A stretch of DNA of 43,693 nt. Source: Isosphaera sp. GTDB lineage: Bacteria; Planctomycetota; Planctomycetia; Gemmatales; Gemmataceae. Made by a program: the position numbers and the translations under genes. The stretch lies in assembly GCA_013822345.1 (NCBI GenBank), contig PNKH01000069.1, positions 1 through 43,693 on the forward strand, in the 5' to 3' direction. This document shows, piece by piece, positions 1-43,693 of the stretch. The notes under the pieces were generated by a model, which did no database searches, was not told the origin of the DNA, and saw only the letters and a list, made by a program, of their open reading frames with translations. Position 1 is the first letter of the stretch. Each line of letters begins with the position of its first letter.

Positions 1-269
1 GTGAGGTGCTGTCGGCAGCGTGGAGTCCGGACGGGCTGCGGATGGTGACGGCGGGGATGGACCGTACAACCCACGTGTGGGACGCTCAGTCGGGGGCAGA
101 GGTAACGACCCTTCGGGGACACGTGACCGAGGTGTGTACGGCGGCGTGGAGCCCGGACGGATCGCGGATCGCGACGGCCGACGGAACGTTTGCCATGGTC
201 TGGGATGCGACGCCGACCGACCCGCAGTTCCTGCCGAAGGAACTCGCCCCGCCGCCGCGGCCGAAGTGA
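1..269 (+). CDS. WD40 repeat protein, C-terminal end (partial)
   Basis: The reading frame is open from the left edge (first full codon at 3) to a TGA at 267-269, so the true start lies outside the window. The visible 89 residues hold the end of one WD40 blade and most of another: two WSPDG strands, a GH dipeptide in TLRGH, and the closing VWD motifs. WD40 blades build beta-propellers used as protein-binding scaffolds. In planctomycetes they are often fused to a Ser/Thr kinase or a sigma factor, but no such part is visible here. The tail after the last blade is short and proline-rich. The gene converges with the GH38-like gene, whose duplicated 3' end begins 27 nt after this stop. Confidence 0.85.
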   Translation, partial: EVLSAAWSPDGLRMVTAGMDRTTHVWDAQSGAEVTTLRGHVTEVCTAAWSPDGSRIATADGTFAMVWDATPTDPQFLPKELAPPPRPK

Positions 270-295
270 CCGCCCGGCGCGGCCGACCCGGCCGC

Positions 296-366
296 GCCGC
301 TACTCCCACTCCAGCTTCACCCGCAGCGTCTCGCCGGCCGAGAACTCCACCGGCACCGCGTCCCCG
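296..366 (+). repeat. 71-bp direct repeat, left copy (orphan copy of a gene 3' end)
   Basis: These 71 bases are identical to 1115-1185, offset by 819 bp. On the minus strand they read as the last 21-22 codons plus the stop of the GH38-like gene at 1119-3992. The left copy is cut off from that gene by the toxin-antitoxin cassette. Identity stops abruptly at both ends (295 against 1114, and 367 against 1186). Confidence 0.95.
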
Positions 367-481
367 CAGCCTTGCGCCATCACCCGGCTGCGATCCGACT
401 GTTCGGCGGCGGAAGGCCGACGGCGCGAGGGCGTTGCGGCCGGCCGCCCCGTCGCCTACACTGCACGGACAGGAGATCCTC

Positions 482-718
482 ATGCACACCCGCGTCGAGA
501 CGTGCCCCGGCGGCGTGGCCGTCGTCGTCCCCGAGGCGGTCGCCGCCCGGGCCGGGCTCCGGGGCGGCGAGCCGGCCGAGTTGGAGGTGGCCGCCGGCCG
601 GCTGGTCGTCCGGCCGGCCGGGCCGGGGACCCTGGCCGCCCTCCTGGCCGGCCTCACCCCCGAGAACCTGCACGCCGAGTGGGCCGCCGGGCCGCCGGCC
701 GGGGCCGAACGCCTGTGA
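482..718 (+). CDS. MazE/AbrB-type antitoxin
   Basis: The 78-residue protein starts with a short swapped-hairpin-like segment (VAVVVPEAVAARAGL, then ELEVAAGRLVVRP, residues about 10-44), the pattern of SpoVT/AbrB-fold antitoxins of the MazE type. Such proteins bind their own promoter and neutralise the partner toxin through the C-terminal tail; here the tail (residues 45-78) is Ala/Gly/Pro-rich. The ATG follows AGGAGAT at a good distance. The TGA at 716-718 overlaps the GTG start of the downstream gene at 715, the usual tight coupling of antitoxin and toxin. The whole cassette lies between two 71-bp direct repeats. The family call rests on pattern and neighbour. Confidence 0.72.
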   Translation: MHTRVETCPGGVAVVVPEAVAARAGLRGGEPAELEVAAGRLVVRPAGPGTLAALLAGLTPENLHAEWAAGPPAGAERL

Positions 719-1110
719 CCGGGCCGGTGCCGGAGTGTCCCGACCGCGGGCACCTGGTGTGGATCAGCCTCGACCCGCGGGCCGGGCACGAGCAGGCCGG
801 GCGGCGCCCCGCCCTGGCGGTCTCGCCGGCGGCGTACAACGGGCCGGTCGGGCTGGCCCTGTTCTGCCCGATCACGTCGCAGGCGAAGGGGTACCCGTTC
901 GAGGTCCCGCTGCCGCCCGGGCTGGCGGTGTCCGGGGTGGTGCTGGCCGACCACGTCAAGTGCCTGGACTGGCGGGCCCGGCGGGCGGAGTACGCCGGGG
1001 ACGCGCCCGAGGCGGTGGTCGCCGAGGTGGTCCGCCGGCTGGGGCTGCTGCTGGGGGCCGGAGGCCCGCCCGCCGAACCCGGCGCCGCACCGGACCCCGA
1101 CCGCCGGTAG
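715..1110 (+). CDS. MazF-family endoribonuclease toxin (type II TA)
   Basis: The 131-residue protein carries the MazF/PemK/CcdB-fold signatures in order: RGHLVWISLDP near the N terminus, then GHEQAGRRPALAVSPAAYN (the EQxGxRPaLVvS core holding the conserved Arg), CPITSQ with its conserved Ser/Thr, YPFEVPLP, and VVLADHVKCLDWRAR. MazF toxins cut mRNA at short sequence motifs and stop growth until antitoxin is resupplied. The GTG start overlaps the antitoxin stop by 4 nt. The C-terminal 15 residues are Pro/Ala-rich and beyond the fold. The gene ends 4 nt before the right-hand 71-bp repeat. All core motifs look intact, so the toxin is probably functional. Confidence 0.88.
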   Translation: MTGPVPECPDRGHLVWISLDPRAGHEQAGRRPALAVSPAAYNGPVGLALFCPITSQAKGYPFEVPLPPGLAVSGVVLADHVKCLDWRARRAEYAGDAPEAVVAEVVRRLGLLLGAGGPPAEPGAAPDPDRR

Positions 1111-1114
1111 GCTT

Positions 1115-1185
1115 GCCGCTACTCCCACTCCAGCTTCACCCGCAGCGTCTCGCCGGCCGAGAACTCCACCGGCACCGCGTCCCCG
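1115..1185 (+). repeat. 71-bp direct repeat, right copy (3' end of the GH38-like gene)
   Basis: Perfect match to 296-366. This copy is the functional 3' end of the minus-strand gene: the CTA at 1119-1121 is its TAG stop and the rest encodes its final residues. It bounds the MazEF-like cassette on the right. Confidence 0.95.
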
Positions 1186-3992
1186 GACAACGGCAGCGGC
1201 TGCAGCGACGCCCCCTCCCCGTCGATGAGCGACGCCCGGGACGGGTCGCGGGCGAACCGCAGCTCCGCCGCCCCGCCGAACCCGGCGCACTCGACCATCC
1301 GGGCCGCCACCGCCCGGTCCGCACCCTCCCCCGCCTCCACCGGCTGCAACGCCGTCACGATCAGGCTCGGCAGGTCCACGTGCGCCAGCCACCCGGACGC
1401 CCCGAAGTGCGGCGGGCCCTTCTCCGTCTCCACCACCGGCGCCGGCGACACCCACCCCGCCGCCGTCTGCATCGGGATGTCCCGGTCGGTCGCCAAGAGC
1501 AGGTCGAAGGTGCGGGCCCGCTCCCCCTCCGGGACCAGCACCACGTCCGCCATCCGCCCGCCGTGCCGCTGCACGAATGGCAGCCCCCCCGTGAACACGA
1601 ACGACCGCTCCGACCCGAGCCGCACCTCCAGGTAGTCCGGCGACACCGGCCGGGTCACCCCGGTCTGGGCGTTCGCCCCGTTCACCCCCCGGAACAGCAC
1701 CGCCCGCTCGTCCCGCCACCCGAACCGCGCCGCGTAGAACGCGTGCCACGGGTACCCCGTCGGGGCGTGCCGCACGTCCAGCTCGACTCGCACCTCCAGC
1801 ACCGGCCGGCCGAGCCACGCCCGGAACCGCTGACGGAACGTCGCCAGCACCTCGTCCCGGTCGTCCCGCAGCTCGCCCGCCGCGACGATCTCGCCGAGCG
1901 CCGCCCCCGCGTTCGTGACCGCGACATCCGTCGCCACCATCGTGCTGCCGGGGTTGTACGCGAGCTGCTGGCCGAACCGCGTCTGCCGGGTCCGCAGGTC
2001 GCGGAACGACCGGATCCCGCCGGTCGCCGAGTCCACGTCGCACTCGAAGAACTCGTTCCGCACGGTGAGGCCGTCGGCGAGCTTGAGCCGCGGCTTCGGC
2101 GGGGCGGCGGTGCCGGCCCGCGGCACCCACGCGAACCCGAGCGGCGGCACCTCCACGACGAGCCGGGCGAGGTCGCCGGCGAACTCCGCCGCCTTGATCG
2201 GGTCGGCGACCGCCACCGCCCCGCGGAAGCCGGTGAGTTCGAGGGCGACGCGCCGCGTGAACCCGCACGGGTTGAACACGAGCAGGCCGGGTTGGCCGTC
2301 GGCGGAGCGGGTCTGGAGCCGGGCCGCGAGCTTCTTCGCCCACGCCGCTTCGAGCGCGTCCAGGCGAGCGGGGGGCGTCAGCCCCCTGATGGCCTCCGCA
2401 GCATCCGGCACGGGGTCGGTATCAGGGGGCTGACGCCCCCCGCTCGCCATGTTGACACCCTCCAACTCGATCTCGGTTTCCACCTCCGCGAGTTCGCCGA
2501 GCAGCTTCGCCTCCTCCGCCCCGGGCCGCAGCGTGACCGCCCGGTGCAGGGCCGCCAGCGTGTACGCCGAGTCGAGGCGGCGGCGCAACCGGAGGTGCCG
2601 CGCGAACCCCGACACCGGCCCCGATCGGTGCTGGTTGGTGACGCGGTCGTCGAGGTAGTCGTTGAAGAACTCGTCCGCCGGCTGCACCCCGATGTAGTCG
2701 CCGCTCGTCGCGTCGGTGAAGTACCGGCTCAGGTTCGTCCACTCGCCGAACACCGGGGCGAGTTCCCCCAACGCCAGCAGGTCGCGGTACGAGTCGAACG
2801 CCGGCTCGCCGGTGTGGGCCAGAGCGACCGTCGGGGCGGCGTCGTTGTTCGACGCCTGGTACAGGTGGTACACGAGGTTGAAGAACGTCTGCGGGTCGTG
2901 GGCCGGCAGCGGCTCCCGGCAGAACGCGTCCACCGCCTTCCCGTCCGGCCCCGGCCAGTTCACCGCCGTCGAGCGGACGGTCGGGATCAGCGCCCCGTCC
3001 CGGCTGATGAGCACGGCATGCTTGAACCCGAGGTGGAGCAGCCACCCGGGCAGCTGCGGGTGGAACGCGCTCACCTTCCGGGCGTACACGGGCGGGCCGA
3101 CGCCGAACAGCTTCCGGACCGCGTCGCGGGCCGCCTTCAGGTTCCACCACTGTGACTCCGGCGGCAGCAGAGCGTCCTCGCGCTCGCGGTACGCCCCGCA
3201 GCACAGGTCGACCGCCGTCGGCAGGTCGGGGAGGATCTTCGCCTTCAGCTCCGCGAACCGCTCCGGGGCCTGCTCCGCGAGCTGCTCGAACACCTCGCCG
3301 CTGCCGCAGACGCACACCGGCAGCCCGGCGGCGAGCGACTCCGGCCACGCCGCGGCGAGGTTCTTCGGGTCGAGGTGGACGAAGTCGACCCAGTGCGTCT
3401 TCTGCGAGTGGAGCTGTTCGCGGGCCTGGCCGAGCTTCTCGGCGGCCGACCGTAGGTGGTCGCGGAACTCCGGCTCGCCGCGGCCGGCGCACTCGACCGC
3501 GGCGGTCACGTCGGCCCAGAACGACGCGGCGTCGAGCAGGCGCTCGTGGTCGGCGGCCTCGAACAGGTTGTCGAGCACCAGGTAGCCGTACCCGAGGCCG
3601 AGGAACAGCCGCACCACCTCCGGCGGGGCGTCGAACAGCGGGCCGGACTCGCCCTTGTCGCGGAGGGCGGTCAGCAGGTTGGCGATCGTTTCGACCCGGT
3701 CGGCGCCGGGGTCGAAGGCGACCGCCCCGACGTTCTCGACCCGATCGCGCCAGTCGTCCGGCTGGAACAGGTGCGGACCGCGCGGGGTGCAGTAGACGGC
3801 GTTCGGCCGCGGGCTGTCGTGGTCGTAGGAGACGGACGCCTGCGGCGGCTGCGTCGCCCCGGCGAGGGCGGCCGGGTGCCACAGGGCGGCGTACCCGTTC
3901 AGCCACGCGGCGACCTCATCGGCCGCGAGCTGCAGCGGGTACGAGGTCGGCATCCGGGACGCGGACAGCAGGTGCGACTGGCGGTCGGACAT
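1119..3992 (-). CDS. GH38-like alpha-mannosidase-type protein
   Basis: A 957-residue protein. The C-terminal half resembles glycoside hydrolase family 38: LLVFNPCGFTRRVALEL followed by a beta-sandwich with NEFFECDVDSATGGIRSFRD. The middle has a GH38-like stretch (FHPQLPGWLLHLGF, GEWTNLSRYFTD). GH38 enzymes release alpha-linked mannose through an Asp nucleophile, which I cannot place with confidence. No signal peptide is seen, so it is probably cytoplasmic. I chose the ATG at 3992 over an in-frame start at 4049 because the extra residues would be encoded by a dispersed repeat; 3953 is another option. Residues 516-543 are encoded by an inserted palindrome, and the 3' end is duplicated at 296-366. 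The fold is fairly sure, the substrate unknown. Confidence 0.65.
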   Translation of the reverse strand: MSDRQSHLLSASRMPTSYPLQLAADEVAAWLNGYAALWHPAALAGATQPPQASVSYDHDSPRPNAVYCTPRGPHLFQPDDWRDRVENVGAVAFDPGADRVETIANLLTALRDKGESGPLFDAPPEVVRLFLGLGYGYLVLDNLFEAADHERLLDAASFWADVTAAVECAGRGEPEFRDHLRSAAEKLGQAREQLHSQKTHWVDFVHLDPKNLAAAWPESLAAGLPVCVCGSGEVFEQLAEQAPERFAELKAKILPDLPTAVDLCCGAYREREDALLPPESQWWNLKAARDAVRKLFGVGPPVYARKVSAFHPQLPGWLLHLGFKHAVLISRDGALIPTVRSTAVNWPGPDGKAVDAFCREPLPAHDPQTFFNLVYHLYQASNNDAAPTVALAHTGEPAFDSYRDLLALGELAPVFGEWTNLSRYFTDATSGDYIGVQPADEFFNDYLDDRVTNQHRSGPVSGFARHLRLRRRLDSAYTLAALHRAVTLRPGAEEAKLLGELAEVETEIELEGVNMASGGRQPPDTDPVPDAAEAIRGLTPPARLDALEAAWAKKLAARLQTRSADGQPGLLVFNPCGFTRRVALELTGFRGAVAVADPIKAAEFAGDLARLVVEVPPLGFAWVPRAGTAAPPKPRLKLADGLTVRNEFFECDVDSATGGIRSFRDLRTRQTRFGQQLAYNPGSTMVATDVAVTNAGAALGEIVAAGELRDDRDEVLATFRQRFRAWLGRPVLEVRVELDVRHAPTGYPWHAFYAARFGWRDERAVLFRGVNGANAQTGVTRPVSPDYLEVRLGSERSFVFTGGLPFVQRHGGRMADVVLVPEGERARTFDLLLATDRDIPMQTAAGWVSPAPVVETEKGPPHFGASGWLAHVDLPSLIVTALQPVEAGEGADRAVAARMVECAGFGGAAELRFARDPSRASLIDGEGASLQPLPLSGDAVPVEFSAGETLRVKLEWE
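2364..2447. repeat. REP-like palindrome inserted in frame in the GH38-like gene
   Basis: Two perfect 27-nt arms, 2364-2390 and 2421-2447, face each other across 30 nt. The 84-bp unit is a multiple of three and encodes residues 516-543, reading ASGGRQPPD on one arm and IRGLTPPA on the other. The same arm occurs between genes at 4004-4029 and, with one base changed, at 8295-8319. Confidence 0.9.
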
Positions 3993-4003
3993 GGCGGTTT
4001 TCG

Positions 4004-4029
4004 GCGAGCGGGGGGCGTCAGCCCCCTGA
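4004..4029. repeat. Single arm of the GGGGGCGTCAGCCCCC repeat family
   Basis: Twenty-six bases match the left arm of the palindrome at 2364-2390 exactly. The copy sits 12 nt upstream of the chosen GH38-like start. It contains a short internal inverted repeat (GGGGGC-GTCA-GCCCCC) and could fold by itself near the mRNA 5' end. Confidence 0.85.
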
Positions 4030-4184
4030 GCGGATCGGGCGGTTCGCAACCGGCACGGCGGGGTTATGGTACGGACCCGCTCCCGCTCTCGGTGACCCCG
4101 TCGCCTAAAGACGTGCCAAGCCGAACGCCTCGGTCACCGACCCGGGGGCCGACAGCTCGGGCGGGAGCGGAGGCCCGGAGGCGT

Positions 4185-5108
4185 TCACTTCCTCCAAGCT
4201 GTCGCCAGGATGAGGTGCGAGAAGACGCCAGGCGCTCCGACGTGCTTGGCGTCGAGTTTCAGGGCGACGGACTTGACGGCCGGGTCGGGTAAGGTGAAGA
4301 CGAGGACGTCAACGACCGGGGGATCGCCTGCCTCCATCCGATGGCCCCCTTCGAGCGTTCCGGCGTGTCGCTGTCCGGCGGGCAACTTCGCCAGTGGCAC
4401 CGACCGGGTTGCGGAAATGATCAGCATGGCAGACGAGGCGGGCGGGTTGACCCACGGCCGCAACTCCATCGGGTTTCCCGAAACGTTCTGTGTTTCCACC
4501 CAGACGGCCAGGTAGTGTTCCGCCGAGCGGAACTCGCCCCCAGTGCCATCAGTCACGATCGCCCTCCCGGCGGCCACTCCTGCGACCCGTGTGCGGACGT
4601 GGCCAACGCGCTGCCACTCCGTCGCGAACCCGGGCGGCGGGACGTGCGGGTCGAGTCTCCTCGGTGGCGGGACGAGGGGCAGCCGGACCGGATCGGGGTC
4701 GATTGGGAGAGGGGTAAGGTCGAGCTTGGGTGGTAAGTCGCCTTCAGGTTTACGAGGCGGTTCGGTCCGAGCCCCCTTCTTCCCGACGGTCCTCGTTGGA
4801 CTCGGGGTCGGGACGGTATCCGACCTCACGGGCACGTCTGCTTTGGCCACCTTCGCAGGCACGTCGGGTCGAGGGGGATCTCGCCTGTCCGGAGACAGAG
4901 CCGCCACCGCGATAACGATCACCACGAGGCCGCCACCGACAACCAGGTAGGTGGGATCGGTTTGAGCCTCACCGTTACCGACAAGCGGGGGGTGATCAAT
5001 TTGCACCGCCGTGGATCCGCAATTCGGGCAACGAAGCGACACGTTCTTGCCACGGGGAAACCAACTGTAGCTGCAGTCGCCGCAGACGTTCTTCGGGCGA
5101 AGGGACAC
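4185..5108 (-). CDS. Zinc-ribbon single-pass membrane protein of unknown function
   Basis: A 307-residue protein. Residues 9-30 form a zinc ribbon with two Cys pairs, CGDC (C9, C12) and CPNC (C27, C30). One membrane segment follows at about 53-72 (LVVGGGLVVIVIAVAAL), then about 100 residues rich in Pro, Arg and Lys, then a C-terminal domain from about 175. That last part (EHYLAVWVETQN, VLVFTLPD) resembles the DUF4352-like beta-sandwiches of membrane-anchored bacterial proteins. The start is a GTG at 5108 placed 6 nt after GGAGGTG. Third codon positions are less strictly G/C than in its neighbours. No enzyme motif is seen. It is divergent from the response regulator at 5264, with 155 bp between the starts. 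Confidence 0.75.
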   Translation of the reverse strand: MSLRPKNVCGDCSYSWFPRGKNVSLRCPNCGSTAVQIDHPPLVGNGEAQTDPTYLVVGGGLVVIVIAVAALSPDRRDPPRPDVPAKVAKADVPVRSDTVPTPSPTRTVGKKGARTEPPRKPEGDLPPKLDLTPLPIDPDPVRLPLVPPPRRLDPHVPPPGFATEWQRVGHVRTRVAGVAAGRAIVTDGTGGEFRSAEHYLAVWVETQNVSGNPMELRPWVNPPASSAMLIISATRSVPLAKLPAGQRHAGTLEGGHRMEAGDPPVVDVLVFTLPDPAVKSVALKLDAKHVGAPGVFSHLILATAWRK

Positions 5109-5263
5109 TGCTCACCTCCGAACGGGTCGGAGAATGTCGGGCACAGTACCGAGTCTATCTCCGGCCGCTCGGGCGGCAACTTCCGTCAGGCGGCGCCGGC
5201 CGCCGCGCGACCCCCGGCCGCGGGGGCGCAAACCTCGGCCTCGGCCGCGTATCATGAGATGTC

Positions 5264-6475
5264 ATGACCGACACCGTTCTGATCGTCGACGACGAGGAGT
5301 CCGTCCGGCGGACGTTCCAGGAGTGGCTGGCCGGGTCCGGCCTCGCCGTCCGGGTGTTCGCCGCGGCCGACGCCGAGTCCGCCCTGCGCCTCGCCAACGA
5401 GCACCCGATCGACCTCGCCGTCCTCGACTGGAACCTCGGGTCCGGCAGCGACGGGCTCCGCCTCCTCGAAGACCTGGCCGAGTTCCGCCCGGACGTGGTC
5501 GCCATCCTGGTGACCGGGTTCGCCGGCGTCGCCACCCCGCTCCACGCCCTCCGGATGGGCGTCCGCGACTACCTCGACAAGAACGCCGACCTCGACCGCG
5601 ACACGTTCGTCCGGGCCGTCCGCCGGCAACTCGACCGGATCCACCCGGCGAAGCGGCAGCGGGAGTTCAACCGGTCGCTGGCCGCGTTCCGGGAGGCGGT
5701 CGAGCGCGTCCTGCCGGTCGTCCAGACCGCGGCCGCGTTCCACGACCCGGTGCCGCTCCCGGAGGCCGTCCGCGCCCTGCTGCGGTTCGTCATCCGCACG
5801 ACCGGCGCCGCCGACGGAGCCCTCCTCGTCCGCCACCTGGCCGCCGACGGCGCCGAGACCGCGGCCGCGTACGGGCCGGGCGGCGAGGTCCTCGCCGGGC
5901 CCGGGGTGCCGTTCGCCCGGTCGCTGGCCGCGAGCGTCGTCAGCCACCAGGAACCGATGCTGCTCACCGGGACCGACCCGGCCGCCAGTGCGGCGTTCGA
6001 GTTGCTGCCGTTCGAGGCCGGGCGGGCGTCGATCCTGGCGGCCCCGATCCCGGTCGGCGGCGGCACGTCGGTCGTGCTCGAACTGTTCGACAAGCCCGCC
6101 CCCGGGTTCACCGCCGCGGACCGACAACTCGTGTCGGCCGCCGCGGACGTGGGCGCGGACCTCCTCCGCCAGGCCCTCGCCGAGCGGCAGACGCACCAAC
6201 TCCTGTTCGACGCGGTCGAGGCCGCGCTGACGGCGACGTCCGGGGTGGCGGCCGCGCCCGACCCGGCCCCGGACGCCCCGACGGCGGTGGCGATGGAGCG
6301 GCTGAGGGCCGGGCTGGCCGGGGACGCGAACGCGGTCGCCGACCCGGACACGACGCTCCGGCTGGTGGAGGCGGTGCGCGGGCTGGCGGTGCGGCACGGC
6401 CCGGCGGCCGTCGAGCACTGCGTGAAGGTGGTCACCGACCTGCGGAAGCTCCTCGACGGGATCACGGGCACGTGA
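5264..6475 (+). CDS. Response regulator receiver protein with a GAF-like region
   Basis: A 403-residue protein. Residues 1-120 are a complete CheY-like receiver: acidic pocket D9/D10/E11, phosphoacceptor D55 (AVLDWNL), switch T84 (LVTGF) and K106 (YLDKNA). Residues about 165-330 look like a GAF sensor domain (GAADGALLVRHLA ... ERQTHQLLFDAVEAAL). The tail is alpha-helical. There is no DNA-binding, GGDEF, EAL or kinase output, so it may act by protein contact or by binding a ligand in the GAF-like region. No histidine kinase is adjacent, which makes it an orphan. The start is the ATG at 5264; the upstream gap is GC-rich with no clear promoter. Receiver call is sure, GAF call moderate. Confidence 0.85.
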   Translation: MTDTVLIVDDEESVRRTFQEWLAGSGLAVRVFAAADAESALRLANEHPIDLAVLDWNLGSGSDGLRLLEDLAEFRPDVVAILVTGFAGVATPLHALRMGVRDYLDKNADLDRDTFVRAVRRQLDRIHPAKRQREFNRSLAAFREAVERVLPVVQTAAAFHDPVPLPEAVRALLRFVIRTTGAADGALLVRHLAADGAETAAAYGPGGEVLAGPGVPFARSLAASVVSHQEPMLLTGTDPAASAAFELLPFEAGRASILAAPIPVGGGTSVVLELFDKPAPGFTAADRQLVSAAADVGADLLRQALAERQTHQLLFDAVEAALTATSGVAAAPDPAPDAPTAVAMERLRAGLAGDANAVADPDTTLRLVEAVRGLAVRHGPAAVEHCVKVVTDLRKLLDGITGT

Positions 6476-6502
6476 AGTGGCACCCCGGCCGTCTCCGTCG
6501 GC

Positions 6503-6646
6503 CCGCCAGGGGTTGCGCGACGGCCCCTTGGGCCGTCGCTCCACCCCTGGCTACACGCGGTCGCCGCTCCGCGGCTACAAGGGTTTGTAGTCCCGGAGGG
6601 ACGTCGGAGTGTGGCCAGGGGTGGAGCGCAGCGCAACCCCTGGCGG
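6503..6646. repeat. Dispersed ~144-bp element with terminal inverted repeats (copy 1)
   Basis: The element opens with CCGCCAGGGGTTGCGC and closes with its reverse complement GCGCAACCCCTGGCGG. Inside are CCACCCCTGGCTACA and its near-complement, and the core TCGCCGCTCCGCGGCTAC. A related element lies at 39806-39994. There is no ORF and no obvious target duplication, so it resembles a MITE or a large REP unit. It fills the gap before the protease gene. Confidence 0.85.
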
Positions 6647-6721
6647 CCGACCGTGAAACCCGGGTGGCGACGACCCCGCCCCCTGCCCCGCGTCGTCCGC
6701 GTTCCCTGTCTTGAGACGGCA

Positions 6722-7537
6722 ATGACCGAGCCGACGGTGTTCGACGAGATCTTCGCCCGGCTGACCCCGGCCCGCATCTTCGGCGACCCCCGGGCGACCG
6801 GGGAGGGGGTGGCCGTCGCGGTCATCGACTCCGGGGTCGAGCGGGCGGTGCTGGAGGACAAGTTCCGGGCCGCCGGGACGCCGATCGGGTCGATCGACGG
6901 GGCGGTGTTCCGCCCGACCGGGCCGCCGCTGCCGTACACCGGCCACCAGTCGAGCCCGCACGGGACGACCGTCGCCGACATCATCCTGACGATCGCCCCG
7001 CGGGTGGCGCTGTACTCCGCCGACGTGTTCGGCCCGGCCGGGACGTGCGAGGTGGAGACGGTGATCGCCGCCCTGCGGCACGCGATCGACGTGTGGGGGG
7101 TGAAGGTGATCAACCTGTCGCTCGGGGTGCCGGAGCACAAGCTCCAGCAGCTCCCGCGGCGGCAGCAGCTGCAGCGGGCGATCGAGGAGGCGTACTTCCG
7201 GGACGTGCTGGTGTTCGCCGCGGCGCACAACGAGCACCCGCTCACCCGCAGCTACCCGGCGGCGTTCGCCCCGCCGCTCATCTCGGTCGACAAGGGGCTG
7301 TTCGACGACCCGCTGCGGTTCGCGTACCGGCTGCGGGAGCAGGTCGAGTTCCAGGCGCACGGGCGGGGCTACCTGGGGCCGTTCGCCCGGGAGCCGGCGA
7401 CCAGCTGGGCGACCCCGCACCTGGCCGGGATCGCCGCCCGCATCCTGTCGCTCAAGCCGGACCTGAAGCCGTTCGAGATCAAGACGGTGCTGTACTGGCT
7501 GTTCCGGGCGGCCGGCGACGGCCGGCGTGACGGTTGA
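6722..7537 (+). CDS. Subtilisin-like serine protease (S8 family), short cytoplasmic form
   Basis: A 271-residue protein with a complete S8 catalytic set: D36 in VAVIDSGVE, H80 in SPHGTTVADI, the oxyanion-hole N170 in AAAHNEHP, and nucleophile S228 in ATSWATPHLAG. In most subtilases the last motif is GTSMAxPH, so Ala and Trp replace the usual Gly and Met. The protein lacks a signal peptide, a propeptide and any accessory domain, so it is probably cytoplasmic. The ATG at 6722 was chosen because the upstream in-frame extension is encoded by the dispersed element at 6503-6646. Its targets are unknown, and the neighbouring genes give no hint. Confidence 0.88.
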   Translation: MTEPTVFDEIFARLTPARIFGDPRATGEGVAVAVIDSGVERAVLEDKFRAAGTPIGSIDGAVFRPTGPPLPYTGHQSSPHGTTVADIILTIAPRVALYSADVFGPAGTCEVETVIAALRHAIDVWGVKVINLSLGVPEHKLQQLPRRQQLQRAIEEAYFRDVLVFAAAHNEHPLTRSYPAAFAPPLISVDKGLFDDPLRFAYRLREQVEFQAHGRGYLGPFAREPATSWATPHLAGIAARILSLKPDLKPFEIKTVLYWLFRAAGDGRRDG

Positions 7538-7669
7538 CGGGTCGAAGGTCGGGCTGGAAGATGACGCGCCCGCGCGGCGTGCGCCTCCCCCACCCGGGCT
7601 CCGGCCGACCTCCCCCACAAAGGGGGAGGTGAAGAACCAGAACCCGGCCTCGACGTCCGGACGCCCGGG

Positions 7670-8197
7670 TCAGAAGACGATCCGCGTCCGCGGGAACCGC
7701 GCCCGGGCCTCGGCCCGCTGCCGCACCGGCCCCGCCTGGTCGCGCGGCAGCCGCAGGGTCGCGAGCCGCCCCAACAGCGGGTAGGCGAGCAGCACCCGGA
7801 GCTGACGCGGCCGCAGGCTGTACACCTCGAGCCTCCCGAGCGGGGCGGCGGCGAACACCGCGTCCAGAACCGCCGGCAGGTCGTCGACGGATCTCAGCCA
7901 GGCCACGTCCACGAACCCGCGGACGAACAGCGACCCCCACTCCAGACCCGGCGCGGCCGGCAGCTCCGCCCACCACCGGTCCCCGAACTCCCGGAGCAGT
8001 ACCGACGCCCGGGTCCGCCGGGCCGCCGGGGTCGGGTACCCCGGGCACACGTCCGCCGCCTCGCACTGCAGCCGGACGAACTCCGCCCGCTCGGCCCGCC
8101 CGTTCTCGTCCAGCCAGTCGGCGTACGCCAGCCGCGGGGTGTCGTCGGCCGGGTCCTCGCACACCGCCCGGAACAGGGCGTCGCCGTCGCTGGTCAT
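7670..8197 (-). CDS. TIGR02996 (repeat-companion) domain protein
   Basis: A 175-residue protein. Residues 1-47 match the TIGR02996 'repeat-companion' domain typical of Gemmata-like planctomycetes: ALFRAVCEDPADDTPRLAYADWLDENG followed by RAEFVRLQCE. The rest (LRLPR, LRPRQLRVL, LRSVDDLPA) has the spacing of degenerate leucine-rich repeats, often found beside this domain. The function of the family is unknown. It is convergent with the protease gene (132 bp between the stops) and divergent from the ceramidase-like gene (54 bp between the starts), so the 8198-8251 gap probably holds two promoters. Confidence 0.85.
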   Translation of the reverse strand: MTSDGDALFRAVCEDPADDTPRLAYADWLDENGRAERAEFVRLQCEAADVCPGYPTPAARRTRASVLLREFGDRWWAELPAAPGLEWGSLFVRGFVDVAWLRSVDDLPAVLDAVFAAAPLGRLEVYSLRPRQLRVLLAYPLLGRLATLRLPRDQAGPVRQRAEARARFPRTRIVF

Positions 8198-8251
8198 CGC
8201 CGCGATACCCGGTACACTCGGGGCCTGCTCACACCATACCCGGAGGCCGCC

Positions 8252-9631
8252 GTGAACCCAACCCGCCGCGCCGCCCTCGCCGCCCTGGTCGCCACAGGGG
8301 GCTTACGCCCCCCGCTCGGTCGGGCCGACCCGCCGAAGCTCACGCTCTCGACGTTCCAGACCGAGATCACCCCGCCGGTCGGGCACCCGTGCATGGGCGG
8401 CGGGGTCGCCCCGGTGAAGGAAGTCCTCGACCCGCTGTTCGCCCACGGGTTCGTGCTGCGGGGCGCCGGCAAGCCGGTCGCCTTCGTCGCCCTCGACTGG
8501 TGCGAGGTCCGCAACGGGGCGTACGACCTGTTCCGGGAGAAGGTGGCGAAGGCGGTCGGCACCGACCCGGTCCGCGTCCTGCTCTGCTCCCTGCACCAGC
8601 ACGACGCCCCGATCGCCGACCTCGAAGCCCAACAACTGCTCGAGCGGGCCAAGGCGAAGGGGGCGGTCTGCGACCTCGCGTTCCTCGACAAGGCGGTCGG
8701 GCGGGTGGCGGACGCGGCGAAGGACTGCCTGAAGGACGCGAAGCCGGTCACCCACGTCGGCACCGGCGAGGCGAAGGTCGAGAAGGTGGCGTCGAACCGG
8801 CGGTGGACCGATGCGGACGGGAAGGTGCATTACAACCGCATGTCGGCGACCCGCGACCCGAAGGTCCGCGACGCCGGGGAGGGCACCATCGACCCGCTCC
8901 TGAAGACGCTCAGCTTCTGGGACGGGGACACCCCGCTGCTCGGCCTCTCCGCCTACGCCACCCACCCGATGAGCTACTACGGCAAGGGCGGCGTCACGGC
9001 CGACTTCGTCGGCCTGGCCCGCAAGCTCCGGCAGGCGGACACCCCGGGCGTCTTTCAGATGTACGCGTCCGGGTGCAGCGGGAACGTGACCGCCGGGAAG
9101 TACAACGACGGCGACCCGGCGAACCGCCCCGTCCTCGCCGACCGGGTCCGCACGGCCATGACCGCCGCGTGGAAGGCGACGAGGAGGGTGCCGGTGGGGG
9201 AGGTGGCGTTCCGGTCGGTGCCGCTGACGCTCGCCGCCCGCACCTCGGCCGGGTTCTCCGAGGCGGAGCTGGCGAAGCGGCTGGCGGACGACCCGCGGCC
9301 GTTCGGGCAGTGCCTGGCGGCGCTCGGGCTGAGCTGGCGGAAGCGGTGCGACGCCGGCCGGCCGATCGACCTGCCGGTCCTCGACCTGGGGGCGGCGGTC
9401 GTCGCCCTGCTGCCGGCCGAGAGCTACGTCGAGTTCCAGTTGGCGGCCCAGAAGCGGCGGCCGGACGCGATGGTGCTGGTGGCCGGGTACGGGGAGTGCG
9501 GGCCGGGGTACGTCCCGACGGAGCGGGCGTGGGAGGAGAAGGACGGGAACCTGAGCGACTGGTGCTGGGTCGACCCCGGGAGCGAGAAGCGGGTGGCGGA
9601 CGCGGTCGGGAAGGCGCTGGCCCGCGGGTGA
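8252..9631 (+). CDS. Exported neutral/alkaline ceramidase-like protein
   Basis: A 459-residue protein beginning with a twin-arginine-like leader (NPTRRAALAAL) and probably cut near residue 25. The mature part resembles the N-terminal domain of neutral/alkaline non-lysosomal ceramidases: TEITPPVGHPCMGGG at the N terminus, H115-Q-H117-D118 (likely zinc ligands), H238 in ATHPMSYYG, and GCSGNVTAGKYND. Characterised relatives cleave the amide of ceramides, but many planctomycete homologues have no known substrate. The GTG start follows CGGAGG at 7 nt. Residues 15-23 of the leader (TGGLRPPLG) are encoded by a copy of the dispersed palindrome arm seen at 2421-2447, with one base changed. Confidence 0.82.
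   Translation: MNPTRRAALAALVATGGLRPPLGRADPPKLTLSTFQTEITPPVGHPCMGGGVAPVKEVLDPLFAHGFVLRGAGKPVAFVALDWCEVRNGAYDLFREKVAKAVGTDPVRVLLCSLHQHDAPIADLEAQQLLERAKAKGAVCDLAFLDKAVGRVADAAKDCLKDAKPVTHVGTGEAKVEKVASNRRWTDADGKVHYNRMSATRDPKVRDAGEGTIDPLLKTLSFWDGDTPLLGLSAYATHPMSYYGKGGVTADFVGLARKLRQADTPGVFQMYASGCSGNVTAGKYNDGDPANRPVLADRVRTAMTAAWKATRRVPVGEVAFRSVPLTLAARTSAGFSEAELAKRLADDPRPFGQCLAALGLSWRKRCDAGRPIDLPVLDLGAAVVALLPAESYVEFQLAAQKRRPDAMVLVAGYGECGPGYVPTERAWEEKDGNLSDWCWVDPGSEKRVADAVGKALARG
8295..8319. repeat. REP-family arm forming part of a signal peptide
   Basis: The sequence differs from the arm at 2421-2447 by one base over about 25 (CTTACG for CTGACG). It encodes residues 15-23 of the ceramidase-like protein's export signal. 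Confidence 0.7.
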
Positions 9632-9674
9632 CGCCGTAATCTTGTGGCACAGGTCTCCTGACCTGGGGTCGTGT

Positions 9675-9748
9675 CTCGGTGCGGGAGGGCGAGGCTCCCG
9701 CCGAGCCTCCGCCCCGGCTCGGCGGGAGCCTCGCCCTCCCGCACCGAG
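9675..9748. repeat. Perfect 33-bp-stem palindrome, 8-nt loop
   Basis: Arms 9675-9707 and 9716-9748 are perfect reverse complements around an 8-nt loop (TCCGCCCC). It starts 44 nt after the stop at 9631. There is no T tract after it, so an ordinary intrinsic terminator is unlikely, although the hairpin would be very strong in RNA. Confidence 0.93.
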
Positions 9749-9830
9749 GCGCCACCGGACCGGTCGGGCTGGACACGGCCGCCGCCGGGCGGTTATCCGG
9801 TGGGTCGTCGCCCCGTCCCCCGAGGTCCGC

Positions 9831-10979
9831 ATGCCCGCCGAGCGGATGGACTTCCTGGACGTGGCCCGCGGGTCGGCCGCCCTGCTGGTCATGGTCGACC
9901 ACGGCCTGCACCAGTGCGTCCCGGGCTACCTCGACCTGTCCCGCGAGGCGGTCGTCGTCAGCCAGGCCGGGGTGCTGGTGTTCTTCCTGGTCAGCGGGTT
10001 CGTCGTCCCGATGAGCCTGGAGGCGGCCCGGTCCGGGGCGGCGTTCTGGGCCCGCCGGCTGTTCCGACTGTTCCCCGTCTACTGGCTGAGCCTCGCCCTG
10101 GCGGCCGCCTACCTGGCCGCCGGCGGGCCGCTCCCGCTCGGGGCCCCGCTGTCCGACGCCGCCACCTGGGCCGCGAACGCCGGCATGGTCCAGACGGCGG
10201 CCGGCCGGCCCCACCTGTGGGGCGTGTACTGGACCCTGCCGTACGAGTTCCTGATCTACGCCCTGTGCTGGGGGCTGTTCGCCGCCGGGCTGCTCGGCCG
10301 GGTCGGGGGCCGGACCGCGGCGGCCCTGCTGGTCGGGTACGTCCTGATCGGGGTGTGGCGGCCGCTGGTCGCGGGAAAGCCGGCGGACCTCGCCGGGCTG
10401 CGGCAGGTGGTGCTCGTCCCGGCCCTGTTCGGGTTCCTGGCGTACCGCCACCTCACCGGGCGGCTGAGCCGGTCGGCGCTGTACGCCCTGGTGGGCGGGT
10501 GGTTCGCGGCGGCCGGGCTGGTGTGGGCGGTGAACCGGGCGACGTTCCCGGCGTCCACGACCGTCGGCCAGCTGGCCCGGTTCGGGGGCCTGTGGGGGCT
10601 GGCGTTCGGGTTCTTCTTCGCGCTGGTCGAGCTGCGCCGGCGGCCGATGCCGCGGGTCCTGTGCTGGCTCGGCCGGCACTGCTACCCGGTCTACCTGCTC
10701 CACCCGTTCGTGCTGGTCCTGCTGATGCCGACCGGCTGGCCGGCGTGGGCGTTCCTGCCGTGCCTGGTGGCCGGCACCCTGCTGCTCGCGGCGGCCGCCC
10801 ACCGGTGGGTCGAGCGGCCCGGGATCGCCCTCGGGCGGCGGGTCGAGGCCCGGTCGCGGCCGCGCCCCGCGCCCCCGCCCGTCGTCCTGACCGGGACAAC
10901 CCGGGTCCCGCCGCACCGCCGGGCTACGCGACGACGACCCGCGGCTTCCGCTCCTCCGGGACCGGCGCCCGGCGGATGA
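9831..10979 (+). CDS. Acyltransferase 3 family membrane protein (OafA-like)
   Basis: A 382-residue integral membrane protein with about ten hydrophobic segments. It shows the acyltransferase-3 signature: RMDFLDVARGSAALLVMVDH with the conserved His at residue 24, FFLVSGFVV (51-59) and RLFRLFPVYW (76-85). Family members transfer acetyl or other acyl groups to surface sugars or lipids. The ATG at 9831 was chosen because the upstream in-frame stretch is encoded by a palindrome. The last 60 residues are a basic, Pro/Ala-rich tail outside the membrane domain. The gene runs 56 bp into the end of the convergent permease gene (10924). Confidence 0.88.
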   Translation: MPAERMDFLDVARGSAALLVMVDHGLHQCVPGYLDLSREAVVVSQAGVLVFFLVSGFVVPMSLEAARSGAAFWARRLFRLFPVYWLSLALAAAYLAAGGPLPLGAPLSDAATWAANAGMVQTAAGRPHLWGVYWTLPYEFLIYALCWGLFAAGLLGRVGGRTAAALLVGYVLIGVWRPLVAGKPADLAGLRQVVLVPALFGFLAYRHLTGRLSRSALYALVGGWFAAAGLVWAVNRATFPASTTVGQLARFGGLWGLAFGFFFALVELRRRPMPRVLCWLGRHCYPVYLLHPFVLVLLMPTGWPAWAFLPCLVAGTLLLAAAAHRWVERPGIALGRRVEARSRPRPAPPPVVLTGTTRVPPHRRATRRRPAASAPPGPAPGG

Positions 10980-13041
10980 GCGTGTACACCACCCACGGCA
11001 CGTTCCCGCTCCCGAACAGCACGAAGTGGAGGTTCGCGGTCACCGGGTTCTCGGCCGACCACCCGAAGTGGACCTCCGGCACCGCCCCGCCCGACGCGAC
11101 CTCCAGGGCGGCCGCGGCGAGGGCGTGCGGGACCGAGCAGCACCGGGTCAGGTGGACCACCACCCGCCCGTCCTCCCGGGCGATCCGCACCAGCGGCTTG
11201 TGGTGGAAGTCGCTCGGGTCGGCCAGTTCCGCCTCCACGAACATCACCGGCACCGACCCCGGGATCCGGTGCCGGGTCCGCACCTCGACCTCCTTCGCCC
11301 GCAGGTTCTTCTGCCCGGGGCGGACCGGCACCAGGATCGGGTAGTCGGACGCCTTCAGCCGGGCCCACTCGTGCTCGGTGACCTTGTCCGCGAAGTCGAA
11401 CCCGTGGAACCGCAGCTCGGTCGACCGCCACGCCCGGCTGACCACCGACACCGCCAGCACCAGGACGACGAACGCGGCGGCGAACGCCGCCCCGACCGGC
11501 CGGCCCCAGACCACCCACACCAGGCTCGCCGCGAACACCACGAGGGCGAGCAGGAACACCGGCGGGACGCGGAACAGCCGGTGCCACCCCTGGTCGCGGC
11601 GCCGCTGCCACAGGTCCACCGCGGCGGCGAGGGCGGCGAACCCGAACACCGCCAGCACGCCGGTCAGGTACGCCGCCCGGTGGGCGTCCACGTCCGCCCC
11701 GAAGTACGCGGTCACGGCGAACTTCAGCAGGGTGAACAGCCAGACCAGGAACCCGAGCCGGACCGACCAGTTGAACTCCATCCCGAGGCGGGCCAGGTAC
11801 GGCGGGATCCACGCGCTCAGCGTCATGGCGAAGCTCAGCCCGGCGAGGGCGAGGATCGCCACCGTGCTGAGGTCGTAGACCGTCCCGAAGGTCAGCCCGA
11901 ACGCCGACCCGAGGGCGGTGCCGCCGTTCCCGTCGGCGAGGGGGCCGCCGTGCGCCAGGTACGCCAGCGAGCGGTACTTCGCCTGCCCGTCGGTGGTGAG
12001 TGCCGCCGGCGGGATCAGCACGGTGGTGACGAGGGTCGAGGCGAGGAGGTACGCGGACATCGTCAGTGCCGCGACGAACAACACGACCCGGGTGTTGCGG
12101 ACCTGCCCGCGCGGGTTCTCGGGGGTGTCGGTCGGCTTCCCGCGGACGAGCGGCATCGCCATCAGGGCGAGTTCGAACCCGCTCAGCCCGAGGGCCAGCG
12201 CCGGGAAGAGCGGGACGCACGCGGCGGCCAGGCCCCACCCGTCGGCGACCGGCGTCGGCTCGGCCCCCGGCTTCCAGTTCCCGGCCCACACGTCGGCCCA
12301 CCACCGCTCGACCAGGTCGGGGTGTGCGGCGAGGTACGCCGCCCCGCTGCCGACGACGAACAGGGTCAGGGCGAGGTACACCGCGACGGTCAGGACCGCG
12401 AGGCGGACGAAGTTCCGGGTGTACCCCTTGAAGAACACGAGCCCGACGACGGTGCCGACGAGCAGCACGAGGAGCGTGACGACCGTCTGCCGGTTCCACG
12501 AGCCGTCGGTGGCGGCGCGGACCGACGCCGGGAGCTGCTGGCGGACGGCCTCGCCCTCGCGGGTGGCGTCGTTCAACAGGCCCTGCCACGCCGGGGCCGG
12601 GCTGTGGGTGACGTGCTCGGCCGCGGCCGCCGCGGAGAACGTCCGGGTGAACACCAGGTCGACGGCCCCGAACGACAGCAGCACGAGTAGCAGCAGCTTC
12701 CCGAACCAGCCGGGGATGACACGCTCGAGCAGGGCGGTCGACCCGCCGCCGTGCGGCGACCGGCCGGCGACGTACCAGTAGATCGGGAGGGCGAGGAACA
12801 GGGTGACGGCGGCGACGAGGACGGTGACGAGCGGGGCGAGCCGGCCGGCGGCCCCGAACGCGACCGACGGCTGGTAGGCGAGGGTGCTGAGGTAGTCGAG
12901 GCCGACGACGCACAGCACCCACGGCCACGCGGCGCGGAACGGCGTGGGGGCGGGGTCCGGGTTGTGGCGACTACTTGGGGGTTCGGAGCTGCTACTGGGA
13001 GGCTCCGACGATTCGGACGAGAGGGCTTCGCGGGCGGGCAT
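10924..13041 (-). CDS. APC-superfamily permease with a C-terminal soluble domain
   Basis: A 705-residue protein. After a Ser/Pro-rich N terminus (residues 1-35), about twelve hydrophobic helices follow, opening with PWVLCVVGLDYLSTLAYQPS, in the pattern of amino acid/polyamine/organocation transporters. Residues about 580-705 form a soluble C-terminal domain (ARLKASDYPILVPVRPGQ ... VVVHLTRCCSVPHALAAAA). A loop of about 60 residues with charged and Gln positions sits between early helices. The substrate cannot be read from sequence. The ATG at 13041 follows AGGAG. It converges with the acyltransferase gene, overlapping its 3' end by 56 bp. Confidence 0.8.
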   Translation of the reverse strand: MPAREALSSESSEPPSSSSEPPSSRHNPDPAPTPFRAAWPWVLCVVGLDYLSTLAYQPSVAFGAAGRLAPLVTVLVAAVTLFLALPIYWYVAGRSPHGGGSTALLERVIPGWFGKLLLLVLLSFGAVDLVFTRTFSAAAAAEHVTHSPAPAWQGLLNDATREGEAVRQQLPASVRAATDGSWNRQTVVTLLVLLVGTVVGLVFFKGYTRNFVRLAVLTVAVYLALTLFVVGSGAAYLAAHPDLVERWWADVWAGNWKPGAEPTPVADGWGLAAACVPLFPALALGLSGFELALMAMPLVRGKPTDTPENPRGQVRNTRVVLFVAALTMSAYLLASTLVTTVLIPPAALTTDGQAKYRSLAYLAHGGPLADGNGGTALGSAFGLTFGTVYDLSTVAILALAGLSFAMTLSAWIPPYLARLGMEFNWSVRLGFLVWLFTLLKFAVTAYFGADVDAHRAAYLTGVLAVFGFAALAAAVDLWQRRRDQGWHRLFRVPPVFLLALVVFAASLVWVVWGRPVGAAFAAAFVVLVLAVSVVSRAWRSTELRFHGFDFADKVTEHEWARLKASDYPILVPVRPGQKNLRAKEVEVRTRHRIPGSVPVMFVEAELADPSDFHHKPLVRIAREDGRVVVHLTRCCSVPHALAAAALEVASGGAVPEVHFGWSAENPVTANLHFVLFGSGNVPWVVYTLIRRAPVPEERKPRVVVA

Positions 13042-13146
13042 GTGAGGCTCCTTGCGTCGGCGCGGCGGGGCCGGCCGACGAAGGTAGTTTACCACGCCCG
13101 GGGGCGGGACCGTCCGGGATTCGCACAACCGTCGGCGGCGGTTCGG

Positions 13147-13261
13147 CCTGGACCGCGGCCGTCCCGGCCGCTGCCACCGACCCCGCCCGGCCGCTACACG
13201 GCCACACCGTTGAGGCCCCCGCGCCGGGTACGTGGAGCGGCCGGGACGGCCGCGGTCCAGG
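13147..13261. repeat. 26-bp inverted repeat spanning a 63-nt spacer
   Basis: Arms 13147-13172 and 13236-13261 are perfect reverse complements. The right arm directly abuts the stop codon of the minus-strand M20 gene (13262-13264). The long spacer separates it from the compact hairpins elsewhere in the window. Confidence 0.88.
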
Positions 13262-14701
13262 TTACTCCCCGGTCTTGCTCTTGCCCGGGTTCCGGTAGTC
13301 GAGCGGCGGCGGCTGGTCCTTCTCCAGCATCGCCGCGTACTTCCGCCCGTCCAGCCGCTTCCCGTGCTCCGCCTTCGCGTCTTTCAAGAGCTGCGGGTCG
13401 GTGAACAGGTCCCACGCCGTCGCGGCGAGCGTCCGGGCGGCCAGGTTCATCCCCTTCTTCCCGACCGTCGTCCCGCCGCACGCCACCGCCTGCCACGAGT
13501 GTCCCGGCGTCCCCGGCACCCAGCACGCGGTCGAGAACCCGGTCACCGGCACCACCCACGACACGTCCCCCACGTCCGTGCTCCCGCCGCTCGACTTGCC
13601 GGACGAGTCGAACACCTTGCCGATGTCGTCGAGGTTCGCCTTCTCCACGAACGACTCCTGCAGCCGTGCCGCGAACTTCAGCTCCTCGGCGTCGTACTTG
13701 AGGTCGTTCAGGGCGGTGAGGTTCTTCTTCGCCAGGGTGGCGAGGGTGTTGTTCGGCAGGATCTCCATCGTCCCGCCGAGGTACTGCACCTCCAGCTTCG
13801 TCTCGGTCGCCAGCGCCCCGGCCTGGGCGCACTTCAGCACCCGCGGGTAGAGCTTCTGCACCACCTCCGCCTTCGGGTGGCGGACGTAGAAGAACCCCTC
13901 CGCGAACTCCGGGACGACGTTCGCCGCCCCGCCCCCGCTGGTGACCGCGTGGTGCAGCCGGGTGCCGTCCGGGGTGTGCTCGCGCAACAGCTCGACGGCG
14001 TGCATGGTGAGCAGGAGGGCGTCGAGGGCGGACCGGCCCTTCTCCGGCGACCCGGACGCGTGGGCCGCGGTGCCGTGGAAGCGGAACTTCACCGCGATCC
14101 GGGCCAGGCAGCTCGCGTCGCCGGCGGCGTTCCGGCTGCCGGGGTGCCAGTGCAGGACGGCGTCGCAGTCGTCGAACAGCCCGGCCCGGGTCATGAACAC
14201 CTTCGCCGCCCCGCCCTCTTCCGCCGGGCACATGTAGAACCGGACCGTCCCCTTCAGCGTCCCGGCCTTGATCTGCTCCCCGACCGCCAGCGCCGCCGAC
14301 AGCGACGCGACGCCGAACAGGTGGTGCCCGCAGGCGTGGCCGTATCCGTTGCCGCCGTCGCGCGGCTTGCGGAACGGCACCGCCTCCTGCGACAGCTCCG
14401 GCAGGGCGTCGAACTCGCCCATGATGCCGATCACCGGCTTTCCGCTGCCGAACTCGGCGGTGAACGCGGTCGGGATGCCGGCGACGCCCTTCTTCACCGC
14501 GAACCCGGCCTTCTCGGCGACCTCGGCCAGCGCCGCCGCGGACTTCTTCTCCTGGTAGCCCGGCTCGGCCCACTCCCAGATCTTCAGGGCGGTCGGCCAG
14601 TGGGCGTCGGCGTGGCCGGCGGCGGCCTTGACGGCGGCGTCCTTCTGGGCGGGCGCGGCGGCGGGGGCGGCGAGGAGGACGATGAGGCTCGGGATTCGCA
14701 T
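13262..14701 (-). CDS. Secreted M20-family amidohydrolase (AbgB-like)
   Basis: A 479-residue protein with a cleavable signal peptide (MRIPSLIVLLAAPAAAPAQ) and then an M20D-type metallo-amidohydrolase. Motifs in order are GEFDALPE (D98), GHACGHH (121-127), and PAEEGGAAK (E161/E162), the usual metal ligands and general base; HASGSPEKGRSALDA belongs to the lid domain. AbgB subunits cleave p-aminobenzoyl-glutamate and relatives cleave N-acyl amino acids, so the substrate is open. Export to the periplasm is unusual, since AbgB is cytoplasmic. The ATG at 14701 defines the signal peptide. Upstream and divergent is the DUF2721 gene (111 bp). Confidence 0.88.
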   Translation of the reverse strand: MRIPSLIVLLAAPAAAPAQKDAAVKAAAGHADAHWPTALKIWEWAEPGYQEKKSAAALAEVAEKAGFAVKKGVAGIPTAFTAEFGSGKPVIGIMGEFDALPELSQEAVPFRKPRDGGNGYGHACGHHLFGVASLSAALAVGEQIKAGTLKGTVRFYMCPAEEGGAAKVFMTRAGLFDDCDAVLHWHPGSRNAAGDASCLARIAVKFRFHGTAAHASGSPEKGRSALDALLLTMHAVELLREHTPDGTRLHHAVTSGGGAANVVPEFAEGFFYVRHPKAEVVQKLYPRVLKCAQAGALATETKLEVQYLGGTMEILPNNTLATLAKKNLTALNDLKYDAEELKFAARLQESFVEKANLDDIGKVFDSSGKSSGGSTDVGDVSWVVPVTGFSTACWVPGTPGHSWQAVACGGTTVGKKGMNLAARTLAATAWDLFTDPQLLKDAKAEHGKRLDGRKYAAMLEKDQPPPLDYRNPGKSKTGE

Positions 14702-14812
14702 GGCGGGTCCGGGGTGTGGCGGGCGGACAGACGATTGTCGCCGGGGGCGGGGCGGGAGGCAACGGCGTGGCGGAAGCCAGGCCGGTCCGTATCCCGAACC
14801 GCGGAGGGGCCG

Positions 14813-15346
14813 ATGACGACGACCGGCTGGCTCGGGGCGGGGGACGAGGTTCTGGCGGCGATGATCACCCCGGCGGTGCTCATCTCCGCGTCCGGCACCC
14901 TGGTCCTGTCGACCTCGAACCGGCTCGGGCGGGTGATGGACCGGATCCGGAAGCTGGCGGCCGAGGCCGAGGGCCTGCCGCCGGACGGGGGCGGGGCGGA
15001 CGAGACGGACAAGAAGGCCCTGGTCGCGGAGCAGGTCCACTGGCTGGCCCGGCGGCTGCGGTACCTGCAGCGGGCGCTGATGACGTTCTACGCGGCGATC
15101 GGGCTGCTGGTCGGGTCGAGCCTGACGGTCGGGCTGTCGACGGCGGCGAACCAGGCCCTCGGGTGGCTCCCGGTCGGCCTCGCGCTGGCCGGGGCGGCCG
15201 GGCTGCTGGTCGGGGCCGCCCTGCTGGTGCTCGAGGTCCGGGCGGCGTTCCGCAGCACCCAGCGGGAGATCGACATCATCCGCCGGATCGTCGGCCGGCG
15301 GACGAACGGTTCGGGGAACGGCGGCAAGCCCGGGGGCGGGGGGTGA
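14813..15346 (+). CDS. DUF2721 family membrane protein
   Basis: A 177-residue protein matching the DUF2721 layout: an N-terminal hydrophobic stretch (AMITPAVLISASGTLVLSTSNRLGRVMDR), a charged helical segment (residues 40-85), two more transmembrane helices (about 92-112 and 120-145) and a charged end (RSTQREIDIIRRIV). The function of the family is unknown. GCGGAGGGG precedes the ATG. The stop lies 4 nt before the alpha/beta hydrolase start, so the two genes are likely cotranscribed. Confidence 0.83.
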   Translation: MTTTGWLGAGDEVLAAMITPAVLISASGTLVLSTSNRLGRVMDRIRKLAAEAEGLPPDGGGADETDKKALVAEQVHWLARRLRYLQRALMTFYAAIGLLVGSSLTVGLSTAANQALGWLPVGLALAGAAGLLVGAALLVLEVRAAFRSTQREIDIIRRIVGRRTNGSGNGGKPGGGG

Positions 15347-15350
15347 GCGG

Positions 15351-16241
15351 ATGGCCGACCGCGTGTTCAAGAGCCCGGAGGCCCGGGCCCGCCTGGCGGC
15401 GTGGGACGACCGGTTCCTGGCCAAGGTGACCGCCCCGGTCGAGCGCCGCGAGGTGCCGACGGCGGCCGGGACGGTGCGCGTCCTCGCGGTCGGGCCGGCG
15501 GGTCGCCCGCCGCTCGTCTGCCTGCACGGGACGCTGTCCGGGGCGGCCCACGCGGCGGCCGAGCTCGGGCCGCTCGCCGACCGGTTCCGCGTCTACCTCC
15601 CGGACCTCCCCGGGCACTCCGCCCGCGGCGCGGAGTACCGCCTGCCGCTGACCGACGCCGCCCTCGCCGGGTGGCTCGGGGAGGTGCTCGACGGCCTCGG
15701 GCTGGAGCGGGCCGACCTGTACGGCATCAGTTGGGGCGGGTTCCTCGCCCTGCGGACGGCGGTGGCGGCCCCGGCCCGGGTCCGGCGGCTCGCCCTGCTG
15801 GTCCCGGCCGGGGTGGTCGGCGGGCCGACCTGGAAGGGGATCACCCGGCTGATGCTGCCGCTCATGTGGTACCGACTGTTCCCGTCCGAGCGGCGGCTCC
15901 GCCGGTTCCTCGCCAACCTCCTGACCGTGTGGGACGACGACTGGGCGAAGTACCTGGGCGACGCGTTCCGGGACTTCGTCCTCGACCTGCGGATCCCGCC
16001 GCTGGCGACCGACGCGGAGCTGCGGGGGCTGTCGGCCCCGGTGCTGGCGGTCGGGGCGGCCGAGGACCTGTCGTTCCCGGGCGGGAAGCTGGTCGACCGG
16101 GTGAAGGGGCTGGTGCCGGGGGCGGAGACGGAACAGGTCGCCGGGAGCAAGCACCTCCCGCCGACCACCCCCGAGTTCCGCCGGTGGATGGCCGACCGGG
16201 TGACCGCGTTCCTCGGCGGCCCTACTCCTTCCCCGGGGTGA
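15351..16241 (+). CDS. Alpha/beta hydrolase
   Basis: A 296-residue protein with the alpha/beta-hydrolase order: oxyanion-hole loop LHGTL (residues 58-62), strand and turn VYLPDLPGHS (81-90), nucleophile elbow GISWGG with S127, a lid rich in Trp, Leu and Arg (about 160-205), an acidic residue in GAAEDLSFPG, and the catalytic H268 in SKHLPP. Substrates range from esters to haloalkanes and cannot be named here. No signal peptide is seen. It follows the DUF2721 gene by 4 nt and overlaps the 3' end of the convergent gene at 16222 by 20 bp. Confidence 0.88.
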   Translation: MADRVFKSPEARARLAAWDDRFLAKVTAPVERREVPTAAGTVRVLAVGPAGRPPLVCLHGTLSGAAHAAAELGPLADRFRVYLPDLPGHSARGAEYRLPLTDAALAGWLGEVLDGLGLERADLYGISWGGFLALRTAVAAPARVRRLALLVPAGVVGGPTWKGITRLMLPLMWYRLFPSERRLRRFLANLLTVWDDDWAKYLGDAFRDFVLDLRIPPLATDAELRGLSAPVLAVGAAEDLSFPGGKLVDRVKGLVPGAETEQVAGSKHLPPTTPEFRRWMADRVTAFLGGPTPSPG

Positions 16242-16782
16242 ACGACTTCAGCCCCATCCGGATGGTGCCGGCGTTCTTGACCACACCGACCCCGGGGGCG
16301 AACCAGAACGTGACCTTCGTGTTCGGGTTCCACTCGATCTCCACCCGGACCGCCCGGAACTTCCCCGCCGGGACCTCGACCTCGTCCGGCCCGTGGGCGG
16401 CGAACGCCCCCTTCTGGCCGCCGCACCCGGCCGCCTGCCAGGTCGCGCCGGCGGCGTGCGGCAGCTTGAGCATCAGGGTGGGCGGGTCGCACGCCCGCCC
16501 GGCCATCCCCGTCATCCACAACCCCTTCTCGGACACCAGCCAGTCGGCGTTCCCGAACGTGTCGTCGGCGGTCGTCACCACCTTCCCGCCGTCCCCGTCC
16601 TTGACCGCGGTGACGCCCCGCCGGAGTTCCTTCCCGGTGTCGGTGACGTACACCCACCCCGCCCCGACCCGGGTCGGGAAGTAGAGCGGGTCGGCCTTCG
16701 GCATCAGGTGCGTCGGGACCGGGGCGGCCGGGGCGGACGCGACCAGGACCGACAGGCCGAGGGGGACGAGCGGGCGGCGCAC
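16222..16782 (-). CDS. Secreted protein of unknown function
   Basis: A 186-residue protein with a signal peptide (RRPLVPLGLSVLVASAPAAP). The mature part is beta-rich: YFPTRVGAGWVYVTDTG, ADWLVSEKGLWMTG, VEVPAGKFRAVRVEIEW and TFWFAPGVGVVKNAG. The last pattern, a strand about conversion of mass followed by 'FWFAPGVGVVK', is common in planctomycete secreted proteins annotated only as hypothetical. I know of no enzyme activity. I chose the GTG at 16782 because it puts the signal peptide at the N terminus, behind GGGAGA. The 3' end overlaps the alpha/beta hydrolase gene by 20 bp. Confidence 0.7.
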   Translation of the reverse strand: MRRPLVPLGLSVLVASAPAAPVPTHLMPKADPLYFPTRVGAGWVYVTDTGKELRRGVTAVKDGDGGKVVTTADDTFGNADWLVSEKGLWMTGMAGRACDPPTLMLKLPHAAGATWQAAGCGGQKGAFAAHGPDEVEVPAGKFRAVRVEIEWNPNTKVTFWFAPGVGVVKNAGTIRMGLKSFTPGKE

Positions 16783-16900
16783 GGCGGTCTCCCGGGGTGG
16801 GCACCCGATGCTACCTCGCCCGGGCGGAGCCGTCCAGCGGCCGCCCGGCGTGAACTCAGGGCCGTTGGGTTCGTGAGGTCGGGTGATCCGGGGGGTGTCG

Positions 16901-16967
16901 CACCCGCTCCCGGACGGTCGCGGTTCGCCCGCTGCCACGGCGAACCGCGACCGTCCGGGAGCGGGTG
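16901..16967. repeat. Perfect 29-bp-stem palindrome, 9-nt loop
   Basis: Arms 16901-16929 and 16939-16967 are perfect reverse complements. Unlike most palindromes here, it lies upstream of two divergent genes and not after a stop codon. Confidence 0.93.
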
Positions 16968-17040
16968 AGCCTCACCCCCGCCGAGAACGAAACGGCCCTG
17001 CCGCGCGGGGTCGGTGGTTGGGCGGCTCCGCAGGTGGCTT

Positions 17041-17077
17041 CCCCTCACCCGCCGGCGCTTCGCCGGCGGGTGAGGGG
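17041..17077. repeat. 17-bp-stem palindrome of the CCCCTCACCCGCCGGCG family
   Basis: Arms 17041-17057 and 17061-17077 surround a 3-nt loop (CTT). The same core recurs at 18754-18804 and in 26093-26282. Confidence 0.9.
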
Positions 17078-17148
17078 GTTGGGCGACGACGTTCCGCCGC
17101 GGGCGAGTACACTCGCTGTGCCCCGGCCGCCCCACCCCGGAGACGACC

Positions 17149-18729
17149 ATGCCCCTCGACCCGTCCCGCCGCTCGTTCCTGGCCGCCCTGCTCGCCACCG
17201 GTGGCCTACACCCCCGGCTTGCCTTCGCCGCCGACCCGGTCGACCCGCTCGCCGGCTACAAGCTGAAGTGGACCGCCGACGTGAAGTGGGGCACGGTCGT
17301 CGACTTCGCCAAGGTGCCGGGCGACACCGCCGACGAGAAGTTGGCGAACGCCGTCGCCGTCGCCGCGGTGAAGGGCGGCGGGGTGGTGCTGTTCCCGGCC
17401 GGCACGTTCCGGTTCGCGAAGCGGGTCGAACTGCCGGACGGCGTCGTCCTGCGCGGGGCCGACCCCGGCCCGGTCGCGTCCGCCACGAACGAGAAGTACA
17501 GCCCGCCGACCGTGTTCGAGTTCCCGAAGTACGACGCGAAGCTCGGCGGCGACGGCGGGGACGTGCGGAAGGCGTTCCTCGGCGTCACCGCCGACCCGAA
17601 GGCGTCACACGTCGGGGTGCTGAACGTCTCCTTCAACCGGGCGCACGTCCACTTCCCGGACGCCGGGCCGGACGCGAAGTTCGCCGCCGGGACGAACCGG
17701 TTCGTGGTCGGGTGCGTGTTCCGCAACGCGGCCGTCGCCGACCCGGCGGTGCCGAACGCCAAGCTCGGGCAGAAGGCGTGGCAGCGGTTCACCGCCCGGC
17801 ACCACGCGGCCGTCGACGTGAAGAGCGCCGAGAACCTGCTGGTGGCGAACAACCGCCTCCCGAAGTCCGGCGACGACAACTTCACGATGGACGGGTACGT
17901 CCTGACCTCGAAAGGGAAGGCGGCGTCGCTCGACGGCGTGGTGTTCGACACCGACAACCGGCCGGGGCTGTACGTGAACCACTACGGGATCGGCGGGCCG
18001 GGCGGGCAGGGACCAGACGGCACGCCCGAGACGCACCCGCACGGGTTCCGCAAGGGCGTCGTGATCCGCGACAACCACGTGTTCCACACCGGCCGGATGG
18101 CGATCGGGTTCTGCGGGGACGGGGTGGTCTGCAAGGACAACGTGACGCGGATGCTGCCGGACGTGTGGCGGCCGACCGCGACCGGGACGGCGGCGACGTT
18201 CGGCAGCTCGACGAACGACAACCGGGCGATCGAGATGCGGGGGTGGCGGTGGGAGGTGACCGGGAACGACTACGAGGTGTACCGGAACTGGGCGAGCGAC
18301 CGGGCGTACCACATCAACGACGGCGAGGGGCTGATGCACGAGGACCACGTGAACAGCACGGTCCTCGACAGCGTCCTGGCGAACAACCGGGGGAACGCGT
18401 ACCTGTCGGTGTTCAAGACGGCCGGGATCGACGGGCTGGTGGTGGAGGGGAACGAGGTGAGGTTCTCGAACGTGAAGGGCGGGTCCGCCGGCGGCGGGGT
18501 GTGCGTGTTCGTGGACGCGGACCGGACCAAGGACCGGTTCCCGTGCAAGCGGGTGACGATCGCGAAGAACACGGTGAGTGGCGGCGGGATCCGACTGGCC
18601 GGCGACCCGAGCGAGAAGAACGTGGTGAAGGGGAACCGGCACGCCGGCGCTGGCAAGGTGAAGCTGCAGCTGCGGGCGAGCGCGGACGTGGCCGACAACG
18701 ACGGGTTCGAGGTCGAGAAGGGGAAGTGA
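17149..18729 (+). CDS. Exported right-handed parallel beta-helix protein (pectate lyase-like fold)
   Basis: A 526-residue protein with a twin-arginine leader (DPSRRSFLAALLATGG) cut near residue 28. The mature protein shows a pectate-lyase-like opening, KGGGVVLFPAGTFRFAKRVELPDGVVLRGA, and then repeated turns rich in Asn, Val and Gly (VGCVFRNAAV, VVIRDNHVFHTG, VVEGNEVRFSN, VTIAKNTVSGGGI) that stack into a beta-helix. Such proteins are usually polysaccharide lyases or hydrolases; catalytic residues cannot be fixed without a model. The ATG at 17149 follows CGGAGA. It ends 25 nt before a palindrome (18754). Leader residues 16-20 (ATGGL) echo the ceramidase-like leader. Confidence 0.82.
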   Translation: MPLDPSRRSFLAALLATGGLHPRLAFAADPVDPLAGYKLKWTADVKWGTVVDFAKVPGDTADEKLANAVAVAAVKGGGVVLFPAGTFRFAKRVELPDGVVLRGADPGPVASATNEKYSPPTVFEFPKYDAKLGGDGGDVRKAFLGVTADPKASHVGVLNVSFNRAHVHFPDAGPDAKFAAGTNRFVVGCVFRNAAVADPAVPNAKLGQKAWQRFTARHHAAVDVKSAENLLVANNRLPKSGDDNFTMDGYVLTSKGKAASLDGVVFDTDNRPGLYVNHYGIGGPGGQGPDGTPETHPHGFRKGVVIRDNHVFHTGRMAIGFCGDGVVCKDNVTRMLPDVWRPTATGTAATFGSSTNDNRAIEMRGWRWEVTGNDYEVYRNWASDRAYHINDGEGLMHEDHVNSTVLDSVLANNRGNAYLSVFKTAGIDGLVVEGNEVRFSNVKGGSAGGGVCVFVDADRTKDRFPCKRVTIAKNTVSGGGIRLAGDPSEKNVVKGNRHAGAGKVKLQLRASADVADNDGFEVEKGK

Positions 18730-18753
18730 CGGCCCGGGCGGGGTTTCTTCTTC

Positions 18754-18804
18754 ACCTCTCCCCGCTGGGGAGAGGTCGCCGGCGCTTCGCCGGCGGGTGA
18801 GGGG
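18754..18804. repeat. Compound hairpin of the CTCTCCCC...GCCGGCG family
   Basis: Two adjacent small palindromes: ACCTCTCCCCGCTGGGGAGAGGT, then a GCCGGCG-CTTC-GCCGGC stem. It begins 25 nt after the beta-helix stop codon. The same compound unit occurs at 26217-26282 and, inverted, at 26093-26162. Confidence 0.85.
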
Positions 18805-18858
18805 CGCCACGTCGGCGGTCGCCGGGGAGTCGAACGCCACCGGACTACCGTCTACGCC

Positions 18859-18924
18859 TTCCCCTCACCCGGCTCGCGGCTCACGCCGCTCGCCGCCCTC
18901 CCCCCAGCGGGGGGAGGGAGAAGG
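18859..18924. repeat. Diverged member of the same compound hairpin family
   Basis: CTTCCCCTCACCCGGCTCGC at the left and CCCTCCCCCCAGCGGGGGGAGGG at the right give the same bipartite layout in the opposite direction. It lies about 30 nt beyond the stop codon of the minus-strand gene at 18956. Confidence 0.7.
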
Positions 18925-18955
18925 CCGCCGCCGGCTCCCGCCGACGCCTCGCGGG

Positions 18956-19711
18956 TCACGGCTTGGCGAACACGCTGGCGTCCAGCTTCTCGGCGAGAGT
19001 CACCTCGGTCGCCTCGCCCTCCATGAACGGCTTGCCGTCCCGCTTGACGGTGAACTTCATCGCCTGCTTCGTCCCCTGCACCTCCTTGTACCCGTCGTAG
19101 AACGTCTCCTGGGTCACCTCCTGCCCGCTCCCCTCGTCCTTCACCCGCGTCTCCGACTTGACCAGGAGCCCGGTCTCCTTGTCGAAGTACAGGTCCACGT
19201 CCCGGCGGTCCTTCCGCGACACCTTCACCCCCAGCGCCGGCCGGTCGTTGACCTTGGCCTCGCCCACCGTCGCCAGGGTGAACGCCTTGCCCGTCAGCGG
19301 GTCCAGGGTCGCCACCCACCCGGCGTACGCCTGCTCCTTGGCCTCGGCCACCTCGTCCTTGTCCATCTCCTTCGTCTCGTCCCCGAGCTTCATCCACCCC
19401 TTGTCCTTGTTGAACACGTTGACGACCCGGACCTTCTGCCCGCCGGCCTCCACCTCGACGTCCACCTTCACCTGGTCGGCCCCCTGGGTCACCACCTCGC
19501 CGGCCATGTCGATGGCCTGGCCCATGGCGAGGAACTTGCCCTTGAACGCCGTCGTCACCGCCGCGAACTTCTCCAGCTTGTCCTGCCCGCCGTGGGCCTT
19601 GACCGCCTTCTCGACCAGGGCCCGGGCGTCCGCCGCGTCGTCGGCCGGGGCCGGGGCCGCGGCCGCGAAGACGAACCCGAGCGCCGCCAGAGCGTACCGG
19701 ACGTGGCTCAT
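18956..19711 (-). CDS. Exported LolA/LppX-like lipoprotein-sorting fold protein
   Basis: A 251-residue protein with a signal peptide (VRYALAALGFVFAAAAPAPA). The mature part resembles the LolA/LolB-like half-barrel fold of outer-membrane lipoprotein carriers: an N-terminal helix (ARALVEKAVKAHGGQDKLEKF), then repeated strands (VNVFNKDKGWMKLGD, DVDLYFDKETGLLVKSETRV, TFYDGYKEVQG, AMKFTVKRDGKPF). Proteins of this shape carry lipids or lipoproteins in the periplasm or act as solute sensors, and many in planctomycetes are unassigned. The start at 19711 puts the leader first. It stands alone, with the zinc-finger gene starting upstream at 20054. Confidence 0.65.
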   Translation of the reverse strand: MSHVRYALAALGFVFAAAAPAPADDAADARALVEKAVKAHGGQDKLEKFAAVTTAFKGKFLAMGQAIDMAGEVVTQGADQVKVDVEVEAGGQKVRVVNVFNKDKGWMKLGDETKEMDKDEVAEAKEQAYAGWVATLDPLTGKAFTLATVGEAKVNDRPALGVKVSRKDRRDVDLYFDKETGLLVKSETRVKDEGSGQEVTQETFYDGYKEVQGTKQAMKFTVKRDGKPFMEGEATEVTLAEKLDASVFAKP

Positions 19712-19826
19712 CGCAGACCTCGCTGGGAGACGTGAGACGGGGCCGGCCGTCCGTCGGCCGGCTCCCGCCGGGTGATTCGCCGCCCCCGTCGCCGGATTGG
19801 CGGCGGGGGGCATTTTATGGCCGGCG

Positions 19827-20054
19827 TCACTCCTTCGGCGGGATCGGCTTGCGCACCTTCCGGGTGGTGTACCCGCCGTAGTTCTTCTTCAGGCTCCCGT
19901 CCTTGCTCGTCCGCTCCGGGATCACCACCACCCGGAACTCGCCGCCCATGTCCCGGCTGCACCCGACGCACACCCGCGTGTCCGGCAGCACCTCCCGCCG
20001 CTCCGCCGGGATCTCCTCCCCGCACCGCGCGCACCGCACCGGTTCCGTCGCCAT
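19827..20054 (-). CDS. Small zinc-finger protein (DksA/TraR-like motif)
   Basis: A 75-residue protein: MATEPVRCARCGEEIPAERR, then LPDTRVCVGCS. Two Cys pairs (C8-x2-C11 and C29-x2-C32) form a TraR/DksA-like zinc finger; the coiled-coil arm of DksA is absent. The C-terminal half is basic (TTRKVRKPIPPKE). Many such mini-proteins bind RNA polymerase or nucleic acid, but this is inference. The start is the ATG at 20054 behind GGAGGTG at 5 nt; a GTG 6 nt upstream would lack room for a ribosome site. The gene stands between two minus-strand genes, so cotranscription with its neighbours is possible. Confidence 0.78.
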   Translation of the reverse strand: MATEPVRCARCGEEIPAERREVLPDTRVCVGCSRDMGGEFRVVVIPERTSKDGSLKKNYGGYTTRKVRKPIPPKE

Positions 20055-20194
20055 CGGCACCTCCGGGGTTGGGGTCGGCGGCCCGGGCCGCCACCCTCCC
20101 AGACGCCCCGGACCCGCCGAACGATCCCGGAAAACGGTCGGTCGAACCAGGCGGCCGCCGGCGTGTCCTTCGAGGGGGGATTCAAAGACTCAAA

Positions 20195-20255
20195 GTCCGG
20201 GCCCGAGCGCCAGCGAGGGTCAACCTCCGCCCCTCGCTGGCGCTCGGGCTCGGAC
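20195..20255. repeat. 25-bp-stem palindrome, 11-nt loop (one mismatch)
   Basis: Arms 20195-20219 and 20231-20255 pair with one G-T-type mismatch. It lies 18 nt beyond the stop codon of the minus-strand lipoprotein gene (20273). Confidence 0.9.
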
Positions 20256-20272
20256 CCCCGCCCCGCCTCGCC

Positions 20273-21787
20273 TCAGTTCACCCCGGCGGCCGCCTTCCGC
20301 CACCCGGCCCGCACCGCCTGCGGCGTCTTCGCGTCGACCCGGTCCCACGCCTCGGCCAGCCGCTTCAGCCCGTCCGCCGACGATGTCGCCCCGGCCGCCA
20401 TCTTCCCGACCTCCTCGGCCGCCGCCGCCGACAGCTCCGCCTGGTCCGGGCCGCGGAGCCCGTACCCCGGGTTCTTCACCTCCTGCCGGACGTACTGCCG
20501 CAGCGCCTCCTGCAGCCCCTTCGACCGGTCCGCGTCGAACCGGTACCCGAGCCACGCCGACAGCCGGTCCCGCTCCAGGTGGGCGGACCGGAGCGGCCCG
20601 GCCCCGAGGCCCGGGGTCGCCACCCCCTCCAGGCTCCGGGTCGGCCCGCCCAGGTCCGCCAGCAGGTCGAACGCGGCGTCCGGGTACCGGCACCCGGCCC
20701 GGACCGCCCCGACCCGCCCGCCGGAGAAGTACGGGACGTAGTTCGGCGCCCCGGCCTTCCGCAGCCGCCCGTCCGCCGGGTCGACGAACGCCCGGGTGCC
20801 GGGGAGCGGGGCGATCCCGAACCGGGCCGGGACGGCCCCGTTCTCCCGCGGCAGCCGCGCCAGCTGCTCCAGCGACAGCACGGCCAGCGCCGCCCCGCCG
20901 GTGTCCAGGGCGGCGACCGGGTCGGCCGGCGGCCCGGGGGGCGGCAGGCACTTCGCGGCGGCCAGCCGGCCGACCCAGTCGGCGGCCGCGGCGAACCCCG
21001 GGGTGCGGAGCCGGTGGTCGCCGGTCCCGGGGTCGTGCTGGAACGACAGGCCGGCCAACCCGCCGCCGGGGCGGGAGGCGTCGGCGTCGGTCCGGGCCGG
21101 CCGGTCGTAGCACGCGGCCACCCGGAAGAACAGGTCGGCGACCTCGGCCCCGGTCATCGGCGGCAGGCTCGGCCTCCCGGCGTGGGCGGCCAGGGCGGCG
21201 GCCAGGTCGGCGAAGTCCTCCCACGCCGCCGGCGGGGCCGGGTCCCGCCCGAGCCGCTCCTTGAACGCGGCGGCGAAGGCCGGGTCGGTGAGGCGGTCGG
21301 CCCGGTACACGACCACGTAGCCGTCGCCGGAGAGCGGGACCGCCCGGGCCTGCCCGCCCCACTCGATCAGCCGCTCCCGGTACGGCGGGAGGACCCCGGT
21401 CCACTGGAACGGGTGGTCGGCCGACCGGAGGTTGGCGGGGACCGGGGCCAGCTCCCCGGCCTCGGCCCGGGCCCCGAGTTCGGCCGCCGGGAGGACGAGG
21501 ACGTCGGCGCCGTCGCCGGGGCGGGCGGGGTCGGGCGGAAGCTCGACCCGGGCCCCGGTCCGGGCGGCCCAGCTCCGGGCCGGGCCGCGGAGGGCGTCGC
21601 GGGCGGCCGGGTCCGGGCAGCGGACGGTGAGGGAAACGTCGGCGAAGGGCTTGGCGTGGGCGGGGGCGGGCGGTCGAGAATCCGCGTCACACCCGGCCGC
21701 CCCGAGCAGGCACGCGGCCGCCAGCCCGGCCCACCCGGCCGGGCGGGGCGGCGGGAGTCCGGGATTCGCGGCGGGGGGGTGTTGCAT
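20273..21787 (-). CDS. Extracellular solute-binding lipoprotein (family 1-like)
   Basis: A 504-residue protein with a lipoprotein signal: hydrophobic stretch and lipobox LLGAAGC, C33 being the anchored Cys. The mature part resembles family 1 sugar/peptide-binding proteins of ABC importers: SLTVRCPDPAARDALRGPA, a substrate-domain hinge (VPLSGDGYVVVYRADRL), AAWEDFADLAAAL, and a long helical C-terminal lobe (EAWDRVDAKTPQAVRAGWRK). No ABC permease or ATPase gene is adjacent, so its transporter lies elsewhere or it acts alone as a sensor. The ATG at 21787 gives the shortest leader with a proper lipobox. It is divergent from the FHA gene (148 bp). Confidence 0.72.
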   Translation of the reverse strand: MQHPPAANPGLPPPRPAGWAGLAAACLLGAAGCDADSRPPAPAHAKPFADVSLTVRCPDPAARDALRGPARSWAARTGARVELPPDPARPGDGADVLVLPAAELGARAEAGELAPVPANLRSADHPFQWTGVLPPYRERLIEWGGQARAVPLSGDGYVVVYRADRLTDPAFAAAFKERLGRDPAPPAAWEDFADLAAALAAHAGRPSLPPMTGAEVADLFFRVAACYDRPARTDADASRPGGGLAGLSFQHDPGTGDHRLRTPGFAAAADWVGRLAAAKCLPPPGPPADPVAALDTGGAALAVLSLEQLARLPRENGAVPARFGIAPLPGTRAFVDPADGRLRKAGAPNYVPYFSGGRVGAVRAGCRYPDAAFDLLADLGGPTRSLEGVATPGLGAGPLRSAHLERDRLSAWLGYRFDADRSKGLQEALRQYVRQEVKNPGYGLRGPDQAELSAAAAEEVGKMAAGATSSADGLKRLAEAWDRVDAKTPQAVRAGWRKAAAGVN

Positions 21788-21935
21788 CGGTCGGTACCCA
21801 CAGGATAGGATGACACACGGTCGGCCCGACCCGGCCCCGGCTCGCGGGGGCGGGCACCTCCCGGTTGCGGTTCGATACGACCCCGGTCCGCGGGTGGTTC
21901 GCCCGCCCCGACCCCAGTCGCAGGCGGTACCACAC

Positions 21936-22655
21936 ATGAAGGTGAGTCTGGTCGTCGCGTCCGGCGCCCACCAGGGGAAGGTGATCCCGGTCGCCGGGCC
22001 GCAGTTCCTGATCGGCCGGGACCCGGGGTGCCACCTCCGCCCGGCCAGCCAGGCGATCAGCAAGAAGCACTGCGGGGTGGTGGTCCGGGACGGGCAGGTG
22101 TACGTCCGGGACTACGGGAGCACCAACGGGACGACGGTGAACGACGACCTCGTCCGGGACGGGGAGGTGCCGGTCGCGGACGGGGCGAGCCTGAAGATCG
22201 GCCCGCTCGACTTCACCGTCCGGGTCGAGGTGGCCGCCCCGTCCCCGGACGCCACCCCGGTCCCGTCCACCACCCCGGAGGCGGCCGCCGCCCTGAAGGC
22301 GGTCAAGGCCGTCACCCGGGCCGCCGCCCCGCCCCGGGATACCACCCCCTCCCCCGGCCGCCCGGCCGAGGGCCCCAGGGCCGCGCCGCCGGCCCCGGCC
22401 GCCACCCCGGCCCCGGCCGCCGCGTCGAACGAGGACGAGATCGCCGCCCTGCTCCTCGGGATGGACGAGGACGGCAGCGCCCCGGTCCCGGACGGGAGCA
22501 CGGTGATGGACATCGTCACCCCCGACCTGCCGGGCGGCCCGGCCGCCGCCGGGGCCAAGCCGGACGAGAAGGGGAGGAAGCCGGCCGCCACCCGGGAGGA
22601 GATGACCAACGCCGCCAGCGACCTGCTGAAGAAGATGATGCGGCGGCCGAAGTAG
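21936..22655 (+). CDS. FHA domain protein
   Basis: A 239-residue protein. Residues 5-90 are a forkhead-associated domain: FLIGRDPGCHL (with G27, R28), AISKKHCGVVV (S42, H45), YVRDYGSTNGTTVND (S62, N64, G65), the residues that bind phosphothreonine. Then comes a Pro/Ala-rich linker (about 100-165), and a tail with SNEDEIAALLLGMDEDG and a basic end LLKKMMRRPK. FHA proteins read Ser/Thr-kinase signals; the many kinases of planctomycetes are likely partners. The ATG at 21936 begins the domain directly. The gene is followed 12 nt later by a palindrome, and mutY starts 98 bp after its stop. Confidence 0.92.
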   Translation: MKVSLVVASGAHQGKVIPVAGPQFLIGRDPGCHLRPASQAISKKHCGVVVRDGQVYVRDYGSTNGTTVNDDLVRDGEVPVADGASLKIGPLDFTVRVEVAAPSPDATPVPSTTPEAAAALKAVKAVTRAAAPPRDTTPSPGRPAEGPRAAPPAPAATPAPAAASNEDEIAALLLGMDEDGSAPVPDGSTVMDIVTPDLPGGPAAAGAKPDEKGRKPAATREEMTNAASDLLKKMMRRPK

Positions 22656-22667
22656 CCGGCCGCCCGC

Positions 22668-22731
22668 GGCGAGCCGGGAGCGTGAGCGACCGGAGGTTCG
22701 TTGCTCCGGTCGCTCACGCTCCCGGCTCGCC
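22668..22731. repeat. Perfect 27-bp-stem palindrome, 10-nt loop
   Basis: Arms 22668-22694 and 22705-22731 are perfect reverse complements, starting 12 nt after the FHA gene's stop codon. The right side is followed by CTTTCCCCTTTCCCC and not by a T run. Confidence 0.93.
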
Positions 22732-22752
22732 CTTTCCCCTTTCCCCGACCGC

Positions 22753-23844
22753 ATGCCCACGTCCCCCCGCCTCGCCCCCAGGCTCCTCGCCTGGTTCGAC
22801 GCCCACCGCCGCGACCTGCCGTGGCGCGCCGACCGCGACCCGTACCGCGTCTGGGTCAGCGAGGTCATGCTCCAGCAGACCACCGTCGCGGCCGCCGTCC
22901 CGTTCTTCGACCGGTTCGTCCGCGCCCTCCCGGACCTCGCCGCCCTCGCCGCCGCCGACGAGCAGCAGGTGCTGAAGCTGTGGGAGGGGCTCGGGTACTA
23001 CCGCCGCGCCCGCCACCTCCACGCCGCCGCCCGCCGGCTCGCCGCCGAGCACGGCGGCGCCCTCCCCGACGACCCCGCGGTGTGGGCGGAGTTGCCCGGG
23101 GTCGGGCGGTACATCCTCGGGGCGGTGCTGTCGCAGGCGTTCGACCGGCGGCTGCCGATCGTCGAGGCGAACAGCCTGCGGGTGCTGGCCCGGCTGCACG
23201 GGTACCGCGGCGACCCGCGCGAGGGCGCGGGGAAGGCGTGGGTGTGGAAGGCGGCGGCGGACATCCTCCCGCGGAAGCGGGTCGGCGACTTCAACCAGGC
23301 ACTGATGGAACTCGGGGCCCTGGTCTGCACGCCGGCGAAGCCGCGGTGCGGCGAGTGCCCGCTGAAGTCGGCCTGCGCCGCCAACCGCGACGGCACCCAG
23401 CACCTGATCCCGTCGCCGAAGAAGCAACCCGAGATCACGCTCGTGGACGAGGTCGGGGTGGCGGTGCGGCGGGGCGGGCGGGTGCTGTTGTGCCGCCGGC
23501 CGGCCGACGCCGGGCGGTGGCAGAACATGTGGGAGGTGCCGCACGCGGAGCGGCGGCCGGGCGAAGGGTTGGACGCCGCGGCGGTGCGGGTGGCGGCGGA
23601 GTTGACGGGGCTGGAGGTGACACCGGGGGCGGAGGTCGCCACGGTCAAGCACGGGGTGACGCGGTACCGGATCACGCTCCGGTGCGTCGAGGCGGCGGCC
23701 CCGGCCGGGGAGTTCGCCCCCGGGTTCTACGCGGAGGGGCGGTGGGTGGCGCCGGCCGACCTGGCGGACTACCCGGTCAGCGCCCCGCAGCGGAAGCTGA
23801 TGACGAAGCTCGCCCACCCGGACCCGCAGCCGCGGCTGTTCTGA
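22753..23844 (+). CDS. mutY: A/G-specific adenine glycosylase MutY
   Basis: A 363-residue enzyme that removes adenine opposite 8-oxoguanine. Visible are E37 (VSEVMLQQT, the proton donor), the helix-hairpin-helix ELPGVGRYILGAVLSQ (113-128), the iron-sulfur Cys set in CTPAKPRCGECPLKSAC (spacing 6-2-5), and the C-terminal NUDIX-like domain (EVGVAVRRGGRVLLCRRPADAGRWQNMWEVPHAE) that recognises 8-oxoguanine. At the place of the catalytic Asp of E. coli MutY (D138) this protein has Glu: PIVEANSLRVLARL, E138 at 23164-23166. The family usually has D-G-N there. Length is normal. The stop is 6 nt before a 43-bp-stem palindrome. Confidence 0.95.
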   Translation: MPTSPRLAPRLLAWFDAHRRDLPWRADRDPYRVWVSEVMLQQTTVAAAVPFFDRFVRALPDLAALAAADEQQVLKLWEGLGYYRRARHLHAAARRLAAEHGGALPDDPAVWAELPGVGRYILGAVLSQAFDRRLPIVEANSLRVLARLHGYRGDPREGAGKAWVWKAAADILPRKRVGDFNQALMELGALVCTPAKPRCGECPLKSACAANRDGTQHLIPSPKKQPEITLVDEVGVAVRRGGRVLLCRRPADAGRWQNMWEVPHAERRPGEGLDAAAVRVAAELTGLEVTPGAEVATVKHGVTRYRITLRCVEAAAPAGEFAPGFYAEGRWVAPADLADYPVSAPQRKLMTKLAHPDPQPRLF

Positions 23845-23849
23845 CGAAG

Positions 23850-23944
23850 CCCCCGTGTAGCCGCGACGCGGAGTCCTCGGAGCGGAGCGCGGGCGGATGC
23901 GCCGCGCTCCGCTCCGAGGACTCCGCGTCGCGGCTACACGGGGG
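23850..23944. repeat. Perfect 43-bp-stem palindrome, 9-nt loop
   Basis: Arms 23850-23892 and 23902-23944 are perfect reverse complements; the loop is GCGGATGCG. The element lies between the convergent stops of mutY (23844) and the protease gene (23948). A relative with the same arm core is at 35129-35210. Confidence 0.95.
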
Positions 23945-23947
23945 TGT

Positions 23948-25900
23948 TCATCCCCCGACCCGCCCGCAGTACGGCGCCTCGGGCCGCGGCCGGCAGCACA
24001 GGCACGGCCCGCCCGGCGGCACGAACTCGTCCCACTCCGCCTCCGCCCCGGCCGCCACCGGCCGGCCGCCGCGCGGGAAGACCGGCGGGAGCGGGGTCAC
24101 CGCGTTCGGGCTGACCTCCAGCACCCGCACCCACCCGGCCGGGGCGGCGGACGCGGTCACCAGCTCGGCCCGGCCGTCACCGTCGAGGTCCCGGGCGACC
24201 GCGTCGATCCCGCCCCGGTCGTCCGCCCCGTTCGCGAAGAACTGGGCGTACACGGTGAGCGCCGAGGCCGGCGTCCGCGGGTTGGCCGCGAGCACCGCCC
24301 CGGACCACACCTTCACCAGCGACGTGCCGCCAGTCCCCTGCGACGCGACCACCTCGGCGCGCCCGTCCCCGTCCACGTCCCCGGCGGTCACGTTCACCCC
24401 GGCCCGGGCGTCCGGCCCGAACGGCAGGAACGACGGGACCAGGTGGGTGGCCCGGCCGGCCGCCAGCGCCGACCCGCCGTAGACCGTCACCCGCGGCAGC
24501 ACCCCCGCCGCCGAGCCGACGACCAGGTCGGCCGCCCCGTCCCCGTTCACGTCGCCCATCGCCACGTCGGCCGCGGACGGCGGGGCGAACCGCGCGAGCC
24601 GGGTCAGCCGCCCGCCGGCGACGCGGTAGGCCTCGACCAGCGGCCGCCCGCCGGCGGACACCACCAACTCCGCCCGCCCGTCCCGGGTCACGTCCCCGGC
24701 GGCGACGAACACCCCGCCGGCGTCCCCGCCGAGTACCTCGGTCGGCGGCAGGACGGTGGCCCCGGTCGCCCCGTCGACGATGCTGACCCGGGCGGCGGTT
24801 CCGGGCCCGGTGGCGAAGGCGAAGTCCGCGACCCGGTCCCCGGTGAAGTCGGCGACGGCGGTCCGGACGGTGCCGGCCGGCCCGAACGGGGTGAACGACC
24901 GGCCGGTGGGGGCGAGGTTCTCGTCCGCCGCGGGGGCGAACTCGTCGACCCGGCCGTCCGGCCCGGAGATGAGGACCGGCGGGCCGCCCGGGTCGGCGGC
25001 CGGCGGGGCGGCCGGCGGCGGGGGTGGCATCGGCGCGGGCGGCGGAGGCGGGGGCAACGGTGGAGGCGGCGGGGGCGCGGGCGGCGGCGCGGGCGGCGGG
25101 CTGACGACTTCGCCGGGCCCCCACCCGACGTCCTGGAGGCCGGCCTGGTCGAGGCTCGACCACGCCACCCGCCGGCCGAACGTGATCGACGGGTCGAGCG
25201 CGACCTCCTGCCCGCCGACCCGCACCCCGTCGGCCCAGTGCGCCCCGCCGGGCTGGAGCGGGACCGGGCCGCCGTACACGGACGTGGCGTTCGGCCCGAC
25301 GAAGTTGGCGCCCCGGACGTTCGCGAACCACTGGGCCGAGGTGCCGAGCCCGAGGACGTGGCCGAGCTCGTGCGTCGCGATGGAGTAGAAGTCGATCTCG
25401 TTCGGGTCGAGCCCGGCGGTGGTCAGCCCGAAGTGCCAGTTCTCGGTGGCGTCGAAGCTGATGCTCCCGCCCCAGGTGGAGAACCCGCCCCACCCGCGGG
25501 TCTGCACCGTCTGGTTCCACGCCGGGGTGCCGGACGACCCGTACCCGCCGAACCCGCCGACGGCGGCCTCCGGCCCCGGCATCGCCCGCCCGCCGACGTA
25601 CAGGATGATGCTGTTCGCCGGGACGACGAGATTCGGGATGTTGAGCTGTCCGCCGGTCCGCGGGTCGAAGAACGCGGCCGTCCAGGCGTTGCCGCCGCCC
25701 GGGGCGATCGCCGCCAGGTTCGCGGAGACCCGCAGCCCGGCCTCCTCGGCGACCCGGTCCATGGCCGCCCGGGCGGCGGGGTTGTCGGTGAAGAACCCGG
25801 ACCCGCCGTTGGCCCGCAGGTCGAGGGTGTAGTCGACCAGGACGGTGACGGCCGGCACGTCGCGGCCTTCGAGGAGTTCGACGCGCAGCCGGGTCCGCAT
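23948..25900 (-). CDS. Exported matrixin-like metalloprotease with FG-GAP repeats
   Basis: A 650-residue protein. The N terminus [17 protein letters not shown] is the planctomycete motif on many cell-surface proteins. Residues about 15-270 form a matrixin-like catalytic domain with H177-E178-L-G-H181; the usual third His in HELGHxLGLGH is Thr (T187), and H221 in GGAHW may replace it. A Pro-rich linker (about 270-320) leads to five or more FG-GAP-type repeats ([69 protein letters not shown]), a Ca-binding propeller. The end is Cys-rich (CLCCRP). The start ATG at 25900 is clear. Function: a secreted or surface protease. Confidence 0.82.
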
Positions 25901-26421
25901 GGGGTGTTGATCCTGGTGGTGCGGTGGGAGCGGTCGTCCGAGTCAGACGACGCGGGAACTGTATGGCGGGCGGACCGGGGGCGCCAGCGGAAGGGGGCGG
26001 AATGGTCCTGCCGGCGGGACCGGGGGCCGGCACAACCGGTACGGTCGGCCCCGTTTCGCCCGGCCGGGGTGCGCGGCTGCGAACTTCGCGGGAGGTGGTT
26101 TCCCCTCACCCGCCCCTGGCGAAGCGCCGGGGCGACCTCTCCCCAGCGGGGAGAGGTGGGGGTGGTCCGGCCCCTCGGAACGCACCCGACCCGGGAAGCT
26201 CTGGAGGAGGCCCGAGGCCCCCACCTCTCCCCGCTGGGGAGAGGTCGCCGGCGCTTCGCCGGCGGGTGAGGGGAAACCACCTGCGGGGATCCCCCAACCG
26301 CCGCCCCCGCACCCGGCGATTCCGCCGCCCCCCTTACGCCCGCCCGGCCGGCCCGATATGCTACTATCTCGACATCAAGAGACCCCCGGCCGTCGCGGCC
26401 GGAGCCTTCCCGGTGACCGTC
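25901..26421. other. 521-bp intergenic region before ilvB: repeats only
   Basis: This gap lies between the divergent starts of the protease gene (25900) and ilvB (26422). Its centre (26093-26282) holds two opposed copies of the compound hairpin family. To the right, at about 26353-26370, is an A/T-rich patch in otherwise GC-rich DNA (GATATGCTACTATCTCGAC) that could contain the -10 element for ilvB. No ORF with convincing codon use is seen. Confidence 0.6.
26093..26282. repeat. Two opposed copies of the compound hairpin family (long inverted repeat)
   Basis: The left half (26093-26162) and the right half (26217-26282) are near-perfect reverse complements, differing mainly by a few extra bases in the GCCGGCG core. 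Each half itself holds two small palindromes. The spacer is about 54 nt. Confidence 0.88.
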
Positions 26422-28185
26422 ATGGCCGAACACACCCCGACCGCCGCCGCCGCCCCGATGAGCGGGGCCGACATCCTCGTCGAGGCCCTGATCCGGCACG
26501 GGGTCGACACCGTCTTCGCCTACCCGGGCGGGGCGAGCATGCCGATCCACCAGTCGCTGACCAAGGTCGCCGGCCGGCTCCGCACCATCCTCCCGCGGCA
26601 CGAGCAGGGCGGGGGGTTCATGGCCCACGGGTACGCCCGGGCCACCGGCCGGGCGTCCGTCTGCATGTCCACCAGCGGGCCGGGGGCGACCAACTTCGTC
26701 ACCTGCCTGGCCGACGCCAAGATGGACTCGATCCCGATGATCGCCATCACCGGGCAGGTGTCCACCACCGTCCTCGGGAACGACGCCTTCCAGGAAACCC
26801 CGATGGTCGAGATCTGCCGGGGGATCACCAAGCACCACTACCTGGTCACCCGGACCGAGGACCTGACCCGGATCGTGAAGGAGGCGTTCCACGTCGCCAC
26901 CACCGGCCGGCCCGGGCCGATCATCATCGACGTCTGCAAGGACGTGCAGATCAGGAAGGTGGTGCCGGACTGGGACGCCCCGATGGACCTCCCCGGCTAC
27001 CGGCCGATGCGGAAGGCCCGGCGGGCGGAGCTGGAGCAGGTGGTCGCCGCGATCCGGGCGAGCAAGAAGCCGTTCATCTACGCCGGCGGCGGGGTCACCC
27101 ACTCCGGGGCCGCGGCCGAGCTGAAGGAGTTCGCCGAACTGACCGGGATCCCGGTCGGGCTGACCGTCCACGGCCTCGGGAACTTCCCGGCGGACCACTA
27201 CCTGTGCCTGCAGATGCTGGGCATGCACGGGACCGTGTACTCGAACTACGCGATCAACGACGCCGACCTGCTGCTGGCCCTCGGGGTGCGGTTCGACGAC
27301 CGGGTGACCGGGAAGCTGAGCGAGTTCGCGAAGCACGGGAAGATCGTGCACGTCGACATCGACCAGAGCGAGATCCACAAGAACAAGTTCGCCCACGTCC
27401 CGGTGCACGGCGACCTGAGGGCCGCCCTCGCCGACCTGAACGCGCTCCTGCGGGAGGACGCGAACGCCGACCTGACCGGCGGCGGGCGGTACACCGACTG
27501 GTGGCGGCAGATCGACGAGTGGCGGGCCGGCGAGCCGCTCCGGTTCCAGGAGACGGACCGGGCGATCATCCCGCAGTACGCGATCAAGCGGCTGTGGGAG
27601 ATCCTCCGCGACCGCGGCCAGCTCGACGACACGATCATCACGACCGGGGTCGGCCAGCACCAGATGTGGGCGGCGCAGTTCTTCCACTTCAACCGGCCGC
27701 GGAAGTGGATCACCAGCGGCGGGCTCGGGACGATGGGGTTCGGGCTGCCGTCGGCGCTGGGGGCGAAGGTGGCGTTCCCGGACAACCTGGTGATCGACAT
27801 CGACGGGGACGGCAGCTTCCTGATGAACGTGCAGGAGCTGGCGACGGCGTACGCGGAGAAGATCCCGGCGAAGGTGCTGCTGCTGAACAACCAGCACCTG
27901 GGGATGGTGATGCAGTGGGAGGACCGGTTCTTCGGGTCGAACCGGGCGCACACCTACCTGGGGGCGGGCGAGGACCACGACCCGTACCCGGACTTCGTGA
28001 AGATCGCGGAGGGGTTCGGGGTGCCGGCCCGGGAGGTGTCGGACAAGGGCGACCTGGACGCGGCGCTGGTCGAGATGATCGAGAGCCCGGGGCCGTTCGT
28101 GCTGAACGTCCACGTCCCGCACCAGGAGCACGTGCTGCCGATGATCCCGAGCGGGATGACGGTGAAGGACATCATCAAGGCGTGA
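26422..28185 (+). CDS. ilvB: Acetolactate synthase large subunit
   Basis: A 587-residue thiamine-diphosphate enzyme that joins two pyruvates (or pyruvate and 2-oxobutyrate) in valine/leucine/isoleucine synthesis. Seen: [15 protein letters not shown] and the catalytic E61 in [35 protein letters not shown]; the FAD-domain stretch [24 protein letters not shown]; and the ThDP/Mg motif GDGSF (462-466) followed by [15 protein letters not shown]. The N terminus has a 12-residue Ala/Thr-rich lead before [11 protein letters not shown]. The ATG at 26422 was preferred; a GTG at 26413 is possible. A separate regulatory subunit gene (ilvN), usually next door, is absent; the next gene is a toxin-antitoxin module. 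Confidence 0.95.
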
Positions 28186-28254
28186 CCCGGGGTGTGCTTC
28201 CGCCCCGCGGCGGTTCCGGGTAACGTGAAGGCGTCCGAGACCCGGAGGTGCCGC

Positions 28255-28602
28255 GTGAACCACATGATTCCGGCCACCGCCGTCTACCAGGACGGCGTGT
28301 TACAGCTGCAAGACCTGCCCCTTGGGTCGCCGGACCTGGTGGACGGCGACCGGGTCGAGGTGGTCATCGTCCGCGTCGTCCCGGTCGACAAGAACCACCC
28401 GGACGAGGTCGCCCGGGAGGCCGCCGACCGGGCGCGCCGGGCGAAGGCGGCCCGGGACCTGATCGCCGCGGGAGAGGCCGCGGCCGCGGGACCCGGTGAC
28501 GAGGAGGACGATGTCGACGAACACGGTCGGCACGTCCTCGACCGGAACCGCGGGGGCGGCCGGGTGTTGTTCCCGCCGGAGATGAAGGGGATTACCTGGT
28601 GA
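28255..28602 (+). CDS. DUF104/AF2212-like antitoxin
   Basis: A 115-residue protein. The first 45 residues (MIPATAVYQDGVLQLQDL ... LVDGDRVEVVIV) match the beta-strand pattern of AF2212/DUF104 antitoxins (TAxxxDGVLxxxxPLxLxDGxxVEV). The second half is alpha-helical and charged (PDEVAREAADRARRAKAARD), and then acidic (GDEEDDVDEHG), a likely toxin-neutralising tail. The start is the GTG at 28255, 6 nt after GGAGGTG; the ATG at 28264 would be too far. The stop (TGA, 28600-28602) overlaps the PIN-domain GTG by 4 nt. The partner makes this a VapBC-type pair. Confidence 0.75.
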   Translation: MNHMIPATAVYQDGVLQLQDLPLGSPDLVDGDRVEVVIVRVVPVDKNHPDEVAREAADRARRAKAARDLIAAGEAAAAGPGDEEDDVDEHGRHVLDRNRGGGRVLFPPEMKGITW

Positions 28603-29057
28603 AGGTGGTCGTCCTCGACACCTCCCCGCTCTGGCTCCTGACCCGGTCGCCGCACGACCCGGCGGGCGCCGCCTGCCGGCGGTGGGTCAGCGACCTGCTC
28701 ACCGCCGGACACCGGGTCGTCGTCCCCGAGGTCGCCGACTACGAGGTCCTCCGCGAACTTCTCCGCCGCGGGGCGGCGACCCGAGTCACCCGGCTCGACC
28801 TCTGGACCGCCCGGCGGACCGGCCCGTGCGGGTATCTGCGGATCACGAGGTGGGTGATGAGGCGGGTCGCCGCGTTGTGGGCGCTCGCCCGGCAGACCGG
28901 CCAGCCCACGGCCGGCGACGACACGATCGACGCCGACATGATCCTGGTCGCCCAGGCCGAGTCGCTGAACCACCCGAACACGGTCATCGCCACCACCAAC
29001 GTCGGTCACCTGTCGCGGTTCTTCCCGGCCGACCTGTGGTCGAACGTCACCCCGTGA
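28599..29057 (+). CDS. PIN-domain ribonuclease toxin (VapC-like)
   Basis: A 152-residue PIN domain: D7 in VVVLDTSPLW, E44 in VVVPEVADYEV, D111 and D113 in TIDADMILVAQAE, and N134 in VIATTNVGHLSRF, the acidic Mg-binding site of these nucleases. VapC-type toxins cleave tRNA or rRNA. The GTG start overlaps the antitoxin stop by 4 nt, and its own TGA overlaps the GTG of the membrane protein by 4 nt. The active-site set looks complete, so the toxin is probably functional. Confidence 0.85.
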   Translation: MKVVVLDTSPLWLLTRSPHDPAGAACRRWVSDLLTAGHRVVVPEVADYEVLRELLRRGAATRVTRLDLWTARRTGPCGYLRITRWVMRRVAALWALARQTGQPTAGDDTIDADMILVAQAESLNHPNTVIATTNVGHLSRFFPADLWSNVTP

Positions 29058-29812
29058 CCGCCGACCGACCGACCCCGTGGTGGCTGTGGCCGAACGTCCT
29101 GGCCGCCGACGCCCCGGCCGTCGCCGTCGCCTGGCAGCGGCTCCTCGCCCACGCCTTCGCCGCCCCCATCCCGCCGGCCGCGTCCGCCGTCCTCGGCCTG
29201 GTCGTCTGGGGCGTCTACCTCGCCGACCGTCGCCTCGACGCCCGCGCCGGCCACGCCACCCAACCCCGACACCGGTTCGCGGCCGCCCACCCGGCGCTCG
29301 CCACCGCACTCGCCGCGGCGGCGCTCCTCGCGGCGGCGGCACTCGCCCTCACCCTCCCGACCCCGTACCTGGCCGCCGGCGCGGTCGTCGCCGGGTGCGT
29401 CGGCGGGTACTTCGCCCTCGTCCACGCCCTCCCGCAACCGCCCGGCGGGAAGGAACGGCTCGTCGGCCTGCTGTTCGCCGCCGGGGTCGCGGTTCCGCTC
29501 GCCGCGTCGGCCGCCGACCCCGCCGTCTGGCTCCCCGCGGCCGCCGGGTTCGCCCTGGTGTGCTGGCTGAACTGCCGGCTCATCGACCACTGGGAAGCGG
29601 ACGCGGCCGGCACCCCGCCGGCGGTCCTGCTCGCCGTCCCGGCGGTGACCTGTGCCGCGTTCGCCCCGGCGGCGGTCGGGGCCGCCCTCGCGGGGTCGGC
29701 CGGGCTGCTCCTCGTGCTCCACCGGTTCCGCCGCCGGGCCGGCCCGCGGCTCGCCCGGGTGCTCGCCGACGCCGCCCTCCTCACCCCGCTCCCCGCGTGG
29801 GGGCTGACGTGA
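29054..29812 (+). CDS. Integral membrane protein, possibly UbiA-related
   Basis: A 252-residue protein of about seven hydrophobic helices. Features: WGVYLADRRLDARAG after the second helix and CWLNCRLIDHWEADAAG after the sixth, each with an Asp-rich loop at a membrane boundary. UbiA-type prenyltransferases have two such Asp-rich loops (NDxxDxxxD and DxxxD); the first here lacks the usual Asn, so the link is weak. The GTG start at 29054 overlaps the PIN stop by 4 nt and its TGA overlaps the methyltransferase GTG by 4 nt. Role unknown; a quinone-like product with the next gene is one possibility. Confidence 0.6.
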   Translation: MTADRPTPWWLWPNVLAADAPAVAVAWQRLLAHAFAAPIPPAASAVLGLVVWGVYLADRRLDARAGHATQPRHRFAAAHPALATALAAAALLAAAALALTLPTPYLAAGAVVAGCVGGYFALVHALPQPPGGKERLVGLLFAAGVAVPLAASAADPAVWLPAAAGFALVCWLNCRLIDHWEADAAGTPPAVLLAVPAVTCAAFAPAAVGAALAGSAGLLLVLHRFRRRAGPRLARVLADAALLTPLPAWGLT

Positions 29813-30438
29813 CCCCCGACTTCGACGCCCTCGCCCCGCACTACCGGTGGCTCGAAGCCGTCACCTTCGGGCCGCTGCTGCACCGCTGCCGCACCGCCCT
29901 CCTGCCGCACCTCGCCGGGTGCCGCCGGGCGCTCGTCCTCGGCGACGGGAACGGCCGGTTCCTCGCCGACCTCCTCCGGGCGAACCCCGACCTCACCGCC
30001 GACGCCCTCGACATCAGCCCCGGGATGACCGCCCTCGCCCGCCGGCGCGTCGGGGGGACCGGCCGCGTCCGGTTCCGCGTCGCCGACGCCCGCGCCGCCG
30101 ACTTCCCCCGCCGCGGGTACGACCTGATCGCCACCAACTTCTTCCTCGACTGCTTCACCCGCCCGGAGCTGCGGCGGCTCGTGCCGCGGCTGGCGGACGC
30201 CCTCGAACCCGGCGGGCGGTGGGCGGTCGGCGACTTCCGCCTCCCGGACCGCGGGTGGCCGCGGCTCGCCGGGCGGGTCGCGCTCGCCGGGATGTACGCC
30301 TTCTTCCGCCTCGCCACCCGCCTGCCGGCCGGCCGGCTGGTCGACCCGGACCCGTTGATCCGAGCCTGCGGCCTCGCGCCGGGTCACACCGACACTTGGC
30401 TGGGCGGGTTCCTGTCCGCCCGCCTATGGGTGAAGTAG
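29809..30438 (+). CDS. Class I SAM-dependent methyltransferase
   Basis: A 209-residue protein: FDALAPHYRWLEAVTFG at the N terminus; motif I ALVLGDGNGRFLADLL (41-56), D68 in DALDISPGM that would hold the ribose of S-adenosylmethionine, motif II VRFRVADARAADFPRRGYDLIATNFFLDCF, and LVPRLADALEPGGRWAVGDF. The layout is that of small-molecule methyltransferases near the UbiE/COQ5 type. The GTG start at 29809 overlaps the preceding stop by 4 nt. The substrate is unknown; a hydrophobic ring compound would fit the membrane neighbour. Confidence 0.85.
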   Translation: MTPDFDALAPHYRWLEAVTFGPLLHRCRTALLPHLAGCRRALVLGDGNGRFLADLLRANPDLTADALDISPGMTALARRRVGGTGRVRFRVADARAADFPRRGYDLIATNFFLDCFTRPELRRLVPRLADALEPGGRWAVGDFRLPDRGWPRLAGRVALAGMYAFFRLATRLPAGRLVDPDPLIRACGLAPGHTDTWLGGFLSARLWVK

Positions 30439-30448
30439 CCGGCCAAGT

Positions 30449-30518
30449 CGCCTCCGTTCCGCCGCTTGCGGCGTTGCGCTACCCGGAGTGCAACGCCGCA
30501 AGCGGCGGAACGGAGGCG
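30449..30518. repeat. Perfect 29-bp-stem palindrome, 12-nt loop
   Basis: Arms 30449-30477 and 30490-30518 are perfect reverse complements. It begins 11 nt after the methyltransferase stop codon. Confidence 0.93.
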
Positions 30519-30631
30519 CGACTGCCGGCCGGTGTGACTTGACGTGTCCGGGTGCGGTCGTGACAATAGGGTGTTCCCGCCCCGTCCGCCATGACGGCGA
30601 TCCGACCGACAACCCCGCGAGACGCCACCCG

Positions 30632-31240
30632 ATGGCCCTCCGTCACCCCCGGTGCGCCGCCCTCGCCGCCGTCCTCGCGGCCGGGTGCGCGGCCGACGAG
30701 CCGATCCAGACGTACGACGTGCCGAAGGCGGCGAAGTACGACGGCCAGCAGCCGGCCCCGGCGGGCGACTACCGCATCCTCGGGGCCATGTTCCCGGCCA
30801 ACGACCCGACGTGGTTCTTCAAGTTTGCCGGGAAGGCCGACCAGGTGGCGAAGCACGAGGCCGACTTCGACAAGATGCTCGCCACCGTCAAGCTCACCCC
30901 GACCGGGCCGCAGTTCGACACCCCCGCCGGGTGGAAGCGACTCGGCCCCCGGGTGGTGAAGCGTGGCGGGGTCGCCCTGAGCATCTACGAGACGGTCCAG
31001 TTCGGCCCGGAGAGCGAGCCGCTGGAGGTCAGCGTCACCCGGTCCGGCGGCGGCACCCTGGAGAACGTCAGCCGGTGGTACGGCCAGGTCGGGCGGCCGG
31101 CACCGAAGCCCGACCAACTCGCCTCGGTCACCGCCCCGCTCCCGGCCGCCGACGGGCTGAAGGGGCTGCGGGTGGACGTGTCCGGGCCGAAGAACCCGGC
31201 GACCGGCGGCGGGCCTATGATGATGGGGAAGGGGCCGTGA
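30632..31240 (+). CDS. Lipoprotein upstream of cytochrome c maturation genes
   Basis: A 202-residue protein with a lipoprotein leader (lipobox LAAGC, C19). The mature part opens with ADEPIQTYDVPK, then YRILGAMFPANDPTWFFKFAGKADQV, an HEADFDKMLATVKL helix, TPAGWKRLGPR and SVTRSGGGTLENVSRWYGQVG. The blocks (FPxNDPTWFFK ... DxPAGW ...VNRWRxQxG) are widespread in planctomycete lipoproteins upstream of ResB/CcsA. Its role there is not known; a link to heme delivery is only a guess. The ATG at 30632 gives a short leader. 12 nt after the stop lies a 22-bp-stem hairpin, with ResB 118 bp after the stop. Confidence 0.75.
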   Translation: MALRHPRCAALAAVLAAGCAADEPIQTYDVPKAAKYDGQQPAPAGDYRILGAMFPANDPTWFFKFAGKADQVAKHEADFDKMLATVKLTPTGPQFDTPAGWKRLGPRVVKRGGVALSIYETVQFGPESEPLEVSVTRSGGGTLENVSRWYGQVGRPAPKPDQLASVTAPLPAADGLKGLRVDVSGPKNPATGGGPMMMGKGP

Positions 31241-31251
31241 CCGCAAACCTG

Positions 31252-31307
31252 GTGGGGCAGGCATTCCTGCCTGTCTCGCCGCCGGCAGGCAGGAATGCCT
31301 GCCCCAC
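31252..31307. repeat. Perfect 22-bp-stem palindrome, 12-nt loop
   Basis: Arms 31252-31273 and 31286-31307 are perfect reverse complements. It begins 12 nt after the lipoprotein stop. Its AT content is higher than in the other palindromes. Confidence 0.92.
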
Positions 31308-31358
31308 TGAGTAACAACCCCCGCTTCCGATCCGACGGCACCCCCCGAGGACCCGGCG

Positions 31359-32636
31359 ATGAGCACCCCCGCGGCCGACCCGGTCGCCCCGCCCGGCGGC
31401 CCCCGCCAACGGCCCCCGCTCGGCCCGCTCGGCTACGCCCTCAAAGGGCTGAGGGCCCTCGCCTCGCTCCAGCTCACCGTCGTCCTGTTCGCCCTGTCGA
31501 TCGGGCTGGTGTTCTTCGGCACCGTGGCCCAGGTCGATTACGGCATCTGGACGGTCGTGGACGAGTACTTCTGGTCGTGGGTCGTGTGGGTCCCGTTCGA
31601 CGTGCTGCTCAAGTTCGGGCAGGTGTTCTTTGACCTGCCGCCGGACGCCACCTGGGGCGGGGCGTTTCCGTTCCCGGGCGGGAAACTGCTCGGCGGGCTG
31701 ATGCTCCTGAACCTCGTCGCCGCCCACCTGGTCCGGTTCCGCCTGACCTGGAAGCGGTCCGGGGTCCTGATCCTGCACTCCGGGGTGATCCTCCTGTTCG
31801 TCGGGGAGTTCGTCACCCGGGAGTTCGCGGTCGAGCAGCGGATGACCATCGACCAGGGCGAGTCGGTGAACTACGCCGAGGACGCCCGGCTCTGCGAGCT
31901 GGCGTTCGTCACCCCGGCGGGCCCCGGCCGGCCGGAGCGGGTGACCGCCGTCCCCGAGTCCCGGCTCCGGAAGGGGAACGGCCGGGTCACCCACCCGGAC
32001 CTGCCGGTGGACGTCGAGGTGGTCGAGTTCATGCCGAACTCGGCCCTGGAGAAGGCGGGCGGGCGAGACAACCCGGCGACCGCCGGGGCCGGGCTGACGA
32101 CCCTGCTCGGCCGCCGGCGGGAGGTCGCCGGGGCGGACACCGACCAGAAGGTGGACATGCGGTCGGCCTACGTCACCCTGTACCGGAAGGGGACGGACGA
32201 GCCCGTCGGGACCTACGCCACGTCGGTGATGCTGTCCGAGCAGCGGGTGGCGGTCGACGGGCAGGCGTTCGACCTGGCCCTGCGGTTCCGGCGGTACCCG
32301 AAGCCGTACACGATCCACCTCGTCGAGTTCCGGCACGACAAGTACCTGGGGACGGAGAAGGCGAAGAACTTCTCCAGCAAGGTGGTCGTGCTCGACCCCG
32401 AGAACGGGGTGGAGCGGGAGGTGGTGATCTCGATGAACGACCCGCTCCGGTACCGGGGGGAGACGTTCTACCAGGGCGGGTTCGACCCGCGGACGGGGAC
32501 GACGACCATCCTCCAGGTGGTCCGGAACCCCGGGTGGGTGCTCCCGTACGTGTCGTGCGTCGTCGTCACCCTCGGGATGCTGGTCCACTTCGGCATCCAC
32601 CTGACCCAGTTCCTCCGCCGGAGGGCCGCGGCATGA
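31359..32636 (+). CDS. resB: ResB-like cytochrome c biogenesis protein
   Basis: A 425-residue protein of system II cytochrome c maturation. Helices: LQLTVVLFALSIGLVFFGTVAQ (about 38-58), a second near LLGGLMLLNLVAAHLVRF (107-124), a third at VLILHSGVILLFVGEF (132-148), then a long periplasmic domain (150-400) and a fourth helix (YVSCVVVTLGMLVHFGIHL). The periplasmic part ends with DPLRYRGETFYQGGFDP, a ResB hallmark. ResB with CcsA exports heme and holds apocytochrome. The ATG at 31359 was chosen; its stop overlaps the CcsA ATG (32633) as ATGA. The lipoprotein upstream is probably in the same operon. Confidence 0.88.
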   Translation: MSTPAADPVAPPGGPRQRPPLGPLGYALKGLRALASLQLTVVLFALSIGLVFFGTVAQVDYGIWTVVDEYFWSWVVWVPFDVLLKFGQVFFDLPPDATWGGAFPFPGGKLLGGLMLLNLVAAHLVRFRLTWKRSGVLILHSGVILLFVGEFVTREFAVEQRMTIDQGESVNYAEDARLCELAFVTPAGPGRPERVTAVPESRLRKGNGRVTHPDLPVDVEVVEFMPNSALEKAGGRDNPATAGAGLTTLLGRRREVAGADTDQKVDMRSAYVTLYRKGTDEPVGTYATSVMLSEQRVAVDGQAFDLALRFRRYPKPYTIHLVEFRHDKYLGTEKAKNFSSKVVVLDPENGVEREVVISMNDPLRYRGETFYQGGFDPRTGTTTILQVVRNPGWVLPYVSCVVVTLGMLVHFGIHLTQFLRRRAAA

Positions 32637-35113
32637 CCCCGACCGAACCGACCGCCGCCCCGACCCCCTCCGGGCGCCCGTCCCGCCCGCCCGGGTGGTA
32701 CCTCCCGTGGGTCGTCCTCGGGGTCGTCGCCGTGTACCTGCTGTCGGCCGCCGGGCGGATGAACCCGCCGGCGAAGCCGTACGACCTGGACGCCCTGTCC
32801 AAGCTCCCGGTGGTCGACGGCGGGCGGGTGAAGCCGCTCGACACGGTCGCCCGGGTGTACCTCCGGCAGATCAGCCACCGGGAGTACTTCGTCGACCAGA
32901 ACGGGGACACCCAGCCGGCCATCCGGTGGTACCTGGACGTGGTCGCGACCGGGCCGCGGGAGGTCCGCGGGGCGGCGTGGAAGCACCGCGTCTTCCGGGT
33001 CGAGAACGACCAGTTGCTGGCCGAGCTGGGGCTCCCGGCCCGGGAGGGGCTGCGGTACTCCCTGGAGGAGGTGACCAGGCAGATCGGGAAGCTCGACCGG
33101 CGGGCCGAGTCGGCGTTCGCCCGGCGGCGGGCCAAGCAGCCGATCGACAAGTTCGAGGAGAAGCTGCTCGACCTGTCGGACAAGTTGCAGCTGTTCTCCA
33201 CCCTGGCCCAAGGGAACGACTCGCTCCTGCTCCCGGCCGCGGACGGCGGGAAGCCGAAGTCGTTCGGGGCGTTCCAGGCCGAGGCCCGGCAGGCCGCCCT
33301 GGCCGATGTCCTGGGGCCGGCCCTGGCGGACCTGGCCAACCCGGACCGGTTCGCCGCCCTGACCGCGGACCAGCGGAAGGGGCTGCTGGTCGCCCTGGGG
33401 GAGGACGCCGACCCGCCCCCCGACCCGGACGGGGCTGTCCTGCTCGGGCTGCTCCGGAAGGGGGCGGCGGGGCTGTCGCCGGGCGCCCTCCAGTCCCGGC
33501 TGGCGGCCCTCGGGGCCGCGCTGACCAAGGCGGAGGGGGCGGACGTGCTGGCCCGGCTGGACGCGGCCGAGGCCCGGCGGGTCGGGGCGGACCCGGCGGC
33601 GGGGCCGTGGGCGAGGATGCTGGAGGCGTACCGGGAGGAGAAGCCGGAGGAGTTCGGCGCCGCCCTCGGGGAGTTCCGGGCGGCCGTCCTGCCGCACGTC
33701 GCGCCCGGGGTGGCGGAGAAGGCCAGGGCGGAGGCGTACTACAACCGGTTCGCCCCGTTCTACCACTGCACCGCCCTGTACGTCCTGGTCTTCCTGCTGT
33801 GCTGCTGCAGCTGGCTCGGGTGGACCGAGCCGCTCCGCAGGTCGGCGTTCTTCGTCCTGTACCTGACCCTCGTCCTGCACACCGCGGCCCTGATCGGGCG
33901 GATGTACTTCCAGGACCGGTGGGGGGTGTTCGTCACCAATCTGTACTCGTCGGCGGTGTTCATCGGGTGGGGGTGCGTGGTCCTCGGGCTGATCCTCGAG
34001 AGGCTGTACCCGATCGGGATCGGGGCGGCGGTCGGGTCGGTCCTCGGGGTCGGGACGGCGATCATCTCGCACAACCTCGGCCCGGCGCAAGGCGGCGACA
34101 CCCTGGAGATGATGCAGGCGGTGCTGGACACGAACTTCTGGCTCGCCACCCACGTGACCACCGTGACGTTCGGGTACACGGCCACGTTCGTGGCCGGGTT
34201 CATCGGGGTGGCGTACGTCGGGCGGATGCTGGCGACCGTCGTCCGGGACTCGTTCCGCCGCGGCGGGCGGGCGTCGGCCGGGGAGCTGGGGGTGTTCCTG
34301 GCGGCGGCCGCCGGGCTGGCCGCGATCCCGCTCATGCTCCTGTACGTCGGGCTGAACGCGGCCGCCAACTTCGAGGTCATCCCGGGGTACGCGTCCGGCA
34401 TTCTGTTCTTCCTGGCGCTGGCGGCCGGGGCCGGGTACACCCTGGCCCTGGTGGTCGCCCGGGCGTCGCTGGAGGGGGTGCCGGGGGACCCGCTGTCCCC
34501 GGCCGCCCCGCCCCTGCCGGCGGTCGCCCGGCCGGTCGCGAACCTCGCCCTGGACCCGGAGGCGACCAAGAAGCTGACCCAGATGATCTACGGGGTGGTG
34601 TGCTTCGCCACCCTCCTGAGCTTCGTCGGGACGGTGCTCGGGGGGATCTGGGCGGACCAGTCGTGGGGCCGGTTCTGGGGCTGGGACCCGAAGGAGAACG
34701 GGGCGGTCCTGATCGTCCTGTGGAACGCCCTGATCCTGCACGCCCGGTGGTGCGGGCTGGTCCGGGACCGCGGCTTGGCGGTCCTGGCGGTGGCCGGGAA
34801 CATGGTGACCGCGTGGAGTTGGTTCGGGACCAACCAGCTCGGGATCGGGCTGCACGCGTACGGGTTCGACAAGCGGCTGGCCGAGGGCTGCCGGTACTTC
34901 TGGCTGAGCCAGTTGGCGGTCATCGGGTTCGGGCTGATCCCGCGGTCGTACTGGCCGGGGGCGACCCGCAAGCTCGCCGCCGGGCCGGCCGCGACGGCGA
35001 CCGCCCCGCCGGCCGGGCTGTCCGAGAAGGCCGCGGGGCCGCGGCCGGCGGTGAACGGCACCAACGGGCCGCACCCGCGGCCGGCGAAGGGGAAGCCGAA
35101 CCGGCGGCGGTGA
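32633..35113 (+). CDS. ccsA: CcsA cytochrome c biogenesis protein, with a large extra domain
   Basis: An 826-residue protein; the typical CcsA is about 300-350 residues. After one helix (24-40) comes an extra soluble region (43-375) of unknown fold (GRVKPLDTVARVYLRQIS, LDRRAESAFARRRAKQ). From about 376 the CcsA channel follows: several helices, H416, H507 in ATHVTTVTFGY, the heme-binding WWD loop W678-GRFWGWD (to D685), H703 and H741, matching the four heme-ligand histidines expected. It works with ResB to deliver heme. The C-terminal tail is Pro/Ala-rich. The start overlaps the ResB stop by 4 nt (ATGA). A palindrome follows the stop 16 nt later. Confidence 0.92.
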   Translation: MTPTEPTAAPTPSGRPSRPPGWYLPWVVLGVVAVYLLSAAGRMNPPAKPYDLDALSKLPVVDGGRVKPLDTVARVYLRQISHREYFVDQNGDTQPAIRWYLDVVATGPREVRGAAWKHRVFRVENDQLLAELGLPAREGLRYSLEEVTRQIGKLDRRAESAFARRRAKQPIDKFEEKLLDLSDKLQLFSTLAQGNDSLLLPAADGGKPKSFGAFQAEARQAALADVLGPALADLANPDRFAALTADQRKGLLVALGEDADPPPDPDGAVLLGLLRKGAAGLSPGALQSRLAALGAALTKAEGADVLARLDAAEARRVGADPAAGPWARMLEAYREEKPEEFGAALGEFRAAVLPHVAPGVAEKARAEAYYNRFAPFYHCTALYVLVFLLCCCSWLGWTEPLRRSAFFVLYLTLVLHTAALIGRMYFQDRWGVFVTNLYSSAVFIGWGCVVLGLILERLYPIGIGAAVGSVLGVGTAIISHNLGPAQGGDTLEMMQAVLDTNFWLATHVTTVTFGYTATFVAGFIGVAYVGRMLATVVRDSFRRGGRASAGELGVFLAAAAGLAAIPLMLLYVGLNAAANFEVIPGYASGILFFLALAAGAGYTLALVVARASLEGVPGDPLSPAAPPLPAVARPVANLALDPEATKKLTQMIYGVVCFATLLSFVGTVLGGIWADQSWGRFWGWDPKENGAVLIVLWNALILHARWCGLVRDRGLAVLAVAGNMVTAWSWFGTNQLGIGLHAYGFDKRLAEGCRYFWLSQLAVIGFGLIPRSYWPGATRKLAAGPAATATAPPAGLSEKAAGPRPAVNGTNGPHPRPAKGKPNRRR

Positions 35114-35128
35114 CTTGGTGACCTCGTT

Positions 35129-35210
35129 TAGCCGCGACGCGGAGTCCTCGGAGCGGAGCGCGCGGCGCCGACGTGGCGCGCTCCGCTCCGAGGACTCCGC
35201 GTCGCGGCTA
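35129..35210. repeat. Perfect 35-bp-stem palindrome, 12-nt loop
   Basis: Arms 35129-35163 and 35176-35210 are perfect reverse complements. The arm core equals that of the element at 23850-23944, but the loop differs. It begins 16 nt after the ccsA stop. Confidence 0.94.
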
Positions 35211-35284
35211 CACGGGGCGGTTGCCCCTGTCCCGCCCCGCCCTTATCCTGCGAGCTATCCCACCCCTCGCAGGAGGCCGCCCCC

Positions 35285-36415
35285 GTGGCGACCCAGAAGA
35301 AGGTCCGCGTGGCGATCGTCGGCCTCGGGTTCGGGGCCGAGTTCATCCCCATCTACCAGGCCCACCCGGACGCCGAGCTGGTCGCCGTCTGCCGGCGGAA
35401 CAAGGCCGAGCTGGACGCCTGCGCCCGGAAGTTCAGCGTCCCGAAGGCGTACACCGAGTACGACCAGCTGCTCGCCGACCCGGACGTGGACGCGGTCCAC
35501 ATCAACAGCCCGATCCCGGACCACGCCGCCCAGACGCTCGCCGCCCTGCGGGCCGGCAAGCACGTCGCCTGCACCGTCCCGATGGCCACCACCCGGGACG
35601 AGATCAAGGAGATCGTCGGGCTGCAGCGGAAGGTCGGGAAGGTGTACATGATGATGGAGACGGTGGTGTACAGCCGGGAGTACCTGTTCGCCAAGGACCT
35701 GTACGACCGCGGGGTGCTCGGCCGCGTCCAGTTCCTGCGGGGCAGCCACCAGCAGGACATGGACGGGTGGCCGGGGTACTGGCCGGGGCTCCCGCCGATG
35801 TGGTACGCGACCCACTGCGTCAGCCCGTGCCTGGCGGTGCTGTCCGACCCGGCGGCCGGGAAGGTGGCGCTGGCCGAGAGCGTCGTCTGCCACGGCTCGG
35901 GCCGCATCCGCGAGGAGATGATCGGGAAGTACAACTCGCCGTTCGCGGTCGAGACGGCGACGTTCAAGATCAAGGGCTCGGACGTGGTGGCGGAGGTGAC
36001 CCGGAGCCTGTTCGACACCGCCCGGCAGTACCGGGAGAGCTTCGACGTGACGGCGTCGAACGTGAGCTTCGAGTGGCAGCAGGTGGAGGGGGAGGAGCCG
36101 GTGCTGCACATGCGCGGGCTGCCGGAGCCGCAGGTGCCGCGGCGGGTGAAGGTGCCGGACTTCGCCGGCCGGCTGCCGGAGCCGGTCCGCAAGTTCACCG
36201 GGGCGATCCACGACGCGACGCACCTGAGCTTCCTGCAGGGGGCCGGGCACGGCGGCAGCCACCCGCACCTGGCCCACAACTTTCTGGCGGCGGTGCTCGG
36301 CCGCCAGCCGGCGTTCCCGGACGCCCCGACCAGTGCGAACTGGACGCTGGTCGGGATCTGCGCCCACGAGAGTGCGATGAAGGGCGGGGAGCGGGTCGAG
36401 ATCCCGGTGTACTGA
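35285..36415 (+). CDS. Gfo/Idh/MocA family oxidoreductase
   Basis: A 376-residue NAD(P)-dependent sugar-type oxidoreductase. The N-terminal Rossmann fold has KVRVAIVGLGFGAEFIPIY (6-24) and AVHINSPIPDHAAQTLAALRAGKHVACTVPM, where family members usually have EKP in place of CTVPM. The C-terminal substrate domain follows, with YSREYLFAKDL, DMDGWPGYWPGLPPMWYATHCV and GGSHPHLAHNFLAAVLG. Replacing the EKP Lys makes the catalytic role uncertain. No signal peptide. The start is the GTG at 35285 behind AGGAGG at 8 nt. It stands between ccsA and mnmA (55 bp); cotranscription with mnmA is possible. Confidence 0.9.
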   Translation: MATQKKVRVAIVGLGFGAEFIPIYQAHPDAELVAVCRRNKAELDACARKFSVPKAYTEYDQLLADPDVDAVHINSPIPDHAAQTLAALRAGKHVACTVPMATTRDEIKEIVGLQRKVGKVYMMMETVVYSREYLFAKDLYDRGVLGRVQFLRGSHQQDMDGWPGYWPGLPPMWYATHCVSPCLAVLSDPAAGKVALAESVVCHGSGRIREEMIGKYNSPFAVETATFKIKGSDVVAEVTRSLFDTARQYRESFDVTASNVSFEWQQVEGEEPVLHMRGLPEPQVPRRVKVPDFAGRLPEPVRKFTGAIHDATHLSFLQGAGHGGSHPHLAHNFLAAVLGRQPAFPDAPTSANWTLVGICAHESAMKGGERVEIPVY

Positions 36416-36470
36416 GCCCGAACACGCCCGCCCGGCGGCCCGTCTATACTGCACCAACGGGAGGTGCCGG

Positions 36471-37559
36471 ATGCCGCGGGCGGTGCTGGCGATGAGCGGC
36501 GGGGTGGACAGCTCCGCGTCGGCCGTGCTGTTGAAGCGGCAGGGGTACGACGTGGTCGGGCTGTTCATGCGGACCGGCGTCCACTCCGACGCCCCCGACG
36601 GCCGGCCGGACAACAAGAAGGGGTGCTGCTCGGCGGTCGACGCCGGGGACGCCCGGCGGGTCGCGGACAAGCTGGACATCCCCTTCTACGCCCTCGACTT
36701 CGAGGCCGAGTTCGGCCACGTCGTCGACTACTTCGCCGCCGAGTACGCCCGCGGCCGGACGCCGAACCCGTGCGTCGTGTGCAACACCTGGCTGAAGTTC
36801 GGCCGGCTGTGGGACTTCGCCCGTCAACTCGCGGCCGACCACATCGCCACCGGGCACTACGCCCGCGTCCTGCCGGGGCCGGCCGGCCCGGAACTGCACA
36901 AGGCGGTCGACCCCGACAAGGACCAGAGCTACGTCCTGCACGGGATCAAGCGGGAGGTGCTGCCGCACCTCCTGTTCCCGGTCGGCGGGTACACGAAGCC
37001 CGAGGTCCGCGCCCTCGCCCGGGAGGCCGGCCTGGCCGGGGTGGCGGACAAGCCGGACAGCGTCGAGATCTGCTTCGTCCCGAGCGGGGACCACACCGAC
37101 GTGGTGCGGGCGCGGCGGCCGGAGGTGGCGGCGGCCGGCGACATCGTGGAGAAGGACGGGACGGTGCTCGGCCGGCACGACGGGATCGACCGGTTCACGG
37201 TCGGGCAGCGGAAGGGGCTCGGGGTCGCGGCCGGGCGGCGGCGGTTCGTGCTGGAGATCCTCCCGGAGACGAACGCGGTGGTGGTCGGCGACCCGGCCGA
37301 CCTGCTCGCGTCGGGGCTGGTGGCGTCGGGGGTGAACTGGCTGACGGACGCGCCGGCCGAGCCGCTGCCGTGCGTGGCGAAGATCCGCTACCGGCACGCG
37401 GGGGTCGCGGCGACGGTGCGGGCGACGCCCGGCGGCGGGGCGGAGGTGCGGTTCGCGGAGCCGCAGCCGGCGGTGACGCCGGGCCAGGCGGTGGCGTTCT
37501 ACGCCGGCACCCGGGTCCTCGGCGGCGGCTGGATCGATTCTTCAACCACCCCCGGTTAG
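36471..37559 (+). CDS. mnmA: tRNA-specific 2-thiouridylase MnmA
   Basis: A 362-residue enzyme that puts sulfur on U34 of Lys, Glu and Gln tRNAs. Seen: the ATP PP-loop SGGVDSS (9-15), C101 in TPNPCVVCN and C201 in VEICFVPSGD, the paired catalytic cysteines, and the C-terminal RNA-binding barrel (TVGQRKGLGVA, CVAKIRYRHAG, VTPGQAVAFYAG). Length is normal. A good ribosome site (GGGAGGTG) lies 4-5 nt before the ATG. The sulfur relay partners are not in the window. The end converges with the LON-domain gene (24 bp between the stops). Confidence 0.96.
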   Translation: MPRAVLAMSGGVDSSASAVLLKRQGYDVVGLFMRTGVHSDAPDGRPDNKKGCCSAVDAGDARRVADKLDIPFYALDFEAEFGHVVDYFAAEYARGRTPNPCVVCNTWLKFGRLWDFARQLAADHIATGHYARVLPGPAGPELHKAVDPDKDQSYVLHGIKREVLPHLLFPVGGYTKPEVRALAREAGLAGVADKPDSVEICFVPSGDHTDVVRARRPEVAAAGDIVEKDGTVLGRHDGIDRFTVGQRKGLGVAAGRRRFVLEILPETNAVVVGDPADLLASGLVASGVNWLTDAPAEPLPCVAKIRYRHAGVAATVRATPGGGAEVRFAEPQPAVTPGQAVAFYAGTRVLGGGWIDSSTTPG

Positions 37560-37583
37560 CGACGCATCGAAGATGCGTCCGCT

Positions 37584-38258
37584 TCAGTTCGGGCTGAAGT
37601 CGGGCGGGAACCGCCGGTCGGCCGGGTCCGGGGCGCCGGCGGCGCCGGCCAGGGCGGCCGCCCGGCGGACCGCGTCCGGCTCGGCCAGCAGCGCCTGCTT
37701 CACCCCCACCGGGACCGGCAGGGCGTACGCCAGCACGTCGCACACCTGCCCGAGCGACAGCTCCCCGTCGAACAGCCCCCGCAACTGCTCCCGGGCCGGG
37801 TGGCCGGGCCCGAACCGCGGCAGGACGGCGTCGGCCAGCGCCGCCCGCCGCGCCCGCAACTCGTCCGGGTCGGCCGGGGCGGTCTCCGGCACCCGCTCCA
37901 CCCGGGCCGTCCGGTACAGCCGGTCGGTCGGCACCTCCTCCAGGATGCGGACCCGGGCCTGCCCGTGCAGCCGCAGGTTGTACCGCCCGTCCGGGAGCCG
38001 CTCGTGCCACCCGACCCGCCCGAGGCAGGCGACCGACTCGATCGCCGGCCGGCCCTCGTACGTCTCCTCGGTCCACCCCGGGGAGAGCAGGACCAGGGCG
38101 ATCCGCCCGTCCCCGGCCAGGGCGTCGGCCATCATCTGCCGGTACCGCGGCTCGAAGATGTGCAGCCCCTGGACGACCCCCGGGAAGAACACGAGGTTCG
38201 GGAGCGGGAACAGCCGGGCGGTCGGGGGGAAGCCGTCCGGGAACGGGTCGGCGGTCAT
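37584..38258 (-). CDS. LON peptidase substrate-binding-domain protein
   Basis: A 224-residue stand-alone LON N-terminal domain: ARLFPLPNLVFFPGVVQGLHIFEPRYRQMMADAL (14-47), then IALVLLSPGW, RVGWHERLPDGRYNLRLHGQARVRILEE. The ATPase and protease parts of Lon are absent. Such free-standing domains bind unfolded protein or cereblon-like ligands, but their cellular role in bacteria is unclear. The start ATG at 38258 overlaps the stop of the DUF309 gene as ATGA, so the two genes are translationally coupled. Confidence 0.9.
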   Translation of the reverse strand: MTADPFPDGFPPTARLFPLPNLVFFPGVVQGLHIFEPRYRQMMADALAGDGRIALVLLSPGWTEETYEGRPAIESVACLGRVGWHERLPDGRYNLRLHGQARVRILEEVPTDRLYRTARVERVPETAPADPDELRARRAALADAVLPRFGPGHPAREQLRGLFDGELSLGQVCDVLAYALPVPVGVKQALLAEPDAVRRAAALAGAAGAPDPADRRFPPDFSPN

Positions 38259-38635
38259 GGCGGCCCTGCGGGTGGCGGTGCCAGCGCGATCACCGGGCGC
38301 GGGCCGGCCGCCCCGCCGGTCAGGGCGGGGGCGAGGTGCCCCTCCACCGCCGCCCAGAACCGGTCCACGTCCAGCCCCCGGTGGGCCGGGCGGTACGGCT
38401 CCATGTACCGGCGGCCGGACCCGAACAGGCGGGCGGCCCCGGCGAGGTTCCCCCTCTGGTAGTGATAGACCGCGACCGCCGCCTGGATCAACGCCCGGGC
38501 GAACCGCCGGTCCGCCGCCGGGCAGTCGCCCCACCACCCCTCCCACACCTCGTGAGCTTCGAAGTACTCCCCGCGGTTGAAGTGCTCCGCCCCGGCGGCG
38601 AGTCGCGGGTCGGGGATGTCGGGGGGCCCGGGCAT
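38255..38635 (-). CDS. DUF309 family protein
   Basis: A 126-residue protein with the DUF309 core: LAAGAEHFNRGEYFEAHEVWEGWWGD, then RFARALIQAAVAVYHYQRGNLAGAARLFGSG, a four-helix bundle with conserved EAHE-W. The biochemical role is not known. The tail (residues 103-126) is Pro-rich. The ATG at 38635 begins the domain. The stop overlaps the LON-domain start (38258) by 4 nt. It is divergent from the GspF-like gene (90 bp). Confidence 0.88.
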   Translation of the reverse strand: MPGPPDIPDPRLAAGAEHFNRGEYFEAHEVWEGWWGDCPAADRRFARALIQAAVAVYHYQRGNLAGAARLFGSGRRYMEPYRPAHRGLDVDRFWAAVEGHLAPALTGGAAGPRPVIALAPPPAGPP

Positions 38636-38725
38636 CGGGTATACCGGAGGGAGGCGGCCGCCGGCGACACGGGCGCGGCCGGCCGGCGTCTTACGATACC
38701 CGACCCCCGACCCCGCAGACACCCG

Positions 38726-39763
38726 ATGCTGTCGAGCCAAGCCCCCCTGCCGGCGCTGGTGGCCTGGTGCCGGGTCCTGTACCACAGCCTCGGGGCCGGG
38801 CTCAGCCCGGTCCGCATCTTCAAGCAGCAGGCGAAGTCCGGCCCGCGGCCGCTCCGGGAGGTGGCCGCGGCCGTGGCCGAGAAGCTGAAGGGCGGGGACT
38901 CGCTGGAGGACGCCTTCGAGCCGCACCGGGACCGGTTCCCGCCGCTGTTCGTCGAGATGGTCGCGGTCGGGGAGCGGACCGGGCGGCTGGAGGACGCGTT
39001 CCGGGAGCTGGCCGCGTACTTCGAGTCGAGCCTGAGTGTCCGGCGGAACTTCCGGGCGCAGATGATGTACCCGGCGATCCAGTTCGTCGCCGCGGTGCTC
39101 ATCATCGCCGGGCTGATCTGGATTCTCGGGTTCCTGGCCGAGTCGGGGAAGGCGGCGACCACCGACCCGACCGGGCTGGGGTTCACCGGGGCGACCGGGG
39201 CGCTGCTGTTCATGCTGGTGATGTTCGGGTCGGTCGGCCTGGTGATCGTCCTGGTCAAGGCGGCGACCGGGAGCGTCCGCTGGCGGGCCAGGTTGGAAGG
39301 GGCGGCGCTGGTCGTCCCGGGGTGGGGGCCGGCGCTGCTGGCGTTCGCCGTCCACCGGTTCGCGGTCGCCCTGCGGATGTGCGCCGAGGCCGGGCTGCGG
39401 GCCGAGAAGACGCTCCACTACTGCTTCCGGGCGACGTCCAACTCGGCGTTCCTGGCCGGGGAGGAGCGGGCGGTGGCGGTGGTGAAGCGGGGGGACCCGG
39501 TCGGCGAGGCGCTGGTCGCCTCGCGGGCGCCGTTCCCGGACGAGTTCCACGAGATGATCCGGATGGGGGAGGAGACGGGGAACACGTCGGAGGTGATGGA
39601 GCGGCTCGCGGAGCGGTACCGGGAGGAGGCGGAGCGGAAGCTGAAGGTCGCCGCCCAGCTCACCAGCTACGCCATCTACGCCCTGGTGGCCATCATGGTC
39701 ATCGTCGCCATCTTCCGGATCGCGAGCATCTACCTCGGGGCGGTGAACCAGGCGGCGGGGTGA
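38726..39763 (+). CDS. Type II secretion system F-type membrane protein
   Basis: A 345-residue GspF/PilC-like protein, with two repeats of the T2SSF domain: residues 10-120 (HSLGAGLSPVRIFKQQ, GDSLEDAFEPHRDRFPPLFVEMVAVGERTGRLEDAFRELA) and about 205-310 (RFAVALRMCAEAGLRAEKTL, FPDEFHEMIRMGEETGNTSEVMERLA). Three membrane helices lie near 115-135, 160-185 and 318-340. GspF is the inner-membrane platform of type II secretion or type IV pilus machines. No other secretion gene is adjacent, so it is an orphan here. The ATG at 38726 was chosen by domain start. Confidence 0.88.
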   Translation: MLSSQAPLPALVAWCRVLYHSLGAGLSPVRIFKQQAKSGPRPLREVAAAVAEKLKGGDSLEDAFEPHRDRFPPLFVEMVAVGERTGRLEDAFRELAAYFESSLSVRRNFRAQMMYPAIQFVAAVLIIAGLIWILGFLAESGKAATTDPTGLGFTGATGALLFMLVMFGSVGLVIVLVKAATGSVRWRARLEGAALVVPGWGPALLAFAVHRFAVALRMCAEAGLRAEKTLHYCFRATSNSAFLAGEERAVAVVKRGDPVGEALVASRAPFPDEFHEMIRMGEETGNTSEVMERLAERYREEAERKLKVAAQLTSYAIYALVAIMVIVAIFRIASIYLGAVNQAAG

Positions 39764-39805
39764 CAGTGGTCCGGGGCGTCGAGCGGTCCGGCCCGCCGCC
39801 GTCGC

Positions 39806-39994
39806 CCGCCAGGGGTTGCGCCCCGGTCGACCGCGTACGCCCGCCAGGGGTTCCGGCCCCGCCCGGGGCGGGCGGAGCCTCCACCCCCGGCTACCGTCGG
39901 TCGCCGCTCCGCGGCTGCATGCTGGAGTCCCGGAGGGACGTCTGAGTGTAGCCAGGGGTGGAGCGAGCCGAAGGCGAGCGCAACCCCTGGCGGC
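39806..39994. repeat. Dispersed element with terminal inverted repeats (copy 2, longer)
   Basis: The ends (CCGCCAGGGGTTGCGC and GCGCAACCCCTGGCGG) match copy 1 at 6503-6646, as does the core TCGCCGCTCCGCGGCT. About 45 extra bases sit in the left half, where a second GCCAGGGGTT occurs. It fills the gap between the GspF-like stop and the ArnT-like stop (40015). Confidence 0.85.
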
Positions 39995-40014
39995 GTCGAC
40001 GGGCGCCGCTGCGC

Positions 40015-41571
40015 CTACTCCTTCGGCGGGACATGGTATCTCGGCTCGACCACCAGCACGTCGCACAGGCCCCACGGGGTGACGCCGAACAGCGTGTCCA
40101 GCAGACCCCGCCCATAGGTCCGCCGCAGGCTCACCTCCTCGACGACGCCGAGGCTCGGCGGGATCGCCTGGCGGAACCCGGCGAGCGACTCCCGGTGGGT
40201 GAACAGGATCACCGTCCGCGGCCGGTGGTGGCACGCCACCAGCAGCCGGTTCACGTCCCGGGTGCGGACGTTCCGCAAGTCGGAGCGGTCCGAGTAGAAC
40301 GCCAGCGAGTCGCAGTTCCGCGGGAAGCAGACGACGGCGGTGGATGGGTCGGCGACGAACCGCCCGACCAGCTCCGGCCGGCCGAACGGCGACCGCTCCC
40401 GGGCGTACCACGGCACCCCGACGTGGTGGACGAGTAGCACGAACGCCGCCATCCCGCCGACCATCAGCCGGGTGCTTGCGGCGGTATTCCAGCGGGTGCG
40501 GGCGACGAACTCGCCGGCGGCCAGGCAGAGGAACGGGTATGCCGGCAGGACGTACGTCGGCAGCTTGCTCCCGGAGCAGCTGAAGAAGAACACGCACCAC
40601 AGCCCGGCGAGCAGCCAGAACCCGCCGGCCGGGCTGCCGCCGGCGTCGCCGCGGACGAGCCGCCACCCGAGCGCCGCCAGCAGGATCGTGCCGGGTAGCA
40701 GCCCGCCGACGAGGATCGGGACGTAGTACCAGACCGGCTGGAGGTGGTCGAACGGCTGGAGGAACCGCAGCACGTTGTGCTGCCAGAAGAAGTGCCCGAG
40801 GAACTCCGGCCGCTCCCGGTACATCGCCAGGTACCACGGCACGTTCACCGCGAAGACGACGGCGAAGAACACGGCGTACCACGGCCAGCGGACGCGGGCC
40901 GACGTCCCCGACAGCATCCCGTAACACCACAGCGGGACGAACAGCAGCACCTCGGAGATCGGCCCCTTCGTCAGGAACCCGAGTCCCGACGCGACCGCCG
41001 CCGCGAGCCACCACCCCGGCCGGAACACCCCGGTCCGCACCGCCTCGAACCCGCACAGCACCGACACCGTGACGCAGAGCGTCAGGAGTCCGTCGAGGAG
41101 GAGCAACCGGGCGACGCACACGAACCCCGGGGCGACGCTCAGGAGTAACGCTGCCCAGAGCGCCGCCCGCTCGCCGAGGCTCCGCCGGCCGATCAGGTAG
41201 ACGGCGAGGATGGTCAGGTGGACGCACACCGCCGGCACCAGCCGGGCCGCCGCGGGGGAGACGCCGAACGCCTGGTACGATAAGGCGACGAGCCAGTAGG
41301 TGAGCGGCGGCTTGTCGAGGTACGGCTCGCCCTGGAGGGTCGGCACCACCCACGACCCGGTGGTCAGCATCTCCTTCGGGATCTGGGCGTACCGCCCCTC
41401 GTCGGGTTCGAGCAGGTGGAAGTCGAGGGTCGGGTAGAGGATCGCGGCCGGGAGCAGCAGGACGAGCAGCAGCGACCCGCGGCGGACGCGGGTGTCGGCG
41501 TCCGCGGCGCCGGGGAACAGCACCCGGGCGAACAGGAACGACAGCCACCCGGGGAGCGAGCGCGGTTCCAT
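40015..41571 (-). CDS. ArnT/PMT-type glycosyltransferase (GT39/GT83-like)
   Basis: A 518-residue protein with about eleven membrane helices. The N-terminal catalytic loop reads LEPDEGRYAQIPKEMLTTGSWVVPTLQGEPYLDKPPLTYWL (about 54-94), the D-E-x-R-Y and K-P-P motifs of ArnT-like enzymes that move a sugar from a polyprenyl carrier to lipid A or protein. Next come FLTKGPISEVLLF and NVPWYLAMYR. The C-terminal soluble domain starts near 400. Substrate unknown: sugar donor could be arabinose- or mannose-type. The ATG at 41571 defines the first helix. It is divergent from the repeat protein gene (210 bp). Confidence 0.87.
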   Translation of the reverse strand: MEPRSLPGWLSFLFARVLFPGAADADTRVRRGSLLLVLLLPAAILYPTLDFHLLEPDEGRYAQIPKEMLTTGSWVVPTLQGEPYLDKPPLTYWLVALSYQAFGVSPAAARLVPAVCVHLTILAVYLIGRRSLGERAALWAALLLSVAPGFVCVARLLLLDGLLTLCVTVSVLCGFEAVRTGVFRPGWWLAAAVASGLGFLTKGPISEVLLFVPLWCYGMLSGTSARVRWPWYAVFFAVVFAVNVPWYLAMYRERPEFLGHFFWQHNVLRFLQPFDHLQPVWYYVPILVGGLLPGTILLAALGWRLVRGDAGGSPAGGFWLLAGLWCVFFFSCSGSKLPTYVLPAYPFLCLAAGEFVARTRWNTAASTRLMVGGMAAFVLLVHHVGVPWYARERSPFGRPELVGRFVADPSTAVVCFPRNCDSLAFYSDRSDLRNVRTRDVNRLLVACHHRPRTVILFTHRESLAGFRQAIPPSLGVVEEVSLRRTYGRGLLDTLFGVTPWGLCDVLVVEPRYHVPPKE

Positions 41572-41781
41572 CCGTAGGGTCTCCGGCGACAGCGGCCGGG
41601 GACTATCGCGCGCCGCCGGCCGCCGGGTCAACCCGGGGTGCGCGGCCGCCGCGTGCCCACCGCTGGTCACCCGGTTGTCACCGCCTCCGACGGTTCTGCT
41701 GCGGCGCCGGCGTTTCGCGCCCCGGTCCGCGATTTGCCGCGTACCATGCCCATATCCCTGTCGCCACCGGAGGATCGTCCT

Positions 41782-42921
41782 GTGCGGAAGCACCTGTCCG
41801 TGATGCTGGCCGCGTGCGGGGCGGCCGTCGCCCTGCTCCCGGCCCGGCCGTCGGTCGCCCAGCCCGCCCCCGCCGCCGACCCGAAGGCGCTGGCCGAGAA
41901 TGCCGCCGGGTTCCTGAAGAAGTCGCAGAACGCGGACGGCAGCTGGGGGAAGGAGCCGCAGAACCGCGGGGTGACCGGGATCGTCGTCGCCGGGCTGATC
42001 CGGACCGGGACGAAGCCGGACGAGGCGCCGGTCGCCAAGGGGGTGAAGTTCATTGAGGGCCTGGTGAGCAAGGACGGGCACATCGCCGGGAACGACGACA
42101 AGGCGATCCTCATCAACTACACGACCAGCATCAACGTGATGGCCCTGACCGCGGCCGACCCGGACAAGTACAAGGCGGTGGTCGCCGGGGCCGCGAAGTA
42201 CCTGAAGGAGTACCAGTGGGACGAGGCGCGGGGGAAGAAGGAGGACAGCGACTTCTACGGCGGGGCCGGGTACGCCGGGGACAAGTCGCGGCCGGACCTG
42301 TCGAACACCGCGTTCTTCCTGGAGGCGCTGAAGGACGCCGGGGTGAGTAAGGACGACCCGGCGTTCAAGAAGGCGGCGGTGTTCGTGAGCCGGTGCCAGA
42401 ACCTGAAGAGCGAGTTCAACCAGGCCCCGTGGGCGGCGAAGACCAACGACGGGAGCTTCGTCTACACCGGGGCGAACGGGGGCGAGAACCGGCGGGACGA
42501 CGCCGCCCGGACGACCGACATGGGCGGGTACGGGAGCATGACCTACGCCGGGATCAAGAGCCTGATCTACGCCGGGGTGAGCAAGGACGACCCGCGGCTG
42601 AAGAAGGCGCTGGAGTGGGTGGGGAAGAACTACACGCTGGACGCGAACCCGGGGATGCCGGAGGCGAACAGCCAGCGGGGGCTGTACTACTACTACCACA
42701 CGTTCGCGAAGTGCATGGCGGCGCTGGGCGAGGACACGTTCACCGACGCGAAGGGTGTGAGGCACGACTGGCGGGCGGACCTGCTGGCGGCGCTGGCGAA
42801 GCGGCAGAAGCCGGACGGCAGTTGGGTGAACGAGAACGACCGGTGGATGGAGGGCGACCCGAACCTCGTCACCGGGTACGCGCTCTTAGCTTTGTCCCAC
42901 GTTAACAAGCCCCATAAGTAA
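41782..42921 (+). CDS. Exported prenyltransferase/squalene-oxidase-repeat protein
   Basis: A 379-residue protein with a signal peptide (VRKHLSVMLAACGAAVALLPARPSVAQ). The rest has repeats of the alpha/alpha-toroid fold: ENAAGFLKKSQNADGSWGKEPQ, AVAKGVKFIEGLVSKDGHI, AAKYLKEYQWDE, AAVFVSRCQNL, ALEWVGKNYTL, LLAALAKRQKPDGSWVNENDRWMEG. No DxDD or zinc-Cys motif of cyclases or prenyltransferases is found, so it may be non-enzymatic. The start is the GTG at 41782 behind GGAGG at 8 nt. Its stop lies 26 nt before a hairpin. Confidence 0.82.
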   Translation: MRKHLSVMLAACGAAVALLPARPSVAQPAPAADPKALAENAAGFLKKSQNADGSWGKEPQNRGVTGIVVAGLIRTGTKPDEAPVAKGVKFIEGLVSKDGHIAGNDDKAILINYTTSINVMALTAADPDKYKAVVAGAAKYLKEYQWDEARGKKEDSDFYGGAGYAGDKSRPDLSNTAFFLEALKDAGVSKDDPAFKKAAVFVSRCQNLKSEFNQAPWAAKTNDGSFVYTGANGGENRRDDAARTTDMGGYGSMTYAGIKSLIYAGVSKDDPRLKKALEWVGKNYTLDANPGMPEANSQRGLYYYYHTFAKCMAALGEDTFTDAKGVRHDWRADLLAALAKRQKPDGSWVNENDRWMEGDPNLVTGYALLALSHVNKPHK

Positions 42922-42946
42922 CTCCGGAAGGACCAAGAGTACGGCA

Positions 42947-42988
42947 AGCGGGCCCCGGCGGGCGGGTACGGCCCAGCCGGGGCCCGCT
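42947..42988. terminator. 13-bp-stem hairpin, possible terminator
   Basis: Arms 42947-42959 and 42976-42988 pair perfectly around a 16-nt loop, starting 26 nt after the stop of the repeat-protein gene. A small CATTCAG-AA-CTGAATG palindrome follows at 42989-43004. A run of T is missing, so termination is only likely from position. Confidence 0.45.
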
Positions 42989-43016
42989 CATTCAGAACTG
43001 AATGGGTAGCAAGCGG

Positions 43017-43022
43017 TATAAT
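43017..43022 (+). promoter_or_regulatory. Consensus TATAAT, possible -10 element
   Basis: A perfect TATAAT lies 33 nt before the ATG of the DUF4062 gene, in an otherwise GC-rich region. No good -35 hexamer at 16-18 nt is seen; TTCAGA at 42991 is 20 nt away. Support is therefore partial. Confidence 0.35.
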
Positions 43023-43055
43023 GACGTGTAGCCGCAACCGGCAGCGAGAACGCCC

Positions 43056-43693
43056 ATGTCTACCGCACCAGTGGTGTTCGTCTCGTCTACGGTCCACGAC
43101 CTGAAAGACTTGCGGTCGGCTCTTCGGTACTGGCTTGGGGAGTGGGGCTTCTGCTCAAGGTTTTCCGAGTTCAACGACTTCCCCCAACTTCCCGATCTCA
43201 ACTCCTACGACTCGTGCTTGAAGGCCATCGACGAGGCGAACTACTTCGTGCTTCTGATCGGCCATCGAATCGGCGGGTGGTATGACAAAGAGCGGGGTGT
43301 TTCCATCACGCAGAAGGAGTACCAGTACGCCTACGACCGGGCGAGGGCAGGGCAGATCAAAATCATCCCGTTCGTGAGACGCGACCTGTGGACTGTGCTT
43401 CAGGACCGGGGTGACGTGACTCGGGCGGTGCAGAGCGACGTCGCACTCGCTCCTGACACGAAAGCATACCTTGCCGAAGCGTTTGGAGCATACGGGTCAA
43501 AGTTTGCGGACGACGCCAAGCACATCTTCGGCTTTGTCGAGGAGGTGACCCGCAAAGAGGAGATGAGGAAGGCCGGTTCGGCACACACGTCGAGGCCGGC
43601 CGGGAACTGGGTGTACACTTTCGAGACCTTCGGCGAGATCGTAGACACACTTCGGGTACAACTCGGTTTTCGCCACGACTTGCGACAGGAGTC
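43056..43693 (+). CDS. DUF4062 domain protein, N-terminal part (runs off the window)
   Basis: The frame is open from the ATG at 43056 to the right edge, 212 codons without a stop. The N terminus VVFVSSTVHDLKDLRSALRY, then LKAIDEANYFVLLIGHRIGG, QKEYQYAYDRARAGQIKIIPFVR, match DUF4062, a TIR-like Rossmann domain that often heads STAND NTPases and other large signalling proteins. After about residue 140 a linker with KEEMRKAGSAHTS is followed by an unidentified region. Codon use shifts to A/T-ending codons (CTT, TTT, AAA, GCA, TCA), unlike the neighbours, a sign of recent transfer. The C terminus, and so the full function, is outside the window. Confidence 0.72.
   Translation, partial: MSTAPVVFVSSTVHDLKDLRSALRYWLGEWGFCSRFSEFNDFPQLPDLNSYDSCLKAIDEANYFVLLIGHRIGGWYDKERGVSITQKEYQYAYDRARAGQIKIIPFVRRDLWTVLQDRGDVTRAVQSDVALAPDTKAYLAEAFGAYGSKFADDAKHIFGFVEEVTRKEEMRKAGSAHTSRPAGNWVYTFETFGEIVDTLRVQLGFRHDLRQE

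What the first reader, a model, noticed from the sequence alone, without database searches (positions are those of the whole stretch)
43056..43693. Truncated DUF4062 gene with foreign codon use at the right edge
The ORF is open to the edge, has many A/T-ending codons unlike everything else in the window, and starts behind a perfect TATAAT. DUF4062 often heads STAND NTPases, a class that includes immune sensors, so this may be the first gene of an acquired defence locus.
Basis: partly seen in the sequence, partly recalled or inferred. Interest (0 to 1): 0.5.

Follow-up and report, generated by a model that had tools for sequence, protein, structure and literature searches.

The report
Cut-off gene for TIR-like NADase
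The cut-off gene at the edge of this genome piece is probably a recently acquired single-gene bacterial suicide enzyme, of a just-described kind that destroys NAD+ during virus attack, and not the head of a larger immune-sensor protein.

Summary
An ORF with a clear DUF4062 match (E 2.2e-16) starts at 43056 and runs off the window. Its GC is 0.585; the lowest 638-base stretch elsewhere is 0.652. The window is a whole contig, so the gene cannot be extended, and no rest-of-gene was found elsewhere in the assembly.

The STAND-NTPase reading is not supported by the nearest relatives. The five closest full-length homologues found (39-43% identity; plasmids of Methylomonas, Agrobacterium and Rhizobium, a Bacteroidetes MAG, one genome of the same family) are 403-423 aa and carry no Pfam NTPase. 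DUF4062-NACHT proteins exist in the phylum (2 of 23 other matches) but are distant.

DUF4062 was recently shown to be a TIR-like NADase, called Swarozyc in phage defence (preprint PMC13174449). The catalytic Glu of KpSwz aligns with E88 here, and E88 is kept in 29 of 29 distinct relatives examined. A moderate model resembles TIR and nucleoside-glycosidase folds.

Best reading: a solo, horizontally acquired abortive-infection NADase of about 400-425 aa, cut after its catalytic domain. The relatives' C-terminal halves match no Pfam family; that is the one open point.

The parts
43056..43691 (+). 5' part (212 codons) of a DUF4062 TIR-like NADase gene, cut by the contig end
   Evidence: Open frame; Pfam DUF4062 E 2.2e-16; aligns with KpSwz, E 1.8e-5
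43074..43331 (+). DUF4062 domain match
   Evidence: Match place given by the own-genome search with PF13271, 62.2 bits
43317..43319 (+). Codon of E88, predicted catalytic glutamate
   Evidence: Aligns with chain position 84 of KpSwz, an Ala that fits the E97A construct; Glu in 33 of 33 loci, 29 distinct
43389..43613 (+). Region (residues 112-186) beyond the Pfam model and before the last strand and helix of the TIR-like domain; mostly low model confidence
   Evidence: Model secondary structure and pLDDT; residues P181, N184 and W185 invariant in six sequences
43017..43022 (+). TATAAT, possible -10 element without a recognisable -35
   Evidence: Only copy in the window; no promoter by scan; best -35 match 2 of 6
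42989..43004 (.). Perfect inverted repeat CATTCAG-AA-CTGAATG where a -35 would lie; operator role is a guess
   Evidence: Found by repeat search; one place in the own genome
42947..42988 (.). GC-rich inverted repeat (16-nt arms) behind the upstream gene; no T-run
   Evidence: Repeat search; no terminator by scan

Best explanation
The ORF is the 5' half of a horizontally acquired, stand-alone DUF4062 gene whose whole product is probably about 400-425 aa. The window holds the TIR-like catalytic domain (about residues 1-205); the missing C-terminal part of about 200 aa is probably the sensing and oligomerising part. By the mechanism reported for KpSwz, a phage component would bind the C-terminal part, the TIR-like domains would be rearranged, and E88 would then catalyse NAD+ hydrolysis, so that the infected cell dies before releasing phage. 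Shown here: family membership, catalytic Glu, TIR-like fold (moderate model), stand-alone relatives, patchy distribution, foreign composition. Inferred: NADase activity, phage trigger, abortive infection, and length and nature of the missing half.
For: DUF4062 over its Pfam cut-off. KpSwz is the only significant PDB relative (E 1.8e-5; next rows, clathrin, E 0.34 and above). KpSwz catalytic position aligns with E88; Glu in 29 of 29 distinct relatives, four of which also built the profile. Model matches TIR domains: the 3 Foldseek matches with E <= 0.001 are RPS4/RRS1 TIR structures, and VIA-align gives TIR/SPARTA chains Z 10-11. Five closest full-length relatives are 403-423 aa with DUF4062 as the only Pfam family over its cut-off. 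Patchy distribution: 0 of 18 other genomes of the genus, 8 of 95 in the family with own included. The full-length copy in the same family (G464) is also compositionally foreign, GC3 0.573 against 0.884 and 0.886 in its neighbours. Agrobacterium copy lies between LmuA/LmuB and AbiH. Family function: PMC13174449.
Against: The C-terminal half is not in the window and was not found in the assembly. Model quality is moderate (pLDDT 60.1, 83 of 212 residues under 50), and nucleoside N-glycosidases score as high as TIR domains. A PADLOC scan of 10 neighbours of more or less close relatives gave no defence family, and the G464 copy has no defence gene next to it. Of four human DUF4062 proteins tested, only TEP1 was an active NADase (PMC13174449). 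No activity data exist for this subfamily that I found.
Confidence: 0.68

Rival explanations
1. The gene is the head of a long STAND NTPase (DUF4062-NACHT/NB-ARC with repeats).
For: Such proteins exist in the phylum: G161 and G441 have DUF4062 with NACHT in frames of 1277 and 1128 aa. One passage of PMC4452313 names a DUF4062/NACHT/TPR protein in T. azotonutricium. The window cannot exclude it, as the frame is open.
Against: Only 2 of 23 other matches in the phylum sample have such long frames, and they score 22-23 bits with the profile. The five closest relatives align beyond the Pfam domain up to residue 195-209 of the window and end at 403-423 aa without NTPase.
Confidence: 0.06
2. The gene encodes a TIR/nucleoside-glycosidase-like enzyme with a role other than phage defence, for instance nucleotide metabolism or plasmid maintenance.
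For: MilB CMP N-glycosidase and DNPH1 structures score as high as TIR domains. Three of four human DUF4062 proteins showed no NADase activity (PMC13174449). Most neighbourhoods examined show no defence gene. Three of the relatives lie on plasmids, one beside repABC.
Against: The Glu is kept throughout, the nearest characterised relative is an antiphage protein, and one copy lies between Lamassu and AbiH. Patchy presence argues against a core metabolic role.
Confidence: 0.14
3. The gene is a broken remnant, or the contig end is a chimeric join, so that no working protein is made.
For: It stops at a contig end with a sharp change of composition, and the C-terminal half was not found elsewhere in the assembly. 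Two other DUF4062 copies in the family carry a stop inside the matched stretch.
Against: The 212 codons hold no stop and the invariant residues of the subfamily are intact. A full-length copy in the same family is just as foreign in composition. The last 25 bases tested are unique in the assembly, so no repeat explains the end.
Confidence: 0.12

Closest known systems
Swarozyc, KpSwz of Klebsiella pneumoniae (PDB 10wc, 11cq, 11cv; PMC13174449)
   Same: N-terminal DUF4062 TIR-like domain with aligned catalytic Glu; single gene with a C-terminal part in the closest relatives
   Different: Solved KpSwz chain is 326 residues, the relatives here 403-423 aa. The sequence match stops after DUF4062, and a profile of the relatives' C-terminal halves does not list KpSwz at E up to 10. 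Trigger unknown
DUF4062-NACHT STAND proteins (G161, G441; human TEP1, NWD1 by PMC13174449)
   Same: DUF4062 domain
   Different: No Pfam NTPase in the five closest full-length relatives
Canonical TIR NADases (SPARTA TIR-APAZ, plant TIR, SARM1)
   Same: Similar fold of the model, Z about 8-11
   Different: Pfam TIR_2 only at E 0.057, under its cut-off
Nucleoside N-glycosidases / deoxyribosyltransferases (MilB, DNPH1)
   Same: Fold of the model, Z 10-11
   Different: Sequence family is DUF4062

Membership tests
DUF4062 (PF13271) TIR-like NADase domain family | Pfam model over its curated cut-off | tested here: met
   60.2 bits against 24.7, profile 2-82 of 82
DUF4062 (PF13271) TIR-like NADase domain family | Conserved catalytic Glu (E97 of KpSwz) | tested here: met
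   E88 aligns with the mutated position; Glu in 29 of 29 distinct relatives
DUF4062 (PF13271) TIR-like NADase domain family | TIR-like fold | tested here: met
   Model pLDDT 60.1; Foldseek E 8.2e-5 to RPS4 TIR, VIA Z 10.9. Moderate model; glycosidase folds are tied
DUF4062 (PF13271) TIR-like NADase domain family | NAD+ hydrolysis | not testable with these tools
   Needs an assay
Swarozyc (KpSwz-type) | Stand-alone protein: DUF4062 plus C-terminal auxiliary domain | tested here: inconclusive
   Met in five full-length relatives as to layout; the window's own C-terminal part is cut off
Swarozyc (KpSwz-type) | HTH/winged portal-binding auxiliary domain | tested here: inconclusive
   Relatives' C-terminal profile does not list KpSwz and no Pfam family is over its cut-off; no usable model of that half
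Swarozyc (KpSwz-type) | Phage protection, trigger by phage portal | not testable with these tools
   Needs an experiment
Swarozyc (KpSwz-type) | Defence-island setting (frequent, not obligatory) | tested here: inconclusive
   Left side: 10 genes, one weak hit to the MnmA-like gene; right side not available
STAND NTPase with DUF4062 head | NACHT/NB-ARC NTPase domain downstream in the same ORF | tested here: inconclusive
   Absent from the five closest full-length relatives; present in two distant phylum members; the window's frame is cut

The most novel reading that the evidence does not exclude
The gene belongs to a separate class of single-gene, Swarozyc-like defence, so far seen in five full-length members in three proteobacterial plasmids, a Bacteroidetes MAG and the window's own family. 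Its C-terminal sensor of about 200 aa would be unrelated to the portal-binding winged domain of KpSwz and would recognise a different phage trigger, and its TIR-like domain would be set apart by the stretch before the last helix with a conserved NW pair.
Probability: 0.3. Interest if true: 0.5.

Novelty: new member of a known kind. Interest (0 to 1): 0.33.

Why it matters
It moves the annotation from 'possible STAND sensor' to a probable NAD+-destroying abortive-infection protein of a family characterised in a 2026 preprint. It also points to a small set of complete relatives whose unassigned C-terminal halves are candidates for a new phage sensor. For the window itself it is a truncated member and not a new system.

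Tried and rejected
Extension to the right: the window is the whole contig. The C-terminal half was sought in the own genome with one relative's protein (nothing at E up to 10), with the full-length profile (only the window itself) and with a C-terminal profile. One search gave one match, E 0.016, inside a 67,397-base contig away from its ends; that frame is a YhcG/DUF1016 nuclease, so it was rejected. All these searches begin with a loose first look and may miss a diverged half. A 25-base pattern ending 21 bases before the contig end has no second copy at up to 2 mismatches.

Empty site: the upstream cyclase-like gene has matches in 37 of 37 genomes. In 14 loci of 13 same-genus genomes (of 18 others) no DUF4062 gene lies in the 5.7-10.2 kb downstream. 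The mannosyltransferase gene is kept beside it in 7 of 14, but what follows differs, so no shared right flank defines an insertion site. For the G464 copy, the LacD-like gene was not seen in the short flanks (about 1.5 kb or less) of RibBA in 7 of 7 other genomes, so that attempt failed too.

Phage-borne copies: none in 50,697 phage records at E 1e-5; 35 pattern matches in viral contigs, none confirmed. PADLOC and NCBIfam list no family for the window protein or the four relatives scanned. The single-sequence model of P0003 was useless (pLDDT 34), so the fold of the C-terminal half is unknown. KpSwz did not appear among the rows shown; that library ends in April 2026, so nothing follows. A paper search for 'Swarozyc' returned 0 papers although PMC13174449 is held, probably because of an accented spelling. 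ARAGORN found no tRNA in the window. The DNA upstream of the ORF (42919-43060) has no full match in 40 relatives; one 31-base match in G014.

Full report
What is there. The ORF starts at 43056 and is open to the window's end. The window is the complete contig C69 of a 226-contig, 7.47-Mb assembly, so the gene is cut by the assembly. It is the only DUF4062 match found in this genome and covers positions 2-82 of the 82-position Pfam model. GC3 is 0.755 against 0.898-0.989 in 26 other ORF calls (those were picked by codon use, so the contrast is somewhat inflated). Free of gene calls, the last 638 bases have GC 0.585 and the lowest such stretch ending before 42900 has 0.652. TATAAT at 43017-43022 is the only copy in the window but has no -35. 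A perfect inverted repeat, found at one place in the genome, lies where a -35 would be. That it is an operator is only a guess.

Distribution. None of the 18 other genomes of the genus searched has a match, with the single protein or with the profile A1. In the family, 8 of 95 genomes match A1, own included, and only G464 matches along nearly its full length (2-418 of 422). In a phylum sample 22 of 392 genomes match, own included. The upstream squalene-hopene-cyclase-like gene has matches in 37 of 37 genomes. In 14 loci of 13 same-genus genomes different DNA follows it, with no DUF4062 gene in the 5.7-10.2 kb held. This fits a recent acquisition at a variable junction; no clean empty site was obtained.

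Full-length relatives. Methylomonas (423 aa), Agrobacterium (419), Rhizobium (417), Bacteroidetes MAG (403) and G464 (419) match the window at 39-43% identity over 195-205 alignment columns. DUF4062 is the only Pfam family over its cut-off in each of them; the Bacteroidetes protein also has a TIR_2 match under its cut-off (E 1.2e-4). Their C-terminal halves, scanned apart at E up to 5, give only a PhoU match at E 0.12 in one of five. By contrast the two longest frames of the phylum sample, G161 and G441, carry DUF4062 with NACHT over its cut-off (only the parts held in the loci were scanned). So the scan can see an NTPase where there is one; these two score 22-23 bits with the profile, against 367 for the window, which is itself a row of that profile.

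Contexts. The Agrobacterium copy lies between LmuA/LmuB (Lamassu) and AbiH, with a CBASS phospholipase annotated further along. The Rhizobium copy lies between a hypothetical gene next to repABC and an integrase. The G464 copy lies between a LacD-like aldolase and RibBA (names by my reading of the translations, not searched), with GC3 0.573 against 0.884 and 0.886. Of ten neighbourhood proteins there, itself included, the third gene upstream matches PADLOC mad2 (E 4.6e-22) over about a third of its length and has weak methyltransferase hits, and one other gene has two weak hits. Ten neighbours of six other loci (L082-L085, L011, L012) matched nothing; the neighbours of the Bacteroidetes copy were not scanned. 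A clear defence neighbourhood is thus seen in one relative only.

Catalysis and fold. KpSwz is the one significant PDB relative (E 1.8e-5; clathrin rows at E 0.34 and above are chance). PMC13174449 describes an E97A construct starting at residue 15. The Ala at chain position 84 aligns with E88 of the window, and an offset of 13 gives residue 97; that this Ala is the mutated residue is inferred from the numbering. The Glu is kept in all 33 loci examined, 29 of them distinct by my comparison of places; four of these also built the profile. The model from a two-sequence alignment is moderate (pLDDT 60.1, pTM 0.63, 83 of 212 residues under 50) with alternating strands and helices and a last helix at 192-202. 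The three Foldseek matches with E up to 0.001 are RPS4/RRS1 TIR structures. VIA-align puts MilB N-glycosidase and TIR/SPARTA chains together at Z 10-11, so the fold alone cannot tell TIR from nucleoside glycosidase.

Mechanism. Of PMC13174449, a preprint, I read the abstract, outline, the first two of six parts of the text (Introduction and Results up to the tomography section) and the figure legends, not the Discussion or supplement. [quoted passage not shown] coli with broad protection most notable for two, that protection by the Klebsiella one needs the Glu and the auxiliary domain, and that a phage portal triggers it. It also reports about 20% of bacterial homologues in predicted defence islands and spread by horizontal transfer. 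The same chain of events is the best-supported proposal here, with the trigger unknown. Against it stand the missing half, the tie with glycosidase folds, and the inactivity of three of four human DUF4062 proteins.

Verdict. The STAND-NTPase reading is not supported by the nearest relatives, though the cut frame cannot exclude it. What remains open lies in the relatives' C-terminal halves, which could be an undescribed sensor.

Noticed in passing
42989-43004: Perfect inverted repeat CATTCAG-AA-CTGAATG just upstream of TATAAT, at one place in the genome; possible operator.
   Followed up: partly
42947-42988: GC-rich inverted repeat with 16-nt arms behind the cyclase-like gene, without a T-run.
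   Followed up: partly
L010:3674-16585: Agrobacterium plasmid pAtAF1_95 carries Lamassu LmuA/LmuB, the DUF4062 gene, AbiH and an annotated CBASS phospholipase in one stretch.
   Followed up: partly
L100:10554-11954: Third gene upstream of the G464 copy matches PADLOC mad2 (E 4.6e-22) over about a third of its length.
   Followed up: no
L030 and L031: DUF4062-NACHT proteins in two genomes of the phylum (G441, G161); the G441 one also has an N-terminal helix-turn-helix match.
   Followed up: no
L091:618-1907: The own genome encodes a YhcG/DUF1016 PDDEXK nuclease on another contig, C32.
   Followed up: no
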